From contig NZ_CP042241.1 in the NCBI RefSeq assembly GCF_007833275.1, forward strand, positions 124,001 to 188,000: a DNA stretch of 64,000 nucleotides. The letters are read 5' to 3'. Below the pieces are notes generated by a model. That model made no database searches. It was not told the DNA's origin and was given only the letters and a program-made list of their open reading frames with translations. The position numbers and the translations under genes were made by a program. Shown piece by piece: positions 1 to 64,000 of this stretch (positions are counted from its first letter, which is position 1; each line of letters starts with the position of its first letter). Origin of the DNA: Salarchaeum sp. JOR-1. Lineage in GTDB: Archaea > Halobacteriota > Halobacteria > Halobacteriales > Halobacteriaceae.

Positions 1-29
1 CCGGTCGCGCCGGTGACGCCGACTCTCAT
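1..29 (-). CDS. dapB: 4-hydroxy-tetrahydrodipicolinate reductase, first residues only (gene runs off the left edge)
   Basis: Reading leftwards from the ATG at 29-27 gives MRVGVTGAT, the glycine-rich start of the Rossmann fold of DapB, which reduces the DapA product in lysine biosynthesis. The ATG overlaps the TGA of dapA (ATGA), so the two are translationally coupled. Only nine complete codons are inside the window; the call rests on these and on the position directly after dapA. Confidence 0.7.
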
Positions 30-901
30 AGCTCGGCGAGGACGGCGTCGAGTCGGTCGATCGTCTCCTCGCTCGCCGGCGACAGCGGGTCGCGGAAGGT
101 CGCGGTGCCGTGGCCGCGGAGTTCGAGTGCGTGCTTCACGGGCACGGGGTTGGTCTCCGCGAACAGCGCGCGAAAGAGCGGGCCGAGTTCGTGGTGCACG
201 TCGCGGGCGGCCGCGTACTCGTCGTCGTGGGCGCGCTCGACCAGCTCGACGACGCGTTCGGGTTCGACGTTCGCGGCGACGCTGATGACGCCGGTGCCGC
301 CGACGGCCATCGTCGGGAGCGTCATGGCGTCGTCGCCGGAGAGCACGGCGAACGCCTCGTCGCGGGTGCGTTCGGCGACTTCGCCGATGCGGCCGAGGTC
401 GCCGCTCGCGGCCTTGTACCCGACGATGTTCTCGTGGTCGGCGAGCGACACCGCGGTCTCCACGGCGATGTTTCGACCGGTGCGCCCGGGGACGTTGTAG
501 ATGATCTGGGGGACGTCGACCTCGTCCGCGATGCGTCGGTAGTGGGCTTCCATGCCGGCGGGTTCGGGGCGGTTGTAGTACGGCGAGATGAGGAGGAGGG
601 CGTCCGCGCCCGCATCGACGGCGCGCCGGGAGAGCGAGACGGCCTCGTGGGTCGCGTTACTCCCCGCGCCCGCGATGACGGGCACGTCCACCGCGTCGAC
701 GACGGTCTCGATGACGTCGATGTGTTCGTCGTGCGTGAGCGTCGCGGACTCGCCCGTGCTGCCGACCGGAACGAGGCCGTCGACGCCCGCGTCCGCGAGT
801 CGGCGGGCGTCCGCCGCGAGCTGGTCGTGGTCGATACTGCCGTCCGCGTCGAAGGGCGTCACCATCGCCGGGAAGACGCCGGATGTGAGGTTTCGTGTCA
901 T
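26..901 (-). CDS. dapA: 4-hydroxy-tetrahydrodipicolinate synthase
   Basis: A 291-residue TIM-barrel enzyme condensing pyruvate with aspartate semialdehyde at the first committed step of lysine synthesis. The Schiff-base lysine is in GYKAASGD (K163), the catalytic tyrosine in YNVPGRT (Y135), and the GSTGES loop is near residue 49. The reading frame continues upstream, but I start at 901 (MTRNLTSGVF), which gives the usual family length; the extra upstream residues are arginine-rich and unlike DapA. dapB follows with an ATGA overlap. The 279 bases to the divergent gene at 1181 hold the promoters of both; I see no other gene there. Confidence 0.95.
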   Translation of the reverse strand: MTRNLTSGVFPAMVTPFDADGSIDHDQLAADARRLADAGVDGLVPVGSTGESATLTHDEHIDVIETVVDAVDVPVIAGAGSNATHEAVSLSRRAVDAGADALLLISPYYNRPEPAGMEAHYRRIADEVDVPQIIYNVPGRTGRNIAVETAVSLADHENIVGYKAASGDLGRIGEVAERTRDEAFAVLSGDDAMTLPTMAVGGTGVISVAANVEPERVVELVERAHDDEYAAARDVHHELGPLFRALFAETNPVPVKHALELRGHGTATFRDPLSPASEETIDRLDAVLAEL

Positions 902-1180
902 GTGTCTCGGGAGTCTGTGGTTGGAGCGTGGTTCGAATCGGGAACGGCCCGGCACGAAATGTCAGTCCGCGCGGAGCCACTACTGCGCGCGTTTGCGTTT
1001 CGTACCCGAGGAGAAGACGGCGCCGGCGCTCCTCGCCGCGGACGACCGAGTGGAGCGCGCCTGGCACATACACCAGTTTGGGAGGGCGTGTCGTAAAGCG
1101 TTGTCGCCGCACGCAACCTCTGCCGTCCGCAGAGCGCTGCCGCCCGGGTTTATGTGGGCCGCGCCCCGACGGTGACGTGA

Positions 1181-1822
1181 ATGCTCGTTCTCGGAGACGC
1201 ACACGCGAACGAACCCGACCGACGCCAGGCGCTCCTCGCCGCGTACCGCGCGAGCGACGCCGACGTGGCGCTCCAGGCCGGCGACCTCTTCTACTACCGC
1301 CTCCCGATAGAGACGTACTTCATCGCCGGGAACAACGAGGACTTCGACGTCATCGACGCGCTCCGCCACGGCCGCATCGAGAGCGACCGCGTGAAGAACG
1401 CCCGCCTGCTCGCGAGCGACGCCGCGGCCGTGCGGGGACTCCGCGTCGCCGGTCTCTCGGGGAACTACGCGCCCTCGCGATACAACTACGCTCGCCGCGA
1501 CCTGCGCGACGACCGCCGCCGCCACTTCGTCCGCGAGGACGTAGAGGCCGCAGAAGAACTGGACGACGTGGACGTGCTTTTGACGCACGAAGCCCCGCAC
1601 GGCACGCCCGTCGAGGAGGAGTACGAGGTCGGGTGTCAGTACATCGACGAACTCCTCGACGCGCTCGAACCCGACCTCTGCCTCGTCGGCCACCACCACC
1701 AGCACACCGAGTCGACGTACGGCCCGACGCGCGTCGTCACGCTCGCGCCCGCGTGGGAGTCCTACTACGACCTCGCCCCCGACACCCTCTCGCTCACTCG
1801 GTTCGAGACGCCGGACGCGTAG
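1181..1822 (+). CDS. metallophosphoesterase family protein
   Basis: A 213-residue calcineurin-like phosphoesterase. The metal-binding motifs are in order: GDAH (D6, H8), GDL (D35), GNNE (N51), THE (H136) and GHHHQH near 170. The natural substrate cannot be read from sequence; related archaeal enzymes include phosphodiesterases and MJ0936-like proteins. A TATA-like GTTTATG lies about 26-32 bases before the ATG, which fits a leaderless transcript. The NYN gene follows after 29 bases. Confidence 0.85.
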   Translation: MLVLGDAHANEPDRRQALLAAYRASDADVALQAGDLFYYRLPIETYFIAGNNEDFDVIDALRHGRIESDRVKNARLLASDAAAVRGLRVAGLSGNYAPSRYNYARRDLRDDRRRHFVREDVEAAEELDDVDVLLTHEAPHGTPVEEEYEVGCQYIDELLDALEPDLCLVGHHHQHTESTYGPTRVVTLAPAWESYYDLAPDTLSLTRFETPDA

Positions 1823-1851
1823 TTTTTAGGACTGGACGGCACAGACCGGGT

Positions 1852-2349
1852 ATGACGGACATCCACGCCGACCAGCGCGTCGCCGTGCTGGCGGACGCGC
1901 AGAACCTCTATCACTCCGCGCACAGCCGGTACTCGCGGAACGTCGACTACGCCAGCCTGCTCTCCGAAGCCGTGCAGGATCGCCGGCTCACGCGCGCCAT
2001 CGCGTACGTCATCCGCGCCGACAGCCCGAACGAGGAATCGTTCTTCGAGGCGCTCGTCGACATCGGGTTCGAGACGAAGATCAAGGACATCAAGACGTTC
2101 GGCGACGGGTCGAAGAAGGCCGACTGGGACGTGGGGATGAGCCTCGACGCCGTCACGCTCGCCGACCACGTCGACACCGTCGTGCTCTGCACGGGCGACG
2201 GCGACTTCTCCCGGTTGTGCAGTCACCTCCGCCACGAGGGCGTCCGCATCGAAGTGATGGGGTTCGCGTCCAGCACGGCGGACGAACTCAGGGAGAGCGC
2301 GGACGCCTTCGTCGACCTCGGCGACCGCGAGGACACGTTCCTGCTCTAG
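1852..2349 (+). CDS. NYN domain (LabA/PIN-like) protein, probable RNase
   Basis: A 165-residue protein of the NYN/LabA-DUF88 family, a PIN-like nuclease fold. The conserved acidic residues are present: D15 in LADAQNLY, D91/D93 and D99 in the KKADWDVGM-SLDA segment, and D116/D118 in TGDGDFS, the expected metal-binding centre. The family is linked to RNA cleavage, but the target here is unknown. TTTTTAG at about 1823-1829 is 23-29 bases before the ATG, suggesting its own leaderless promoter. Its TAG overlaps the TAG of the convergent gene in a shared CTAG. Confidence 0.85.
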   Translation: MTDIHADQRVAVLADAQNLYHSAHSRYSRNVDYASLLSEAVQDRRLTRAIAYVIRADSPNEESFFEALVDIGFETKIKDIKTFGDGSKKADWDVGMSLDAVTLADHVDTVVLCTGDGDFSRLCSHLRHEGVRIEVMGFASSTADELRESADAFVDLGDREDTFLL

Positions 2350-2528
2350 ACGGAGCGCCCATCCTCGCTCGTGCCGATAAGGAGGCTGCCGCCGGCGAGG
2401 AGCATGGAAGAGACCGCAGCGAGGCCGAGCGAGACAGCACCACTGTTCCAGTTGATTCCGGTCCAGAGGATGAGGAGTATTCCGACCGCGAGGAGCGCGC
2501 CGCCGGAGAGGACTTGCTGGTTTACCAT
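2346..2528 (-). CDS. small two-helix membrane protein, unknown function
   Basis: A 60-residue protein with two hydrophobic stretches (about residues 5-25 and 31-51) joined by a short loop (GINWNSG) and a short polar tail. It resembles the many uncharacterised small haloarchaeal membrane proteins. The hydrophobic pattern and its fit between a shared CTAG stop with the NYN gene and an upstream promoter region support it as real. No function can be assigned. Confidence 0.65.
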   Translation of the reverse strand: MVNQQVLSGGALLAVGILLILWTGINWNSGAVSLGLAAVSSMLLAGGSLLIGTSEDGRSV

Positions 2529-2613
2529 CTTACGCGGGGGTAGTTCGGCAGGCCATATAAGCCATTCTCCATCGGTTCGACGGGGTTTTGCGGGTCGCGA
2601 TCCCTGAACGGGT

Positions 2614-3078
2614 ATGGACGAGTTCGCGGTGCTGCGGCGGATGGCGGTCTACCAGTTCGGTCGCGGAGCGGACGACGCGCTGTTCCCGGACGGCGAGGAG
2701 TTCCGCGTGGAGCGCTCGGCGTCGGGGCGGCCGCGGCAGGTCGCGAGCGACGACGGCCGCCTCGTCTCCGTCGGCATGGACGGCCGGTTCACGCTCGGCA
2801 TCGCGGGCGGCCGCCGCCTCTACGACGCAGTCGACGGCTACCAGGTGACCGTCGGCGACGAGAGCGAGCCGTTCGTCCGCGACGGCCGGAACGTCTTCGC
2901 GAAGTTCGTCACGGCCGCGGACGACGCCATCCGGCCCGAAGACGAGGTCGTCGTCGAACACGAGCGCGGCGAGGTCATCGCCGTCGGCCGCGCCGAACTC
3001 GACGCGCAGGGCATGCTGGACTTCGACTCCGGGATGGCCGTGAAAGTGCGAGAGGGCGCGGGCGGCGACGACGAGTAA
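2614..3078 (+). CDS. PUA domain-containing protein
   Basis: A 154-residue protein with a C-terminal PUA RNA-binding domain (about residues 75-150): a G-R-N-V-F-AKFV strand, then the [10 protein letters not shown] turn and the GR-ELDAQGM segment. Archaeal PUA proteins of this size usually bind tRNA or rRNA alone or with a modifying enzyme. The neighbours fit translation and RNA modification: NAC and the tRNA methyltransferase TrmI follow on the same strand. The partner enzyme is not evident. Confidence 0.8.
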
Positions 3079-3145
3079 CCGAGTGACGCGAGCGCTGTCG
3101 GCCCGACCCGCCATGTTTTTTGCCGCGCGGCGTAACTCTCCGGGT

Positions 3146-3520
3146 ATGTTTGGAGGAGGCGGCGGGATGAATCCGCGCAAGATGAAGCAGATGATGGAAC
3201 AGATGGGGATCGACGTGGACGAACTCGACGCCACGGAGGTCGTGATTCGACTCGAAGACGGGTCTGAGCTCGTGTTCGACGACGCGGACGTGACGCGAAT
3301 GGACGCGCGCGGACAGGAGACCTACCAGGTCATCGGCGAGCCCGAGGAGCGCGAGAGCACCGCGGGCGAGGTCGAATCCAGCGAGGAGGAGTCCGGCGGG
3401 ATTCCGGACGAGGACGTGGAGCTCGTCGCGGCCCGCGCGGGCGTGAGCGCCGAGGAAGCGCGCGAGGCGCTCGAAGCGACCGGCGGCGACCTCGCGGCCG
3501 CTATCGACCGCGTAGAGTGA
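3146..3520 (+). CDS. nac: nascent polypeptide-associated complex protein
   Basis: A 124-residue archaeal homologue of the NAC alpha subunit, a chaperone acting at the ribosomal exit tunnel. It begins [20 protein letters not shown], typical of archaeal NAC; the NAC beta-barrel follows (about residues 25-65), then an acidic linker, and a C-terminal UBA domain (about 82-124). I start at 3146 because the upstream in-frame residues are unlike the family; the TTTTTT at about 3115 then sits correctly for a leaderless mRNA. The next gene overlaps by GTGA. Confidence 0.93.
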
Positions 3521-4236
3521 TACTGGTCGTTCGGGGCGACCGCGAATTCCTCTGTGAACCCGGGGAGGAAGTCCACACGGATCTCGGCGTCATCACCCTC
3601 CCCGAGGACGTGGAACCCGGTGACACCGTCGAGACCCATCTCGGCGAGGAGTTCCGGGTGCGCGGCCTGCGCGGCCCCGACCTCTTCGACCACCTCGAGC
3701 GAACGGGCGCGCCGATGATGCCGAAGGACATCGGTCTCGTCGTCGGGCACACGGGCGCGTCGCGCGGCGACCGCGTGCTCGACGCCGGCACGGGCACGGG
3801 CGTGCTCGCCGCCTACCTCGGCCGCCTCGGCGCGACCGTCACCACGTTCGAACGAAAGGCGGAGTTCGCCGCGGTCGCCCGCGAGAACATGGAACTCGCG
3901 GACGTATCCGACACGGTGGACGTGCGAACCGGCGACCTCACCGACGAACTCGACGGCCTCGGCGAGTTCGACCTCGTCACGCTCGACACCCCGAACGCGC
4001 CCGAACTGGTCGAACGGATTCCCGACCACCTGGCCGGCGGCGGCTTCCTCACGGTGTACTCGCCGTTCGTCGAGAACGCTCGCGACTCCGAACTCGCCGC
4101 GCGCGACGCCGGCCTCGCGGAAGTCGAAACCCGCGAGACCGTCCAGCGCTACATGGACTTCGACGACCGCGGCAGCCGTCCCAGCACGGGCGGCGTCGGC
4201 CACACCGGCTACCTGCTGTTCGCGCGGAAACCGTAG
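3517..4236 (+). CDS. trmI: tRNA (adenine-N1)-methyltransferase, TrmI family
   Basis: A 239-residue SAM-dependent methyltransferase, probably making m1A at tRNA positions 57/58. The small N-terminal domain is followed by the family segment [14 protein letters not shown] (about 67-80) and SAM motif [10 protein letters not shown] (87-95), with the acidic motif VTTFERK shortly after. The start is a GTG whose TGA overlap with nac (GTGA) implies translational coupling. The protein ends normally. A structured convergent intergenic region follows. Confidence 0.9.
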
Positions 4237-4302
4237 GGTGACTCAGTAGAAGACGTTCGCGCGGACGAGCGGCTCGGAGAGCCCGGTAGTTCGCGCGATT
4301 CA

Positions 4303-4383
4303 CTCGCGGCGAAGCCGCGAGCCTTTTTAGTGAAGGTTTTTACCGTGGGTGGTCGCGCAAAGCGCGACACGAACGGTAAAAAA
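4303..4383 (+). repeat. structured intergenic element, copy A (hairpin, two T5 tracts, second hairpin)
   Basis: Between convergent trmI and the carboxyltransferase gene. In order: a perfect 8-bp hairpin CTCGCGGC-GAA-GCCGCGAG (4303-4321), TTTTT (4324-4328), the spacer AGTGAAGG, TTTTT (4337-4341), a perfect 7-bp hairpin GTCGCGC-AAA-GCGCGAC (4352-4368) and an A6 run (4378-4383). TTTTTACCGT (4337-4346) also pairs with ACGGTAAAAA (4373-4382), enclosing the second hairpin. The same plan recurs near 12325 and 55301, with a partial version near 56472. It could terminate transcripts from both sides, but the repeated plan suggests more than a chance terminator. Confidence 0.75.
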
Positions 4384-4385
4384 GT

Positions 4386-6137
4386 TCAGATGATGGTGCC
4401 GTGTTTCTTGTCCGGCACGTCCTTCTCGACGGTCTCGTAGAAGTCGAAGCGGTTCACGAGTTCGTCGCGGAGCGTGCTCGGCGGGACGATGTCGTCGATG
4501 ACCACGTCGCTCGCCATGCGGTGGACGTCGATGTCCTCGCGGTACTCCTCGCGGAGCTCCTGTTCGCGCTTCTTGCGTTCTTCTGGGTCGTCGATGTCGT
4601 TGAGTTTGTTGGCGTAGACGGCGTTGATGGCGGCTTCGGGCCCCATGATGGCGATTTCGCCGGACGGGAGGGCGATGGTGGATTCGGGGTCGTAGGCGGG
4701 GCCGCTCATGGCGTAGATGCCCGCGCCGTACGCCTTCCGGACGACGACGCACTGCTTGGGGACGGTCGCCGCGCTGGTGGCGTAAATCATCTTCTTGCCC
4801 TTCTCCAGGATGGCGTCCTTCTCGACGCCGCTACCGGCCATGAAGCCGGGCGTGTCGGCGAGGTAGAGGAGGGGGATGTTGTAGGCGTCGCAGGTCCAGA
4901 CGAACTCGGCGGCCTTCTCGGCGGCGTCGGGGAAGATCGCGCCCGCGCGCTCTGCGGGCTGGTTCGCGACGATGCCGACGGGCCGGCCGTCGACGCGCCC
5001 GAACCCGGTGAGGATTTCCTTTCCGTAGGATTCCTTGAGTTCGAAGAAGCTCTCGGCGTCGACGACGCGCTCTACGACCTCGTGCATGTCGTACGCGCGG
5101 TTCGGGGCGTCGGGGATGACCGCGTCGATTCCCTTCGGGGACTTTTCGGGCGGTCTGCCGTCGGTCTGCGGGGGTTTCTCGTCGCTGTTGTCCGGGAGGT
5201 AGCTGGTGAGTTGGGCGACGAGTTCGCGGGCGTGTTCCTCGTCGGTGGCGACGAGGTCGGCGCTCCCGGACTCCTCGGCGTGCATTCGCGCGCCGCCGAG
5301 TTCCTGCATGTCGATGTCCTCGCCGGTCACCATCTGCACCATCCGCGGGCTGGCGATGGCCATCGCGCTCATCCCCTCCACCATCACGGTGAAGTCCGCG
5401 AACACGGGCGTGTAGGCCGCACCGGCGATACACGGCCCGTAGAGCACGCAGATCTGGGGGACGCGTCCCGACAGCTGGGAGTGGTTGTAGTAGTACTTCC
5501 CGATGCCCTCGCGGTTGGCGAAGAACCCGGACTGCTGGTCGATACGCCCGCCGGAGGAGTCCATCAGGTAGAGCACGGGCTTTCCGGTCTTGAGCGCGCG
5601 CTGCTGCATCCGGAGGAACTTCTCCACGCCCTTCTCCGCCATCGACCCCGCCTTCACGGTGAAGTCGTTCGCCATGAAGTGGAGGTCGCGACCCTCGAAC
5701 TCGGCCGCGCCCGTGATGAGTCCGTCCGCGGGCAACTGGTCGTCGGAGTCCCACTCGGCGAACCGGCCGTCCTCGAACAGAATTCCGTCGTCGCCGTCGC
5801 CGGACTCCGTCCGGCTGCCAGCCGAGCTCTGCTCGGCGTTGAACCAGAGGTCGAGGCGGTCGCGGACGAACAGTTTTCCCTGCTCGGAGAGGCGTTCTTT
5901 GTACTTCTCCGGGCCGCCTTCGAGGATTTCCTCTATTTCGTCCCACAGCTCGTCTTCGCGGTCGGTGGGTTCGTACTCCTGTTCTGGTTCCGACTCGTCG
6001 GGCCCGTCGCGGGTCGCGGCGGGGGTGTCGCTCTCCCCGACGAAGACCGCGACGTCGTCCCGGTAGTGTTCGGCGAGCGCGGCGGCCACCGCCTCCGCCT
6101 CCTCGGCGGTAGCGTTTGCACCGATGCGAACCTTCAT
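4386..6137 (-). CDS. pccB: acyl-CoA (propionyl-CoA type) carboxylase carboxyltransferase subunit, with N-terminal extension
   Basis: A 583-residue biotin-dependent carboxyltransferase moving CO2 from carboxybiotin to propionyl- or acetyl-CoA. The two crotonase-fold halves are at about 110-300 (including YLMDSSGGRID and GPCIAGAAY) and 330-570 (VGIVANQPAERAGAI, LADTPGFMAGSGVE). Residues 1-35 (MKVRIGANATAEEAEAVAAALAEH) look like a small epsilon/PccX-type carboxylase subunit and are joined to the enzyme by an acidic linker (about 40-75). The biotin carboxylase subunit is not in this window. The family is usually 510-530 residues long, so the extension is real extra sequence. Confidence 0.92.
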   Translation of the reverse strand: MKVRIGANATAEEAEAVAAALAEHYRDDVAVFVGESDTPAATRDGPDESEPEQEYEPTDREDELWDEIEEILEGGPEKYKERLSEQGKLFVRDRLDLWFNAEQSSAGSRTESGDGDDGILFEDGRFAEWDSDDQLPADGLITGAAEFEGRDLHFMANDFTVKAGSMAEKGVEKFLRMQQRALKTGKPVLYLMDSSGGRIDQQSGFFANREGIGKYYYNHSQLSGRVPQICVLYGPCIAGAAYTPVFADFTVMVEGMSAMAIASPRMVQMVTGEDIDMQELGGARMHAEESGSADLVATDEEHARELVAQLTSYLPDNSDEKPPQTDGRPPEKSPKGIDAVIPDAPNRAYDMHEVVERVVDAESFFELKESYGKEILTGFGRVDGRPVGIVANQPAERAGAIFPDAAEKAAEFVWTCDAYNIPLLYLADTPGFMAGSGVEKDAILEKGKKMIYATSAATVPKQCVVVRKAYGAGIYAMSGPAYDPESTIALPSGEIAIMGPEAAINAVYANKLNDIDDPEERKKREQELREEYREDIDVHRMASDVVIDDIVPPSTLRDELVNRFDFYETVEKDVPDKKHGTII

Positions 6138-6162
6138 ACTGGCCAGTTCGGCGAACCGGTTT

Positions 6163-6173
6163 GAAACAGTTTC
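6163..6173. promoter_or_regulatory. short palindrome upstream of pccB, possible operator
   Basis: GAAACAGTTTC is an 11-base dyad (GAAAC-A-GTTTC) centred about 31 bases before the pccB ATG, in an otherwise G+C-rich region and close to where the TATA element would lie. It could bind a dimeric regulator. This is inference from position and symmetry only. Confidence 0.3.
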
Positions 6174-6298
6174 CCCTTACGCGCCCCGGCGTTCGACGTG
6201 CGAGACGACTCGGGCGGCGAACCGGGAGCGCGCTCGTCTTCCTCGGATTCGCGCGTGTCGGCGTCCAGCACGCACACCGTCCTAAAGAGAATAGCGGT

Positions 6299-7144
6299 CT
6301 AGAGGGACTCCACGCGCGACACGTACGCGTCGTTCCCGACGAACACGGGCGTCCGCTGGTGGAGTTCCGTGCAGTCCGCGTCGAGGAGGCTCTGCGCGCC
6401 ATCGGTGGACGCGCCGCCCGCGGCTTCGACGACGTACGCGATGGGCGCGCCCTCGAAGAGGAGGCGGAGTTTGCCCGCGGGGCGGTCGCGGAGACCCGGG
6501 TAGCCGAAGACGCCGCCGTACGTCAACACCTGACTCACGTCGGCTATCATCGCGCCGCCGTACCGGAGCTTCAGTTCGTCCTCGACCTCGCGCACGAACG
6601 CCTCGAAGGACTCCGTCCAGTCGGGGACGCGCCCGCCGAACCCGTACACCGTCGGGTCGTCGGGGAGTTCAACGGAACCCACGTCGCGTGGCGTGCCGTC
6701 CTCGACGACGTACTCGGTCGCCGTCGCGTCGCTCGCCGCGCTCTCCGATCCGCCCTCCGCGACGACCATCGTCGTGATGGGGCCGTAGAGCGCGAATCCG
6801 GCGGCGACGAGTTCGGTTCCGGGCGCGGGGAGCGGCGCGTCGTACACGCCAACGACGGTTCCCATCGGGTTGTTCGACTTGAGGTTCGAGGAGCCGTCGA
6901 GCGGGTCGACCGCGACGGAGACGCCGTCGCCGGCGTCCACGACGTCTGCCCGTTCCTCGCTCGCGTACGCGCCGACGGAGTCGAGCGCGGTGAGGCGTTC
7001 TTCGAGCAACTCGTCCGCCCACACGTCCGCGGCGAGCTGGGTCTCCCCGCTCTCGTTCTCCCCGTCGGTCTTCCGGCGGCGTCCCGGGAGGCCGGCACGA
7101 ATCTCGGGCGCGGCCGCCGCGACCGTCTCGAAGACCTCGTGCAT
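6299..7144 (-). CDS. fbp: fructose-1,6-bisphosphatase, class I
   Basis: A 281-residue sugar phosphatase of the FBPase/inositol phosphatase superfamily. It shows SEE (about 62-64), the metal-binding VDPLDGSSN (79-87) and NNPMGTVVGVY; YPGLRDRPAGKLRLLFEGAP and AYVVEAAGG near the C-terminus match FBPase rather than inositol monophosphatase. It hydrolyses fructose-1,6-bisphosphate in gluconeogenesis. Its ATG overlaps the aldolase stop by one base, so the two are co-transcribed and probably coupled. Confidence 0.92.
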   Translation of the reverse strand: MHEVFETVAAAAPEIRAGLPGRRRKTDGENESGETQLAADVWADELLEERLTALDSVGAYASEERADVVDAGDGVSVAVDPLDGSSNLKSNNPMGTVVGVYDAPLPAPGTELVAAGFALYGPITTMVVAEGGSESAASDATATEYVVEDGTPRDVGSVELPDDPTVYGFGGRVPDWTESFEAFVREVEDELKLRYGGAMIADVSQVLTYGGVFGYPGLRDRPAGKLRLLFEGAPIAYVVEAAGGASTDGAQSLLDADCTELHQRTPVFVGNDAYVSRVESL

Positions 7145-7932
7145 CAGAGGTAGTCGAGCGCCTCGTCGACGCTGGCTTCCTCGAAGATGACGGCTTCGAG
7201 CGCGTCCAGCATCTCGCGGGGGTTCTCGCGCTGGAAGACGTTCCGCCCGACCGCCAGCCCCACCGCGCCGGCGTCGATAGCGTCGGAGACCGTGGTGAGG
7301 AAGTCCTCGTCGCTCGTCTTCGACCCGCCGGACATCACGACCTTCGTCGGGCCGGCGGCCGCGACGGCGTGCTCCATCGCGTCCTTGCTCCCGGGGTACT
7401 TGACCTTCGCCACGTCAGCGCCGAGTTCGAGCGCCTGCCGCGCCGCGTACGCGATGGTTCCGGGGGAGGTGTCGTTCTTCAGGCCCTGTCCGCGCGGGTA
7501 CGACCACATCACGACGGGGAGGTCGTGCTCGCGCGCGGTCTCCTGCGCCTTCCGGAACTCCTCTGCCATCTCGATTTCGTTGTTCGACCCGCCGTACAGC
7601 GTGAAGCCGACCGAGGACGCGCCGAGTTCGGCGGCGTAGTCCACGCTGCAGTTCACGGCGGAGTCGGGTTCGCCCATCCAGAGGTTCGAGGTGCCGTTGA
7701 GCTTCAGGAGGAGGTTCACGTCGTCGTACTGGTCGGCGTAGGCCTCCGCGACGCCCTTCTGCACCGCGAACCCGGTGACCGCGTCGTGGGTCGCCACGTC
7801 CCAGACGGTCTCGGGATCCATCGTCTCGGGCACGTCCTCGAAGTCCACGGGGCCGTGTTCGAGGCCGTGGTCGTACGCGAGGATGAGTACTTTGCCGTCA
7901 CGCGAGAGGGGGGTGTCGTCGAACGGTCGCAT
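7144..7932 (-). CDS. class I fructose-bisphosphate aldolase (archaeal DhnA type)
   Basis: A 262-residue TIM-barrel aldolase. LILAYDHGLEHGP (about 16-28) is the archaeal class I signature, and AKVKYPG (about 175-181) carries the Schiff-base lysine; VVMSGGSKTSDED forms the phosphate-binding region. The start at 7932 gives the normal length and lies 25 bases from a TATAAAA box (7957-7965 on the opposite strand). It heads an operon with fbp, which favours fructose-bisphosphate aldolase over the related ADTH synthase of aromatic amino-acid synthesis, though that paralogue cannot be excluded. Confidence 0.85.
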   Translation of the reverse strand: MRPFDDTPLSRDGKVLILAYDHGLEHGPVDFEDVPETMDPETVWDVATHDAVTGFAVQKGVAEAYADQYDDVNLLLKLNGTSNLWMGEPDSAVNCSVDYAAELGASSVGFTLYGGSNNEIEMAEEFRKAQETAREHDLPVVMWSYPRGQGLKNDTSPGTIAYAARQALELGADVAKVKYPGSKDAMEHAVAAAGPTKVVMSGGSKTSDEDFLTTVSDAIDAGAVGLAVGRNVFQRENPREMLDALEAVIFEEASVDEALDYL

Positions 7933-7956
7933 ACGCGACTGTCCGGCGCGCCCGAC

Positions 7957-8000
7957 TATAAAACCAGTCAAGACGCACGCGCCCGACCCAATCTTTTTAT
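7957..8000. promoter_or_regulatory. divergent promoter pair for the aldolase and the membrane-protein gene
   Basis: On the minus strand GGTTTTATA (7957-7965) lies about 25 bases before the aldolase ATG at 7932. On the plus strand CTTTTTAT (7993-8000) lies about 24-31 bases before the ATG at 8024. Both distances fit haloarchaeal TATA boxes of leaderless transcripts and support the chosen start codons. Confidence 0.65.
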
Positions 8001-8023
8001 CCGGCACGTGAAAGGTTCGGACG

Positions 8024-8317
8024 ATGCCCTCCACTAGCATTCCGGACTCACTCGTCGGACGCCTCCGATGGGCGCTCGGCGAAAGCCTCGTCGTCGCTGG
8101 AATATTCGCGTTCTGGATACTGCTCGCCGCCGCGCTCAACACAGCCCTGGGTATCCTCACACGCGTACTCGCGGCCCTCAACGTTCACGCGATTTACGTG
8201 GTTGACGATCTCGCGGTTCTATGGCCGACCGTCGTCCCGCTCGCATTCGTCACAGCTGTGCTCTACGCGGTCGTTCGCGCCGGAACGCTCCTCATCGACC
8301 AGTATCGGAACGAGTGA
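8024..8317 (+). CDS. small membrane protein, unknown function
   Basis: A 97-residue protein with two clear membrane segments (about 20-48 and 65-88), separated by a loop with HAIYVVDDLA, and a polar C-terminus (DQYRNE). I do not recognise the family. Its own promoter (TTTTTAT at 7994-8000) and standard codon use suggest a real gene. 3-Hydroxyacyl-CoA dehydrogenase follows after 48 bases with a separate TATA-like CTTTAG. Confidence 0.7.
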   Translation: MPSTSIPDSLVGRLRWALGESLVVAGIFAFWILLAAALNTALGILTRVLAALNVHAIYVVDDLAVLWPTVVPLAFVTAVLYAVVRAGTLLIDQYRNE

Positions 8318-8365
8318 GCGGACGACTCCGCTACCTTTAGGCACGACTCGCGTCGAGAACGCGGT

Positions 8366-9229
8366 ATGCGTGGATTCGACGAGATAGAGACCGTGGGCGT
8401 GGTCGGCGCGGGAACGATGGGGAGCGGCATCGCACAAGTCGCGGCGACCCACGGCTACGACGTGGTGATGCGGGACGTCGAGGAGGAGTTCGTGGAGTCC
8501 GGGTTCGACACCATCCGGGACAGCCTCGCGCGGTTCGTGAAGAAGGAGAAACTCACCGAGGACGAGAGCGACGATATCGTGGAGCGGATCACGGGAACAA
8601 CGGCGCTCTCTGACCTCGCGGACGCCGACCTCGTCGTGGAGGCCGCGGTGGAGAACATGGACGTCAAGCAGGACATCTTCGCCGACCTCGACGCGACCGT
8701 GGACGAGGACGTGGTGCTCGCGACGAACACCAGCACGCTCTCCATCACCACCATCGCGTCCGCGACCGACCGCCCGAGCCAGGTTGTCGGCCTGCACTTC
8801 ATGAACCCCGTGCCAGTGATGAAAGGCGTCGAAGTCGTCGCGGGCGAGAAGACCGACGACGACGTGACCGCGCTGGCGCACGAGTTCGCGGAGTCCCTGG
8901 AGAAGGAGACCTGGGAGTCCGACGACAAACCCGGGTTCGTCTCGAACCGAATCCTGATGCCGTGGATAAACGAGGGCGTCCGCGCGCTCGACGAGGGCGT
9001 CGCGACGAAGGAGGACATCGACACGGGCATGAAACTCGGCACGAACGTCCCGATGGGCCCGCTCGAACTCGCCGACCACATCGGCCTCGACGTCTGCCTC
9101 GACGCCACCCAGACGCTCCACGAGGAGCTCGGCGACCGCTACAAGCCCGCCTACCTCCTCAAGCGGAAGGTCGACGCGGGCGACCTCGGGAAGAAGACCG
9201 GGAAGGGCTTCTACGAGTACGACGACTGA
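8366..9229 (+). CDS. hbd: 3-hydroxyacyl-CoA dehydrogenase
   Basis: A 287-residue NAD-dependent dehydrogenase oxidising 3-hydroxyacyl-CoA in beta-oxidation. The NAD-binding motif is GAGTMGSGIA (14-23); the catalytic histidine is in GLHFMNP (H144), and NTSTLSI (about 121-127) is conserved. The C-terminal helical domain carries GPLELADHIGLD and ends with the family signature GKKTGKGFYEY. It is a stand-alone enzyme without a hydratase domain. TATA-like CTTTAGG at about 8335 fits a leaderless mRNA. Confidence 0.94.
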   Translation: MRGFDEIETVGVVGAGTMGSGIAQVAATHGYDVVMRDVEEEFVESGFDTIRDSLARFVKKEKLTEDESDDIVERITGTTALSDLADADLVVEAAVENMDVKQDIFADLDATVDEDVVLATNTSTLSITTIASATDRPSQVVGLHFMNPVPVMKGVEVVAGEKTDDDVTALAHEFAESLEKETWESDDKPGFVSNRILMPWINEGVRALDEGVATKEDIDTGMKLGTNVPMGPLELADHIGLDVCLDATQTLHEELGDRYKPAYLLKRKVDAGDLGKKTGKGFYEYDD

Positions 9230-9334
9230 CCACCGACGGTGTCGGCGGCGGCCCCTACCGAACCGGGCTGACTGCGGTGCTCGCGCGAGGCCGCGTTGCC
9301 AACTGTTTTGGTACGTCCGCTACGAGAGGAGCGT

Positions 9335-9520
9335 ATGGACTACGACTTCCCGCGCGCTGTCGGACCGCTCGTCCTGATAGTCGCCGCCGCGACGGTCGCG
9401 CTCACGAGCGTGATGACCGCTTCGACGGTCTTCATGATGGTACTGCCCTCGATGGTCGTCTTCTCGGTCGTCGCGTTCTACCTCGGGATGAAGCACGGCG
9501 AGTTCCGCGCCGGCAACTAG
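9335..9520 (+). CDS. small two-helix membrane protein (DUF7333-like)
   Basis: A 61-residue protein with two hydrophobic helices (about 8-29 and 31-51), a methionine-rich connection and a short charged tail GMKHGEFRAGN. It looks like the haloarchaeal DUF7333 group; I recall that similarity and could not test it. The ATG at 9335 is preceded by TTTTGG near 9305. No function is known. Confidence 0.7.
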   Translation: MDYDFPRAVGPLVLIVAAATVALTSVMTASTVFMMVLPSMVVFSVVAFYLGMKHGEFRAGN

Positions 9521-9577
9521 GCACCTGCGGGCGAACCGAATCCGCGACGCGGCGGCCGTCGCGTGCTCGTTCGCGCC

Positions 9578-10618
9578 TCAGTACGTGTAGGGACTGTCCG
9601 CGATGTCGTCCCGCAGCCGGTCGAGGTCGTCGCGGCGAACGCCGTCGCTGAACCGCTGGATGAGCGAGAACACTTCCGTTTTCGACACCTTCGCGTCGCC
9701 CGTCCGGAGCACGTCCCTGGGCCGCTGGCGGAGTTCACGCATCGTGCCGACGGCGAGGAGGTACGGGATGGCCCACGCGGCGAGCGTGTTCCCGTACGTG
9801 AGCGGTAGGTGTTCGAGGTAGGTCTGCGCGCCGTCCGCGTACTCGTCTGCGTGCCCGACGAGGCGTTCGATGACGGCCGCGACCTCGGCCTCGTTCGCCG
9901 GGTCGTTCACGGCGTCCTGGTCGATTCCCGCTTCGGCGAGCCACTCCGCGGGGAGGTAGACGTTGTCCTCGCTCTCGTAGTCGTCCCGGACGTCCTTCGC
10001 GACGTTCACGAGCTGGAGGAGGAGCGCGAAGTCCTCGGCGTTCTCGCGGAGCACTTGCTCGCGCTCGGGGGACGTGTGGCGGACGAGGAGGTTCGTCACG
10101 AGGTCGCCGACGGTGCCGGCGGCGTACCAGCAGTACTCTTCGAGTTCCTCGACGGAGCGGATGCGGAGGCCGCCGGTGTCGGCGTGGCGCGCGACGAACT
10201 CCGCCATCCCCTCGACGAGTTCGCGGACGGGCGGCAGCATCGCGTTGCGGTCCGCCGCGGGGAGGCTCTGGAACGCGGCGACCGCGCGGTCGGCGTTCGC
10301 GACCACGTCCCAGTCCGCGTTCCGATCCGCGGGCACCCAGGGTTCGACCGCGTCAGCGAAGTCCGCGACGGTCGTGTCGCTCGCGGGGTCGAGCGTGTCG
10401 GCGTACGTCCGGAGGACGGCGGCCTTCTCGTCCGCGGGGATGTGGCCCGCGTCTTCGACGGTGTCCGCGACCCGACACAGGAGGTACCCGACGCAGATTC
10501 GGGACGCCATCGGCTCCTCCAGTACGTCGACAGTGATGGCGAAGGTTCTCGAAACCCCCTCGACTGCGTCGAAACACCACGCCACGTCGGCGGTTCGGCT
10601 GCTCGCACGCTCGCGCAT
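9578..10618 (-). CDS. squalene/phytoene synthase family prenyltransferase
   Basis: A 346-residue head-to-head prenyl transferase. The first aspartate-rich motif is DTVED (52-56) after CVGYLLCRVA, and the second is in NVAKDVRDD (about 205). It joins two farnesyl diphosphates to squalene or two geranylgeranyl diphosphates to phytoene, feeding membrane squalenes or bacterioruberin/retinal. The CVGYLLCRVADTVED form suggests squalene synthase to me, but no carotenoid or hopanoid gene is next to it. The start at 10618 was chosen by family length. Confidence 0.85.
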   Translation of the reverse strand: MRERASSRTADVAWCFDAVEGVSRTFAITVDVLEEPMASRICVGYLLCRVADTVEDAGHIPADEKAAVLRTYADTLDPASDTTVADFADAVEPWVPADRNADWDVVANADRAVAAFQSLPAADRNAMLPPVRELVEGMAEFVARHADTGGLRIRSVEELEEYCWYAAGTVGDLVTNLLVRHTSPEREQVLRENAEDFALLLQLVNVAKDVRDDYESEDNVYLPAEWLAEAGIDQDAVNDPANEAEVAAVIERLVGHADEYADGAQTYLEHLPLTYGNTLAAWAIPYLLAVGTMRELRQRPRDVLRTGDAKVSKTEVFSLIQRFSDGVRRDDLDRLRDDIADSPYTY

Positions 10619-10707
10619 TGCCCCCACAAACGGGCCGCAGAACTGAAAAGCCACCGGGCGAGAGTCGCGAACGGAACCCCTAAGGATTGACACTCAAAGA
10701 CTAGTGT

Positions 10708-11838
10708 ATGGATTTCAGCCCGAGCGCGGAACAACAGCAGATTCGGGAGATGGTAGCGGAGTTCGTGGACGAGGAAGTGAAACCGCGCGCGGCGGAGATC
10801 GACGAGACCGACGAGGTGCCGTGGGATCTCATCGAGCAGATGGGGGAACTGGGCCTGATGGGGATGCCGTTCCCCGAGGAGTACGACGGCGCGGGCCTCG
10901 ACTACCACTCGTACGCGCTCGCGCTCGAGGAAATCGCGCGCGGCAGCGGCGGCCTCGGCACCGTTGTCGCGGCGCACACGAGCCTCGCGGGGAACGTCGT
11001 CTACCACTACGGGGACGACGACCAGGTCGAAGCGTACCTGCCGGCGATGAACCGCGGGGAGGACATCGGCGCGTTCGCGCTCTCCGAACCCGGCGCGGGG
11101 AGCGACGTGCCCGCGATGCAGACCACGGCGGAGAAGGAGGGCGGCGAGTACGTGGTGAACGGCGGGAAGCTCTGGATCTCGAACGGGTCGGTCGCGGACA
11201 CCGTGACGCTGTTCGCGAAGACTGGCGACGAGGAGATTTCGACGTTCGTCGTCCGGCCCGAGGAGGACGACGGCTTCATCGTCGAGGGCACGGAGGACAA
11301 ACTCGGCGATAAGGGCTGTCCGACCGCCGAGCTCCGGTTCGACGACATGCGCCTCCCCGAGAGCCGGCTGCTCGGCGAGGAGGGCGACGGCTTCCGGCAC
11401 GCGCTCGAAACCCTGAACGGCGGCCGCATCACCATCGCCGCGCGCTCCATCGGCATCGCGCGCGCCGCCCTCGAAGACTCGCTCGAATACGCCCAAGACC
11501 GCGAGCAGTTCGACCAGCCCATCAGCGAGTTCCAGGCCATCCAGCACAAACTCGCGGACATGGACACGAAAGTCGAGTCCGCGCGCATGTTGATGCACAA
11601 GGCCGCGGACAAGAAGATTCGGGGCGAGGACTACATCAAGGACGCCGCGCAGGCGAAACTCTACGCGAGCGAAATCAGTCGGGAAGTCGCGAACGAAGCC
11701 ATCCAGATTCACGGCGGCTACGGCTACACAAAGGACTTCGACGTGGAGCGCTACTACCGCGACGCCAAACTCAACGAAATCTACGAGGGGACGAGCGAAA
11801 TCCTCCGGAACACGATTGCGCGGCGGATGATGCAGTAG
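10708..11838 (+). CDS. acyl-CoA dehydrogenase
   Basis: A 376-residue FAD flavoenzyme oxidising acyl-CoA to trans-2-enoyl-CoA. FALSEPGAGSD (about 112-122) and KLWISNGSVAD mark the FAD and substrate site; the catalytic glutamate is E360 in YEGTSEI; QIHGGYGYTKD is the usual C-terminal motif. Substrate chain length cannot be told. The gene is divergent from the prenyltransferase. A second, diverged copy of its last 35 bases lies 65 bases downstream of its stop (see the relic at 11903). Confidence 0.94.
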   Translation: MDFSPSAEQQQIREMVAEFVDEEVKPRAAEIDETDEVPWDLIEQMGELGLMGMPFPEEYDGAGLDYHSYALALEEIARGSGGLGTVVAAHTSLAGNVVYHYGDDDQVEAYLPAMNRGEDIGAFALSEPGAGSDVPAMQTTAEKEGGEYVVNGGKLWISNGSVADTVTLFAKTGDEEISTFVVRPEEDDGFIVEGTEDKLGDKGCPTAELRFDDMRLPESRLLGEEGDGFRHALETLNGGRITIAARSIGIARAALEDSLEYAQDREQFDQPISEFQAIQHKLADMDTKVESARMLMHKAADKKIRGEDYIKDAAQAKLYASEISREVANEAIQIHGGYGYTKDFDVERYYRDAKLNEIYEGTSEILRNTIARRMMQ

Positions 11839-11902
11839 GCGGAGGGGGCGTTCCTGGAGGACATGAAAAGGGCGACGAGCGCCCCCGGCGCGAGGAGGGC
11901 TT

Positions 11903-11937
11903 TCCGGAACACGATTGCGCGACGGCTGCTGCAGTAG
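11903..11937 (+). pseudogene. relic of an acyl-CoA dehydrogenase 3' end
   Basis: These 35 bases match the last 35 bases of the intact gene (11804-11838) at 32 positions, stop codon included. They would encode a tail R-N-T-I-A-R-R-L-L-Q against R-N-T-I-A-R-R-M-M-Q. The similarity resumes further on: GGACATGAAAAGGGCGA (11859-11875) and GGACATTGAAAGGGGCGA (11967-11984). The unit therefore covers a gene end plus its downstream sequence. The region also has a 7-bp dyad, GGGGGCG with CGCCCCC. No other coding capacity is seen between 11839 and 12045. Confidence 0.7.
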
Positions 11938-12045
11938 ACGGCGCGACGCAGTGCTGTGCGGTGGGGGGACATTGAAAGGGGCGAGCGAAGCGAACGAGGG
12001 GCGTTCGACCAAAACACCCGTAATCGTTCGGGGAGTGGTCGGGGT

Positions 12046-12318
12046 ATGACCGACACCGCTGAGGGCAACGGCATCACCGCCCGGTACTACGAGACGGACG
12101 AGGAGCGCGTCCTCGAGTTCGAGAAGGACAGCCACACGGCGGCCATCGCCCAGAACATCGAGGGGTACGCGATGCTAAAAGTCCGCCCGACCGCGGACGG
12201 CGACGAGCTCGAACGCTACTACGGCTTCGACATGGCGCTCGACCACGCCGCCGAACTCCTCCACGCCGACCCTGCCGACCTCCCCGTCCCCGAGCGCGCG
12301 GACGACATGGGGATGTGA
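12046..12318 (+). CDS. conserved haloarchaeal protein (DUF7111-like)
   Basis: A 90-residue soluble acidic protein with no membrane segment. Phrases such as ITARYYETDEERVLEFE, AQNIEGYAMLKVRPT and RYYGFDMALDHAAELL match, as I recall, a haloarchaeal family named DUF7111; no function is known. The ATG at 12046 was chosen over an upstream in-frame ATG because the extra 30 residues are unlike the rest. A structured element follows directly. Confidence 0.75.
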   Translation: MTDTAEGNGITARYYETDEERVLEFEKDSHTAAIAQNIEGYAMLKVRPTADGDELERYYGFDMALDHAAELLHADPADLPVPERADDMGM

Positions 12319-12324
12319 ACGCAC

Positions 12325-12411
12325 TTTTTTCGCTTCGGGTCGCGCGAAGTGCGACCGCTCAGCCAAAAAATCTGCACGAAAAAACACCGCGAGCGCCGCC
12401 GGCGCTCGCGG
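12325..12411 (-). repeat. structured intergenic element, copy B (reverse orientation)
   Basis: Read on the minus strand it has the plan of copy A: a perfect 11-bp hairpin (CCGCGAGCGCC 12387-12397 with GGCGCTCGCGG 12401-12411, loop GCC), TG, T6, the 8-base spacer CGTGCAGA, T6, then a GGTCGC/GCGACC hairpin (12338-12356) and an A6 run. On the plus strand the core is AAAAAATCTGCACGAAAAAA (12365-12384). It lies between two plus-strand genes with its T tracts on the minus strand, so it cannot be a simple terminator of the upstream gene. Confidence 0.75.
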
Positions 12412-12539
12412 TTCAAGTCAGTTCCGCACTACCAGCCCCCGGATTCGTGGCCCGCCACCGCGAACCCGAGTTTCGTCAATCGTCGATTTCCATCGCCGGT
12501 TTCGCGCTGTTTTTACGGTGAGTTCTCGTAGGTTCGAGT

Positions 12540-13706
12540 ATGACAGACCCCCGGGTCGCGGGTGTGGGACTCACTCACTTCGGGTCGCATCCCGCGCGGA
12601 CGAGTCGTGACCTCTTCGCGGAGGCCGGGTTGGCGGCGCTGGACGACGCCGGCGTCGACCCCGCGGACGTGGAGGGCGTGTTCTACGGGAACTTCATGGG
12701 CGAAATCGCCGAACACCAGGGCCACCAGGGGCCGCTGATGGCGGAGGCCATCGGCGTGGACGCGCCGGCGACGCGCTACGAGTCCGCGTGCGCGTCCAGC
12801 GGCGCGGCGCTCCGGCAGGCCGTGCAGAACGTCCGGAACGGTGAGGCGGACGTGCTCGTCGTCGGCGGCGCGGAGCGCATGACGAACCTCGACACCGCGG
12901 AGACGACGGAGGCGCTCGCCATCGCGGCGGACGACCTCTACGAGGTGCGCGCGGGCCTGACGTTCCCGGGCGCGTACGCGCTGATGGCGGCCGCGTACTT
13001 CGACGAGCACGGCGGAAGCCGCGAAGACCTCGCGGAAATCGCGGTGAAGAACCACGCGAACGCCGTCGGGAACGAACACGCGCAGTTCCAGCGCGAAATC
13101 ACGGTCGAGGACGCGCTGGACGCGCCGATGGTCGCGAACCCGCTCGGCCTGTACGACGCCTGTCCCATCACGGACGGCGCGAGCGCCGCGGTGCTCGTGA
13201 GCGAGTCCTACGCGGCGGAACACGACCTCGACGCGGGCGTCGCCGTCACCGGGACGGGCCAGGGCGGCGACAAGATGGCGCTCCACGACCGCGAGGCGCT
13301 CGCGCGCACGCCGGCCGCGAGCGACGCCGCGGACGAGGCGTTCGCGGACGCCGGCATCAGCACCGGCGACGTGGACGTGGCGGAGGTCCACGACTGCTTC
13401 ACCATCGCCGAGGTTCTCGCGCTCGAAGGCATGGGTTTCTTCGACGAGGGCGAAGGGATTTCGGCGGCCGCGGACGGCGTCACCACGCGCGACGGCGACC
13501 TTCCGGTGAATCTCTCCGGCGGCCTGAAGGCGAAGGGCCATCCGGTCGGCGCGACGGGCGTCAGCCAGCTCGCGGAGCTCACCAGCATTCTCCGCGGCGA
13601 CCACCACAACAGCGAGCACGTCTCCGACGCCCGCGTGGGCGTCGCGCACAACGCCGGCGGCACGGTCGCGTCGGCGACTGTTCACGTGTTGGAGGTCCAA
13701 GAATGA
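12540..13706 (+). CDS. thiolase family protein (acetyl-CoA C-acetyltransferase type)
   Basis: A 388-residue thiolase of the archaeal/SCP2-like group. The nucleophilic cysteine is C84 in ESACASSGAA; EVHDCFTIAE (about 281-290) and GGLKAKGHPVGATG (about 325-338) carry the other active-site residues. The gene overlaps the DUF35 gene by ATGA. In archaea such pairs form a complex in which the DUF35 protein holds thiolase and HMG-CoA synthase together for mevalonate synthesis; whether this one serves isoprenoid synthesis or acyl-CoA breakdown is not decided by the sequence. Confidence 0.9.
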   Translation: MTDPRVAGVGLTHFGSHPARTSRDLFAEAGLAALDDAGVDPADVEGVFYGNFMGEIAEHQGHQGPLMAEAIGVDAPATRYESACASSGAALRQAVQNVRNGEADVLVVGGAERMTNLDTAETTEALAIAADDLYEVRAGLTFPGAYALMAAAYFDEHGGSREDLAEIAVKNHANAVGNEHAQFQREITVEDALDAPMVANPLGLYDACPITDGASAAVLVSESYAAEHDLDAGVAVTGTGQGGDKMALHDREALARTPAASDAADEAFADAGISTGDVDVAEVHDCFTIAEVLALEGMGFFDEGEGISAAADGVTTRDGDLPVNLSGGLKAKGHPVGATGVSQLAELTSILRGDHHNSEHVSDARVGVAHNAGGTVASATVHVLEVQE

Positions 13707-14065
13707 ACGACGGACACGACGAGTTCCTCGACGCGGTAGAATCGGGCGACGGCTACTACCTCGAATGCGAGAACGGCCACGGGAGCCTGCCGCCGCGCAT
13801 GGTCTGTCCGCACTGCGGCGACCGCGACCTCACTGAGACCGCGCTCCCCGAGACGGGGACCATTGATTCCTACACGGTGGTGCACGTGCCGACGCCGGCG
13901 TTCGCGGACGAAGCGCCGTACGTGACGGCGGTCGCGGACTTCGGGCCGGTGCGGCTGACCGGGCGCGTGCTCGCGGACGCGGACGCGGTGGAGATCGGTG
14001 ACGAGGTGTCGGCGTCGGTCGGCGGCGCGGACGAGTCGCGCTCAGTCGTCTTCGAGCCGCGGTAG
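13703..14065 (+). CDS. Zn-ribbon and OB-fold protein (DUF35), thiolase partner
   Basis: A 120-residue protein with an N-terminal rubredoxin-like zinc site (YYLECENG with C22, and MVCPHCGD with C35 and C38) and a C-terminal OB fold holding the ETGTIDSYTVVHVPTP segment typical of the family. Such proteins bind acyl-CoA and act as a scaffold for a thiolase. It starts inside the thiolase stop (ATGA). Its last 24 bases overlap the convergent hydrolase gene. Confidence 0.9.
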   Translation: MNDGHDEFLDAVESGDGYYLECENGHGSLPPRMVCPHCGDRDLTETALPETGTIDSYTVVHVPTPAFADEAPYVTAVADFGPVRLTGRVLADADAVEIGDEVSASVGGADESRSVVFEPR

Positions 14066-14977
14066 TTCGCGCGCGAGCGCGGACAGGAACACGTCGGGGT
14101 GTTCCGCGTGCGGCGTGAGTCGCGCCTCGTTCACGACGACGAGGCGCGTGTCGCCTTCTTCTGCGAGCCGCCGCCCTTCGGTGAGCGTGGTGAGTTCTGC
14201 TTCGCGCCCCCAGACGAGCGTGACGGGGGCGTCGAGGTCGGCGAGCTGGCTTCCCAGGTCGACGACGGGGTCGAGGTAGCCGCCGACGAACGACGCGGGC
14301 GCGAACCGCGCGTTCTCTTGATGGCTCGTCCGCCACTGGTAGTCCACGGTCTCCGAGTCGACGTTCTGCGGGTGGTAGTAGGCGTCGCGCTGGTCGAAGT
14401 ACTCGAGGCTGGGCTTGGAGACGAGGAGGTTGAACAGGCCGGTGCCGACGACGGGCGCGCGGAGGAGCGCGCGCAGCCACGGCCGCTCGACGGTGGTGTC
14501 GGCGGCCGGGCAGACGAGTACGAGCCGTGAGAAGTCTGCGTCGGCGGCGGCGATGGCCGCGTGCGCGCCCGAGAGTGAGGACGCGAGACAGACCGCGTTC
14601 TCGGTTCGGTCGCGAGCGAAGTCGCGAACGAACGACTCGTAGAGGTCGGTCGTGTACGCGACCGCGGGCCGGTCGCTTTGACCGAACCCGGGGAGGTCGG
14701 GCGCGAGCACGTGGTACTCCTCCGCGAGTCGGTTCGCAATGCCGCGGAACTCGTGGGTGCTCGCGGCCGCGTGAATCCCGTGCAGGAGGAGGACGTCGGG
14801 GTCGCTCGGGTCGCCGCGCTCGGTGTACGCCACGTCGAACCCGCGCCAGCGATAGGTGTGTCGGTCGCCGTCCAGTCCGGGGGAGAGGTCGCCGGCGCGC
14901 GCGGTGAGCAATCGATTCACGGCCGCCGTGCCGGCGAGACCGCCGGCTGCGCCGGCGAGGAGTCTGCGGAGACGCAT
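14042..14977 (-). CDS. alpha/beta hydrolase
   Basis: A 311-residue alpha/beta-hydrolase. The oxyanion strand LLLHGIHAA is at 63-71 and APDLPGFGQSDRP near 92-104; the nucleophile elbow is LASSLSGAHA with S134, a variant of GxSxG. The N-terminus (MRLRRLLAGAAGGLAGTAAV) is a hydrophobic signal or anchor, so the enzyme may face the outside. The last histidine is probably in LTPHAEHP. Substrate unknown. Confidence 0.85.
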   Translation of the reverse strand: MRLRRLLAGAAGGLAGTAAVNRLLTARAGDLSPGLDGDRHTYRWRGFDVAYTERGDPSDPDVLLLHGIHAAASTHEFRGIANRLAEEYHVLAPDLPGFGQSDRPAVAYTTDLYESFVRDFARDRTENAVCLASSLSGAHAAIAAADADFSRLVLVCPAADTTVERPWLRALLRAPVVGTGLFNLLVSKPSLEYFDQRDAYYHPQNVDSETVDYQWRTSHQENARFAPASFVGGYLDPVVDLGSQLADLDAPVTLVWGREAELTTLTEGRRLAEEGDTRLVVVNEARLTPHAEHPDVFLSALARELPRLEDD

Positions 14978-15002
14978 ACGAGAAGTGGGGGTCGCGAGTC
15001 GC

Positions 15003-15971
15003 TTAGTCGTTGTGTCGGACGGCGTCGCGGAACGGTTCGAGCACGTCGTCCGCCACGGAGTACGGGTCGGTTTCCCGTCGGACGACGCGCTCGACGAGGT
15101 CGTCCATGCCGCCCCGTCGTTCCACTTCCTCCTCGACGAGCGCGCCCGCGTCGTTCCGCAGGAGTGTGCGGATCTCCTCGGCGGTGCGCTTTCGCTCCAG
15201 CTCGTCGCGCTTCCCGGTCTCGTCCAGCCAGTCCGCGTGCGCGTCGAACACAGAGAGGAGTTCGTCGACGCCCTCGCCCGTGTTCGCCACGGTCTCCACG
15301 ATGTCGGCCTCCCAGTCGTCCTCGTCGCGGTCGCGCATCTCCAGCATCCCCCGGAGCTCCTGTACTGTTTTGTCGCTCCCGGCGAGGTCGGCCTTGTTCA
15401 CGACGAACACGTCCCCGATTTCGAGGATGCCGGCCTTGAGCATCTGCACGTCGTCGCCGCTGCTCGGCGGGACGAGCACCGCGACCGTGTCCGCGGTCTT
15501 CACGATATCCACTTCGTTCTGCCCGGCGCCGACGGTCTCGATGAGTATTTTGTCCTTCCCGAACGCGTCGAGCGCCTTCACCGCGTCGCTCGTGGCGGTG
15601 GAGAGGCCGCCGAGGGTGCCGCGCGCGCTCATCGACCGGAAGAACACGTCCATGTCGCCGACGTTCGACCCCATCCGGATGCGGTCGCCGAGCACCGCAC
15701 CGCCCGAGAAGGGACTGGACGGGTCGACGGCGATGATGCCGACCGTCAGGCCGCGCTCGCGGTACTCGGCCGCGAGTTTGTCGACGAGCGTGGACTTCCC
15801 GGCGCCGGGGCTGCCGGTGATGCCGACGACGTCCGCGTGGCCGGTGTGGTCGTGGAGCGCGGCGACGATGTCGCGGTAGCCCTCGCTGCGGTTCTCTATC
15901 TTGGTGATGGCGCGCGCGAGCGCTCGGTGCTGTCCGTCGAGGAGGTCCGCGACCAGTTCTGGAGGTGCCAT
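15003..15971 (-). CDS. meaB: methylmalonyl-CoA mutase-associated GTPase MeaB
   Basis: A 322-residue G3E-type GTPase that guards methylmalonyl-CoA mutase and helps load or protect its adenosylcobalamin. The P-loop is GSPGAGKS (53-60), followed by VGIIAVDPSSPFSGGA; the guanine motif NKAD is near residue 190. The C-terminal arm has KRTAEEIRTLL. It directly abuts the small mutase subunit gene (TAG then ATG, no spacer), so the two form one operon. Confidence 0.95.
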   Translation of the reverse strand: MAPPELVADLLDGQHRALARAITKIENRSEGYRDIVAALHDHTGHADVVGITGSPGAGKSTLVDKLAAEYRERGLTVGIIAVDPSSPFSGGAVLGDRIRMGSNVGDMDVFFRSMSARGTLGGLSTATSDAVKALDAFGKDKILIETVGAGQNEVDIVKTADTVAVLVPPSSGDDVQMLKAGILEIGDVFVVNKADLAGSDKTVQELRGMLEMRDRDEDDWEADIVETVANTGEGVDELLSVFDAHADWLDETGKRDELERKRTAEEIRTLLRNDAGALVEEEVERRGGMDDLVERVVRRETDPYSVADDVLEPFRDAVRHND

Positions 15972-16385
15972 CTAGCGTTCGGGCGCGTGTTCGCGGATGA
16001 ACTGGATAGTCTCTTCCATCGGCGTGCCGGGGCCGAAGATGGCGTCGACGCCGGCGTCTTCGAGTTCGTCGCGGTCTTCGTCGGGGATGATGCCGCCGAC
16101 GAGCACGAGCGTGTCGTCGAACGCGCCGTACTCCTCTAAGCCCTCGATGACTTTCGGGACGAGCGTGTTGTGTGCGCCGGAGAGGATGCTGATGCCGACG
16201 ACGTCAACGTCCTCCTGTACGGCGGCCTGTACGATGTCCTCGGGCGCCTGGTGGAGGCCGGAGTAGATGACCTCGAACCCGGCGTCGCGGAAGGCGCGCG
16301 CGATGACGTGCGCGCCGCGGTCGTGACCGTCGAGACCGACCTTCGCGACGAGGCAGCGGATCTTGCGTTCCGAACTCTCACTCAT
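15972..16385 (-). CDS. mcmA2: methylmalonyl-CoA mutase, small (cobalamin-binding) subunit
   Basis: A 137-residue B12-binding domain. KVGLDGHDRGA (15-25) holds the cobalt-ligating histidine H21, and ISILSGAH and GGIIPDED are the other family motifs. It supplies the cobalamin domain for the separate large subunit at 29.1-30.8 kb. I start at 16385 (MSESSERKIR) rather than ten codons upstream. An AT-rich stretch (around 16425-16440) upstream probably holds promoters for this operon and the divergent DUF420 gene. Confidence 0.95.
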   Translation of the reverse strand: MSESSERKIRCLVAKVGLDGHDRGAHVIARAFRDAGFEVIYSGLHQAPEDIVQAAVQEDVDVVGISILSGAHNTLVPKVIEGLEEYGAFDDTLVLVGGIIPDEDRDELEDAGVDAIFGPGTPMEETIQFIREHAPER

Positions 16386-16511
16386 ACGCGGAGAATCACC
16401 GGTAGCGGGTTTCACTCTAACGGAACCTATTATATCCTAATTGTACTTAGGCAACCATAGTTGTGGTCGGGAAAGCGAAACACCGTAGGCGCCGCCGGAC
16501 GAATTCGGGGT

Positions 16512-17111
16512 ATGGCAGGCTTCCGCGACTGGGCCCGGGAGAACCCGCGCACGCTCACAATCGCACTCTCGATTCTCGGGTACGCACTCGTGTTCGGCGC
16601 GTTCGGTGGCGTCCTCCCCGTCCCCACCATCGGGAAGGAGACGGTCGACCTGTTCAGCCACCTCATCGCCGCCGTCAACACGCTCGCGCTGAGCGCGCTC
16701 CTCCTCGGCGTCTACCTCGTGAAGCAGCGCCGCCTCCGCCAGCACCGCGCGGCGATGCTCACCGCGTTCTCGCTCATCATGGTCTTCCTCGTGCTCTACC
16801 TCTGGAAGGTCGGCGGCGGCTACGAGAAGGAGATCGTCATCCGACAGGGCCAGTTCCTCGCGGACTACGAGTCCATCGTGTACGGCGCGTACCTCCTGAT
16901 GCTCGCCGTCCACATCTTCCTCTCCGCGGTGTCGGTTCCCGTCGTCCTGCACGCCGTCGTGCTCGGCCTCACCCAGCCCATCGACCGCCTCGGCGACACG
17001 CTCCACCCCCGCGTGGGCCGCATCGCCGCGGCGGCGTGGTCGCTCAGTCTCTTCCTCGGCGTCGTCACGTACTGGATGCTGAACCACGTCTACTCGGCCG
17101 TGCCGCGGTAG
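16512..17111 (+). CDS. DUF420 family membrane protein
   Basis: A 199-residue protein with five or six membrane helices, including GYALVFGAFGGVLPVPTIG, a VDLFSHLIAAVNTLAL segment and a C-terminal VVTYWMLNHVYS. DUF420 proteins are near heme-copper oxidase genes in many genomes and are thought to help oxidase assembly or maturation. Here an oxidase cluster begins about 2 kb downstream. ATG 16512 gives a standard N-terminus; the upstream in-frame residues are basic and unlike it. Confidence 0.85.
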   Translation: MAGFRDWARENPRTLTIALSILGYALVFGAFGGVLPVPTIGKETVDLFSHLIAAVNTLALSALLLGVYLVKQRRLRQHRAAMLTAFSLIMVFLVLYLWKVGGGYEKEIVIRQGQFLADYESIVYGAYLLMLAVHIFLSAVSVPVVLHAVVLGLTQPIDRLGDTLHPRVGRIAAAAWSLSLFLGVVTYWMLNHVYSAVPR

Positions 17112-17134
17112 CTGTCGCTCGCGAGTTGTTAGAG

Positions 17135-17206
17135 TAGACGGGGTAGGTCGGCCGGTGCGTGACCCGCGAGGCGGGCTGAAAGGTGACCGACAGACCGTGC
17201 CGTCTA
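17135..17206. ncRNA. long imperfect hairpin between convergent genes, possible structured RNA
   Basis: TAGACGG (17135-17141) pairs with CCGTCTA (17200-17206), GGT (17142-17144) with ACC (17194-17196) and GTCGG (17147-17151) with CCGAC (17187-17191); AG faces AG between the last two, allowing tandem G-A pairs on the plus strand. An inner hairpin CCCGC-GAG-GCGGG (17163-17175) tops it, flanked by TGA and CTGA. It has no T tract, unlike a terminator. It matches no tRNA, RNase P or SRP RNA. The strand is unknown. Confidence 0.4.
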
Positions 17207-17245
17207 TCTGAGTTAGCGGGACGCCACGGATAACCCCTCCGATAC

Positions 17246-17989
17246 CTACTCGCGCCACGGGAGCGCGTACACGCCGGCGAGGAACGCGAGCGCGGCGAGC
17301 GCGAGCGTGACAGCGAACTCGGGAGTGGGGTCGCCGCCGGTGTAGGTCGCGGCGCGGACGCCGCGCGCGAAGTACGTGAGCGGACTGAGGTTCAGGAGCG
17401 GGACGAACCACTCGGGGAGCGCCGCGGGGCTGACGAACGTATCGGAGAGGAAGAGGAGCGGGAGGGCGACGCCGTTCGACATGGAGATCGCGCCGTCCTG
17501 CGAGTCGGCGAGACTCCCGAGCACCGCGCCGATACCGCAGAACAGCACCGATGCAGTGGGGACGAAGACGGCGAGCCACGGACTGAGCGCGAAGTCCGCG
17601 CCGGTGGCGGCGAGCGCGCCGACGAGCACGGCGCACGCGGCGGCGATGAGCGCGGCGTTCACGAGCGTGTGCGCCGCGAGCCACTCCCAGGCCGCGAGCG
17701 GCGTCGTAGAGAGTTTCTCGAAGCGCGCACCCTCCCGGTGTCGGGCGACCGTGCTCCCCACTCGGGAGAGCGGCGTGAACAGGACGACGGTGGCGAGGTA
17801 TGCGGGGACGTAGTAGCCCGGCGGCTGCGAGAAGAGTCCCGTGCCGCCGCCCCCGGTGCGAACCAGACCGGCGAAGATGACGATGAGGAGGACGGGGAAG
17901 AAAAACGTGAAGAACACCGCCGTCCGCCGCCGCAGGAACGATTTCAGGGACGCGCGGAACTCCGCGCGGACGCGGTCGATCGAACTCAC
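17246..17989 (-). CDS. ABC-2 type transporter permease
   Basis: A 247-residue membrane protein with about six helices and the ABC-2 exporter pattern: an N-terminal cytoplasmic RVRAEFRASLKSFLRRR, then alternating hydrophobic stretches, and NLSPLTYFARGVRAATY before the last helices. The start is a GTG whose TGA overlap (GTGA) is with the ATPase gene directly upstream, so ATPase and permease form one exporter. Substrate unknown. Position next to ctaAB is common in haloarchaea and hints at a link with oxidase or heme biogenesis, but this is inference. Confidence 0.85.
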   Translation of the reverse strand: MSSIDRVRAEFRASLKSFLRRRTAVFFTFFFPVLLIVIFAGLVRTGGGGTGLFSQPPGYYVPAYLATVVLFTPLSRVGSTVARHREGARFEKLSTTPLAAWEWLAAHTLVNAALIAAACAVLVGALAATGADFALSPWLAVFVPTASVLFCGIGAVLGSLADSQDGAISMSNGVALPLLFLSDTFVSPAALPEWFVPLLNLSPLTYFARGVRAATYTGGDPTPEFAVTLALAALAFLAGVYALPWRE

Positions 17990-18918
17990 CGAACCACCTC
18001 CGCATCGCCCGTCCGTCGGTCCGCCAGCTCGTGTGCCGTGTCGTCGGCGAGCGCGAGGTAGACGTCTTCGAGGTCGGGTTCGCGCCACGCCACCGCGCCG
18101 AACGCGAGACCGCGGGACTCGAACGCGGAGACGACTCCGCCGATGTCGGTCGCGGGCACGCCCTCGAACACGAGCCCGTCGTCGGTTGCGCGCGGCGCGA
18201 AGTCGCTCCCGGCGAACGCGTCAGGATCCGCGTCGGTCTCGACGACGACTCGGCTCTCGCCCCCGTACTCGGCGACGAGGCTCTCGGGGTCGCCCGTCGC
18301 GACGAGACGACCGTCCGCGAGCAGGCCGACGGTGTCGGCGAGACGCTCCGCTTCGGCCATGTAGTGCGTTGTGAGGAAGATGGTGGTGCCGGCGTCCGCG
18401 AGCGATTCGAAGACGCTCCAGAGGTCGCGGCGGCCGGCGGGATCCACGCCCGTGGTCGGTTCGTCAACGAACAATACGTCGGGGTCGTTCACGAGCGCGC
18501 ACGCGACGGCGGTGCGGCGCTGTTCGCCGCCGGAGAGGTCGCCGTACCAGGTGTCCGTCTCCGGGTCGACGCCGACCTCGCGCAGGGCGTCGGCGGGGTC
18601 GCGGGCGTCCTCGTAGAGGCCGGCGTAGTACGCGACGAGTTCGCGGGGCGTGAGGCGGTCCGGCGGGTCGAACGACTGCGGGAGCAGTCCGAGGCGTTCG
18701 CGGCCCGACTCGCGGGGCGACTCGCCGAGCAGCGACACCGACCCCGTGTCGGGTGTAGCGGTGCCGGTGAGACACCGGACGAGCGTGGTCTTCCCCGCGC
18801 CGTTCGGGCCGATGAGCGCGAACACCTCGCCGGGAGGCAGGGCGAGGGAGACGCCGTCGAGCGCGCGCGTCCCGTCGTACGACTTCGACACGTCGTCCGC
18901 GGCGACGACCGGTTCCAT
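17986..18918 (-). CDS. ABC transporter ATP-binding protein
   Basis: A 310-residue ATPase. Walker A is GPNGAGKTT (37-45), the signature LSGGEQRR is near 135, and Walker B is DVLFVDEPTTG near 155, with the switch histidine in TTHYM. The C-terminal 80 residues form a regulatory domain of the drug-exporter (DrrA/NatA-like) type. It overlaps the permease start by GTGA. It begins 39 bases beyond the 3' end of ctaAB on the same strand, so all three may share a transcript. Confidence 0.92.
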   Translation of the reverse strand: MEPVVAADDVSKSYDGTRALDGVSLALPPGEVFALIGPNGAGKTTLVRCLTGTATPDTGSVSLLGESPRESGRERLGLLPQSFDPPDRLTPRELVAYYAGLYEDARDPADALREVGVDPETDTWYGDLSGGEQRRTAVACALVNDPDVLFVDEPTTGVDPAGRRDLWSVFESLADAGTTIFLTTHYMAEAERLADTVGLLADGRLVATGDPESLVAEYGGESRVVVETDADPDAFAGSDFAPRATDDGLVFEGVPATDIGGVVSAFESRGLAFGAVAWREPDLEDVYLALADDTAHELADRRTGDAEVVR

Positions 18919-18956
18919 GCGCGAGGCTAACGCGAATGCGGCACTAAGGGTTCCGA

Positions 18957-20345
18957 TTAGAGGACGAGGAGGGCGTCCGCGGCGATGGCGACGAGCACCG
19001 CGCCGAGGTAGGCGTTCGACGCGTGGAACGCCCGCATCGCGGCGGAGCGGTCGCGCTCGCGGTGGAGGCGGACGACCATCCAGAGGAAGAGCGCGCCGAG
19101 ACCGAGGCTGGTGGCGGCGAACAGGAAGCCGAGGCGGGACACCCACGCGAGCACGGCGGCGGCCATCAGGGTCGCGCCGAGGTAGTAGACGATGTGTTTC
19201 CGGGTGGGGGCGTCGCCGCGGACGACGGGCATCATCGGGAACCCGCCGCGGGCGTAGTCGTCCTTGTAGGCGAGCGCGAGGTTGTAGAAGTGCGCGGGCG
19301 TCCAGAGGAAGATGACGCCGGCGAGCGCGAGCGCGGGGAGTTCGATGGCGTTCGCGACGGCGACCCAGCCGATGAGCGCGGGGAGCGCGCCCGCGACTCC
19401 GCCGATGACGGTGTTCTGCACCGTGTTCGGCTTGAGGACGAGCGTGTACACGACGGAGTAGAAGAGGATGGCGGCGACGCCGAGGCCGGCGGCGAGGAGG
19501 TTGAGGTGGAGGAACGCCCACACGGACGCAGCGGCGAGGAAGACGCCCCACGCGACCGCGTTCCGAACCGGCACTTCGTCGGTGACGGTCGGGCGGTCGT
19601 TCGTGCGGTTCATCTTCTCGTCGATGTCGCGTTCGAGCACGTGATTGAACGTCCCGCTCGCGCCGATGGAGAGCACGCCGCCGAGGAACGTCCAGAACAC
19701 GGTTTCGACGCCGAGCCCGGGGCCGGCGGCGAGCGCCATTCCCGCGCCGGCGACGAGGCAGAGCAGCCACATCAGCCGGGGTTTCATCAGGCGGAAGTAG
19801 GCGTACGCCGTCGCGACCGGGCCGGACACCGTAATCGCGGGGTCGGGGTCGGCGTCGCCCTCGCGGGGTTCGGACTCGCTGGACGGGAGGTCGGCGGTCT
19901 GCGCTTCGAGCGTCCACGCGAGCGCGAGGACGAGCCCAGCGAAGATAGCGAGACCGACGACGAGGTGGAGGGCGGACACGGTCGCGGGCGTTCCGGAGAC
20001 GGCGGCGAACGCGCCGATGCCTATCTGGAGGGGGTAGAGGAGGACGGCACCGGCGATGGCGGCCTGGACGCGCCGCGGTTCGTCGTTGTACCACGCGAGC
20101 GCGAGCGTCGCGAGCACGAGCACGGCGACGAGCGCAGCGGTCAGTCGATGCCCCCAGACGATGGCGAGGTCGAACGAGGACACCCGGAGCCACTGGCCGC
20201 CGCACGCCGGCCACGTCGTGCACGACCGCGCGGCGTCCGTGATGGCTGTCGTCGCACCCACGACGACGAGTGCGTACACGCCCATCGTCGTTGCGACGAG
20301 CAGCCGCGTGAACCGAACGCGCGCGTCCGACGAAGTTAGGGACAC
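18957..20345 (-). CDS. ctaB: CtaA-like domain fused to heme o synthase (protoheme farnesyltransferase, CtaB)
   Basis: A 462-residue membrane protein. Residues 1-150 resemble half of heme A synthase (COX15/CtaA), with heme-binding histidine candidates H66 and H127. Residues 175-462 are a UbiA prenyltransferase with N234-HVLERD-ID (D240, D242) and RTNDRP (247-252), which farnesylates heme b. The start is GTG. Such fusions are typical of haloarchaea. It supplies heme for the oxidase encoded next to it and is divergent from coxB. Confidence 0.92.
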   Translation of the reverse strand: MSLTSSDARVRFTRLLVATTMGVYALVVVGATTAITDAARSCTTWPACGGQWLRVSSFDLAIVWGHRLTAALVAVLVLATLALAWYNDEPRRVQAAIAGAVLLYPLQIGIGAFAAVSGTPATVSALHLVVGLAIFAGLVLALAWTLEAQTADLPSSESEPREGDADPDPAITVSGPVATAYAYFRLMKPRLMWLLCLVAGAGMALAAGPGLGVETVFWTFLGGVLSIGASGTFNHVLERDIDEKMNRTNDRPTVTDEVPVRNAVAWGVFLAAASVWAFLHLNLLAAGLGVAAILFYSVVYTLVLKPNTVQNTVIGGVAGALPALIGWVAVANAIELPALALAGVIFLWTPAHFYNLALAYKDDYARGGFPMMPVVRGDAPTRKHIVYYLGATLMAAAVLAWVSRLGFLFAATSLGLGALFLWMVVRLHRERDRSAAMRAFHASNAYLGAVLVAIAADALLVL

Positions 20346-20418
20346 GGTTCTCGTCTAGGGATTGCGCGTCCCCGTACTTGTACTGCCCGCTTGCTTCTCG
20401 ATACCCGGAAGACAGCAG

Positions 20419-20427
20419 TATTATTAA
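20419..20427 (+). promoter_or_regulatory. TATA box of coxB
   Basis: TATTATTAA lies 26-34 bases before the coxB ATG (20453) in a locally AT-rich stretch, the spacing expected for a leaderless or nearly leaderless haloarchaeal transcript. Confidence 0.6.
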
Positions 20428-20452
20428 CCCAGTTCCCCAACCATAGACCTAT

Positions 20453-21241
20453 ATGAGAGGAAAGCGGTTGGTCTCCCGGACGGTGGCGGGACTCGGGTTG
20501 CTCGCGCTCGCTGTCGCGCCCGCGGCGGCAGCCCCCTCGAACTCCCTGGACGCGATCACCAGCGTAGGAAACGTCCTGCTCGCGGCCGCGCTCCCGATTA
20601 CGATTCTCGTCGAGGCCGCGCTCTTCTACACCGTCTGGAAGTTCCGGAAATCCGACGAACCGAAACCGACGAAGGAGAACCGGCGGCTCGAAATCACGTG
20701 GACCGCCGCGACCGCGGTAGTTCTGCTGTTCGTCGGGATCGCCGCGTACGGCGGGCTCGCCGCGCCCGGCGTCACCACGACGGGTGACACGGTAAACGAA
20801 ACGATGGCCGAGGAGAACCCAGTCGTCGTGGACGTCATCGCCTACCAGTGGGGCTGGCGGTTCGAGTACCCGGTCGATAACGAGACGGTGACCGTCAACG
20901 GAACCGAGCAGACGCTCACGAACTTCACGGTGAGCAGCCAGATGGTACTGCCCGACGACCGCACGGTCGTCCTCCGCCTGCACAGCGAGGACGTGGTGCA
21001 CGCGGTGCACGTGCCCGATCTCGGACTGAAGCAGGACGTGATGCCGTCGCGCGTGAACGTCTTACAGACGACGCTCACGGACGCGGAGCGCGACCGGCCG
21101 TACGTGCTCTACTGCGCCGAGTTCTGTGGCGCGGCGCACTCCCAGATGCTCGGGTCGGTGAAGGTCGTCAGCCAGTCCGAGTACGAGCAGTTCCTCGCGG
21201 CGAACGGCGCGACGAACACCACCGCGAACGCGAGCGCGTAA
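20453..21241 (+). CDS. coxB: cytochrome c oxidase subunit II
   Basis: A 262-residue CuA subunit. It has an N-terminal signal or anchor (about 7-27), two membrane helices (about 38-62 and 82-104) and an extracellular cupredoxin domain. The CuA ligands are H183 in VVHAVHVPDL and C221, E223, C225, H229 and M232 in CAEFCGAAHSQM; the aromatic YQWGW (131-135) is the electron entry region. It passes electrons to subunit I (25.3 kb). Confidence 0.96.
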   Translation: MRGKRLVSRTVAGLGLLALAVAPAAAAPSNSLDAITSVGNVLLAAALPITILVEAALFYTVWKFRKSDEPKPTKENRRLEITWTAATAVVLLFVGIAAYGGLAAPGVTTTGDTVNETMAEENPVVVDVIAYQWGWRFEYPVDNETVTVNGTEQTLTNFTVSSQMVLPDDRTVVLRLHSEDVVHAVHVPDLGLKQDVMPSRVNVLQTTLTDAERDRPYVLYCAEFCGAAHSQMLGSVKVVSQSEYEQFLAANGATNTTANASA

Positions 21242-21320
21242 CGCGGCCTCGCCGCCTCGTTTCTTCTCGATTCTCGCTGCCGACAGCAGGCACTTGCCTA
21301 TGCGCTGACTACCGGCCGGT

Positions 21321-21962
21321 ATGCGCGTACTCGTTACCGGCGCACACGGACAGGTCGGACGGCACGTCGTCAGATCACTCGCGAACCACTCGCGTCACGA
21401 GGCGGTGGGACTCGTCAGGAAACCCGAGTACGTCGACGACGTAGCGTCGTGGGGCGGCGATCCCGTTCGGGGTGACGTGACGGACCGGGAGAGCCTCGAC
21501 GCGGCGCTCGGGGAGTGCGACGGCGTCGTGTTCGCCGCGGGGTCGAGCGGCGAGGACGTCTGGGGCGTCGACCGGGACGGCGCGATCTCCTGCGTGGACG
21601 CCGCCGAAACCGCGGACGCGGAGCGTTTCGTGATGCTGTCTGCGATGAACGCCGACCGCCCCGAGGAGAGTCCCGAGGCGCTCCGAGAGTACTTGCGGGC
21701 GAAGGCCGAGGCGGACGACTACCTCCGCGACAGCACGCTCACGTACACGGTCGTGCGGCCGGGCGCGCTCACCGACGACCGCGGCACGGGACGAGTTCGG
21801 GTCGGCGCGAACCTCGACCGGGGCGACGCCACGATTCCGCGTGCGGACACCGCCACCACGCTCGTCGAAGCGCTCACGGTTCCGGAGACGCACGGCGAGA
21901 CGTTCGAGCTTCTGAGCGGGGACACGCCCATCGAGGCGGCGCTCCGCGGTCTCGATAGCTAG
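21321..21962 (+). CDS. NAD(P)-binding atypical short-chain dehydrogenase (NmrA/YwnB-like)
   Basis: A 213-residue Rossmann-fold protein with the GxxGxxG motif in VTGAHGQVGRH (5-15), a DVTDRESL segment, FVMLSAMNAD and TVVRPGALTDD. It lacks the SDR YxxxK catalytic pair, as usual for this atypical group. It is a predicted NAD(P)-dependent sugar epimerase or reductase-like protein of unknown substrate. It stands alone between coxB and coxC, and its stop is 92 bases from the convergent coxC. Confidence 0.85.
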   Translation: MRVLVTGAHGQVGRHVVRSLANHSRHEAVGLVRKPEYVDDVASWGGDPVRGDVTDRESLDAALGECDGVVFAAGSSGEDVWGVDRDGAISCVDAAETADAERFVMLSAMNADRPEESPEALREYLRAKAEADDYLRDSTLTYTVVRPGALTDDRGTGRVRVGANLDRGDATIPRADTATTLVEALTVPETHGETFELLSGDTPIEAALRGLDS

Positions 21963-22054
21963 AAGACGCCTCCGGGTTCTTCGACGGCGAACGGCGCGCT
22001 CCGAGGGTGCTCGCGCTGGTAGTGACGGAAGTGATGAGCGGAGAAAGACCGCGG

Positions 22055-22927
22055 TTAGAGGTTGACGCTGAGTTCGGTTCCGATCTGGCCGCCGACGTAG
22101 AGCGCGAGCACGAGGAAGATCCAGACCGCGTCCACGAAGTGCCAGTACCAGGAGACGGTGGTAACTGCGGCGTGACGGTCGCTGGAGAACTGACCGCGGA
22201 GCGCGCGGAAGAGGACGATTGCGATGAGGAGCGTTCCGAGCGTCACGTGGAGGCCGTGAAGGCCAGTGAGGCCGAAGAAGGCGCTACCGAATATTCCCGT
22301 GGTGAGCGTGAAGCCCTCGTGGACGATGAACTCGTAGTACTCGTAGACCTGGCCGCCGAGGAAGACGATGCCGAGGAGGAGCGTGATGGCGAGGCCGGCG
22401 ACGAACCCGCGGTGGTCGTCCTTCGCGAGGCGTTTTTCAGCCCAGTGGAAGGTGAAACTGGAGAGGATGAGGAGGAACGTGTTCACGACGACGAGCGACC
22501 CGAAGATGCCGCCGTGCGGGAGCGTCCCTTCACCCCAGGCGCCGGAACGGATGAAGAAGTAGTACGCGAATCCGGAGCCGAACGTGGCGATGTCGGTCGT
22601 AAGGAACAACACCATCCCCCAGCGCAGGCTCGACCCATCGTTGTGGGATTCGTTCTCCCAGAACTTGTACGCGAACGCGTGGTACATCCAGCCGAACAGT
22701 CCTATGACGAACACGACGGCGGAGGCGCCGAACACCGCGAGCCCGGGTGTCGTGCTGCCGAGGAGGTTGTTCTCGCCGTGCGCGAACACGTACAGCATCG
22801 CGCCGAGGTAGAGGCCGCTCGCGCCGATAGCGCCGATAAAGGGCCACCAGCTTGCTTCGCCGTACCCGCGCGGGAAATCACGGACGGCTGGCAGGAAGCC
22901 GTGTCCACCTGACTCGTCTGCGGTCAT
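22055..22927 (-). CDS. coxC: cytochrome c oxidase subunit III
   Basis: A 290-residue seven-helix membrane protein of the CoxC family. Landmarks are WWPFIGAIGASGLYLGAMLY, SLRWGMVLFLTTDIATFGSGFAYYF, FTLTTGIFGSAFFGLTGLHGLHV (two overlapping family motifs) and the C-terminal SWYWHFVDAVWIFLVLALY. It stabilises the oxidase core but carries no metal. It is on the strand opposite to coxB and coxA, so oxidase subunits come from at least three transcripts. Confidence 0.95.
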   Translation of the reverse strand: MTADESGGHGFLPAVRDFPRGYGEASWWPFIGAIGASGLYLGAMLYVFAHGENNLLGSTTPGLAVFGASAVVFVIGLFGWMYHAFAYKFWENESHNDGSSLRWGMVLFLTTDIATFGSGFAYYFFIRSGAWGEGTLPHGGIFGSLVVVNTFLLILSSFTFHWAEKRLAKDDHRGFVAGLAITLLLGIVFLGGQVYEYYEFIVHEGFTLTTGIFGSAFFGLTGLHGLHVTLGTLLIAIVLFRALRGQFSSDRHAAVTTVSWYWHFVDAVWIFLVLALYVGGQIGTELSVNL

Positions 22928-23013
22928 ATAGCCGGCTGTTGTTCGGCGACCACCAAAAAGCCTCCCAACCGCGTTTCGAAACCGACAGTACCCGGGCGGG
23001 CGAAGGGAGAGCT

Positions 23014-24384
23014 ATGAGTGGCCGGCTGCGCGCCGTCACGGGAACCGCTGCGGCGGCGAGTGCGCTCGTCGCGTACACGGGCACTGCGCTCGCGCACGCG
23101 GGCGGCCTGTCAGGCGCGGCACCGGAGCGGATGGCGGTGCCGACGTGGCTGTTCCTGTTCACCGGCGGCGGGGTCGTCGGCGCGTCCTTCCTCCTCGCGA
23201 GTTTCGCGACGGATCGCGCGTTCATCGAGCACGTCCACGAACTCGGCCGGCGCGTCCGGGTTCCAGGGTCGGCGCTCGCCTGGGCCGGCCGGGTCGTCGG
23301 CCTCGGCGGACTGCTGCTCGTCGTCGTTTCCGGCTTCTTCGGGCCGACCGCACCGATGGCGTCCGCGGCCATCGTGGTGGTGTGGGCGGGCTGGTGGGCG
23401 GGATACGCGATGACGACGTACCTCGTCGGGAACACGTGGCCCGCGGTCGACCCGTTCCGAACGCTCGCGCGCCCGCTCGGAGACGGCGTCCGAGAGTACC
23501 CCGAACGGTTGGGCGCGTGGCCGAGCGTCGCGTTCCTCCTCGTGCTCGTCTACGTGGAGGTGACGAGTCCGCTCGCGGACGATCCGCGCGTCCTCGCCGT
23601 CGTCGCGCTCGCCTACCTCGCGGTCGCGCTCGCCGGAAGCGCCGTCTTCGGCGTTACGGACTGGTTCGAACGCGTCGACCCCATCTCCCGCATCTTCCGG
23701 CTGTACGGCGCGGTCGCGCCCGTCACGCGCACCGGCGACGGCCTCAGCCTGCGGTTGCCGGGTGCGGGCCTCGTCGACGACCTGCTCGCAGACCGCTCGG
23801 AGGTCGGGTTCGTCGTCGCGCTCGTCTGGGCGACCACGTTCGACGGCCTCACGTCCACGCCCGCCTGGACCGCCCTCGCGGACGCGGTCGTTCCCGCGGG
23901 CGTCCCCGCGCCCGTGCTGTACGCGAGCGCGCTCGTCGGCGGCTACCTCGGCTTCCTCGCCGTCTATCGGGCGTCCGCGCGGCTCGCGCGGCGAACCGCG
24001 CCAACCTACGTATCGAGCGCGGACGTCGCGCGGCTGTTCGCCCCCTCGCTGCTCGCGATAGCCGCCGCCTACCACCTCGCGCACTACCTCACGTACTTCC
24101 TCGCGCTCTCCCCCCTGCTCGTGCACGCGCTGGTCACGCCGCTCACCGCCGGCGCGGTGCCCGCCCTCACGATTCCGGGCTGGCTGCAGGCGGTGCCGGT
24201 GGTGTCCGTGCTCGCCGGCCACCTGCTCGCTATCTGGGTCGCGCACAGCATCGCGTTCGAGACGTTCCCGAGTCGGATTCAGGCGCTCCGCAGCCAGTAC
24301 GCGGTTACGCTCGTGATGGTACTGTACACGATGACCAGCCTCTGGATCGTCAGCCAGCCAGACCTTCCCACCCCATACGTATGA
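23014..24384 (+). CDS. large multi-pass membrane protein of the oxidase cluster, unknown function
   Basis: A 456-residue protein with about eleven or twelve hydrophobic segments, starting with a signal-like helix (residues 8-30) ending in ALAHAGG. Histidines in the membrane part (AAYHLAHYLTYF, HLLAIWVAHSIAF) could bind heme or metal, but this is only suggestive. I do not recognise a named family; similar proteins are, as far as I recall, seen beside haloarchaeal cox genes. Its stop overlaps the next gene start (ATGA), so the two products are probably made together. Confidence 0.8.
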   Translation: MSGRLRAVTGTAAAASALVAYTGTALAHAGGLSGAAPERMAVPTWLFLFTGGGVVGASFLLASFATDRAFIEHVHELGRRVRVPGSALAWAGRVVGLGGLLLVVVSGFFGPTAPMASAAIVVVWAGWWAGYAMTTYLVGNTWPAVDPFRTLARPLGDGVREYPERLGAWPSVAFLLVLVYVEVTSPLADDPRVLAVVALAYLAVALAGSAVFGVTDWFERVDPISRIFRLYGAVAPVTRTGDGLSLRLPGAGLVDDLLADRSEVGFVVALVWATTFDGLTSTPAWTALADAVVPAGVPAPVLYASALVGGYLGFLAVYRASARLARRTAPTYVSSADVARLFAPSLLAIAAAYHLAHYLTYFLALSPLLVHALVTPLTAGAVPALTIPGWLQAVPVVSVLAGHLLAIWVAHSIAFETFPSRIQALRSQYAVTLVMVLYTMTSLWIVSQPDLPTPYV

Positions 24385-24638
24385 CTGAAACACACGTCCC
24401 CGAGAACGCCGACGCCGCGACCTGCCCGCACTGCGACGCCGCGTTCCCCACGGAGAAGATCCGGAACCTCCACGTCGGCCGCAGCCACGCGGACGCGATG
24501 AGTGCCGCGGAACGCGACGCCTACGAGGACGCCTATCGCGCGGACGCGGACGACCTCCGACTGTTCCAGTACAAGGCGCTCGGCGCGCTCGTGCTCGTCT
24601 ACTTCTTCTTCCTCATCACGTACGCCGTCGTCGCGTAA
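24381..24638 (+). CDS. C2H2-type zinc-finger protein with C-terminal membrane anchor
   Basis: An 85-residue protein with C15, C18 (CPHC), H31 and H36 forming a classical zinc-finger spacing, then an acidic helix, and a hydrophobic C-terminal helix (about 64-84) ending TYAVVA. It would expose the zinc finger to the cytoplasm from the membrane. It is coupled (ATGA) to the 456-residue membrane protein, suggesting a subunit or an accessory factor for oxidase assembly. Function unknown. Confidence 0.8.
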   Translation: MTETHVPENADAATCPHCDAAFPTEKIRNLHVGRSHADAMSAAERDAYEDAYRADADDLRLFQYKALGALVLVYFFFLITYAVVA

Positions 24639-24676
24639 ACGATGGGTTTTCTAAGCCTCCCGGCGCAATTTGGGGT

Positions 24677-25033
24677 ATGGAAGAACAACCCGGACTGAGC
24701 GACCAGTACCGGCGGTCGAGTCCGTGGCCGATGTTCATCGCACTCGGGTTCGTCCTCTCCGAGCTCGGCATCCTGTTCGGCGGTGTGCTCATCCCCGTCG
24801 CCGTCGGCGGGGTCGTCCTCCTCGAAGCGAGCGTCATCGGCGTGCTCCGAGAGTCCGAGTACGCGTCCTCGATCTGGGCACCCGCCATCGTCGTCGGCGC
24901 GCTGTTCGCGCTCGCTGGCGGCGCGCTCCTCTACTGGGGGCTTCGCATCCGCGCCATCGCCGTCCTCGGGGGTGGCGTCATCGCGGTTCTCGCGGGTATC
25001 GGGTTCTGGCTCGGCGAAACCGGCCGATTCTGA
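24677..25033 (+). CDS. cox-cluster membrane protein (DUF7541-like)
   Basis: A 118-residue protein with four hydrophobic helices (about 18-36, 37-56, 65-85, 90-110) after a polar start MEEQPGLSDQYRRSSPWP. I associate this N-terminal pattern with haloarchaeal 'cox cluster protein' families; a profile search would settle it. It lies on the path from the zinc-finger gene to coxA, all on the plus strand with short gaps. Confidence 0.75.
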   Translation: MEEQPGLSDQYRRSSPWPMFIALGFVLSELGILFGGVLIPVAVGGVVLLEASVIGVLRESEYASSIWAPAIVVGALFALAGGALLYWGLRIRAIAVLGGGVIAVLAGIGFWLGETGRF

Positions 25034-25069
25034 AAAGATATTTCTGTCGGCGGCGCGCACACCCGATTA

Positions 25070-25288
25070 ATGACCGCTGACCTGCTCGATAAGGACGTGC
25101 TCCTCGACCTGACGGTCAACTTCATCCCCCTCGCCATCATCGCGTTCTTCGCCGTGCTGTTCGTCGTGTTCAATCCGTGGGCGAGCGAGGGGCTGTTCGG
25201 GATGGTTCTCCAGATTTCGATTCTGGCGATCTGGTTCGTCGCGCTCGCCATCCTGACGTACGCCGCCGCGAAGCGCATCGAGGACTAG
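25070..25288 (+). CDS. small two-helix membrane protein (DUF6684-like)
   Basis: A 72-residue protein with two membrane helices (about 15-35 and 44-66), joined by NPWASEGLFGM and ending AAAKRIED. It sits 57 bases before coxA. Its size and place suggest a small oxidase subunit, perhaps a counterpart of subunit IV; this is inference. DUF6684 is my recollection of the family name. Confidence 0.75.
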   Translation: MTADLLDKDVLLDLTVNFIPLAIIAFFAVLFVVFNPWASEGLFGMVLQISILAIWFVALAILTYAAAKRIED

Positions 25289-25345
25289 TTCACACACGCA
25301 AGCGGAACCTAACCTTTCTTTACGCTCCGGTTCGGAGTTTCGAAC

Positions 25346-27181
25346 ATGGAACTCACCCCGCAACTGGTGCTCGCCCTGTTGATGGGGGTGCTCCTCGTGG
25401 CCGTGGCCGGCTGGCTCACGCGTCTCGAGGATTGGCGCTCCTACTCCCCCGTCGGTGGCGGTGGCCACGGCGAGGGAACCGCACACGGTCACGCGGAGAA
25501 GCCGAGCGGACTCACTCGGTGGCTGACCACGGTCGACCACAAGGACATCGGTATTCTCTACTTGGTGTACAGCGTCGTAACTCTGGTTGGGGGCGGCCTG
25601 GCCGCGTTGTTGATGCGGTTCGAGCTCGTCACGCCCAAAATGGACTTCCTGAACACCGTCGGCGGCATCCTCGGCGGTATCGGGGGGGCGACGCTCTACA
25701 ATGGCTTGCTCACGACGCACGGGATTACGATGCTGTTCCTGTTCGCCGCGCCGCTCGCGTTCGCGTTCGGGAACTACGTCATCCCGCTCCTGGTGGACGC
25801 AGAAGACATGGCGTTCCCACGGGTGAACGCGATCGCGTTCTGGATCCTTCCGTTCGCGACACTCCTCATCTGGGCGGGATACTTCCTGAAGCCCCTCGGT
25901 ATCGGCGTGATTCCCGCGCCGACCAGTTGGACGATGTACGCTCCGCTCACGGGGAAAGCGGCGGCTGGCGGTCAGCTGTTCATGCCGAACCCCGGCGTGG
26001 ATCTGCTGTTGCTCGGCCTGCACCTCTCCGGCATCTCCACGACGATGGGAGGAATCAACTTCATCGCGACCATCGTCGCGGAGCGGAACGTCCCCTGGAC
26101 GGACGTCGACATCTTCAGCTGGACCGTTCTGACGACAGGCGGAATCATCCTGTTCGCGTTCCCGCTGCTCGGCGCGGCGCTCATCATGCTGCTGCTCGAC
26201 CGTAACTTCGGCACGACGTTCTTCACCGTCGAAGGCGGCGGAACGATACTGTGGCAGCACCTCTTCTGGTTCTTCGGCCACCCGGAAGTCTACATCCTCG
26301 TGCTACCGCCGATGGGCATCTTGAGCATGCTCATCCCGAAGTTCTCGGGCCGGAAGCTGTTCGGATTCAAGTTCGTTGTCTACTCCACGCTCGCCATCGG
26401 CGTCCTCTCCTTCGGCGTGTGGGCGCACCACATGTTCACGACGGGGATGGATCCCCGGCTCCGCGCGAGCTTCATGGCCGTCTCGCTCGCTATCGCGATA
26501 CCGAGCGCAGTGAAGACGTTCAACTGGATCACGACGATGTGGAACGGAAAGATCCGGCTGACAGCACCAATGCTGTTCTCTATCGGCGCGCTCCAGAACT
26601 TCATCCTCGGCGGCGTCACGGGCGTGTTCCTCGCGTCCATCCCGTTCGACCTCCTGATGCACGACACCTACTACGTGGTCGGACACTTCCACTTCATGGT
26701 GTTCGGAATGATCGGGTTCGCGCTGTTCGCCGCGACCTACTACTACTTCCCGATGATCACGGGCCGACTGTACAACAAGAAGCTCGCGCAGTGGCACTTC
26801 TGGCTCTCCATCATCGGCGCGAACATCACGTTCATCGCCATGATGATACTCGGATACGGCGGAATGCCGCGCCGGTACGCGACGTTCGATCTGTCCATGG
26901 TCGCCGGTAACCACCAGGCGCTCCAGAGCTTCTTCGTGAGCGCGCACGGCATCGCGACCCTGGGCGCAGTTATCATGGCGGTCGGGCAGATCATCTGGCT
27001 GTGGAACGTGGTGCAGTCCTTCCGCAGCGGCAAGCGTGTGGAGGACGGCGACCCGTGGAACCTGAAGACGACGGGTCAGTTCACTCGCGAGTGGGCGTGG
27101 TTCGAACAGAAACTCCAGACGAAACTCCCGGACGGCGGCGAAGAAGAAGAAGAAGCGGACGCGGCGCAGTCCGCCGACTGA
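25346..27181 (+). CDS. coxA: cytochrome c oxidase subunit I
   Basis: A 611-residue heme-copper oxidase catalytic subunit. Heme and CuB ligands are visible: H125 (LLTTHGITM, low-spin heme), H312 with Y316 (GHPEVY, the cross-linked His-Tyr pair), H361 and H362 (WAHHMF), H447 and H449 (VVGHFHF). The HPEVY form and the aligned motifs place it in the A-type group. The N-terminal 50 residues add a helix and a histidine-rich loop (GGGGHGEG-AHGHA), and the C-terminus ends in an acidic tail. It reduces O2 and pumps protons. Confidence 0.97.
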   Translation: MELTPQLVLALLMGVLLVAVAGWLTRLEDWRSYSPVGGGGHGEGTAHGHAEKPSGLTRWLTTVDHKDIGILYLVYSVVTLVGGGLAALLMRFELVTPKMDFLNTVGGILGGIGGATLYNGLLTTHGITMLFLFAAPLAFAFGNYVIPLLVDAEDMAFPRVNAIAFWILPFATLLIWAGYFLKPLGIGVIPAPTSWTMYAPLTGKAAAGGQLFMPNPGVDLLLLGLHLSGISTTMGGINFIATIVAERNVPWTDVDIFSWTVLTTGGIILFAFPLLGAALIMLLLDRNFGTTFFTVEGGGTILWQHLFWFFGHPEVYILVLPPMGILSMLIPKFSGRKLFGFKFVVYSTLAIGVLSFGVWAHHMFTTGMDPRLRASFMAVSLAIAIPSAVKTFNWITTMWNGKIRLTAPMLFSIGALQNFILGGVTGVFLASIPFDLLMHDTYYVVGHFHFMVFGMIGFALFAATYYYFPMITGRLYNKKLAQWHFWLSIIGANITFIAMMILGYGGMPRRYATFDLSMVAGNHQALQSFFVSAHGIATLGAVIMAVGQIIWLWNVVQSFRSGKRVEDGDPWNLKTTGQFTREWAWFEQKLQTKLPDGGEEEEEADAAQSAD

Positions 27182-27202
27182 GTTCGCGGTTCGGTTTTTC
27201 TC

Positions 27203-27289
27203 TTAGTTCAGTACGAGTACGAAGCCCGTGACGAACATAAGGAGTGCGACGCCGACGAGCGTGACGAAGAGGATGTCCGTCTCGTCCAT
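27203..27289 (-). CDS. 28-residue membrane microprotein next to coxA
   Basis: Reading from the ATG at 27289 to TAA at 27203 gives 28 residues: an acidic start MDETDI, one hydrophobic helix of about 20 residues (LFVTLVGVALL-MFVTGF) and a short end VLVLN. It lies between convergent coxA and the DUF7520-like gene. Single-helix microproteins are frequent in respiratory complexes. The reading frame is too short for statistical proof; the acidic N-terminus with a clean helix is the evidence. Confidence 0.5.
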   Translation of the reverse strand: MDETDILFVTLVGVALLMFVTGFVLVLN

Positions 27290-27348
27290 ACTCGAATCTG
27301 CGGGACGAGAGCGCAAAAGCCTACTCACTCCGGCCTGAATCAGGGAGT

Positions 27349-27609
27349 GTGCGCGAAGAAACGTCCGGTCGGCGCGTCATTCAAGTGATGTACGTCGTGA
27401 CCATCGCCGTCGTCGGGGTGTTCGGCTACCTCGTCGGTCTCGCGATTCAGCCGCGGCTGATGGAACTCGGGGTTTCAGAGATCGGGGTCGGCCCGCTGAT
27501 GTTGCCGGTGTCCCCGTTGAACGTCGCGATAATCGGAATGGTGCTCGTCGGAGTCGGCCTCACGGTAGCGTTCGGACTGGTGGCAGTCGTCTCGCGGTAC
27601 GCAGACTAG
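27349..27609 (+). CDS. small two-helix membrane protein (DUF7520-like)
   Basis: An 86-residue protein with helices at about 13-33 and 52-82, divided by an amphipathic loop with QPRLMELGVSEIGVGPL. The start is GTG at 27349 (MREETSGRR); an internal ATG would remove part of the first helix. It ends in a CTAG shared with the convergent HAD gene. The family name DUF7520 is from memory; function unknown. Confidence 0.7.
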   Translation: MREETSGRRVIQVMYVVTIAVVGVFGYLVGLAIQPRLMELGVSEIGVGPLMLPVSPLNVAIIGMVLVGVGLTVAFGLVAVVSRYAD

Positions 27610-28271
27610 AGCGCGTCCGAGAGCGCCGCGAGCGAGTTGACCTCGACCGTCGCGCGTCCGCCGACGCGTTCTTCGGGGTCGTTGTCCCGGTTCACCCACG
27701 CGGTGTTCATGCCGGCGTTCGCCGCACCCGCGACGTCCCAGGCGTTCGAGGAGACGAGCCAACACTCGTCGAGGCCTTTTTCGAGTTCGTTCGCGGCGTG
27801 TTCGTACACCGCGGGCGTGGGTTTGAACGTGGAGACAGCGTCGGCGCTCAAAATTCGGGAGACGCGTTCCTCGATGCCGGTGTTGGCGGCGAGCGTTTCG
27901 AGCATCTCGGGGTTGCCGTTCGAGAGTACGGCGAGATCGAACCGGCCGCGGAGGTCGTCGAGCGCGTCGAGCGCGTCCGGGAAGGCATCCAGGGTGTCGT
28001 AGGCGTCGAGGATGCGTGCGTGCGTCTGGTCGCTCGGGGATTCGTTGTGGTAGTCGAGCGCGTAGTCGAGCGCGTCCGCGGTGACTGCGCGGAACGTCGC
28101 GTAGTCGTCCATCTGGGAGCGCTGCTGGGCGTATTCGAGCTGGCGTTGACGCCAGGTCGCGTCGATGTTCGCTGCGTGCGCGGCGCTCGCGTCGAGTTCG
28201 CGGCGGAGCGCGGTGGTGACGCTGGACGTGTCGCAGAGCGTGCCGTACATATCGAAGCAGAGTGCGTCCAT
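27606..28271 (-). CDS. haloacid dehalogenase type II family hydrolase
   Basis: A 221-residue HAD phosphohydrolase or L-2-haloacid dehalogenase. The nucleophile is D7 in CFDMYGTL; LSNGNPEML holds the second motif serine, and FKPTPAVYEHA carries the motif III lysine; the fourth motif is in VSSNAWDVAGA, which matches the type II dehalogenase group. A cap domain lies between. The start at 28271 gives the normal MDALCFD beginning. The natural substrate is unknown. Confidence 0.88.
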   Translation of the reverse strand: MDALCFDMYGTLCDTSSVTTALRRELDASAAHAANIDATWRQRQLEYAQQRSQMDDYATFRAVTADALDYALDYHNESPSDQTHARILDAYDTLDAFPDALDALDDLRGRFDLAVLSNGNPEMLETLAANTGIEERVSRILSADAVSTFKPTPAVYEHAANELEKGLDECWLVSSNAWDVAGAANAGMNTAWVNRDNDPEERVGGRATVEVNSLAALSDAL

Positions 28272-28347
28272 ACGGACAGTGTCGGGGCGCGGGTTGAAAG
28301 TCGTGTCCGCCGTCCGGGTTATGTGTCTGGCCGTGCTATCGGGAGAC

Positions 28348-29096
28348 ATGGAAGTTCGTGATGCGACCGACGGCGACGTTGAAGAGATTCGAGCAGTCGC
28401 GCGGGCGTCCCTCGACGCGTCCTACGCGGACGCGCTCGGCGAGGACGCCGTCGAGGGCATGCTCGGAGAGTGGTACGACCCGGATCGACTCGCAGACCGA
28501 CTCGCCGCGGACGGCGTGTTCTACGTCGTCGCGGCCGTCGAGGGTGCTGTCGTGGGGTTCGCGGAGGTCGAACTCGACGAGCCGAACGAATCGGCGGCCG
28601 AAATCCAGTGGCTGCACGTCCGTCCCGACAACCGGGGCGAAGGCGTCGGCGAAGCGCTCCTCGAGCGCGCGGAGGAGCGGGCGCTCGAGCGCGGCGCGAA
28701 CCGCGTCGAGGGCGTCGTGCTCGCCGCGAACGACGAGGGGAACGCGTTCTACCACGCGCACGGCTACGAGCGCGTCGGCACGCACACCGTCGACGTCGGC
28801 GGCGAGTCGTTCGACGAACACACGTACGGCAAGCGCCGTAGCGCCGAGGGGCCTGTGGACTTCCTCGAAGAGCACGACCTCGACGGCGAGACCGTGTACG
28901 TCGCGCTCGACGAACGCGAGCGGGGGAGCGAAGCGCCGTTCTACGTCGCGTACACCGACGACGCCCGCGAGAACAAGTACGGGTACTACTGCTCGAACTG
29001 CGGGAGTTTCGACATCGTGATGAATGCTATGGAGCGCATGGAGTGTGGAGACTGCGAGAACAGCCGGAAACCGAGCCGCTGGGACGCCGCGTACCT

Positions 29097-29100
<4 letters not shown>
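28348..29100 (+). CDS. GNAT acetyltransferase with C-terminal zinc ribbon (DUF5816-like)
   Basis: A 250-residue fusion. The N-terminal 155 residues are a GNAT fold with the acetyl-CoA loop RGEGVG (96-101) and AFYHAHGYERVG. The C-terminal part (about 165-250) has four cysteines, C215 and C218 (YYCSNC) and C233 and C236 (ECGDCENS), forming a zinc ribbon; I recall such a domain as DUF5816. The target is unknown; a zinc ribbon could select a nucleic-acid or protein substrate. It ends in a CTAG shared with the mutase gene. Confidence 0.85.
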
Positions 29101-30800
<1,700 letters not shown>

Positions 30801-31100
30801 ACCACAAATTTTGCCGCACAATCCATTAAGCTTCCGCGTGTCCACCTCCACGCCAACTCGGCCCGCCCAGCGGTGACAGTAGTGAACGGCAGCGTAACCG
30901 ACGACCGAGGCGACCGCGATGGCGGTGTCGTCGGCGTTGCCGTGCTGTCAGCAGCCGTCGGCGGAGCGTACCGTTTCAGCAGTCGTAGCCGCGCACCGCG
31001 AGTGTCTGTGTGCCCCCACTCGATTGTGTGTCACGGATCGTCTGCGCCAACCCCGCGGTCACTCCCCATGGCGTGTAACCGTTCCAGAACCCAGAAGGGA
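30801..31100. other. 300-base intergenic region without a recognisable gene
   Basis: Between the start of the mutase gene and the stop of the CBS-domain gene, both on the minus strand. The first 30 bases hold the mutase promoter (TTAA near 30828). In the rest I find no plausible ORF, RNA gene, repeat or hairpin; the base composition is a little less G+C biased than the neighbouring genes. It may be decayed coding sequence. Confidence 0.6.
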
Positions 31101-31904
31101 TCACTGGAGGCGTTCGGTGCTCTCGACGAGCGGGTGGCGGGCGTAGTCCACGACCTCGATGTCCGCCACGGATTCGAGGCCCTCCTTCTCGGCCGTCTTC
31201 GCCATCCCGAGGTCGACGCGTCGGTCGAGCACGATGACGTACGCGTCCATCTCCTCGATGCCGGCCTGTTCCGCGGCCTTCACGCGGTGATGGCCGTCAG
31301 CGAGCAGGAGGTCGCCTCTGTTGTCGATGACGACGAGCGGTTCGGTGAGTCCGCGTTCGAGTTCGTACTGGCGGCCTTCGAGTTCGTCCGCGTACACGCG
31401 GTTCTGCGTCGGGACGATGTCGCTGAGGCGGACGGTGCGGCGCTCCTCGTCGGCGTCCACGCCGTGGATGGATTCGAGCGTGCGCATCAGCTTCCCGACC
31501 TTCTCCGGGGTCGCGCGCTCTATCTGGGAGCGGATGAAGTCCGCGTTCGAGATGATTCCCACGAGGTGGTCGGCGTCGTCCACGACGGGGAGTTTCTGGA
31601 TGCCGGAACGGAGGATGACGCGCGCGGCGTCCGTCACGTCCATGTCGGGATGGGCGACGATGAGGTCGTCGCTCATCACCGCGAAGATCGCGGCGTCCCC
31701 GTCCGCGAGCAGGAGGTCGCGCGCGCTCACGAATCCCTCGACGCGGCGCCCCTCAGTGACTGGAAACCCGTTGTGGCCGTCGCTCTTCGCGATGCGTTCT
31801 GCGACCTCGGCGACGGTGTCGTCGGGCGAGACGGTCTGCACGTCTCGCGTCATGTACTCGCTGACCTTCGGTTTCCCGGGGCCGCCCGCAAACGCCTCGT
31901 CCAT
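31101..31904 (-). CDS. two CBS domains fused to a ParB/Srx-like domain (possible SerK relative)
   Basis: A 267-residue protein. Residues 13-70 and 75-130 are two CBS domains (FVSARDLLLADG, VVDDADHLVGIISNADF) that probably sense an adenine nucleotide. The C-terminal part (about 155-260) has a ParB/sulfiredoxin-like fold with the motif ADGHHRVKAA (D203, H205, H206, R207). In archaea one such protein, SerK, is an ADP-dependent L-serine kinase with a DGHHR-type motif, so kinase activity is possible. A DNA-partitioning role is less likely because there is no HTH domain and no ParA gene. Confidence 0.8.
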   Translation of the reverse strand: MDEAFAGGPGKPKVSEYMTRDVQTVSPDDTVAEVAERIAKSDGHNGFPVTEGRRVEGFVSARDLLLADGDAAIFAVMSDDLIVAHPDMDVTDAARVILRSGIQKLPVVDDADHLVGIISNADFIRSQIERATPEKVGKLMRTLESIHGVDADEERRTVRLSDIVPTQNRVYADELEGRQYELERGLTEPLVVIDNRGDLLLADGHHRVKAAEQAGIEEMDAYVIVLDRRVDLGMAKTAEKEGLESVADIEVVDYARHPLVESTERLQ

Positions 31905-31938
31905 ACCTACTAGAGAGCTCCGGGGAGCAAAAGCCCTG

Positions 31939-33342
31939 CTACCGTACCGCGTCGAAAAACCGGGCCGCGATTGTGTCTTCGAGGACGCCCTGGAGTTCGT
32001 CCGCTGCGTCGTCCTCCAATACGTCGAAGACGCCCATCGGGATCTGCGCGCCCGCCATGTCGGCGTGGCCGCCCGCGCTCCCGAGGTCGTCGAACGCCTC
32101 GCGGAGCGCGCTCCCGAGGTCGACGTCCGCACCGCGGGCGCGGGCCGAGGCGTACACGGTGCCGTCCATGAATCCGTAGACGAACGTGACGGTGACGCCC
32201 TCCATGGCGAGCAATCGGTCGGCGGCCTGCGAGAGCGTGTCTCGGTCGTTGATAGCGCCGACACAGGACGCGAGCACCGATCCGTTCAGTTGGCGGTTCC
32301 CGATGCCGCGCGCGATGACGTCGAACGTGTCCGCGCTCACGTTCGGGCTTTCAACGCGCTCCAGAACGTCCACGTCCGCGTACGCGAGGAGTTCCGCGGC
32401 GGCCTCGAAGTCCGCAGTGGTGATCTCCCGGGAGAAGTCCTTCGTGTCCACGCGAATCCCGTACAGGAGACCGGTGGCGACGGACGTGTCGAGGTCGACG
32501 CCGAGCTGGCGGAGGTACTCGACGAGGATCGTGCTCGCCGCGCCCATCTCAGGCCGCACGTCCACGAAGTCGGCGTCGATAGCGCCGTCAGAGGGATGGT
32601 GGTCAATAACCACGTTCACGTCGGTGTCGGGCGGGAGCTGGTCGTTCACGCCGGGCTGCGAGTGATCGACCAGCGCGATGCCCGCGTAGTCGTCCAGGCT
32701 GGCGTCCGGGTCGAGGTTCACGAGGTCGAGGTCGAGGAGGTTCACGAACGCCCGGTTCTCCTGATGGCTGATTTCGCCGAAGTAACAGGGATCCGCGGGC
32801 GTGCCGACGGCGTCGGCGATACGAGTGAGCGCGACCGCGGACGCGATCGCGTCCGGGTCGGGGTTGTCGTGCATGAACACCGCGAGCCGGCCCTCGACGG
32901 CCTGCAGGGTGCCGCGGAGGGCGTGTACGCACCGCGAATCGCTGCGAGCAGCGGTGTTCGCCACGTCGTCGAGGACGGCAGCCCCGACGTCGACCACGCG
33001 GTCGGCGGACGCGGCGAGCGCGTCCCGCGTCGACCGGGTCGCGCCGAACCCCGAGAACGCGACGACGTACGCGTCCGGATACGCCGTGGTGACGGCGCGA
33101 ACGCCGCCGAGATTCGTCTCGGGCTCGTCCGCACCGACGAACACGATGTCGGGGTTCGTCTCGCGGTCGATGCTGGCGGAGTCGGTGATGTCGGCCGTCT
33201 CCGCGGGCACCTTCTCGTTTCGGAGGGACTCGACGCGGCTCGCATCCGAGTCGAGAACGAGCAGGCCGCCGGGCTCCCCGCTGAGTTCGTCCACGACGGC
33301 GTTGCCTGTCGTCCCACACCCGAGGACGAGCCGGAATACCAT
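31939..33342 (-). CDS. DHH/DHHA1 phosphoesterase with N-terminal TrkA-type nucleotide-binding domain
   Basis: A 467-residue RecJ-like protein. Residues 1-130 form a Rossmann (TrkA-N) domain with LVLGCGTTGNAV (6-17). The DHH domain has HDNPDPDAIAS (158-168) and VIDHHPSDG (246-254), its metal centres; the C-terminal DHHA1 domain ends with GGHADMAGAQIPMG. The set resembles archaeal proteins thought to hydrolyse cyclic dinucleotides or short nucleic acids, gated by NAD or another nucleotide. The start is the ATG at 33342, one codon after an alternative GTG. Confidence 0.85.
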   Translation of the reverse strand: MVFRLVLGCGTTGNAVVDELSGEPGGLLVLDSDASRVESLRNEKVPAETADITDSASIDRETNPDIVFVGADEPETNLGGVRAVTTAYPDAYVVAFSGFGATRSTRDALAASADRVVDVGAAVLDDVANTAARSDSRCVHALRGTLQAVEGRLAVFMHDNPDPDAIASAVALTRIADAVGTPADPCYFGEISHQENRAFVNLLDLDLVNLDPDASLDDYAGIALVDHSQPGVNDQLPPDTDVNVVIDHHPSDGAIDADFVDVRPEMGAASTILVEYLRQLGVDLDTSVATGLLYGIRVDTKDFSREITTADFEAAAELLAYADVDVLERVESPNVSADTFDVIARGIGNRQLNGSVLASCVGAINDRDTLSQAADRLLAMEGVTVTFVYGFMDGTVYASARARGADVDLGSALREAFDDLGSAGGHADMAGAQIPMGVFDVLEDDAADELQGVLEDTIAARFFDAVR

Positions 33343-33392
33343 CACGTCCGGGTATCCTGCCGCCGGCCTAAAACCTACCGTCTACCGGACGA

Positions 33393-34859
33393 CTACCCGA
33401 GGAGGGTGGTCGCCGCAGCGACGGCGGTGTCCGCGACGGGGTCGAACGCGACGAGGAGGAGAACGGTGACGACGCCCGCGGTGACGACTGCGGCGTACAG
33501 GCCGGCGGGCCGACTGCGGATGTCGAACTCGCTGTCGGACGCGACCCAGAGCGCCTTCACGACGCGCGAGTAGAAGTACAGCGAGAGCGCGCTGTTCACG
33601 ACCGCGACGGCGACGAGCCAGACGAACCCGGCGTCGACGGCGGACGCGAACAGGAAGTACTTCGAGAGGAAGCCCGCGCCGACGGGGAGGCCGGCGAGGC
33701 TGAACACGAACACGGTCATCGCCAGGGAGGCGATTGGTGCGCGGCGTCCGAGGCCCGCGTAGTCCTCGAACGTCTCGCCGACGCCCCAGTGTTCGGCGAG
33801 CGCGACGAAGAGGAACGCGCCCGTGTTCATGAACCCGTACGCGAACAAGTGCATCATGCTCGCGCCCAGGACGAGGCCGTCGGCGTCACCGGCGAGCGCG
33901 GCGAGGCCGATGAGGACGTAGCCTGCGTGGCCGATGCTGGAGTAGGCGAGCATGCGCTTGACGGCTTCCTGACGGGCGGCGGCGAAGTTCCCGAGCGTCA
34001 TCGTCACCGCGGCGAGCACGGCGATGACGAGCGCCCAGTTCACCGTGGACGCGACGGCGTCGAGCGGGAAGCCGGTCGTGAAGACGCGGAACGCGGCGGC
34101 GAACCCGGCGGCCTTCGACGCCGACGAGAGGAACGCGCTGATGGGTGCGGGTGCGCCCTCGTAGGCCTCGGGCGCCCAGAAGTGGAAGGGGACGCTCGCG
34201 GTCTTGAACAGGAACCCACCGAGCACCATCAGCACGCCGACGCCGAACACGCCCGCGAAGGACTGCTCGGACGCGGCGGCCGCGATGTCCGAAAGGGCGA
34301 GCGAGCCGGTCGCGCCGTAGACGAGGCTGATGCCGTACAGCATCACCGCGCTGGAGACCGCACCGACGAGGAAGTACTTCATGCTCGCCTCTACGCTGTC
34401 CTTGTTCGACTTCAGGAAGCCGACGAGGACGTACGAGGGGAGGCTGACGAGTTCGAGCGCGACGAACACGGTCGCGAGGCTGTTCGCGGCCGCGAGCGCG
34501 CTCATCCCGGTCGTGGCGAGCAGGACGAGCGCGTAGTACTCGGCGGCGTGCGCGTGCTCGCGGACGTAGTCGTAGGACGCGACCACGACGAGCGCCGCGA
34601 CCGACCCGACGAGCACCGTGAAGAACAGCGCGAGGTCGTCGACGACGAGCGCGCCCTCGAACGCGGTGAGGGCGTCACGGCCGGTGCCGGCCCACGCGAA
34701 CCAGACGGCGAGTCCGGTCGCGACGAGCGCGCCTGTGGCCGCGATGGCCGCGAGCAGGCCGTCCTTGCGCTCGCCGGGCGCGATGGCGTCAACCGCGAGC
34801 ACGAGCAGCGCCGCGAGCGCGAGGACGTACTGCGGAGAGAGCGGTGGGAGTTCGACCAT
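33393..34859 (-). CDS. nuoN: NADH dehydrogenase-like complex I subunit N
   Basis: A 488-residue antiporter-like subunit with about fourteen helices. Landmarks are VFVALELVSLPSYVLVGF, FKTASVPFHFWAPEAYEGAP (the lysine and loop of the proton channel) and KRMLAYSSIGHAGYVLIGLA. It is the last gene of the complex I operon and begins directly at the nuoM stop (no gap). The DHH gene follows in the same direction after about 50 bases. Confidence 0.95.
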   Translation of the reverse strand: MVELPPLSPQYVLALAALLVLAVDAIAPGERKDGLLAAIAATGALVATGLAVWFAWAGTGRDALTAFEGALVVDDLALFFTVLVGSVAALVVVASYDYVREHAHAAEYYALVLLATTGMSALAAANSLATVFVALELVSLPSYVLVGFLKSNKDSVEASMKYFLVGAVSSAVMLYGISLVYGATGSLALSDIAAAASEQSFAGVFGVGVLMVLGGFLFKTASVPFHFWAPEAYEGAPAPISAFLSSASKAAGFAAAFRVFTTGFPLDAVASTVNWALVIAVLAAVTMTLGNFAAARQEAVKRMLAYSSIGHAGYVLIGLAALAGDADGLVLGASMMHLFAYGFMNTGAFLFVALAEHWGVGETFEDYAGLGRRAPIASLAMTVFVFSLAGLPVGAGFLSKYFLFASAVDAGFVWLVAVAVVNSALSLYFYSRVVKALWVASDSEFDIRSRPAGLYAAVVTAGVVTVLLLVAFDPVADTAVAAATTLLG

Positions 34860-36377
34860 CTATACACCACCTCCGAGAATCGCGGTGACGGAGTCCTGAA
34901 TCATACGCATGAGGGCGTCGGGAGCGACGCCGAGTCCGATAGCCAAGAGGACGAGCACGACGCCGGGCGCGAGCGCGCTCCGCGCCGGGTCGGCGACCGC
35001 GGCGTCCGTGTCGACCGCGTACGGGCCGAAGAGGACGCGCTGCATCGTCCACAGCAGGTAGCCGGCGATGACGACGATGCCGAACATCGCGACGGCCGTG
35101 AGGAGCGCGGCGTTCTCGTAGGCGGCCTGGAAGGAGCCGGTGAAGATGAAGAACTCCGCGGCGAACCCGCTCATCAGCGGGAGGCCCATGTAGCCGAACG
35201 CGCCCGCGACGAACAGGCTTCCCGTGACGGGCATCTCCGACATGACGCCGGAGAGCTTATCGACCATCCGGGTTCCCGTGGATCGCTCGATCGCGCCGAC
35301 CGCGAGGAACAGCAGGCCGATGAGGAGGCCGTGGCTCACCATCTGGAACGTCGCGCCCGCGAGGCCGTACGTCGTGTACGCGACGAGGCCGAGGAGCACG
35401 AACCCCATCGAGGGAATCGACGTGTACGCGACGATGCGCTTGAGGTCTTGCTGGCTCACCGCGACGAACGACCCGTACAGGACGGTGACGACCGCAACCG
35501 CCGCGAGGAGCGGCGCGAACTCGCGCGTGGTCTCGGGGAACATCGTGACGTTGAACCGCAACAGCGAGTACGTCCCCATCTTCGTCACGACGCCCGCGAG
35601 CACGAGCGTGACCGGAGTCGGGGCTTCCGTGTACGCGTCCGGGAGCCACGTGTGGAACGGGACGAGCGCCGTCTTCACCGCGAACCCGAAGAACAGCGCG
35701 AAGAACGCGACGGTCGTGACGGTGTCGGGCGCGAGGCCGTAGAACGTCGTGAGTTCGTCGCCGCGCACGGCGGCCGCGACGGCCGCGAGGTCGAAGGACT
35801 CGACGGGCGACGCGAACACGACGAGCATGAAGCCGACGAACAGCACGAGGCTCGCGACGTTCGTGTACACGAAGAACTTGATGGCGGCGTACGACCGCCG
35901 GGGGCCGCCCCAGACCGAGATGAGGAGGTAGAGCGGGACGAGCACGAACTCCCAGAACACGAACCAGACGAAGAAGTCGAGCGCGGCGAACACGCCGAAC
36001 AGGCTGGCTTCCGTGAACAGGAGGAGCGCGTAGAACGCGGAGCGGCGCTCGTCGATGTAGTTCCACGCGGTCACGACGGCGAGCGTCGTCATCACGGCGG
36101 TGAGCACGACGAGCGGGAGGCTGATCCCGTCGAGTCCGACGTGCCACTGGAGCGCGTACTCGCCGAGCGAGATCCACTGCCGCGTGGTCTCGAAGGCGGG
36201 CGTGCCGCTCTGGAGGAGGGCGTTGCCCGCTCCGTCGTAGCGACTGTACAACAGGAGACTGCCGGCGAGGGGCAGGACGCTGAGCGCGGCCGCGAGTTCC
36301 GCCGCCCACTTCTCGGGCGCGGCGAACACGGCGACGGCGCTCAGGAACGTGACTGCGAGTAAGGCTTCTATCAACAT
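34860..36377 (-). CDS. nuoM: complex I subunit M
   Basis: A 505-residue antiporter-like subunit. FGFAVKTALVPFHTWLPDAY (about 230-250), TEAPTPVTLVLAGV and KRIVAYTSIPSMGFVLLG are conserved proton-channel motifs; the key lysine is in the AVKTALVPFH helix. Gene borders touch on both sides (nuoL stop to its ATG, its stop to the nuoN ATG), indicating tight translational coupling. Confidence 0.96.
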   Translation of the reverse strand: MLIEALLAVTFLSAVAVFAAPEKWAAELAAALSVLPLAGSLLLYSRYDGAGNALLQSGTPAFETTRQWISLGEYALQWHVGLDGISLPLVVLTAVMTTLAVVTAWNYIDERRSAFYALLLFTEASLFGVFAALDFFVWFVFWEFVLVPLYLLISVWGGPRRSYAAIKFFVYTNVASLVLFVGFMLVVFASPVESFDLAAVAAAVRGDELTTFYGLAPDTVTTVAFFALFFGFAVKTALVPFHTWLPDAYTEAPTPVTLVLAGVVTKMGTYSLLRFNVTMFPETTREFAPLLAAVAVVTVLYGSFVAVSQQDLKRIVAYTSIPSMGFVLLGLVAYTTYGLAGATFQMVSHGLLIGLLFLAVGAIERSTGTRMVDKLSGVMSEMPVTGSLFVAGAFGYMGLPLMSGFAAEFFIFTGSFQAAYENAALLTAVAMFGIVVIAGYLLWTMQRVLFGPYAVDTDAAVADPARSALAPGVVLVLLAIGLGVAPDALMRMIQDSVTAILGGGV

Positions 36378-38387
36378 CTAGAACCACCCCCCGAGGAACC
36401 CGACCACGGCGAGCACGACGACGAGGCCGAGCGTGAGGAGCGTGAGGTAGTTCGACACCCGTCCGGTCTGCAGGCGGCGGGTCTGCGCGCCGCTGAAGAG
36501 GGTGACGCTCGATACGCCGTCGACGACGCCGTCGACGATTCCCTGGTCGAACTTGCTCGCGCCCCGGGAGACGGGGAGCGCGACGCCGGTCGCGAGCCAG
36601 TCCTGGAACTCGTCCTGGTAGTAGTTGTTGTAGAGCAGGGTCTTCGCGGCGCCGAGTTTCTCCGTGTGCTCGGTGGGTTCGGGGCCGCGGTAGAGCACCC
36701 ACGCGAGCAGGACGCCGGCGAGCGCGAGCGCGAGGGAGACGCCCGCGGTCAGTAGCGTGCTGACCGCGGTCGCGGTGTAGGCGGCGTTCGCGACGACGAG
36801 GTCGTGGTAGTGGTGCGCGGCGGTCGCCTCGATGGGGCCCTGGAGCCACGAGTCGAGGAAGGTGACGCTCGCGCCCGTGAGTTCGTGAATCAGGCCGGGG
36901 TTGACGAACCCGACGACGGTCGCGCCGACGCCGAGCACGGCGACGGGGAGTTTCATGCTCCACCCCGCGTCGTGCGCGGACTCCGCCTCGCTCGTCCGGG
37001 GTTCGCCGTGGAAGGTGAGGAGCACCATCCGAATCGTGTAGAACCCGGTGAAGAACACGGCGATCAGTCCGAGCACGGCGGCGACGAGCACAGCGGTGTT
37101 CCCGCCGAGGCCGAACACGAGCGCCTCGTGGAGGACGGCGTCCTTCGACCAGAACCCCGCGAACGGCACGACGCCGGCGAGCGCGAGCGATCCGGCGAGG
37201 AACGCCCAGTACGTCACTGGAAGCTTGTCCTTCAATCCGCCCATGTTCCACATGTCCTCGTCGTGGTGCATCGCGACGATGACGACGCCCGCGCCGAGGA
37301 AGAGGAGAGACTTGAAGACGGCGTGGGTGAGCAGGTGGAAGACGCCCGCGACGTACCCGCCGGCGCCGAGGCCGAGCATCATGTAGCCGTACTGGCTGAT
37401 GGTGGAGTACGCGAGCACTTGCTTGATTTCGCGCTTCACGAGCGCCATCGTCGCGGCGAACAGCGCCGTGAACCCGCCGACGAGCGCGATGACCGCGAGC
37501 ACGGTCGGGAGCTGCGCGTACACGCCGTACATCCGGGCGACGAGGTAGACGCCGGCCGCGACCATCGTCGCGGCGTGGATGAGCGCCGACACGGGCGTCG
37601 GGCCTTCCATCGCGTCCGGGAGCCACGTGTGGAGCGGGAACTGCGCGGACTTCCCGATGACGCCACCGAGGACGAGGAGTCCGAGGGCGGCGAACCAGTT
37701 CTGCGCGCTCAGTCCGAAGTACGTCGTCGCACCGCCCTCCAGACCGGCGGCGACGAGTTCGGGGAGTTCGGTGAACGTCGCGGTGCCGAACGTCCCGAGA
37801 ATCCCCACGAGACCGAGGAGGAGGAAGTAGTCCCCGAAGCGCGTGACGAGGAACGCCTTCTTCGCGGCGCTCGCGGGGCCGGGCCGGGTGTACCAGTGGC
37901 CGATGAGCCACCACGAGCAGAACCCGACGAGTTCGAAGAAGACGAAGCTCATCAGGAGGTTGTCGGCGAGCGTGAACGCGAGCATGCTCGCGGTGAACAA
38001 GCCGAGGCCGGCGTAGTAGCGCGGCCGGCCGGGTTCGTTCTCGGCGTTCATGTAGCCGAGGCTGAACACGTGAACCGCGAGCGAGACGACCGACACCAGA
38101 ACCGCCATCATCGCCGACAGCGGGTCGACGAGCAGGCCGAAGTGGAGGCTGAAGGTGCCGTCGCCCGCGACCCACGTGTAGAGTTCTTCGTTCAGCGTTT
38201 CGCCGCCGCTGACCGCGAGGAAGACCCACGCGGACAGCAGCAGCGACCCTGCGGTCGCGAGGATTCCGGGAATCGCGCCGTCCCTGGGGAGGACGCGCGG
38301 CGCGTAGTGGCCGACGAGGAGCGCGACGAGGAATCCGGCGAGCGGCAGGGCGGGAATCGCCGCAGCGTAGTCGAGTGCACCCGCCAT
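36378..38387 (-). CDS. nuoL: complex I subunit L
   Basis: A 669-residue antiporter-like subunit with the long C-terminal arm helix. IGKSAQFPLHTWLPDAMEGP, TPVSALIHAATMVAAGVYL and KQVLAYSTISQYGYMMLGL are diagnostic. The last 120 residues hold the lateral helix region and a final anchor helix ending FLGGWF. It lies between nuoK and nuoM. Confidence 0.96.
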   Translation of the reverse strand: MAGALDYAAAIPALPLAGFLVALLVGHYAPRVLPRDGAIPGILATAGSLLLSAWVFLAVSGGETLNEELYTWVAGDGTFSLHFGLLVDPLSAMMAVLVSVVSLAVHVFSLGYMNAENEPGRPRYYAGLGLFTASMLAFTLADNLLMSFVFFELVGFCSWWLIGHWYTRPGPASAAKKAFLVTRFGDYFLLLGLVGILGTFGTATFTELPELVAAGLEGGATTYFGLSAQNWFAALGLLVLGGVIGKSAQFPLHTWLPDAMEGPTPVSALIHAATMVAAGVYLVARMYGVYAQLPTVLAVIALVGGFTALFAATMALVKREIKQVLAYSTISQYGYMMLGLGAGGYVAGVFHLLTHAVFKSLLFLGAGVVIVAMHHDEDMWNMGGLKDKLPVTYWAFLAGSLALAGVVPFAGFWSKDAVLHEALVFGLGGNTAVLVAAVLGLIAVFFTGFYTIRMVLLTFHGEPRTSEAESAHDAGWSMKLPVAVLGVGATVVGFVNPGLIHELTGASVTFLDSWLQGPIEATAAHHYHDLVVANAAYTATAVSTLLTAGVSLALALAGVLLAWVLYRGPEPTEHTEKLGAAKTLLYNNYYQDEFQDWLATGVALPVSRGASKFDQGIVDGVVDGVSSVTLFSGAQTRRLQTGRVSNYLTLLTLGLVVVLAVVGFLGGWF

Positions 38388-38388
38388 C

Positions 38389-38691
38389 TTACCACCTCAT
38401 TGACGTAGGAATCGTCACATCGACGCCTTTGAAGTTCCGGTACAGGGTGAGCACGATACCGATGCCCACGGCGACCTCCGCGGCCGCGAGCGCCATCGCG
38501 AACAGGCTGAAGGTCTGGCCGACGAGGTTGCCGTGCATGTGGCTGAACGCGATGAAGTTGAGGTTCGCGGCGTTCAGCATGAGTTCGACGCTCATCAGGA
38601 AGACCAATGCGTTCCGCCGGGTGAGCACGCCGAACACGCCGATGCAGAAGATGCCGGCGGACAACAGGAGGAAGTACTCCGTGGGGATCAC
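38389..38691 (-). CDS. nuoK: complex I subunit K
   Basis: A 100-residue three-helix subunit. The conserved acidic residues are in LVFLMSVELMLNAANLNFIA and AMALAAAEVAVGIGIVL, where the glutamates line the proton path. The start is GTG, overlapping the nuoJ2 stop (GTGA). Confidence 0.94.
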   Translation of the reverse strand: MIPTEYFLLLSAGIFCIGVFGVLTRRNALVFLMSVELMLNAANLNFIAFSHMHGNLVGQTFSLFAMALAAAEVAVGIGIVLTLYRNFKGVDVTIPTSMRW

Positions 38692-39008
38692 TCGTCGTCA
38701 CCCCACTTGAGCGGGTTGCCGATGCTGCCGTCCTCGCGCTTCGCGAGGAGCACCGCGCCGACGAGCGCCGCGACCAAGACGAGGTCGATGAGTTCGAACG
38801 CGGCGAGGAAGCCCTCGGTCGGCGCGCCGCTCTGCTCCGTGAAGTCGAAGAGCGAGTACCCGATGTCCGCGATGAGCGTGGCGTCCGCGGGGTAGCCCGC
38901 GGGATCGGGGAGGCTCGCGCCGAGGAACGCCGCCGCCATCACGGCGAACAGCGCGACGGCGGCGAGACCGGGGAGGAGGTCGAGATCGGCGAAGCGCGAA
39001 CGCGCCAT
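38688..39008 (-). CDS. nuoJ2: complex I subunit J, C-terminal half (separate gene)
   Basis: A 106-residue membrane protein covering the end of NuoJ: an N-terminal helix (LPGLAAVALFAVMAAAFLG) and a second helix (AFELIDLVLVAALVGAVLLA), then a polar tail ending KWGDDE. Bacterial NuoJ is a single protein; here it is divided into two genes that overlap by one base (stop TGA within ATG). The split is known from haloarchaea. Confidence 0.88.
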   Translation of the reverse strand: MARSRFADLDLLPGLAAVALFAVMAAAFLGASLPDPAGYPADATLIADIGYSLFDFTEQSGAPTEGFLAAFELIDLVLVAALVGAVLLAKREDGSIGNPLKWGDDE

Positions 39009-39280
39009 CAGCCCGCCACCTCCGGTTCCTCGTCGTCGGCTGCGCGCGTGAGCATCACCGCGAACGCGATGAGCACGAGCACGCCGCCGACGTACACGAG
39101 CACCTGCATCGCCGCCGGGAACTCCGCGTTCAGCCACACGAAGTGAACGGCGAGCGAGAGGAGCGCGCCCCCCAGCATCAGCGCCGAGTGCCAGACGTCA
39201 CGCATCAGCACGACGCCCAGACTGAACGCGAGCGTGACGAGCGCGAGCACCGCGAACGCTCCCGTTTCGACGAGCGTCAC
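39008..39280 (-). CDS. nuoJ1: complex I subunit J, N-terminal half (separate gene)
   Basis: A 90-residue protein with three helices: GAFAVLALVTLAFSLGVVLM, NuoJ-typical HSALMLGGALLSLAVHFVWL, and QVLVYVGGVLVLIAFAVMLT with the conserved tyrosine in VLVYVGG. The start is GTG (39280), overlapping the nuoI TGA (GTGA). It ends in an acidic tail DDEEPEVAG. Confidence 0.9.
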   Translation of the reverse strand: MTLVETGAFAVLALVTLAFSLGVVLMRDVWHSALMLGGALLSLAVHFVWLNAEFPAAMQVLVYVGGVLVLIAFAVMLTRAADDEEPEVAG

Positions 39281-39738
39281 TGGTAATCCACCTCGCCTTC
39301 GCCCTCGCCGACCCACGCCGACCGGTCGGGCTCGCGGGCCGCGAGCGGATCCAGGTCTTTGTACCACGGGACGTTCTTCAGCTGCTCCTTGTTGTACGCG
39401 AGGTCGTGTTTGGTGTCCCCGGTGAACTCGAAGTTCTGCGTCAGCAGGATGGCGTCCACGGGACACACCTCCTCGCAGAGCCGGCAGTAGATGCACTGAC
39501 CGACGTGGAGGTTGTACTGTTCGCCCTGTCGCTTGTCGTCGGTGACGATGTGGATGGTGTCGTTCGGACACACCTTCTCGCACTGCCGACACCAGATACA
39601 GCGCTCCTGACTGAACTTGTGAATCCCGCGGAACCGCGGGCTCACCTCGGGCGCCGTATCGGGGTACTCGACGGTGAACGTCTTCCCGTCGAGCGCGTGC
39701 TTCATCGTCGTCGCCATGGATTTGAGTACGCCTATCAT
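39277..39738 (-). CDS. nuoI: complex I subunit I (two 4Fe-4S clusters)
   Basis: A 153-residue ferredoxin-type subunit. Cluster motifs are C47, C50, C53, C57 (CIWCRQCEKVC) and C82, C85, C88, C92 (CIYCRLCEEVC), the N6a and N6b sites passing electrons to NuoB. The start at 39738 overlaps the nuoH TGA. The C-terminal tail (about 120-153) is acidic. With no NuoEFG in the operon, the electron donor that feeds these clusters is unknown. Confidence 0.95.
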   Translation of the reverse strand: MIGVLKSMATTMKHALDGKTFTVEYPDTAPEVSPRFRGIHKFSQERCIWCRQCEKVCPNDTIHIVTDDKRQGEQYNLHVGQCIYCRLCEEVCPVDAILLTQNFEFTGDTKHDLAYNKEQLKNVPWYKDLDPLAAREPDRSAWVGEGEGEVDYQ

Positions 39739-40784
39739 GCGATCACCCCCACGATGACTGCGGTGAGAACGAGGTTTGCGAAGGACAGTACGAGCATGCC
39801 CTTCCACCCCATCTCGATGAGCTGGTCGATCCGGACGCGGGGAACCGCGGACCGACACCACTGCGTGAAGAGGAACACCGCCCAGATTTTGGCGATGAAC
39901 CAGACGATACCGGGGAGCCACGGGCCGGCGGGGCCGCCGAGGAAGAGCGTGGCGATGATTGCGCCGCCGAGGAAGATGTGGAGGAACTCCCCGAGGTAGA
40001 AGAGGACGAAGTACACCGACGAATACTCGGTCTGGTAGCCTGCGACGAGTTCGCTCGGCGCGTCCGCGAGGTCGAAGGGATTTCTCCCGACCTCGGCGAG
40101 GTTCGCGACGAGGAACAGCGCGAACGCGAACGGGTTCACGAACCCGAACCACATCGGGATGCGGACGCCGGCGATAACGGCGAGCGTCTCGGACTGCGCG
40201 GCGACGATTTCACTCATCTGTAGCGATCCGGCGAGCAGCACGACCGAAGCGGCCGTGACGACGAGCGGAATCTCGTACGCGATGCTCTCGGCGACCGCGC
40301 GCATGCTGCCGAGGAACGAGTACTTGTTCGACGACGCGTAGCCGCCGGCGACGATACCGAGGACGGAGAGCGAGGAGACGGCGAAGACGAACGCGATACC
40401 GACCTCGGGGTCAGCGAGCTGGATGCCGTTTCCCATCGGAATCACGGCGAATCCGAGGAGCGCGCTGAACGGCAGGACGAAGGGGGCGAGATCCCAGGCG
40501 GGACGGTCGACGCCTTCGGGGACGATGCGTTCCTTCGACAGCAGGCGGACGGCGTCCGCGACGATGATGAACAGGCCGAACGGCCCGACCTTGCTCACGG
40601 CGATGCGGTCGGTGAACGCCGCCGTGATCTTCCGCTTCGCCCACGGACCGGCGACGGCGCTCAGCGTCAACAGCAGCGTCGCGACGAACGCCGCGGCGAG
40701 CAGCGCGCTCAGCACCTCCACCCAGAGCGGCGGGGTCGCGCCGTACCCGAGCAGTTCGCTGATAGTGACGGGGAGCGTGCTCAT
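39735..40784 (-). CDS. nuoH: complex I subunit H
   Basis: A 349-residue membrane subunit with eight helices that closes the quinone chamber. Landmarks: KVGPFGLFIIVADAVRLLSKE, the acidic loop with AEVGRNPFDLADAPSELVAGYQTEY, and RVRIDQLIEMGWKGMLVLSF near the end. It overlaps nuoCD and nuoI by ATGA on each side. Confidence 0.96.
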   Translation of the reverse strand: MSTLPVTISELLGYGATPPLWVEVLSALLAAAFVATLLLTLSAVAGPWAKRKITAAFTDRIAVSKVGPFGLFIIVADAVRLLSKERIVPEGVDRPAWDLAPFVLPFSALLGFAVIPMGNGIQLADPEVGIAFVFAVSSLSVLGIVAGGYASSNKYSFLGSMRAVAESIAYEIPLVVTAASVVLLAGSLQMSEIVAAQSETLAVIAGVRIPMWFGFVNPFAFALFLVANLAEVGRNPFDLADAPSELVAGYQTEYSSVYFVLFYLGEFLHIFLGGAIIATLFLGGPAGPWLPGIVWFIAKIWAVFLFTQWCRSAVPRVRIDQLIEMGWKGMLVLSFANLVLTAVIVGVIA

Positions 40785-42460
40785 CTGTCTACCTCACCCA
40801 GGATGATGTCGAGGCTGCCGAGGGTCGCGATGAGGTCTGGAATGTACTCGCCGTTACTCATCGCGGGGAGCGCCTGCAGGTTCGAGAAGCACGGGCTTCG
40901 AATCTTGAAGCGCGCGGGCTTCCCGGTGCCGTCCGAGCGGATGTAGACGCCGAGTTCACCCTTCGCGCCCTCGACCGCGCGATACGTCTCTCTGTCCTCC
41001 TCGGGGTTGAGCGTCCGCGGGACGTTCGACTGGACGTCCCGGTCGTCCTCGGGCCAGTCTTCGAGGAGGTCGACGCACTGTTCGATGATGCGCGCGGACT
41101 GCTCGACCTCCCGCATCCGCACGAGCAGCCGGCTGTAGTTGTCCTTCCCGGACTCGGTGACGACGTCCCAGTCGAGGTGTTCGTAGTAGCCGTAGGGGTC
41201 GTCGCGGCGGAGGTCGTAGTCCACGCCGGACGCGCGGGCGACCGGGCCGGTGACGCCGTAATCCTTCGCCGTCTCCGGTTCGAGGACGCCGGTGTCGACG
41301 GCGCGGAGCTGGAAGAGTTCGTTGTCCGTGATGAGGTCGTGGTACTCCTCCAGGCGGCTCGGAAGTTCGTCGAGGAACTCACGGACGTTCTCGAAGAACG
41401 TCTCCCGGGGTTCGGGGATGTCCCACACCACGCCGCCGAGGCGGAAGTAGTTGAACATCATCCGCTGGCCGGTGAGGTCTTCGAGGAGCTTCTGGACGTT
41501 CTCGCGGTCGCGCATCGCGTACATGAAGATCGCCGTGAACTCGCCGTAGATGTCGAGACAGAACGTCCCGAGCGCGAGCATGTGGCTGGCGATGCGGCAG
41601 AGCTCCGCGCCCATCGTCCGGATGACCTGCGCGTACTCCGGCACCTCGATGTCGTTCAGGTCTTCCGCGGTGCGGGCGTACGCCCACTCGTTCAGCAACC
41701 CGGCGGACGCGTAGTCCCAGCGGTCGGGGTACGGCATGATCTGGTAGCGGTAGTTCCCGTTCTGCGCCATCTGCTCCTCGCAGCGGTGGAGGTAGCCGAT
41801 GTCGGGTTCCACGTCCACCACTTGCTCGCCGTCCAATACGGTTTCGAGGTGGAGGACGCCGTGGGTCGCCGGGTGGTGCGGGCCGATGTTGAGGAACATC
41901 GTGTCCGACTCCTCGTCCCGGAACTTACCCTCGAGGGGGTTCTTGTTCTCCTCGAACGTCACGATCTGGGGCTTGTTCTGGTTGTAGTCCCGGCCGAGCG
42001 GGTGGCCCTGCCACGTCTCCGGCAGGAGGATGCGGCGGAGGTCGGGGTGGTCGTCGTACTGGACGCCGACGAGGTCGTACGCCTCGCGTTCGTGCCACTC
42101 CGCGGTCTTGAACACCGAGGACGCGGACTGACTCACGGGGTCGTCTCGGCTCGTCGGCACCACCACGGACACCTCCTCCGTCGGGTCGTTGTACTTCTTC
42201 AGGTGGTAGATGGACTCGAAGCGATCCTCGTACTCCTGGCTCGTCACGGCGGAGAGGTGGTCGAATCCGGCGTCCTCCTTCAGCGCGCTCAGCGACTCCT
42301 CGACGCGGTCGGCGCGCACCACGAACCCGTCCGCGTTCAGGTGGCTCTCGCGGCCGACCACGGCGTCCCCGAGCAGTTCTTCGAGCGCGTCGTAGTCGAC
42401 GCCCATCGGCTCCACCGACGGTTCGGACTCCTCGTCGGGCGTCTCGTCGGCCTGACTCAT
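40781..42460 (-). CDS. nuoCD: complex I subunit C-D fusion
   Basis: A 559-residue fusion. Residues 20-170 are NuoC (ending with EREAYDLVGVQYDDHPDLRR and ETWQGHPLGRDY), and residues 185-559 are NuoD, a 49-kDa homologue with NIGPHHPATHGVLH (quinone-site histidine), DIGYLHR and, at the C-terminus, GSLDIILGEVDR. The NiFe-hydrogenase-type cysteines are absent, as expected for complex I. Confidence 0.95.
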   Translation of the reverse strand: MSQADETPDEESEPSVEPMGVDYDALEELLGDAVVGRESHLNADGFVVRADRVEESLSALKEDAGFDHLSAVTSQEYEDRFESIYHLKKYNDPTEEVSVVVPTSRDDPVSQSASSVFKTAEWHEREAYDLVGVQYDDHPDLRRILLPETWQGHPLGRDYNQNKPQIVTFEENKNPLEGKFRDEESDTMFLNIGPHHPATHGVLHLETVLDGEQVVDVEPDIGYLHRCEEQMAQNGNYRYQIMPYPDRWDYASAGLLNEWAYARTAEDLNDIEVPEYAQVIRTMGAELCRIASHMLALGTFCLDIYGEFTAIFMYAMRDRENVQKLLEDLTGQRMMFNYFRLGGVVWDIPEPRETFFENVREFLDELPSRLEEYHDLITDNELFQLRAVDTGVLEPETAKDYGVTGPVARASGVDYDLRRDDPYGYYEHLDWDVVTESGKDNYSRLLVRMREVEQSARIIEQCVDLLEDWPEDDRDVQSNVPRTLNPEEDRETYRAVEGAKGELGVYIRSDGTGKPARFKIRSPCFSNLQALPAMSNGEYIPDLIATLGSLDIILGEVDR

Positions 42461-43164
42461 GGCGAGTCAGCCCAGTTGTACCGCATGACGAGCGTTTCTT
42501 CGTCTATCTCGCCCGCGAGTTCCTGTACGAGTTCGTCCCGGTCGAGGTCGCCGAACTCCTCCAGTTCGTACGGCTTCACCGTGACGGGCGCGCTCTCGCC
42601 GTTCATCACGCGCTCCTGGAGTTTCACGACGCCGTAGACGAGCGCTTCGGGGCGGGGTGGACACCCGGGGACGTGGATGTCCACGGGGATGACCTCCTCC
42701 GCGCCCTTGAGGACGTTGTAGCCCTCCTGGAACGGCCCGCCGGAGATCGTACACGACCCCATGCCGACGACGAACTTCGGTTCGGGCATCTGGTCGTAGA
42801 CGCGCTTCATCCGCGGCGCGAACTTCGAGACGATGGTTCCGGGCACGATCATCACGTCGGCCTGCCGCGGACTGGCGCGCGGGACGCCGGATCCGAAGCG
42901 GTCGAGGTCGTGTTTGACCGCGTACGTGTGCATCATCTCGATGCTGCAACAGGCGATGCCGAACTGCAGCATGAACATCGAGTTCCCGCGAACCCAGTCC
43001 ATGAACTTATCGAACTTCGTGAGGATGAACGGGGACGTGCCGAGCGCTTCGCGCAGTTTCGAGTTGAAGCGGTCGTCGACGCCCTCGCCCATGCGGGCCT
43101 CCCGGGTCTTGGTCTGCGGCGCTGTACTTTCGGCTATCGCGTCCCGTGGCGTGTCACTACTCAT
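42457..43164 (-). CDS. nuoB: complex I subunit B (4Fe-4S cluster N2)
   Basis: A 235-residue subunit with the N2 cluster ligands C72, C73 (GIACCSIEMM), C138 (GMGSCTISGG) and C168 (VPGCPPRPEAL). It has a 45-residue N-terminal extension that is polar and poorly conserved. It overlaps nuoA by 8 bases upstream and nuoCD by ATGA downstream. Confidence 0.96.
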   Translation of the reverse strand: MSSDTPRDAIAESTAPQTKTREARMGEGVDDRFNSKLREALGTSPFILTKFDKFMDWVRGNSMFMLQFGIACCSIEMMHTYAVKHDLDRFGSGVPRASPRQADVMIVPGTIVSKFAPRMKRVYDQMPEPKFVVGMGSCTISGGPFQEGYNVLKGAEEVIPVDIHVPGCPPRPEALVYGVVKLQERVMNGESAPVTVKPYELEEFGDLDRDELVQELAGEIDEETLVMRYNWADSP

Positions 43165-43555
43165 GCTTGTACTCGTACCGTGGGTTCCGCACCCAACTCA
43201 CCGCGCCGTTCCGCCACGCCCACACGAGTCCGACGACGAGAACGCCGATGAAGACGAGCATGGGTGCGAGCGCGGCAACGAGGCCCTGACTGTCGACCGC
43301 GGACCGATAGATGACGGTCCAGGGGAGAATGAGCACGGTCTCGATGTCGAAGACGACGAACAGCAGCGCGACCATGTAGTATTGGATGTTGAACCGAAGA
43401 CGCGTGCTCCCGGTCGGAACCTCGCCGCTCTCGAACGCGGCGCGTTTCCCTTGTTCGGGCACACTGGGACGTAGCAGGGTGGAGACGGCCACCATCGAGA
43501 GAGGGATGATGACGCCGACAGCCGCCAGCGCGCCGATGGCGATCCAGGTGTTCAT
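43157..43555 (-). CDS. nuoA: complex I subunit A
   Basis: A 132-residue three-helix subunit with the family core KRAAFESGEVPTGSTRLRFN, IQYYMVALLFVVFDIETVLI and a third helix LVAALAPMLVFIGVLVVGLV. It is the first gene of the operon; upstream lies a TATA-like box at 43589-43598. The purE-purK pair is transcribed in the same direction further upstream. Confidence 0.95.
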   Translation of the reverse strand: MNTWIAIGALAAVGVIIPLSMVAVSTLLRPSVPEQGKRAAFESGEVPTGSTRLRFNIQYYMVALLFVVFDIETVLILPWTVIYRSAVDSQGLVAALAPMLVFIGVLVVGLVWAWRNGAVSWVRNPRYEYKHE

Positions 43556-43588
43556 AACTCCGTATCGTCTGTCGATTCAGCAGCCACA

Positions 43589-43598
43589 CCTATAAACG
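43589..43598 (-). promoter_or_regulatory. probable promoter of the nuo operon
   Basis: On the minus strand CGTTTATAGG lies 34-43 bases before the nuoA ATG. With a transcription start about 25 bases downstream, the leader would be about 10 bases. It is the only TATA-like sequence between purE and nuoA. Confidence 0.5.
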
Positions 43599-43670
43599 TT
43601 GATTCTTCCATCGACGGGCGAACGACGGCGTCTACGGGCGTTTCGCGTCGTCTCGAAGGAACGGGTTCGC

Positions 43671-44276
43671 TCAGTCGTCGCGGCGCTCGCGAAAGCCCTC
43701 GACGCCGCGGTCGTGGAGGTCGCGGGAGACGGCCGCGACGCCCGCGCGGCGGTCGTCGTGGAGGTCGCGGAGGCGGGCTTCGAGGTCGGCGTCGGAGCGC
43801 GCGAGCACTTGCGCGGCGGAGAGGCCCGCGTTGTAGGACTTCCCGGCGTCCACGGCCGTCAGAGGTGCGCCCGTCGGCATCCCGATGACGGAGTCCACGG
43901 ACTTCTCCTGCACGGGCACGCCGACGACGGGCACGGGGTAGGCGATGGACGCGGTCATGTTCGGGAGGTCGGCGGACTTCCCGCCAGCGCCCGCGATGAC
44001 GACGTCGAGGCCGCGGTCGCCGGCGGTGTCGGCGTACGCGTACATGAGGTCGGGCGTCCGATGCGCGGACACCACCCACGTCTCGAACGAGTAGCCCGCG
44101 GGCGGGTTCTCGGGGTCTGTCTCCTCCGCGAACCCGAGGTCGGTGAGGGCCTCCGCGGCCCCGGCCATCGTGTCGAGGTCGGAGTCCGACCCCATCACGA
44201 TCCCCACGTCGGGCGTGTGCTCGCGGTCCGATTCGGCGTCCGTCTCGAAGAAGTCGATGAGGTCTTGAACGGTCAT
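43671..44276 (-). CDS. purE: N5-carboxyaminoimidazole ribonucleotide mutase
   Basis: A 201-residue PurE. MGSDSDL (28-34) is the substrate-binding motif, AHRTPDLMYAYA and GAGGKSADLPNMTA follow, and GMPTGAPLTAVD is the conserved loop. About 20 residues precede the usual start. It works with PurK in the two-step carboxylation of aminoimidazole ribonucleotide in purine synthesis. Its ATG overlaps the purK stop (ATGA). Confidence 0.94.
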   Translation of the reverse strand: MTVQDLIDFFETDAESDREHTPDVGIVMGSDSDLDTMAGAAEALTDLGFAEETDPENPPAGYSFETWVVSAHRTPDLMYAYADTAGDRGLDVVIAGAGGKSADLPNMTASIAYPVPVVGVPVQEKSVDSVIGMPTGAPLTAVDAGKSYNAGLSAAQVLARSDADLEARLRDLHDDRRAGVAAVSRDLHDRGVEGFRERRDD

Positions 44277-45397
44277 TGGAAGTCGAGTGCGTCGCGGGCG
44301 GTTCGCGCGCGAGCGAGCGCCTCCTCGGTGTCGTCGCCGCTCGCGGTGACGTGCCCCATCTTCCGCAGGGGCCGCACCTGCTCCTTTCCGTACCAGTGGA
44401 GCGCCGCGGTCTCCACGCTGAGCGCTTCGTCCGCGCCGTCGAGGGTCGCGGGGCGCTCCGCGCCGGTTCCGAGGAGGTTCGCCATCGCCGTCGGCCCCCG
44501 GAGTTCCGTCGAACCCAGCGGGAGGCCGAGCACGGCGCGCACGTGCTGTTCGAACTGCGAGGTGCGCGCGCCCTCGATGGTGTAGTGCCCCGAGTTGTGG
44601 GGGCGGGGCGCGATCTCGTTCACGAGCACGTCCCCATCCAGTTCAAACAGCTCGATGCCGAACACGCCGCGGCCGTCGAGCGCGTCGAGCACGTCGAGCG
44701 CGACGTCGCGGGCGCGTTCGACGGTGGCGTCGTCGGTGCGGGCGGGCGCAGTCGTCTCGCGGAGGATTTCGTCCTCGTGGACGTTCTCCACGACGGGGAA
44801 CGCGTCGCGTTCGCCGTCGCCGCGGACGCCGATGACGGAGAGTTCGCGCTCGAAGTCCACGAGCTCCTCCGCGACGAGGCCGGTGAGGTCGTCGAAGTAG
44901 TCGACGGCGTCCGAGACGGTGGCGGCGACGTGGTTCCCGCGGCCGTCGTAGCCGCCGCGCCTGGCTTTCAGCATGAGGGGGCTGCCGAGGTCGTCGAACG
45001 CGTCGCGGAGGGCGGCCTCGGACTCCACCTCGCGGAACGAGGGGACGGGGAGGCCGGCGTCGGCGAGCGCTCGCTTCTCGGTCAGTTTGTCGCCCGTCGT
45101 CCGCAGGGAGTCGGGCGCGGGGTGGACGGGCGCGTCGAGCGCGTCGAGCGCGTCCGCGTCCGCCAACTCGATTTCGTAGGTCACCACGTCCGCGCGCTCG
45201 GCGAGCGAGGCGAGCGCGTCGGGGTCGTCGAAGTCGGCGACGAGCTGGTCGGCCGCGGGCGGACAGGCGGGGCAGTCGGGGGTCGGGTCGAGGACGACCA
45301 CGTCGACGCCGAGCGGGCTCGCGGCCTCCGCGAGCATCCGGCCGAGTTGGCCGCCGCCGACGACGCCGAGCGTGCCACCGGGAACGAGCGAGTCCAT
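44273..45397 (-). CDS. purK: 5-(carboxyamino)imidazole ribonucleotide synthase
   Basis: A 374-residue ATP-grasp enzyme. VVGGGQLGRMLAEAA (13-27) is the N-terminal signature, LKARRGGYDGRGN the ATP-binding loop, and NEIAPRPHNSGHYTIEG the C-terminal metal and phosphate site. The start at 45397 has CTCTTATG about 28 bases upstream on the minus strand, suggesting a leaderless transcript that covers purK and purE. Confidence 0.94.
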   Translation of the reverse strand: MDSLVPGGTLGVVGGGQLGRMLAEAASPLGVDVVVLDPTPDCPACPPAADQLVADFDDPDALASLAERADVVTYEIELADADALDALDAPVHPAPDSLRTTGDKLTEKRALADAGLPVPSFREVESEAALRDAFDDLGSPLMLKARRGGYDGRGNHVAATVSDAVDYFDDLTGLVAEELVDFERELSVIGVRGDGERDAFPVVENVHEDEILRETTAPARTDDATVERARDVALDVLDALDGRGVFGIELFELDGDVLVNEIAPRPHNSGHYTIEGARTSQFEQHVRAVLGLPLGSTELRGPTAMANLLGTGAERPATLDGADEALSVETAALHWYGKEQVRPLRKMGHVTASGDDTEEALARARTARDALDFQ

Positions 45398-45450
45398 CAC
45401 CCGATAGGTACCCTCACTCCTGCATAAGAGTTGTCGAACTCGTTCGGGAA

Positions 45451-47178
45451 CTAGGCAGGGTCGTGCGTATCGTTCCGTATCCAGAACACCGTCGGGGTGT
45501 CCGTCGAGGTCAGGCGGTACGTGTAGGCCGTGTAGTTCTCCAGCACGGGATTCAGGTCGTCGTAGTGGTCGGCGAGCGCGACGACCACCGGCGGCTGTTC
45601 GGCTTCGACGTCGCCGACGGAGAGCGTGCTCTCGGAGTCGGCGCCGAAGCGTTCGAGGTACCACGGGAGGGGGAGACGCCACGTCCAGTGCTTCGGCTCG
45701 CGGAGGTCTTCGACGAGGTAGGGCGACGGCTCCGTCGTGGTGTGGAAGTGCTCGCCGTAGAACAGCACGGTGTCTTCGTCCCCGTTCGTGGCGGCGTCGA
45801 GGTCTGCGAGGAGGGCGTCGTCGATCCCGGGCTGGCCGTACTGGACGAGGGGGTTGTCGGCGTCCGCGGGGTTCGCGTACGAGGTCTGGTAGGCGGTCAT
45901 CCCCGCATAGCCGGCGATGGCGAGGAGGACGACGACGGCGACGGTCGCGCCGACGCGGTCGCCCTGCCGCCAGAAGCCGACGCCCCGCTCGGCTATCCAG
46001 CCGACCCCCACCGCGGCGGGGACGGCGAGCGGCACCATCGCGTGGACGACCGACCAGTGCGCGGCGATGTCGGTGACGATGGGGTAGCCGACGACGCTGA
46101 ACAGCCCCCAGTACGCGCAGAACTCCACGAAGTCGCGGCGGCCGAGCCAGTAGCGGTCGTAGACGAACCCGAGGACGGCGAACGCGCTGAGCGGGAGCGC
46201 GACCGCGGCGTGCGTGCGGACGGCGAGTTCGAGGAACTGGACGTAGCTGTGTTCGTGGCCGCCGCCCCAGACGGCGAACGTCTCCTCGAACGCGCCGAGG
46301 GTCGCGGCCTCGAAGCCGTCGACGCTCGTGAAGGCGTGCAGGAGACCGGGGCGGGGCGCGAAGAAGAACGCGGTGACCAGCGAGAACAGCAGGCCGAGGC
46401 CGACGGCGCGCGGGAGGTACTTGCCGAGCGCGCCGTTCGCGACCGCGTCGAACCCCGCGACGAGGTGGTCGGGGAGAGAGCCGTCGCGCTCGTCGGGGTC
46501 GCGGAGGCCGTCGAGCCAGGCGACGGTCGCGGCGGTGGCGTTCCACAGCCAGGTTCGGAGGTCGGCGACCCAGCCCTCGTCCCCGCCGAGGATGCGGTGG
46601 TCGGCGACGAGGACGAGCGCGCCCGCCCAGCAGACGAGGTAGAGGAGGGCGTTCGCCTTGGTGGTGAACGCGAGGGCGAGCGCGACGGTGGCCGCGGGCC
46701 AGTACCAGCGGCGGCCGGTGGCGAGCGCGCGGACGACCAGGCCGAGCGCGAGCAGGCTGAACGCGGCGACCAAGACGTCGTTCCGCATGAATCGGCTGTA
46801 GTAGACGAGGACGGGGTTGATGGCGAGGAAGCCCGCGAACCCGAGGACTTCGAGGTCGGTGAGGTGGTCGCGGAACAGCCACGCGGCGAGCGGGAGGAGG
46901 CCGCCGACGAGCGCGACGACCGCGCGGGCGGTGGCGTCGGTCGCGCCGAACACCCCGAAGACGTACTTGTTGACGTGGTAGAGGAAGGGGCCGTGAATGA
47001 TGGGTTCGTAGTCGTAGTGGCCGGTCTCGGCGTACCGGAGTATCCAGTAGCCGACGCGGCCCTCGTCCCAGTGGAAGGCACGGAGACCGAGCGCCCAGAA
47101 CCGCACGAGGAGGGCGGCCGCGGTGAGGGCGAGGAGGCCGGCGACGACGCGTCGGCGGCCGAGGCGGGACGGAAGCAT
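45451..47178 (-). CDS. flippase activity-associated protein Agl23-like (TIGR03663, GT-C fold)
   Basis: A 575-residue membrane protein with 10-12 helices in the N-terminal 400 residues and a soluble C-terminal domain. FHWDEGRVGYW (about 36-46), with D38 and E39, is the glycosyltransferase-C acidic site in the first external loop. The family (TIGR03663) is linked to dolichol-phosphate sugar flipping or modification in N-glycosylation. A sugar nucleotidyltransferase occurs 9 kb away, but no agl cluster surrounds the gene. Confidence 0.82.
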   Translation of the reverse strand: MLPSRLGRRRVVAGLLALTAAALLVRFWALGLRAFHWDEGRVGYWILRYAETGHYDYEPIIHGPFLYHVNKYVFGVFGATDATARAVVALVGGLLPLAAWLFRDHLTDLEVLGFAGFLAINPVLVYYSRFMRNDVLVAAFSLLALGLVVRALATGRRWYWPAATVALALAFTTKANALLYLVCWAGALVLVADHRILGGDEGWVADLRTWLWNATAATVAWLDGLRDPDERDGSLPDHLVAGFDAVANGALGKYLPRAVGLGLLFSLVTAFFFAPRPGLLHAFTSVDGFEAATLGAFEETFAVWGGGHEHSYVQFLELAVRTHAAVALPLSAFAVLGFVYDRYWLGRRDFVEFCAYWGLFSVVGYPIVTDIAAHWSVVHAMVPLAVPAAVGVGWIAERGVGFWRQGDRVGATVAVVVLLAIAGYAGMTAYQTSYANPADADNPLVQYGQPGIDDALLADLDAATNGDEDTVLFYGEHFHTTTEPSPYLVEDLREPKHWTWRLPLPWYLERFGADSESTLSVGDVEAEQPPVVVALADHYDDLNPVLENYTAYTYRLTSTDTPTVFWIRNDTHDPA

Positions 47179-47255
47179 ACCGAAGGCACGTGTTGGGCGG
47201 GGCAAAGACTTTCCGAAGACGGTAGCACTAAGCCCCGTCCCGCGCTCTCTCCGGC

Positions 47256-47660
47256 ATGGTCTCTCTCGGCCTCGTGGTCGCACAGTTCAACAGCAGCGTC
47301 ACCGACGGGATGGCGGAGGCGGCGCGAGACGCGGCCGCGGACGGCGATGCGGACGTCGTCGAGACCGTCCCCGTTCCGGGGGCGTACGACGCGCCGCTCG
47401 CCGCCGACCGCCTCGCGCGCCGGGACGACGTGGACGCCGTCGCGGTCGTCGGCGCTATCGTCACCGGTGACACCGACCACGACCAGGTCATCGCGCACGC
47501 GACCGCCCAGAAGCTCACGGACGTGAGCCTGGAGCGGGACACGCCGGTCGCGTTCGGCGTGAGCGGCCCGGGGATGAGCGGTGCGGAAGCCCGGGAGCGC
47601 GTGGAGAAGGGTCGGGAGGCCGTCGAGAGCGCGATTCACCTCGCGGAGGAACTACAATGA
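47256..47660 (+). CDS. ribH: 6,7-dimethyl-8-ribityllumazine synthase
   Basis: A 134-residue archaeal-type lumazine synthase, the penultimate riboflavin enzyme. VAQFNSSVTDGM (8-19), PVPGAYDAPLAA and GAIVTGDTDHDQVI are the substrate motifs; the histidine in TDHD is the likely acid-base residue. CACTAAG near 47226 fits a leaderless start. The next gene overlaps by ATGA. Confidence 0.92.
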   Translation: MVSLGLVVAQFNSSVTDGMAEAARDAAADGDADVVETVPVPGAYDAPLAADRLARRDDVDAVAVVGAIVTGDTDHDQVIAHATAQKLTDVSLERDTPVAFGVSGPGMSGAEARERVEKGREAVESAIHLAEELQ

Positions 47661-48802
47661 CCGAGTACGCAGACCGCGTCGAACGAGTCGAACCGAGCGC
47701 CACCCTCGCGGTGTCGAACCTCGCAAGCGAACTGGAAGCACAGGGGGAGGACGTCGTCGACCTCTCCGTCGGCGAACCCGACTTCCCCACGCCCGAGAAC
47801 GTCGTCGAGGCCGCGGAGGACGCCCTCGAAGCCGGGCACACGGGCTACGCGCCGTCGAACGGGATTCCGGAACTGAAGGAGGCTATCGCGTCGAAGCTGA
47901 ACGACGACGGCCTGCCCTACGAGGCGAGCAACGTCATCGTCACCCCCGGCGCGAAGCAGGCGCTCTTCGAGACGTTCCAGGCGCTCGTCGACGACGGCGA
48001 CGAGGTCGTCCTCCTCGACCCCGCATGGGTGTCCTACGAGGCGATGGCGAAGATCGCGGGCGGCGACCTCACGCGCGTGAACCTCGCGCCCCACGACTTC
48101 CAGCTCGAACCCGCGCTGGACGAACTGGCCGACGCCGTCTCCGACGAGACGAACCTCCTCGTCGTGAACAGCCCGAGCAATCCGAGCGGCGCGGTGTACT
48201 CCCGGGCGGCGATGGAGGGCGTGCGCGACCTCGCGGTCGACCACGACATCACCGTCATCTCGGACGAGATCTACCAGCACATCAACTACGGCGCGGAGCA
48301 CGTGTCGCTCGGCGCGCTCGACGGGATGTTCGAGCGCACAGTCACCGTAAACGGCTTCTCGAAGGCGTACTCGATGACGGGCTGGCGGCTCGGCTACCTC
48401 GCCGCGCCCGAGGACACGGTGTCGCAGGCGGGGAAGGTGCACTCGCACTCCGTCTCCTCCGCGACGAACTTCGTCCAGCACGCGGGCGTCGAAGCCCTCC
48501 GGCACACGGACGAGGCCGTGACGGAGATGGTAGAGGCGTTCGAGGAGCGCCGCGACCACCTCGTCGAACTGCTCGCCGAGCACGGCGTGGACGTCTCCGT
48601 GCCGGAGGGCGCGTTCTACATGCTCCTCCCTGTGGACGAGGACGACCAGACGTGGTGCACGAACGCCCTGGAGGACGCGCACGTCGCCACCGTCCCGGGG
48701 AGCGCGTTCGGCACGCCGGGGTACGCGCGCGTCTCCTACGCCGCGAGCAAAGACCGCATCGAGGAAGCCGTCGAGCGCCTCGCCGCCGAAGGCTACCTCT
48801 GA
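47657..48802 (+). CDS. pyridoxal-phosphate aminotransferase, class I (aspartate aminotransferase-like)
   Basis: A 381-residue fold-type I aminotransferase. LSVGEPDFPTP (36-46), NSPSNPSGAV (171-180), SDEIYQH (202-208), the PLP lysine K236 in VNGFSKAYSMTGWRLGY and R244 are visible. The sequence is closest to the archaeal aspartate/aromatic aminotransferase group (class Ib). Exact amino acid specificity is not decided. It overlaps ribH by ATGA. Confidence 0.9.
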   Translation: MTEYADRVERVEPSATLAVSNLASELEAQGEDVVDLSVGEPDFPTPENVVEAAEDALEAGHTGYAPSNGIPELKEAIASKLNDDGLPYEASNVIVTPGAKQALFETFQALVDDGDEVVLLDPAWVSYEAMAKIAGGDLTRVNLAPHDFQLEPALDELADAVSDETNLLVVNSPSNPSGAVYSRAAMEGVRDLAVDHDITVISDEIYQHINYGAEHVSLGALDGMFERTVTVNGFSKAYSMTGWRLGYLAAPEDTVSQAGKVHSHSVSSATNFVQHAGVEALRHTDEAVTEMVEAFEERRDHLVELLAEHGVDVSVPEGAFYMLLPVDEDDQTWCTNALEDAHVATVPGSAFGTPGYARVSYAASKDRIEEAVERLAAEGYL

Positions 48803-48880
48803 GGAGCGTTCGCACGCGAAACCGCCACACGGCGGCCGGCTGAACGACGACTATTTCCTTCCCATCGCCCTCGTCCGAGT

Positions 48881-49783
48881 ATGTTCACCGTGTTCGCCGC
48901 CCTCCTCGCCGGAGTGGCGACTGGGAAACTCGGCGGCGTGCGCGCCGCCCGCCAGGCCGGCCGCCTCATCTCCGTTGGTCTCGTGGTTCTGCTCTTCCTG
49001 ATGGGGTTGCGCCTCGGCGCGAGCGAGTCCGTCGTCGCGAACCTCGGACAGATCGGGCTGTACGCGTTCGTGCTCGCGCTCGGAAGCGTCGCCGGCAGCG
49101 TCGCCTGCGCGTACGCCATCCGGGGGTTCCTCCCGTCGTTCGACGCGGCCGGCGACGTGGAGTCCGGGAGTGGTGATTCTCGGACGCTCACCGCGCTCGT
49201 GCTCGGCGCGCTCGTCGTCGGCGCCGCCGCGGGCGCGACAATCCTCCCGGCCGGGAGTCTCTCGCTGGTCGAGCGCGCGACGACGCTCGCGCTCGCCGGC
49301 CTGCTGTTCGCGGTCGGCGTCGGCCTCGGCGCGGACGGCGCGCTCCTCGCGCAAGTGAAGCGCCTCGGCGTTTCCATCCTCGCGCTCCCCGCGTCAATCG
49401 CCGTCGGGAGCGTCGCGGGCGCGCTCGCCGTCGGCGTCGCGCTCGGGATGAGAACCACCGCTGCCGCGGCCGTCGGCGCGGGGTTCGGCTGGTACAGTCT
49501 CTCCGCCGTCCTCATCACCGACGCCGCCGGCGTCCACCTCGGCTCTCTGGCGTTCCTCGCGAACGTCTTTCGCGAGGTGCTCGCGCTCGCCAGCCTCCCG
49601 CTCGTCGTCCGGCACTTCGGCCGCGCGGCCGGCATCGCCCCCGGGGGCGCGACCACGATGGACGTGACCCTCCCCGCGGTCAAGGACTCCGCCGGGGACG
49701 GCGCGGTCGTCCCCGCGTTCGTCAACGGCGCGGTGCTCTCCTCGCTCGTCCCGGTGCTCGTCCCCGCGTTCCTCGCGTTCTAG
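48881..49783 (+). CDS. lysO: LysO-family amino acid (lysine) exporter
   Basis: A 300-residue membrane protein with eight to ten helices. The halves show GRLISVGLVVLLFLMGLRLG and GFGWYSLSAVLITDAAGVHLG, LysO/YbjE landmarks; ANVFREVLALASLP and APGGATTMDVTLPAV complete the pattern. It probably exports lysine or a toxic analogue. Its TAG is in a CTAG shared with endonuclease III. Confidence 0.85.
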   Translation: MFTVFAALLAGVATGKLGGVRAARQAGRLISVGLVVLLFLMGLRLGASESVVANLGQIGLYAFVLALGSVAGSVACAYAIRGFLPSFDAAGDVESGSGDSRTLTALVLGALVVGAAAGATILPAGSLSLVERATTLALAGLLFAVGVGLGADGALLAQVKRLGVSILALPASIAVGSVAGALAVGVALGMRTTAAAAVGAGFGWYSLSAVLITDAAGVHLGSLAFLANVFREVLALASLPLVVRHFGRAAGIAPGGATTMDVTLPAVKDSAGDGAVVPAFVNGAVLSSLVPVLVPAFLAF

Positions 49784-50589
49784 GTCTCGCTCGGGTCGAC
49801 GACGTCGCCGTCGTGGGGGTAGACGCCGACCTGGTCGCAGAGGTCGCTCATCGGGCACGCCTCCGGCCCCTCCAGGCACGCGGGCTGGCGCGCGGTGCAG
49901 AACTCGCGGCCGAACTGAATCATCGCCGTGTGCCCGAACCCGCACTTCGACGCCGGCACCTCGGCCTCCATCACCTGCCGGACGTCCTCGTGGTCGGCGG
50001 CCGGCGGCGCGAACCCCATCCGGCGCGCGATGCGGTGGACGTGCGTGTCAACGGGGAAGACGCCGTCCCGGCCGCCCGCGAAGAGGAGGACGCAATCTGC
50101 GGTTTTCGGCCCGACGCCCTTCATGTCGAGGAGGGTGTCGCGAACGTCGTCGGGCGACTCGGACGTCACGAACTCGTCGAACGCGTCCGCGCCGCCGTAC
50201 TCCTCGACGACGCGGCCGGCGAGGCGGATGATGGTCTCCGACTTCTGGTTGTAGAGGCCCGCGGACGCGATGGCGTCCGCGAGTTCGTCCTGCCCCGCGT
50301 TCGCGAGCGCGTGCGCGAGGTCGGGATCACGCTGCGACGCCGGCCCGTACCGCTCCATCAGTTCGTCGTGGGCGGGCTGGCTCGCCTTGTCGGACGTGTT
50401 CTGGCTGAGAATCGTGCGGACGAGGCACTCGAAGGCGTCCTGGCCGCCGTACGTCTTCTGCCAGTAGCGCTCGCCGAGGCGGTCGATGAACACCTCGACG
50501 CGGGAGGTGGCGTCGCCGGGGTCGAACGCGGCCGCGCTGCCGCCGCCCGCGGTGCCGCCGGAGATGTTCTCGGCTGGCTCGTCGCTCAT
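49780..50589 (-). CDS. nth: endonuclease III
   Basis: A 269-residue DNA glycosylase/AP lyase for oxidised pyrimidines. The helix-hairpin-helix has the catalytic K162 in MKGVGPKTAD, the catalytic aspartate is D181 in FPVDTHVHRI, and the 4Fe-4S cluster cysteines are C231, C238, C245 and C251. A 30-residue glycine- and acid-rich N-terminal extension precedes the enzyme. Confidence 0.94.
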   Translation of the reverse strand: MSDEPAENISGGTAGGGSAAAFDPGDATSRVEVFIDRLGERYWQKTYGGQDAFECLVRTILSQNTSDKASQPAHDELMERYGPASQRDPDLAHALANAGQDELADAIASAGLYNQKSETIIRLAGRVVEEYGGADAFDEFVTSESPDDVRDTLLDMKGVGPKTADCVLLFAGGRDGVFPVDTHVHRIARRMGFAPPAADHEDVRQVMEAEVPASKCGFGHTAMIQFGREFCTARQPACLEGPEACPMSDLCDQVGVYPHDGDVVDPSET

Positions 50590-50628
50590 ACCACCGTATT
50601 CGTGGGCGGCGAGGAAAGTGGTTCGGGG

Positions 50629-51042
50629 TTACTCGACGCGGAGTGCCATCGTGAGCGGCGCGCCGTCGGCGAGAGACGTGACGAAGTCGCGGGGGAGGTC
50701 GGCGGCCGCGGCGTCGGCGTCCACCATGATGGTGCGGTCGTCGACGTAGGTGCTGGTGCGGCCGACGTGCCCGCGCTGGTTCTCGAACGCGAGGTCGGGG
50801 TGGCCGCTTCCCGTAATCGTGACGCGTTCGTCGGGGGTTTCGAGGACGACGGTGATGGTCGAGTCAGTGTCCTGACAGGCGTCGACGAACTCGCGCGAGA
50901 AGTCGCTGGGGGCGCGGTCGGCGTCGATGGCGAGGATGCAGTCGCCGGCGGGCGTGAGGTAGTCGTCGGTCGTGACCTCGAACGTGCTCGCGTGTTCGGC
51001 GGAGACGTTCTCGTGGCCGCGGGCATGCACGACTTCTTCCAT
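50629..51042 (-). CDS. DUF371 family protein
   Basis: A 137-residue soluble archaeal protein. It begins MEEVVHARGHENVSAEH and has TLEVT-like strand TFEVTTDDYLTPAGDCIL and a TITGSGHPDL segment, the DUF371 pattern. The fold is known in archaea but the function is not. I start at 51042, because further upstream the residues are basic and would run into the promoter region of the next gene. Confidence 0.85.
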   Translation of the reverse strand: MEEVVHARGHENVSAEHASTFEVTTDDYLTPAGDCILAIDADRAPSDFSREFVDACQDTDSTITVVLETPDERVTITGSGHPDLAFENQRGHVGRTSTYVDDRTIMVDADAAAADLPRDFVTSLADGAPLTMALRVE

Positions 51043-51160
51043 ATCCGCGTTCGGCCCCTCTCGCACTTGAAGGTCTTTATGTGTGCGCGGATTCCCCGAA
51101 ATCGTGCTAGAGTCCCGCAAACGGACGCGTGGTAGCTGTTTGCACACTCCGATTGAGGGC

Positions 51161-51170
51161 AAATTTTAAA
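51161..51170 (+). promoter_or_regulatory. strong AT-rich promoter element upstream of the coiled-coil gene
   Basis: AAATTTTAAA is the most AT-rich stretch in the 282 bases between the DUF371 and coiled-coil genes. As a TATA box it would start transcription near 51190-51197, leaving a leader of about 130 bases, unusual for this organism. Confidence 0.55.
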
Positions 51171-51191
51171 TGTCTATGGGAGGTACTAGAT

Positions 51192-51324
51192 GATACCTGA
51201 ACGCCCCAGCGTTCACCAGCACCGCTCGAGAATGACAGGCCGTTTTCACTTACGACGATTCGCAGAAACTCGCGAGCGACGCCTGTGTGGCGCACAGCGG
51301 CGGAATGGAACCGAGGTTTGAACA
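51192..51324 (+). promoter_or_regulatory. long structured 5' leader with Shine-Dalgarno sequence
   Basis: The predicted leader has a perfect 6-bp hairpin GAACGC-CCCA-GCGTTC near 51200-51215, and in the region 51280-51296 either CTGTG/CACAG or CGCC/GGCG can pair, two mutually exclusive stems. GAGGT (51313-51317) lies 7 bases before the ATG and matches the end of 16S rRNA. This would fit translation from a leadered mRNA, in contrast with the leaderless neighbours. The transcription start is inferred. Confidence 0.4.
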
Positions 51325-52224
51325 ATGGTAGAACAAGAAACTATTGACGTGTCGTCCGCGGACGAGCTGATTACTGACGAAGAACTCGAGAACAAATCCA
51401 AAGGCCAGCTTATCAAGAAAGCCGGCCAGTTCCGCGACCGACGGAACGAGCTCAACCAACTCGCGTCCTCGCGCGCATCGAAGCGCGACGAGCTGAACGC
51501 GAAGACGCGCGAGAAGGTCGACGCGGCGCAAGAACACCGCGAAGACCGCGACGAACTCAACGAGCGCGTGCAGGAGCACAAGGAGATTCGGAACGAGCTC
51601 AACGCGGACGCGAACGAGCTCTTCGAGGAGGTCGAAGACCGGAAGTCCGACCTCGAACTCGACGAGGGCAAAGACCTCGAAGAGCTCAAGGAGGAGATCG
51701 AGCAGCTCGAGTTCAAGCAGCAGACCGAAGTCCTCTCGACCGAGGACGAGCGCGAACTCATCGAGAAGATCGAGCAGAAGCGCGAGGAGTACCAGACGCG
51801 CAAGGAGAAGCTCGACCAGACCGAGGGGCTCGACGAGCTCGTCGAGGAAGCAGAAGAGGTTCGCGCCGAGGCGTCGAAGCACCACGAGAAGGTCACGGAG
51901 CTCGCAGACCGCGCGCAGAAGCACCACAACGAGATGATCGAGGCCTACCGAGAGGCCGACGACATCCGTGACGAGGCCGACGAGAAGCACGAGGCGTTCG
52001 TCGAAGCGCAGGAGGCCGCCGACGCCCACCACGAGGCCTTCGTTCGCGTGCAGAAACGTCTCCGCGAGCTCGACAAGGAAGAAGAAGAGGAAAAGCAGTC
52101 CCAGCGCGAGGCGAAGCGCCAGGAAGCGAAGGAAGAAGCAGAAGACATCTACGAGCGGTTCCAGGAGGGCGAGACCCTCGACACCGAAGACCTTCGGAAG
52201 CTCCAGAAGTCCGGTCTCCTATAA
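51325..52224 (+). CDS. archaeal coiled-coil protein, unknown function
   Basis: A 299-residue, highly charged, almost wholly alpha-helical protein with long heptad regions (about 20-270), containing repeated Arg/Lys-Asp-Glu-Leu-Asn phrases (RDRRNELNQL, KRDELNAKT, DRDELNERV, IRNELNADA) about every 15-25 residues. There is no enzyme motif or membrane segment. It resembles the conserved archaeal COG1340-type coiled-coil proteins, which have been suspected of ribosome or RNA association; this is unproven. Rich in glutamate. Confidence 0.85.
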   Translation: MVEQETIDVSSADELITDEELENKSKGQLIKKAGQFRDRRNELNQLASSRASKRDELNAKTREKVDAAQEHREDRDELNERVQEHKEIRNELNADANELFEEVEDRKSDLELDEGKDLEELKEEIEQLEFKQQTEVLSTEDERELIEKIEQKREEYQTRKEKLDQTEGLDELVEEAEEVRAEASKHHEKVTELADRAQKHHNEMIEAYREADDIRDEADEKHEAFVEAQEAADAHHEAFVRVQKRLRELDKEEEEEKQSQREAKRQEAKEEAEDIYERFQEGETLDTEDLRKLQKSGLL

Positions 52225-52316
52225 CTCGGATTTCTCTCTCCCGTTTTCGAGTCCGCGTAGCCACCGGCTCGCCCGGACTGGTGAGTTTTTAACACGCCCC
52301 GGCGTGTCGTGTCAGT

Positions 52317-53315
52317 ATGGATACGACGTTCAAGCGGGTCGGGCGGCTGGCGGTGTTCGTGCTCGCGCTCGCCGTGGGCGCGGCCGCGGGCTGGCTGGTG
52401 TTCGTAGAGGGCGCTGAGGGAAGTCTCGCGCGTCTGCTTGGCATCGTGCTCGCCATCGGCGTCGCCGTCGCGGTGGGACGCCTCGGCGCGAACGTCGCGG
52501 GGTCGGTGTTCGCGCCGTACAACGTCGCGGAGGTCGGCGTCGAAGGACCGATTACGCGTGACGGCGGGAGTTCGGTTCCGATGCAGCCGGGAACCACGCC
52601 GGCGGACGCCATCGTCGACCAGATGGAGCGCGCGGACGCGGACGAGAACGTGGACGCGCTCGTCGTTCGGCTGAACACGCCCGGCGGCGAGGTGGTGCCG
52701 AGCGACGACATCCGGAACGCGGCCGAGGAGTTCGAGGGCCCGACGGTGGCGTACGCGACGGACACCTGTGCGAGCGGCGGGTACTGGATCGCGTCGGGCT
52801 GCGACCGCATCTTCGCGCGGGACGGCAGTATCGTCGGCTCCATCGGCGTGGTGGGGTCGCGGCCGAACGCCTCCGAGTTGATGGACAAACTCGGGCTCTC
52901 CTACGAGCAGTTCACCGCGGGCGAGTACAAGGACGCAGGCGTCCCGCTGAAGGAGATGGAGGAGAAGGAACGCGAGTACCTCCAGGGCATTGTGGACGGC
53001 TACTACGAGGAGTTCGTGGAGCGCGTGACCGACGGCCGCGACCTGGACGAGGAGACGGTGCGGGACACGGAAGCCCGCGTCTACCTCGGTGAGGACGCGA
53101 GAGACCTCGGGTTGGTGGACGAACTCGGGACGCGGGACGCCGTGGACGACTACCTCGAATCGGAGCTCGGCGTCGGCGTGGAGACGCGAGAGTTCGAACC
53201 GCAGCGCGGCCTCGCGTCCCGGGTGCGGTTCGGCGCGCAGTCCCTCGCGTTCGCGTTCGGCGCGGGACTCGCGAGCACGGTCGGCGCGGACGACCTCGGG
53301 TTCGAGTTCAAGTAG
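52317..53315 (+). CDS. sppA: signal peptide peptidase SppA (S49)
   Basis: A 332-residue membrane protease. Two N-terminal helices (about 9-30 and 38-64) precede the protease domain. The Ser-Lys dyad is S153 in CASGGYWIASGCD and K205 in GEYKDAG. VRLNTPGGEVVPSD (118-131) is the family's substrate-binding strand. It cleaves remnant signal peptides in the membrane. TTTTTAA at 52286-52292 fits a leaderless mRNA. Confidence 0.93.
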   Translation: MDTTFKRVGRLAVFVLALAVGAAAGWLVFVEGAEGSLARLLGIVLAIGVAVAVGRLGANVAGSVFAPYNVAEVGVEGPITRDGGSSVPMQPGTTPADAIVDQMERADADENVDALVVRLNTPGGEVVPSDDIRNAAEEFEGPTVAYATDTCASGGYWIASGCDRIFARDGSIVGSIGVVGSRPNASELMDKLGLSYEQFTAGEYKDAGVPLKEMEEKEREYLQGIVDGYYEEFVERVTDGRDLDEETVRDTEARVYLGEDARDLGLVDELGTRDAVDDYLESELGVGVETREFEPQRGLASRVRFGAQSLAFAFGAGLASTVGADDLGFEFK

Positions 53316-53360
53316 ACGGGAGAGTTTTTACTGCGGGGTGCGCATCGTCTACGTACCTGA

Positions 53361-54479
53361 ATGCACACGCTGGTCCTCTGTCTCGACCGGTCGGGCGCGG
53401 TGCCGCGCGCGACCGGCGTCACAGCCCCGGTCGCCGGCTGGGAGGCCGTGCAGTCCCTCGTGGTGGAGTACGGCGTCACCGACCCGGAGGACTCCGCGGT
53501 GAACTGTCTGCTCGAAGGACTGCGGGTGAGCCGCGACCTCCGGGACGACGGCGAGGAGTCCACAGTCGCCGTCGTGTCGGGGAACGCGGAGTCAATCGTC
53601 GGCGCGGACCGCACCATCGCCGAGCAGGTGGACGCCCTCCTCGAACGCTACGACCCGGACGCCGCCATCCTCGTCGTGGACAGCGCGGACGACGAGCGCG
53701 TCGTCCCCATCGTCGAGAGCCGCCTCCCCGTCGATTCGGTCGACCGCGTCGTGGTGCGGCAGGCCCGCGACATCGAGTCCACGTACTACCTCCTGAAGCA
53801 GTTCCTCGCCGACGAGGAACTCAGGGGAACCGTACTCGTCCCGCTCGGCGTCGTCCTCCTGGTCTTTCCGATACTGCTCGCGCTCACGAGCAGCCTCGCA
53901 GTCGCCATCGCCGCCATCACCGCCGTCATCGGCGTGTTCTTCCTCTACAAGGGCCTGAACATCGACGAGTCCGTGAGCGGCCTCCCGAGCCAGGCCCGGG
54001 ACGCCCTCTACTCGGGCCGCGTGAGCATCGTCACGTACGTCGTCGCCGCCGGCCTCGCGCTCATCGGCGTGTTCGCGGGTGCGCTCGGCGTCTCCGACAC
54101 GGCGTCGATGGACGGCGGGTTCGTCGCCGCGATGGCGTTCGCGTACTACAGCGTCCCCTGGCTCGCGCTCGGCGCGCTCGCCGCCAGCACCGGCCGCCTC
54201 ATCGACGAATCCATCCGGGAGGACGCGGTCGGCGCGAACTACGTGAACCTCCCGTTCGGCGTCGTCGCCGTCGGCCTCGTCGTCCGCGGGTTCGCCGGCT
54301 ACTTCCTCGAACGCGCCAGCGTCCTCGCCCCAGTCACCGTCGGCGGCGTCGACCTCGGCGCGCTCTCCGTCGCGCCCGTCGTGCTCTCCCCTGAGGAGCG
54401 CCTGGCCGTCTTCGTCGTCGGCGGCGTGCTCGTCAGCCTCGCCGGCATCCGCGTCGGCGGGATTCTCGGCGACGAGTAG
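53361..54479 (+). CDS. DUF373 family membrane protein
   Basis: A 372-residue protein. The first 145 residues form a soluble alpha/beta domain (TLVLCLDRSG, AVVSGN, ILVVDSADDERV), and the rest has six or seven membrane helices. DUF373 is conserved through archaea, but its function is unknown. TTTTTA at 53335-53340 probably belongs to its own promoter. Confidence 0.87.
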   Translation: MHTLVLCLDRSGAVPRATGVTAPVAGWEAVQSLVVEYGVTDPEDSAVNCLLEGLRVSRDLRDDGEESTVAVVSGNAESIVGADRTIAEQVDALLERYDPDAAILVVDSADDERVVPIVESRLPVDSVDRVVVRQARDIESTYYLLKQFLADEELRGTVLVPLGVVLLVFPILLALTSSLAVAIAAITAVIGVFFLYKGLNIDESVSGLPSQARDALYSGRVSIVTYVVAAGLALIGVFAGALGVSDTASMDGGFVAAMAFAYYSVPWLALGALAASTGRLIDESIREDAVGANYVNLPFGVVAVGLVVRGFAGYFLERASVLAPVTVGGVDLGALSVAPVVLSPEERLAVFVVGGVLVSLAGIRVGGILGDE

Positions 54480-54523
54480 CGGGAGTCCGCGACCCCTATA
54501 CCCGGCGAGCGCGAACCCCGAGT

Positions 54524-55243
54524 ATGACCGACGGCCAGTGGGTGGGGTTGTTCTCCGGCGGGAAGGACTCGAACTGGGCGCTCTACCGCGCGCTCGAGGA
54601 CGGACTCGACGTGGGCCGCCTCCTCACCGTCCACCCCGAGGAAGACTCCTACATGTACCACGTTCCCGCGACCAGCCTCACCGAGCTCGCGGCGGAGAGC
54701 ATCGGCATCCCGCTCGTGAACGTCGACCCCGGCGACCTCGACGCGCTCGACGCCGAGGACTCGGGCGCGCAGGGCGACCGCGAACTCGAACCGCTTGAGG
54801 CCGCGCTCCGCGACCTCGCACCCGACCTCGACCGCGGTCTCGCGGGCGTCACCGCCGGCGCGATCGAGAGCGAGTACCAGACCAGCCGCATCCAGGGGAT
54901 GGCCGACCGCCTCGACTGTGAGGTGTTCGCGCCGCTCTGGCAGGAAGACCCCGAAGCACTCGGCGAGGCGATGCTCGACGCCGGCTTCGAAATCACCATC
55001 CTCCAGGTCGCCGCCTACGGACTCGACGAATCCTGGCTCGGCCGCACCCTCGACCACCAGGCGCTCGACGACCTCCGAGAACTCAACGACGAGTACGGCG
55101 TCCACCTCCTCGGCGAGGGCGGGGAGTTCGAGACGTTCGTCACCGACGGCCCCCACTTCGACCACGCCATCGAACTAGAGTACGACACTGTCTGGGAGGG
55201 AAATCGCGGGCACGTCGAAATCACGGACGCACGACTGGCGTAA
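54524..55243 (+). CDS. dph6: diphthine--ammonia ligase
   Basis: A 239-residue ATP-pyrophosphatase-fold enzyme catalysing the last step of diphthamide formation on elongation factor 2. The PP-loop is FSGGKDSNWAL (10-20), GVTAGAIESEYQ lies in the middle, and GEGGEFETFV (about 193-202) is the family signature. ATG 54524 is preceded by CTATACC. The final 22 codons have a diverged second copy 146 bases downstream of the stop. Confidence 0.92.
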   Translation: MTDGQWVGLFSGGKDSNWALYRALEDGLDVGRLLTVHPEEDSYMYHVPATSLTELAAESIGIPLVNVDPGDLDALDAEDSGAQGDRELEPLEAALRDLAPDLDRGLAGVTAGAIESEYQTSRIQGMADRLDCEVFAPLWQEDPEALGEAMLDAGFEITILQVAAYGLDESWLGRTLDHQALDDLRELNDEYGVHLLGEGGEFETFVTDGPHFDHAIELEYDTVWEGNRGHVEITDARLA

Positions 55244-55300
55244 CGACCGCCCCGCAGTCTCGGAGTAGTGGTTGCGGTGCAGTCAGTTCCTCAGCTGCAA

Positions 55301-55368
55301 CCGAACGCGCAGAGCGCGTTCGGCATTTTTGGTGCAGATTTTTGCAGTGCGTGGGTCGCGTCAGCGAC
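55301..55368 (+). repeat. structured intergenic element, copy C
   Basis: A perfect 10-bp hairpin CCGAACGCGC-AGA-GCGCGTTCGG (55301-55323), CA, TTTTT (55326-55330), spacer GGTGCAGA, TTTTT (55339-55343), then a GTCGC/GCGAC hairpin (55355-55368). It shares the plan and the 8-base spacing of copies A (4303) and B (12325); the B and C spacers differ at one base when aligned in the same direction. It lies between the dph6 stop and the dph6 3'-end relic. Confidence 0.75.
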
Positions 55369-55388
55369 TCCGAACTGGAAACGGGGGC

Positions 55389-55454
55389 GAATACGGGGCG
55401 GTGTGGGACGGCAATCGCGGACACGTCGAACTCACCGACGCGCGGCTGGCGTAG
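55389..55454 (+). pseudogene. relic of a dph6 3' end
   Basis: These 66 bases encode E-Y-G-A-V-W-D-G-N-R-G-H-V-E-L-T-D-A-R-L-A and a stop, against E-Y-D-T-V-W-E-G-N-R-G-H-V-E-I-T-D-A-R-L-A at the end of the intact gene: 17 of 21 residues and 52 of 66 bases agree. Eleven of the 14 differences are at third codon positions, so the two ends diverged while under protein-level selection. It has no start codon or PP-loop domain and is non-functional. Confidence 0.8.
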
Positions 55455-55472
55455 CAGGCGGAACGGACTGAG

Positions 55473-56441
55473 TTATTTGCCGTTCGAAATCGTGGTGTGT
55501 GCGCCGATGAGCGCACCGGCGAAGTCGATGTTCTCGACGTGCGTCTGTTCGTCGATGATGGAGTCGCGGACGTCGCAGTCGACGACGGTCGCGTCGGGGA
55601 AGACGAGGGAGTTGTCGAGGCTGGAGTTGACGACGTTCGCGTCGGCCATCACGTGGACGTTCTCACCGAGCGTGGTGTTCTCGACGGTGGCGGAGTCCGC
55701 GACGAGGTTGTCGCCGTCGAGCGTCCACGCGACCGCGTCGAGGTAGGACTCGGGCGTGCCGATGTCGAACCACGCGCCCTCGAACGTGAACGCGTGCACG
55801 GACTGGCGGTTCTGGAGCCACTGAATGAACCACCCGGGCTCGTCCGGGTTCTCCCCGGCTTCGAGGTACTCGCCGAACGACGGGATGGTGTCCGCGGGGA
55901 ACGCGTAACACGCGATGGACACCAGCGTGCTCTTCGGATCCGCGGGCTTCTCCTGGAAATCCACGACCTCGTCGCCGTCCAGGCTCACGAGCCCATAGGA
56001 TTTCGCGCGCTCCTTGCTCCCCACGTCGTACGCCGCGAGCGACGGCGACTCCTTCGCCTCGAAGAAATCCAGGAACTCGGACACGTCGAAACTGATGAGG
56101 TTATCGCCCGCGATGACGAGCGTGTCCTCCTCGACCGCCTCTCGCTCGAACAACTGATTCAGCGCCCCCACCACGCCGAACTTCTCGTCTTCTTCCGTCG
56201 TGTCCTCGATGGAGAGCGTCGTCTTCTCGTATCCCGCCTCCCGCAAATGCGCCGCGAAATCGTCCGCGAACCGCTCGTTGGTCGACACGAACACCTCACT
56301 GATGCGGTCGTCCGCCTCCAACTCCGAGAAAATCCGGTCGATAACAGTAGACTCGCCGACAGGCAGGAACATCTTCGGCCGATGCTTCGTAATCGGCCAC
56401 ATCCGCGTCGCGTACCCGCCAGCCAGCACGACAGCTTTCAT
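55473..56441 (-). CDS. sugar-phosphate nucleotidyltransferase with left-handed beta-helix tail
   Basis: A 322-residue enzyme of the glucose-1-phosphate uridylyl/thymidylyltransferase superfamily. VVLAGGYATRMWPIT (4-18) is the nucleotide loop, with the catalytic lysine in HRPKMFLPV; VIAGDNLISFD carries the metal aspartate, and DFQEKPADP follows. The last 80 residues show hexapeptide repeats (left-handed beta-helix). It makes an NDP-sugar for glycosylation or polysaccharide; the sugar is unknown. It is followed by the dph6 relic. Confidence 0.88.
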   Translation of the reverse strand: MKAVVLAGGYATRMWPITKHRPKMFLPVGESTVIDRIFSELEADDRISEVFVSTNERFADDFAAHLREAGYEKTTLSIEDTTEEDEKFGVVGALNQLFEREAVEEDTLVIAGDNLISFDVSEFLDFFEAKESPSLAAYDVGSKERAKSYGLVSLDGDEVVDFQEKPADPKSTLVSIACYAFPADTIPSFGEYLEAGENPDEPGWFIQWLQNRQSVHAFTFEGAWFDIGTPESYLDAVAWTLDGDNLVADSATVENTTLGENVHVMADANVVNSSLDNSLVFPDATVVDCDVRDSIIDEQTHVENIDFAGALIGAHTTISNGK

Positions 56442-56471
56442 ACCCCACCGATACCCCGGCCGCGGTAAGGT

Positions 56472-56577
56472 CTTTTTCCTTCCACTTTTTGCGGGGGCGC
56501 TTTGCGCCCCCGAAAACCTGTTCCCGTGAGCGAGTCAGCGAGAGAACGGGAGCCAGTCGGACGCTTTCGCGTCCGAC
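56472..56577. repeat. hairpin array with T5-N8-T5 core (copy D, partial)
   Basis: On the plus strand: TTTTT (56473-56477), CCTTCCAC, TTTTT (56486-56490), GC, a perfect 8-bp hairpin GGGGGCGC-TTT-GCGCCCCC (56493-56511), a region with CCCGT/ACGGG pairing, then a perfect 9-bp hairpin GTCGGACGC-TTTC-GCGTCCGAC (56556-56577; GAAA loop on the minus strand). It resembles copies A-C in the 8-base spacing and the adjoining hairpin, but the tract polarity is reversed and the GTCGC hairpin is absent. It lies between two minus-strand genes. Confidence 0.55.
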
Positions 56578-56636
56578 GGTGGAGGAAAAAGCCGCCGCCC
56601 GCGCCGCCTCCGCGGTCGCGCCGCGCCGCGCCGCCG

Positions 56637-56921
56637 CTACGCTATCTTGAACGCGGGTTCCTCGATCCCTTCGTGTTTGCACTCGGGACAGCGCGATGGG
56701 AGGTTGAGGGGGTCGTCGAAGTCGTTGAACCCGCATTCCTCGCACTCGGGCGGGCGGACGAGGAGTTCTTCGTCCGTGCCGTCGAGTGATTTCGCGACGT
56801 GTTCGACGTGGCGGAGCGCGGCGTGCGCGGTGATGGCGAACTCTGTCGCGAGCGAACTCGGGGTGCCGGGTTGCTCGCGGAGGGCGTCGGCGATGCGTTC
56901 GCGGGTCGTCCGCTCTGGCAT
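56637..56921 (-). CDS. HTH and zinc-ribbon transcriptional regulator
   Basis: A 94-residue protein. Residues 5-48 form a winged or simple helix-turn-helix (TTRERIADALREQPGTPSSL, with AALRHVEHVAKSL); residues 56-86 form a zinc ribbon with C60, C63, C78 and C81. It matches the archaeal COG3357 group of predicted regulators. Target genes unknown; the divergent Rieske gene is one possibility, starting 71 bases away. A tract dense in CG and GCC follows its stop. Confidence 0.85.
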   Translation of the reverse strand: MPERTTRERIADALREQPGTPSSLATEFAITAHAALRHVEHVAKSLDGTDEELLVRPPECEECGFNDFDDPLNLPSRCPECKHEGIEEPAFKIA

Positions 56922-56991
56922 ACCGGGGTTTGGGTTGGCGGTGCTTAGTGTCCATCGGTGGACGTTAGTTCGTGCGACGGCGAGCGGTCGT

Positions 56992-57405
56992 ATGAGCGAC
57001 GGCGAACGAATCACCGCGGCCGCGACCGTGCCCGCGGATTCGACGTTCCTGTTCACGGTGGACGGCGAGGATGGCGAGGACGAGGCGGTTCTCACGCGCG
57101 CCGAGGACGGCGTCGAGGGGTACGTGAACCGCTGCATGCACTTCACGCACATCCGACTCGACAAGGGGAGCGGCGCGCCCGTTCGGAACGGCGAACTCGT
57201 CTGCGCGAACCACGGCGCGATGTTCGAGCAGGACACGGGCGTCTGCACGTTCGGGCCCTGCGAGGGCGCGCAACTCGACCGCATCGACATCGACGTTCGC
57301 GACGGCGGCGTCTACCTCGTGGACGACGACTACGCGTTCGTGCGGACGGGCGGTATCGAGTCCGACCCGGCCGACCTGGCGTCTACGTCGAACGTCGAGT
57401 TCTAG
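56992..57405 (+). CDS. Rieske 2Fe-2S ferredoxin-like protein
   Basis: A 137-residue Rieske protein. The cluster ligands are C48 and H50 (CMHF) and C71 and H74 (CANHG), with a shorter loop than in cytochrome bc1 Rieske proteins. There is no membrane segment, so it acts as a soluble electron carrier, perhaps for an oxygenase, or has a redox-sensing role. It is divergent from the HTH-zinc-ribbon gene and overlaps the convergent aminotransferase by 23 bases. Confidence 0.88.
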   Translation: MSDGERITAAATVPADSTFLFTVDGEDGEDEAVLTRAEDGVEGYVNRCMHFTHIRLDKGSGAPVRNGELVCANHGAMFEQDTGVCTFGPCEGAQLDRIDIDVRDGGVYLVDDDYAFVRTGGIESDPADLASTSNVEF

Positions 57406-58216
57406 CCCGGTACGCGTCGTGCAGGCGCTCCGTCACGGGGAACGCCTCGTACGTGGTGTCGTCGTATCGGCGGACGGGGCGGAGTTCCCACGTGGAGTTC
57501 GTGAGGAACACCTCGTCCGCCCGGCGGAGCGCCGCGGGGTCGTAGCGACCGGTCTCGACGGGAATATCGGCGTCGCGGGCGACGTCGAGGACGACCTCGC
57601 GGGTGATGCCGGGGAGAATCGGGCCGTCGAGGCTCGGCGTGCGGAGGACGCCGTCGCGGACGAAGAAGACGTTGCTCGTCGCGCCCTCCGTGAGCGACCC
57701 GCTGGCGTCGAGGAGGAGGGCTTCGTCGGCGTTCACGCTCCGGCGCGCGAGGACGCCGTTGAGGTAGTTGTGGGTCTTCGCGGCGGCGGGAATCGCCTCG
57801 CGCGGGACGCGCTGGACGGACGAGGTTTCGAGCGTGGCGGGCGCGCCCCACGTCGGTTCGCGGTCGAGTTCGCGCACCTGCACGACGACGGTCGGGTCGG
57901 TCGCCGGGTCGGGGTCGAGCTTGCCGGGCTGGACGCCCCGTGAGACGCTGAGTTTGACGTACGCCTCCGCGAGGTCGTTCGCGTCGAGCGTCTCCCGGAC
58001 GCGCTCGCGGAAGGTCTCGGCTGGGAGTTCGTGGTCGATGCCGAGGAGCGAGCAGGAGTTCGCGAGGCGGTCGAGGTGGGCGTCCAGCCGGAAGACGCGG
58101 CCGTCGTAGGCGCGCATCGTCTCGAAGACGGCGTCGCCGTACTGGAACCCGCGGTCGCGGACGCTCACGGTGGCGTCGGCGGCGGGGACGAGGTCGCCGT
58201 CTACGCTGTATAACAT
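57383..58216 (-). CDS. pabC: class IV aminotransferase, PabC-like (aminodeoxychorismate lyase)
   Basis: A 277-residue fold-type IV PLP enzyme. The PLP lysine is K147 in AAAKTHNYLNGVLARR, RGFQYGDAVFETMR (22-35) is the N-terminal signature, and E177 in TEGATSNVF follows. Being encoded with a chorismate amination pair points to aminodeoxychorismate lyase rather than branched-chain or D-amino acid transaminase. It overlaps pabA by 16 bases upstream. Confidence 0.85.
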   Translation of the reverse strand: MLYSVDGDLVPAADATVSVRDRGFQYGDAVFETMRAYDGRVFRLDAHLDRLANSCSLLGIDHELPAETFRERVRETLDANDLAEAYVKLSVSRGVQPGKLDPDPATDPTVVVQVRELDREPTWGAPATLETSSVQRVPREAIPAAAKTHNYLNGVLARRSVNADEALLLDASGSLTEGATSNVFFVRDGVLRTPSLDGPILPGITREVVLDVARDADIPVETGRYDPAALRRADEVFLTNSTWELRPVRRYDDTTYEAFPVTERLHDAYRARTRRST

Positions 58217-58794
58217 GTCCGGAGGAAGGTTCGGATCATCTGTTTTCCGCCGTCGGTGAGGATGCTCTCAGGGTGGAACTGGACGCCGACGTGCGGTTTC
58301 TCGCGGTGGCGGGCGGCCATCACGAGGTCGCGGTCGTCGGCGGTGTGCGCGGTCGCCTCCAACGCCCGGGGGAGGTCGCCGGTCGCGGCGAGCGAGTGGT
58401 AGCGGCCGACGGAGAGCGCGTCGGGGAGGCCGGCGAAGACGCCGCGGCCGTCGTGCGCGATGGTGGAGGGTTTGCCGTGGACGACGCTGGGGGCGTGGCC
58501 GACCCGGCCGCCGTTCGCGGCGACGAGCGCCTGGTGGCCGAGGCAGACGCCGAGCGTCGGGTAGTCGAGCGAGAACACGGCCGTGGAGACGCCGGCGTCC
58601 GCGGGCGTTCCCGGCCCCGGGGAGACGACGATGCCGTCCGGGTCGAGGGCGCGCACGTCGGCGAGCGTGAGGGCGTCGTTGCGCTCGACGCGGAGTGCGT
58701 CGCGGGGGTCGCGGCCCGAGTCGGCGAGCGCGTCGCCGACGTACTGGACGAGGTTGTAGACGAACGAGTCGTAGTTGTCGACGACGAGAATCAC
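58201..58794 (-). CDS. pabA: glutamine amidotransferase, PabA/TrpG-like
   Basis: A 197-residue class I amidotransferase. The triad is C84 in GVCLGHQ, H174 and E176 in [22 protein letters not shown] is the N-terminal signature. It supplies ammonia to the PabB-like subunit. The start is GTG, overlapping the upstream stop as GTGA. Without a trp cluster nearby, and with pabC next, I prefer a pABA role; an anthranilate role cannot be excluded from sequence. Confidence 0.87.
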
Positions 58795-60197
58795 GACTCC
58801 ACCTCCAGCGACGCCTCCAGGGCGTCGTCCAATGCGGTGACGAGCGCGCGGGCTTTCGCGAGCGTCTCGTCGTACTCGGCGGCGGGGTCGGAGTCGTGGA
58901 CGACGCCCGCGCCGACCCGGAGGTGGTACTCCTCGCGGTGGCGGACGAGCGTGCGGATGACGATGTTCAAGACCGCGCGGCCGTCGAACCCGACGAGGCC
59001 CATGCTTCCGGTGTAGGGGCCGCGGCGGGTGGCTTCGACCGCGTCGATGAGCTCCATCGTCCGCGGTTTCGGCGCGCCCGTGATGGTGCCGCCGGGGAAG
59101 ACGGCGGCGACGGCGTCCGCGAGCGACTGGTCGTCGCGGAGCGTGCCGGTCACGTCGCTCACGAGGTGCATCACCTCGGAGTACCGGTCGACGCGGCGGT
59201 ACTCGGCGACCTCGACGCTCCCGTACTCGCTGACCTTCCCGAGGTCGTTGCGTTCGAGGTCGACGAGCATCGCGTGTTCGGCGCGCTCCTTCTCGTCGCC
59301 CCGGAGTTCCGCTTCGAGCGCGTCGTCCGCGGCGGGCGTGTCGCCCCGGGGGCGGGTGCCGGCGATGGGTTCCGTCCGCAGGCGGTCGCCGTCGCGTTCG
59401 AGCAGGAGTTCGGGGCTGGCGGAGACGAGGTCGACGCCCGGGAACTCCACGAGTCCGGAGTAGGGCGCGGGGTTCGCGTCGCGGAGCGCGGCGTAGACTG
59501 TGGCGGGGTGGACGCTCGCGGGCGCGGCGAGGCGCTGGCTGACGTTCGCCTGGAAGGTGTCGCCGTCCCGGACGGCGGCCTTCACGTCGCGCACGCGCTC
59601 TGCGAACGCCTCGCGGCCGCACTCGGAGACGAACGGCCCCGGTGATACGTCCGGTTTCGACACACCGGGGTCGCCCGTTTGGACGCGTTCGACCAGTTCG
59701 TCCGCGCGAGCGACGGCCTCGTCGAACGTGGCGTCCCGCGGGGCGGCGACGACGCGGACGTCGCCGTCGAAGGGTTCCGGCCACGCCGCGAGCGCGTCGT
59801 ACCGACCGAACTGGAGGCGGGGGAGACCGCGGTCGTCCGCGGCGGAGTCGGGGAGGGTTTCGAGTTCGCGCGCGGCGTCGTAGGACAGCCAGCCCGCGTA
59901 CCCGCCGGGGAACGGCACGTCACAACCCGCGCGGGCGAGCGTGTCCGTCTCGAACTCGCGGAGGGTTTCGAGCGCGCCGTCGTCCGTTTCGAGGAACGCG
60001 TCCGGCTGGACGCCGAAGTACCCCCAGCCGTCGCTCCCGCCCGTGGTCTCGTAGAAAAACCCGGGGTCGTCGCCGCGGGCGCGCCGGTACGCGTCGAACG
60101 GTTTCACGCCCTCGACGCGGAGTTCGACGGGGACGCGAACGCCGTCGCCGGCGGCGCGCTCGAAGCGCTCGCGGTCGGTGACGACGGCGGAATCCAT
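58791..60197 (-). CDS. pabB: aminodeoxychorismate/anthranilate synthase component I, PabB-like
   Basis: A 468-residue chorismate-using enzyme. The C-terminal domain has the signatures [44 protein letters not shown] and [12 protein letters not shown]. It is the first gene of pabB-pabA-pabC, with a GTGA overlap to pabA. In archaea the product feeds folate/pterin synthesis. The synonymous distinction from TrpE rests mostly on the operon. Confidence 0.87.
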
Positions 60198-60221
60198 ACG
60201 GGAGAATCGGGGGCCGCGAAC

Positions 60222-60926
60222 TTAGGGTAGTCGCTCCTGCGCGCGGTCGATCCAGCGCTGGACGCGCGAGGGCGACACGTCGATTTCGTCGCCAAGTTCG
60301 TCAGCGTCAGCGTCCGCGAGGTCGGCGACCGTCTCGACACCGGTGTCGTGCAGGCGTTCCGCGTACGCCGGCCCGATCCCCTTCAGGAGTTTCACGGCCT
60401 CCGCGCCCTCCTCGTCGGGCGCGGACTCGCTCTCCGCGTCCGGTTCGACCTCGTCGATGTCTGTGGTCTCGTCGTCCGCCTCGGGCTGCCCAGCGCCCGC
60501 TTCCGCGGGTTCGGCGCGCTCCGACTCCGCGACCTTCTCCCCGTCCTCGACGTGCTCTTCCACGAGCGACTCCGTCGACGCCGACGCGTCCGTCTCCTCC
60601 GCAACGGGCTCGTCATCGGTGGCAGGAGTTGCCTCGCTTTCGCCGCCGGTGTCGGGGCCGGCTTCGTCCAAGTCGGCCGTCTCGTCTCCGGCTTCCGGTT
60701 GGCCTGCCCCGGCTTCCGCGGGTTCGGCGCGCTCCGACTCCGCGACCTTCTCCCCGTCCTCGACGTGCTCTTCCACGAGCGACTCCGTCGACGCCGACGC
60801 GTCCGTCTCCCCCGCGACCGGTTCCTCCTCGCGTTCGCGTTCGACGGTCACGTCGACGCTCCCGTTGCGCCCGGACTCGTCGGATCCGAGGCCGAGCATC
60901 GACTTGAGTGCGGATAGCAGTCCCAT
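60222..60926 (-). CDS. helix-hairpin-helix protein with an internal tandem duplication in an acidic linker
   Basis: A 234-residue protein. An N-terminal hydrophobic stretch (MGLLSALKSMLGLG) is followed by a long acidic, low-complexity linker (about 20-170) and a C-terminal helix-hairpin-helix domain (about 172-234, with LLKGIGPAYAERL and SRVQRWIDRAQ). The linker contains two copies of a 40-plus-residue segment beginning ETDASASTESLVEEHVED, offset by 71 codons. The HhH domain would bind DNA or a nucleoprotein. It overlaps no neighbour; aroE is upstream on the same strand. Confidence 0.8.
   Translation of the reverse strand: MGLLSALKSMLGLGSDESGRNGSVDVTVEREREEEPVAGETDASASTESLVEEHVEDGEKVAESERAEPAEAGAGQPEAGDETADLDEAGPDTGGESEATPATDDEPVAEETDASASTESLVEEHVEDGEKVAESERAEPAEAGAGQPEADDETTDIDEVEPDAESESAPDEEGAEAVKLLKGIGPAYAERLHDTGVETVADLADADADELGDEIDVSPSRVQRWIDRAQERLP
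60500..60810. repeat. 98-base direct repeat inside the HhH gene
   Basis: Bases 60500-60597 and 60713-60810 appear identical over 98 positions, offset by 213 bases (71 codons), while the flanking parts of the unit have diverged (for example at 60598 onwards). The offset preserves the reading frame. A recent duplication or gene conversion explains it. Confidence 0.8.
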
Positions 60927-60952
60927 GAATCGGGCGTAAGCCCGGCTCTCAC

Positions 60953-61756
60953 TTAAAGCCGTGCCCGCAGTGCGGCGTTCATCGCGTCCACGGGGGCGTC
61001 CCGACCCGTCCAGCGCTCGAACGCCTCGACGCCCTGATAGAGCAGCATCCACGCGCCGTCCACGGTGTCCGCGCCCGCGTCCCGGGCGTCCCGGAGGAGG
61101 CGGGTGTCGAGCGGGCTGTACACGGCGTCCATCACCGTGAGCCCCGCGTGGAGCGCGTTCGCGGGGACGGGCGAGGCGTCCTCGCCCATGCCGACGCTCG
61201 TCGCGTTCACGAGCACGTCCGCGTCAGCGAGCAGACCTGGGACGGCGTCGAGGCCGTGCGCGCTCGCGGCGTCGCCGACGTCCGCGGCGAGCGACGCGGC
61301 GGTTTCGACGGTGCGGTTCGCGATGGCGACCGACGCGCCGGCGTCGGCGATCGCGAACGCGATGGCGCGTCCCGCGCCGCCAGCGCCGACGAGCACGGCG
61401 TTCGCGCCGTCCAACGCGACGCCGTGACTGGTGAGCGCGCGCCGCGCGCCGCCGGCGTCGGTGTTGTGCCCCGTCGGAGTGTCCCCGGAGAAGTCGATGG
61501 TGTTGACGGCGCCGATGCGCTCAGCGAGCGGGTCGGGCTCTACGAGGTCGAGCACGTCCCGCTTGAACGGAACCGTGACGTTCAGGCCCGCAATGCCGAG
61601 CGCGTCAGCGCCCGCGACGGCGTCCGCGATGTTGGGTTCCGCGGGTTCGAACGTGACGTATCGGGCGTCGATGCCGAGTTCGTCGTAGGCCGCCTCGTGC
61701 ATCGGCGGGGAGCGCGAGTGCCCGACGGGGTTCCCGACGAGTCCGTAGACGTCCAT
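60953..61756 (-). CDS. aroE: shikimate dehydrogenase
   Basis: A 267-residue enzyme reducing 3-dehydroshikimate with [22 protein letters not shown] (8-24) binds shikimate, the catalytic lysine is in [11 protein letters not shown], and [13 protein letters not shown] is the NADP loop. It makes the chorismate precursor used by the pab cassette next to it. The exchanger stop overlaps its ATG by one base. Confidence 0.94.
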
Positions 61757-62910
61757 CAGTGGCCTCCGGTGGTGATACCGAGGAACACCACGAAGTACAC
61801 GAGGAGCGCGATGAACGCCGCGTAGAACACGCCGCCGATGAGGAACGGCTTGAAGCTCATCGGGTCGTCGTGGGCGCTCCGGGCGCGAGCGTACAGGATA
61901 CCGCCTGAGATGACGGCGAGGATGACGGAGAACGCGTTCAGGAAGCCCGTCGTCCCCCAGGCGAGCGTGAGATCCCAGTCCGTGTAGACGATGCCGAGCG
62001 TGACCGGGAGCGTCCCCTGGAACGCCATCGCGCCCGTGATGTTCCCGATGGCGAGCGTGTCCTTATCGCGGCTTATCCAGAGCACGCTGTTGAACTTCTC
62101 GGGGAGTTCGGTGGCGAGCGGCGCGATGAGTAGCGCGACGATGGCGACCGGGACGTCGAGGACTTCCTTCGACACCCACTCGATTTCGGTGACGAAGAGG
62201 TGCGCGCCGCCGATGATGATGCCGAGCGCGAACAGCGTCTGGAACGCGACGAAGAAGACGTGCGGGTTCTCACCGTGCTCGCGGGGGTCGTAGCCGAGGC
62301 GGGCGGCGAACCGCTCGAAGATGAGGCCGAAGTGGAGGGCGTCGAGGTCTTCGGACTCCACGAGCTCCCCCGCCTGCAGGGACTGGTAGAGGTAGAAGAC
62401 GTAGAGGAGGATGAGCGAGGCGCCGAAGCCGTACTGAACGGTCTCCTGCCCGAGGCCGAAGCCGCCCTCGGGGACGAACGCGGCGGTGAACGCGATGACG
62501 TATCCGACGAGGAAGAAGGAGAGGTCGCGGCGCGTCGTCGCCTCGTTGAAGTGGAGTTCCGGGCCGTGGGTGCGGCGCGCCCGGAAGTAGTAGACGCTGG
62601 TTCCGACGAGGAACATCGCGATGGTCGCGAGCATGAAGGGCGCGCCGAGAATCGCGCCGACGCCGACGTGCGACGCTGACTCGCCGCCCTGGATGATGGC
62701 GATGACGGGGATGAGGGTCTCGGGGAGTGCGGTGCCGACCGCAGCGAGGATGCTTCCCGTCGCGGACTCGGAGACGCCGAGGCGATGGCCGAGCCACTCG
62801 ACGCTGTTCGTGAACACTTCCGCGCCGAGCAGAAGGAACGCGAACGAGAGGACGAGAAGGATGCCGCGTTCGACTCCCGCAGGGAACGGGAGAACGGGAA
62901 TAGCGCTCAT
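61756..62910 (-). CDS. sodium/calcium exchanger family (CaCA) membrane protein
   Basis: A 384-residue protein with about ten helices and two alpha-repeat motifs: [13 protein letters not shown] (about 57-69) and [13 protein letters not shown] (about 258-270), followed by [13 protein letters not shown], the CaCA ion-binding pattern. It is probably a Ca2+/cation antiporter of the YrbG-like type. It starts at 62910, with a GGGCTTAAC element about 25 bases upstream on the minus strand. Confidence 0.88.
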
Positions 62911-62979
62911 GCGCCCGACTTACGCGAGGGCGCTGTTAAGCCCTTCCAAACTTCGACGCGCTCAAACCCGCGACGCGCC

Positions 62980-62985
62980 AGGAGG
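62980..62985 (+). promoter_or_regulatory. Shine-Dalgarno sequence of dtdA
   Basis: AGGAGG lies 6 bases before the ATG at 62992, a full match to the anti-SD of 16S rRNA. Such strong sites are uncommon among the leaderless genes here and support the start chosen for the gene. Confidence 0.7.
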
Positions 62986-62991
62986 AGAACG

Positions 62992-64000
62992 ATGATAGGC
63001 GTGGTCGTCAGTCGCGCGGACGAAGCGTCCGTCGCTATCGGCGAACAACTCAGGGACATCGCGGACTGGACGAACGCGGGGGGCGCGTGGCATCGGGACG
63101 GGTTCGAACTCCGGGAGTTCGAGGACTGGCACGTCGAACTCGACGGCGTCGCGGCGGCGTTCTCCGACCCCGACCTCGTGGTGTTCGCGTCCCGGCACTC
63201 GGGCGACACCGGCCCCCTCCTGACGGCGCACCACACCGGGAACTTCGGGCCGGGCGAGTTCGGCGGCGAGGACTACGCGCTCGCGGAGGCCGCGCCCGAG
63301 GCGCACCGCGCGCTCCTCGACGGCTTCCGCGAGCACGCCCCCGACGAGTACGAGGTCGGGATGGAGTGCACGCACCACGGGCCGACCGAGGTGGGCGCGC
63401 CGTCGCTGTTCGCGGAACTCGGCAGCAGCGAGGACGAGTGGCGGGACGACGCGGCCGCGCGAGCGGTCGCCCGGGCAATCCTCGACATGTCGGGGGTCGA
63501 GCCGCAGGGCGGGCGGTCGCTCGTCGGGTTCGGCGGCGGGCACTACGTCCCGCGCCCCACCAGAATCGTCGCGGACACCGAGTGGGGGTTCGGGCACGTC
63601 GCGGCCGAGTGGTGTCTCGACGACATGGGCGCGCCCGGCGAACACCGCGACACCATCGACCGGGCGTTCGCGGCGACCGACACGGAGTACGCGGTCGTGG
63701 ACGGCGAGAAACCCGGCCTCGAAACGACCATCGACGACCTCGGGTATCGCGTCGTGAGCGAGACGTGGGTGCGGGAGACCGACGGCGTGCCGCTCGACCT
63801 CGTGCGGGCGCTGGAGGACGAGTTCGCGAGCGTGGACGACGGCCTGCGGTTCGGCGAGAACGCGAGCGGGGAGTACGTCATCGTGGATTTGCCGGACGAC
63901 CTCTGGGCGGACGCGCACAGCGTCAACGCGGAGCGCGCCCGCCGAATCGCGCGGGAGACGACAGTGGCGTACGAGACGACGGAGAACGGGAATCGCGTCG
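62992..64000 (+). CDS. dtdA: D-aminoacyl-tRNA deacylase, partial (runs off the right edge)
   Basis: 336 codons are open to the window end, with no stop. It begins MIGVVVSRADEASVAIGEQL and shows FASRHSGDTGPLLTAHHTGN and ECTHHGPTEVGAPSLFAELG, the archaeal DtdA (GEK1-like) motifs, plus GFGGGHYVPR with zinc-binding histidines. It removes D-amino acids from mischarged tRNAs. The usual length is roughly 430-460 residues, so about three quarters are seen. Confidence 0.93.
   Translation, partial: MIGVVVSRADEASVAIGEQLRDIADWTNAGGAWHRDGFELREFEDWHVELDGVAAAFSDPDLVVFASRHSGDTGPLLTAHHTGNFGPGEFGGEDYALAEAAPEAHRALLDGFREHAPDEYEVGMECTHHGPTEVGAPSLFAELGSSEDEWRDDAAARAVARAILDMSGVEPQGGRSLVGFGGGHYVPRPTRIVADTEWGFGHVAAEWCLDDMGAPGEHRDTIDRAFAATDTEYAVVDGEKPGLETTIDDLGYRVVSETWVRETDGVPLDLVRALEDEFASVDDGLRFGENASGEYVIVDLPDDLWADAHSVNAERARRIARETTVAYETTENGNRV

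Follow-up and report, generated by a model that had tools for sequence, protein, structure and literature searches.

A dispersed, structured 3'-end element of Halobacteria with the features of a two-way transcription stop and signs of insertion

Archaeal U-tract terminators place runs of five T right after genes, often with a hairpin upstream (PMC7237163, PMC8716108); in Haloferax, T5C gives 95% termination (PMC7237163), and the KH domains of aCPSF1 bind terminator U-tracts (PMC8716108). Bacterial bidirectional intrinsic terminators serve convergent genes. Several short repeats recall such sites in form or position: REP/BIME sequences and their RAYT proteins (PMC2817692) represent extragenic one-strand hairpins with an imperfect foot, present in many copies and often lying behind genes, while the SMRs and PATEs of Haloquadratum are short, non-coding, mobile and haloarchaeal, insert without target duplication and, in the case of the SMRs, consist of families whose copies are highly conserved in sequence and whose mobilisation is unexplained (PMC3119063). 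Neither IS200/IS605 elements nor PATEs make larger target duplications, MITEs carry the terminal inverted repeats of a known transposon and a short fixed duplication, and SINE/LINE-type retroelements combine a constant 3' end at the duplication with a variable 5' end and long variable duplications.

By comparison with these systems, the element of Salarchaeum sp. JOR-1 and other Halobacteria described here acts like an archaeal U-tract terminator, termination being inferred, and has a REP-like form, but does not satisfy the REP, IS200/IS605/PATE, MITE, SMR, retroelement and attC descriptions, missing at least one tested feature of each. It meets the U-tract criterion of at least four T directly downstream of a gene, its far-end T run lying 2-10 nt behind a stop codon in 49 of the 68 copies whose upstream gene is complete; unlike U-tract terminators, its T runs sit in a covarying stem, in a fixed register, within an inserting and core-exchanging dispersed family. 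Of the REP/RAYT hairpin criterion, the one-strand fold and the extragenic position are present and protein recognition is only inferred in a REP reading, whereas the element's duplications of 29-87 bp, its U/A clamp, its U-tracts and its stems varying between copies are all foreign to REPs. Those duplications, long, variable and absent from the empty sites described below, also set it apart from IS200/IS605, PATEs, SMRs and MITEs, and it inserts at gene ends, whereas the SMR-A type targets PATEs and IS605-type transposons. It shares with SINE/LINE-type retroelements the behaviour of its two ends and its duplications, but its internal structure is unrelated. With bacterial bidirectional terminators it shares the form of its first hairpin and T run, whereas its second hairpin has the order T run - hairpin - A run, which is reversed. 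An integron attC site, with R boxes RYYYAAC / GTTRRRY at its folded ends, was rejected by eye, as the two ends of the consensus are TAACGGAC / TCCACTA without GTTRRRY.

The preliminary description had named three cores with a plan of T run, eight bases and T run in the window, that is, the whole 64,000-nucleotide stretch analysed, and all three are present in the sequence, at 4324-4341 (+, copy A), 12365-12384 (read on -, copy B) and 55326-55343 (+, copy C). The T5-N8-T5 pattern is seen four times in the 64-kb window against none expected (100 dinucleotide shuffles). Read in the orientation of that description, the family has the layout (HP0 - TTCAC -) HP1 - U1 - nGUNNAGR - U2 - HP2 - A5 - (C)GGUNN, in which HP1 is a perfect GC-rich hairpin with a sequence tied to the locus; read in the opposite direction, from the adjoining stop codon, it runs stop - gNNAC - T5 - GTCGC-type hairpin stem - A5 - YY TNN AC n - A5 - large hairpin. 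In copy A, on the + strand throughout, HP0 is a small upstream GGCTC/GAGCC hairpin (4271..4283), similar to hairpins found ahead of other copies, and a TTCAC linker (4299..4303) leads from it to HP1, a locus-specific perfect hairpin of 8 bp (4303..4321); family-wide, TTCAC is enriched within 90 nt before U1, in 29/76 copies vs 6/76 for a control stretch. U1 (4324..4328), the 8-base segment AGTGAAGG (4329..4336) and U2 (4337..4341) follow, then HP2, made of a covarying stem and a GTCGC/GCGAC hairpin with a conserved internal loop (4342..4377), and finally the A run and the 3' strand of an outer helix (4378..4387). U2 pairs with the A run starting at 4378, and GAA at 4332-4334, the 5' strand of the outer helix on this strand, pairs with TTC at 4385-4387, as supported by covariation. 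At its far end the copy shares bases with the stop codon of gene 4386-6137 (-), which is convergent, and covariance model R2 matches the copy at 4322-4392 (-) with an E-value of 9.1e-12.

Copy B lies the other way round, its far end (GCAC and T6, 12321..12330, +) coming straight after the stop codon at 12316-12318 of gene 12046-12318 (+); HP2 (12331..12364, -), then U2, the 8-base segment and U1 (12365..12384, read on -), and HP1 (12386..12412, -) complete it, TGC at 12373-12375 pairs with GCA at 12321-12323 in the outer helix, and the R2 match spans 12316-12385 (+, E 5.4e-12). Copy C consists of a 10-bp HP1 (55301..55323, +), U1, the segment GGTGCAGA and U2 (55326..55343, +), and HP2 with a degenerate far A run (55344..55387, +); R2 matches it more weakly, at 55324-55393 (-, E 4.7e-6). 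The large hairpins are perfect and variable, as first described, at 8, 12 and 10 bp, that of copy B being longer than the 11 bp originally given, and the GTCGC/GCGAC hairpin does lie on the other side in all three copies, followed by an A run in A and B.

What had been taken for a spacer of pattern YCTKCACN keeps its length of eight bases in the window copies, but the pattern is too narrow, the family-wide form being YY-T-NN-(A/G)-(C/G)-n, and the segment is in fact one strand of the outer helix, with its partner beyond the GTCGC-type hairpin. The NN pairs covary (GG/CC, GA/TC, GC/GC and CC/GG, with GT/AC in other genera); as the two NN are complementary, the eight bases, read from the stop codon, are the 3' strand of an outer helix closing a longer stem, in which the A run past the GTCGC hairpin also pairs with the inner T run, U2. 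A role of the eight bases as a protein-binding spacer was rejected in view of this covariation across HP2. The unit is thus structured, as proposed, although its conserved part is not the large variable hairpin but the GTCGC-type hairpin, the T/A clamp and the outer helix. Selection for structure, also part of the original proposal, is borne out by strong covariation: 20 copies aligned with MAFFT score 0.179, compared with 0.066 for shuffles and no more than 0.062 with slid partners, and 75 copies score 0.234 against 0.072 shuffled, with the outer helix 95% paired (GC, CG, UA, AU). As the 75-copy alignment was fitted to the model, the 20-copy test is the fairer of the two. The register of the two T runs is fixed, with a start-to-start distance of 13-14 in 61/69 copies; together with the covarying outer helix, this distinguishes the copies from ordinary U-tract terminators, as had been supposed.

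Predicted folding energy is lower on the strand of the layout given above in 75/80 copies, with a mean of -31.5 vs -25.8 kcal/mol on the other strand (z -4.4 vs -3.8). Nearly all positions of HP2 that are not Watson-Crick pairs are Py.Py on the other strand, which corresponds to G.A/G.G on the folded strand, the first stem position of HP2 is A.C rather than G.T by 16 to 1, and the internal loop, GAG-Y-GG / CC-C-GA, reads as tandem G.A with a bulged pyrimidine. Energy and mismatch bias point to a structure formed by one strand, either RNA or single-stranded DNA, and not to a symmetrical DNA site. A kink-turn in HP2 was discarded for want of a 3-nt bulge beside the tandem G.A.

The family is dispersed, as the preliminary description had proposed from three copies, and covariance-model searches of the genome and its relatives find further copies. 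The genome (2.52 Mb, two contigs) contains 18 T5-N8-T5 matches, most with eight bases near NGTNNAGR, and about 36 copies by the covariance model, which also has matches in 35/40 relatives; a rebuilt model has matches in at least 254/292 Halobacteria genomes and at least 72/76 genera, both being lower bounds because the class-wide scan scored 17 candidates per genome. A motif scan placed the element in Halarchaeum, Halosegnis, Halorussus, Haladaptatus, Natrinema, Halopiger, Salinarchaeum and other genera, and the covariance model upheld these haloarchaeal loci, most strongly and a few weakly, with no match at E<0.1 among 44 bacterial control loci. In Gilliamella bombicola, a bee-gut bacterium, GTGNAGRTTTTTNCNNNGAGYGG occurs at five loci or more (L156, L161, L168, L184, L189) without a covariance-model match, and possibly belongs to an unrelated REP family. 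The statement that no described element has this plan still stands in so far as Rfam gives no hit above the gathering threshold in the window and nothing relevant, up to E of 5, at ten element loci, and no description was found in open-access papers, the only literature consulted, an earlier account elsewhere not being excluded. Being absent from Rfam, the element is overlooked by Rfam-based annotation.

Flanking direct repeats (score of at least 40) accompany 13/80 copies, compared with 3/475 control pairs, and in 12 of these 13 the end of one repeat falls 0-13 nt ahead of the far T run, where the element has its constant end. In those twelve the repeat consists of the last 17-59 nt of an ORF, here called gene X, and up to 34 nt past its stop codon, gene X lying on the HP1 side in the sense of the folded strand; a repeat edge falls within 6 nt of the stop codon of gene X in 8/12. 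The duplications are variable in length (29-87 bp), and the insert, 60-175 nt long, is constant at its A5-GGUNN end and variable at the other. The thirteenth flanked case, L081, consists of two copies close together, and its repeat is a different one; L060, also among the 13, is a mere tandem duplication of its whole unit. At copy C the repeat is likewise the tail of the gene that precedes HP1: D (55177..55242, +) is the duplicated tail of gene 54524-55243, and D' (55388..55453, +), about 80% identical to D over 65 bp, is the second copy on the far side of the element. A duplicate of the C-terminal tail and stop codon of gene 54524-55243, contained in D', thereby separates copy C from the convergent gene 55473-56441. 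D and D' also differ at bases other than adenine, and a diversity-generating retroelement is ruled out by this and by the lack of RVT_1.

In the sister species G001 the site of copy C is empty, gene X and the opposite gene being 17 nt apart, and no element is seen behind gene X in the other relatives examined; on comparison of the sequences, copy C is a lineage-specific insertion with a 65-bp duplication that has since diverged. G001 also has empty sites at L050 and at L048, where the 154 nt gained amount to a duplication of about 65 nt and an element of about 88 nt. Empty sites in the sister species at these three loci imply that the element inserts with a long duplication, although homologous deletion between the D copies could also leave an empty site. 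L062 is not such a case, as G001 carries the same insertion, common to both species, and L109, a candidate for the reverse situation, lacks the element in the source genome but is rearranged and not clean. In the insertion common to both species, L062 and L222, the T run that gene X naturally carries serves as U1, so that the duplication takes in the host terminator. Tandem duplication of element and tail as the sole origin is ruled out at L048, where the tails are 95% identical and the cores differ, but it does hold for L060 (the whole unit), L012 and L013, the latter two being identical tandem units, 144 bp each, made up of gene tail and element (G000:C2:923687-923848).

At 11 orthologous sites of G000 and G001, identity is 0.92 in the flanking coding sequence and 0.77 in the core, whereas the best same-genome paralogue core averages 0.90. 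L036 (GG/CC) and L113 (CC/GG) occupy an orthologous position behind one gene with the NN swapped. By these identities, cores at existing loci are replaced by cores of the same genome, which is concerted evolution. As such replacement alters both NN together, part of the covariation between orthologues is cassette swapping and not stepwise compensation; nearly all the swapped cores still pair.

Reverse transcriptase (RVT_1) was found in none of 40 genomes, with control genomes positive, and RT-based retrotransposition was set aside on this ground. Y1_Tnp (PF01797) was not detected in six genomes that carry 20-43 copies each, G001 (42), G028 (43), G006 (30), G013, G019 and G022; as its presence does not track copy number, the Y1 transposase was set aside as the mover. 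Within the limits of these models, neither enzyme is required for spread at present, and with the same two models no enzyme for insertion was identified. The element would instead spread through host replication and repair (template switching, gene conversion) or by an unidentified enzyme other than RT, a step that remains inferred. This raises the question as to what moves a hairpin of 70-175 nt with duplications of 30-90 bp when RT and Y1 transposase are both missing. In a rival account the element would not be mobile, and gene ends that are hot spots of replication-transcription conflict would give rise to templated insertions and tail duplications, gene conversion spreading the core. The missing enzymes, the exchange of cores at existing sites, the variable 5' end of the insert and the clustering of duplication edges at the stop codon of gene X would all suit such an origin, which is possible but somewhat unlikely, given the constancy of the insert's far end and the appearance of the entire structured core at empty sites, where every gain needs copying from another locus. 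The fuller reading, of a mobile and so far undescribed two-way terminator, 70-175 nt long and present across nearly all Halobacteria, that inserts at stop codons, duplicates the host gene's tail while leaving the gene intact and is overwritten by sister copies, without RT or Y1, remains tentative and short of an even prospect.

The preferred and more general reading, that the element is a dispersed, non-coding, structured haloarchaeal 3'-end element which stops transcription both ways and can insert at new sites, is evenly poised between right and wrong. Genes were called with a simple codon-usage caller that was checked on the window. The element lies either in the sense of gene X and behind it, or with the opposite gene's stop codon right at its far end; where the upstream gene points at the element, the HP1-side arrangement is convergent for 42 copies and tandem for 22. 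Divergent gene pairs flank four copies, so that no gene end is present there, and for a few copies a start codon follows 36-42 nt downstream; the element can also sit just before a promoter. With T5 directly behind one gene and hairpin-U5-N8-U5 the other way, a stop is expected in both directions, and with it a shielding from antisense transcription. A polymerase arriving from the HP1 side would meet a hairpin and two U-tracts in register, and one arriving from the opposite gene would meet T5 2-10 bases past its stop codon; both transcripts would end within the element, and neither would run antisense into the other gene. aCPSF1/FttA, with its U-tract-binding KH domains, is the likely reader by inference. 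Termination itself is deduced from T runs and position, in the absence of transcript data. If the proposal is true, a mobile structured element partly supplies the transcription ends of a whole archaeal class, connecting termination, antisense protection and genome plasticity and providing a testable cis-element for the archaeal terminator machinery.

Simple termination cannot explain the selected fold past U1, as U2, HP2 and A5 would remain untranscribed if the polymerase stopped at U1. A rival reading has, in place of a terminator, a post-transcriptional element in the 3'-UTR of gene X, protecting or processing the 3' end, perhaps with a U1-A5-U2 triplex as in ENE/MALAT1: the strand that folds carries the sense of gene X in 12/12 tail-duplicated copies, the order U1, U2, A5 suits a U.A-U triplex, and the fold has a z of -4.4. 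Such a function is nonetheless distinctly doubtful, since about 22 copies between same-direction genes have no gene X on the folded strand and the far end follows the stop codon of the opposite gene and not that of gene X. The U1.A5-U2 triple helix, retained only within this 3'-UTR explanation, has no supporting covariation, and U1 stays unchanged when a U-A pair of U2/A5 turns G-C, where a triplex would favour change.

The form of the folded strand also recalls REP-like or IS200/IS605-derived elements that a Y1 transposase mobilises as single-stranded DNA, with NNA/UNN as guide and cleavage site. IS200/IS605 elements are ordered guide - hairpin - end, an order that fits the element, which is in addition extragenic, exists in genome-specific types and has a one-strand hairpin with a conserved bulge and a G.A foot. 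This foot, GAGYGG..CCCGA, resembles that of published REPs such as GAGCGGGC..GCCCGCGA (PMC2817692). The failure to detect Y1_Tnp in the six element-rich genomes listed above and the 29-87 bp duplications, where IS200/IS605 make no larger target duplications (PMC2817692), render this origin improbable. As for ordinary bidirectional terminators grown alike by convergence, with T runs and hairpins needed at gene ends and nothing else in common, T runs beside stop codons are known Haloferax terminators (PMC7237163) and 9/69 window genes carry one at 20 nt or less from the stop codon, most of them without the element, but the fixed T-run register, outer-helix covariation, conserved internal loop, strand bias and reversed T/A order around HP2, together with insertion with duplication and core exchange, make convergence a very remote prospect, largely refuted, barring assembly error, by the empty sites and by the finding that a copy is closer to its paralogues in the same genome than to its orthologue.

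At one copy, a tRNA-Pro gene ends directly at the element. L081 comprises two elements about 350-400 nt apart, one of which adjoins a tRNA-Pro gene; a 69-nt stretch is repeated beside each. The fourth T5-N8-T5 of the window (56473-56490) is not canonical: one of its T runs lies on the promoter side of gene 55473-56441, and the other is part of a degenerate copy. This degenerate element, at 56473-56512, adjoins the promoter, and its orthologue in the sister species, L105, is intact.
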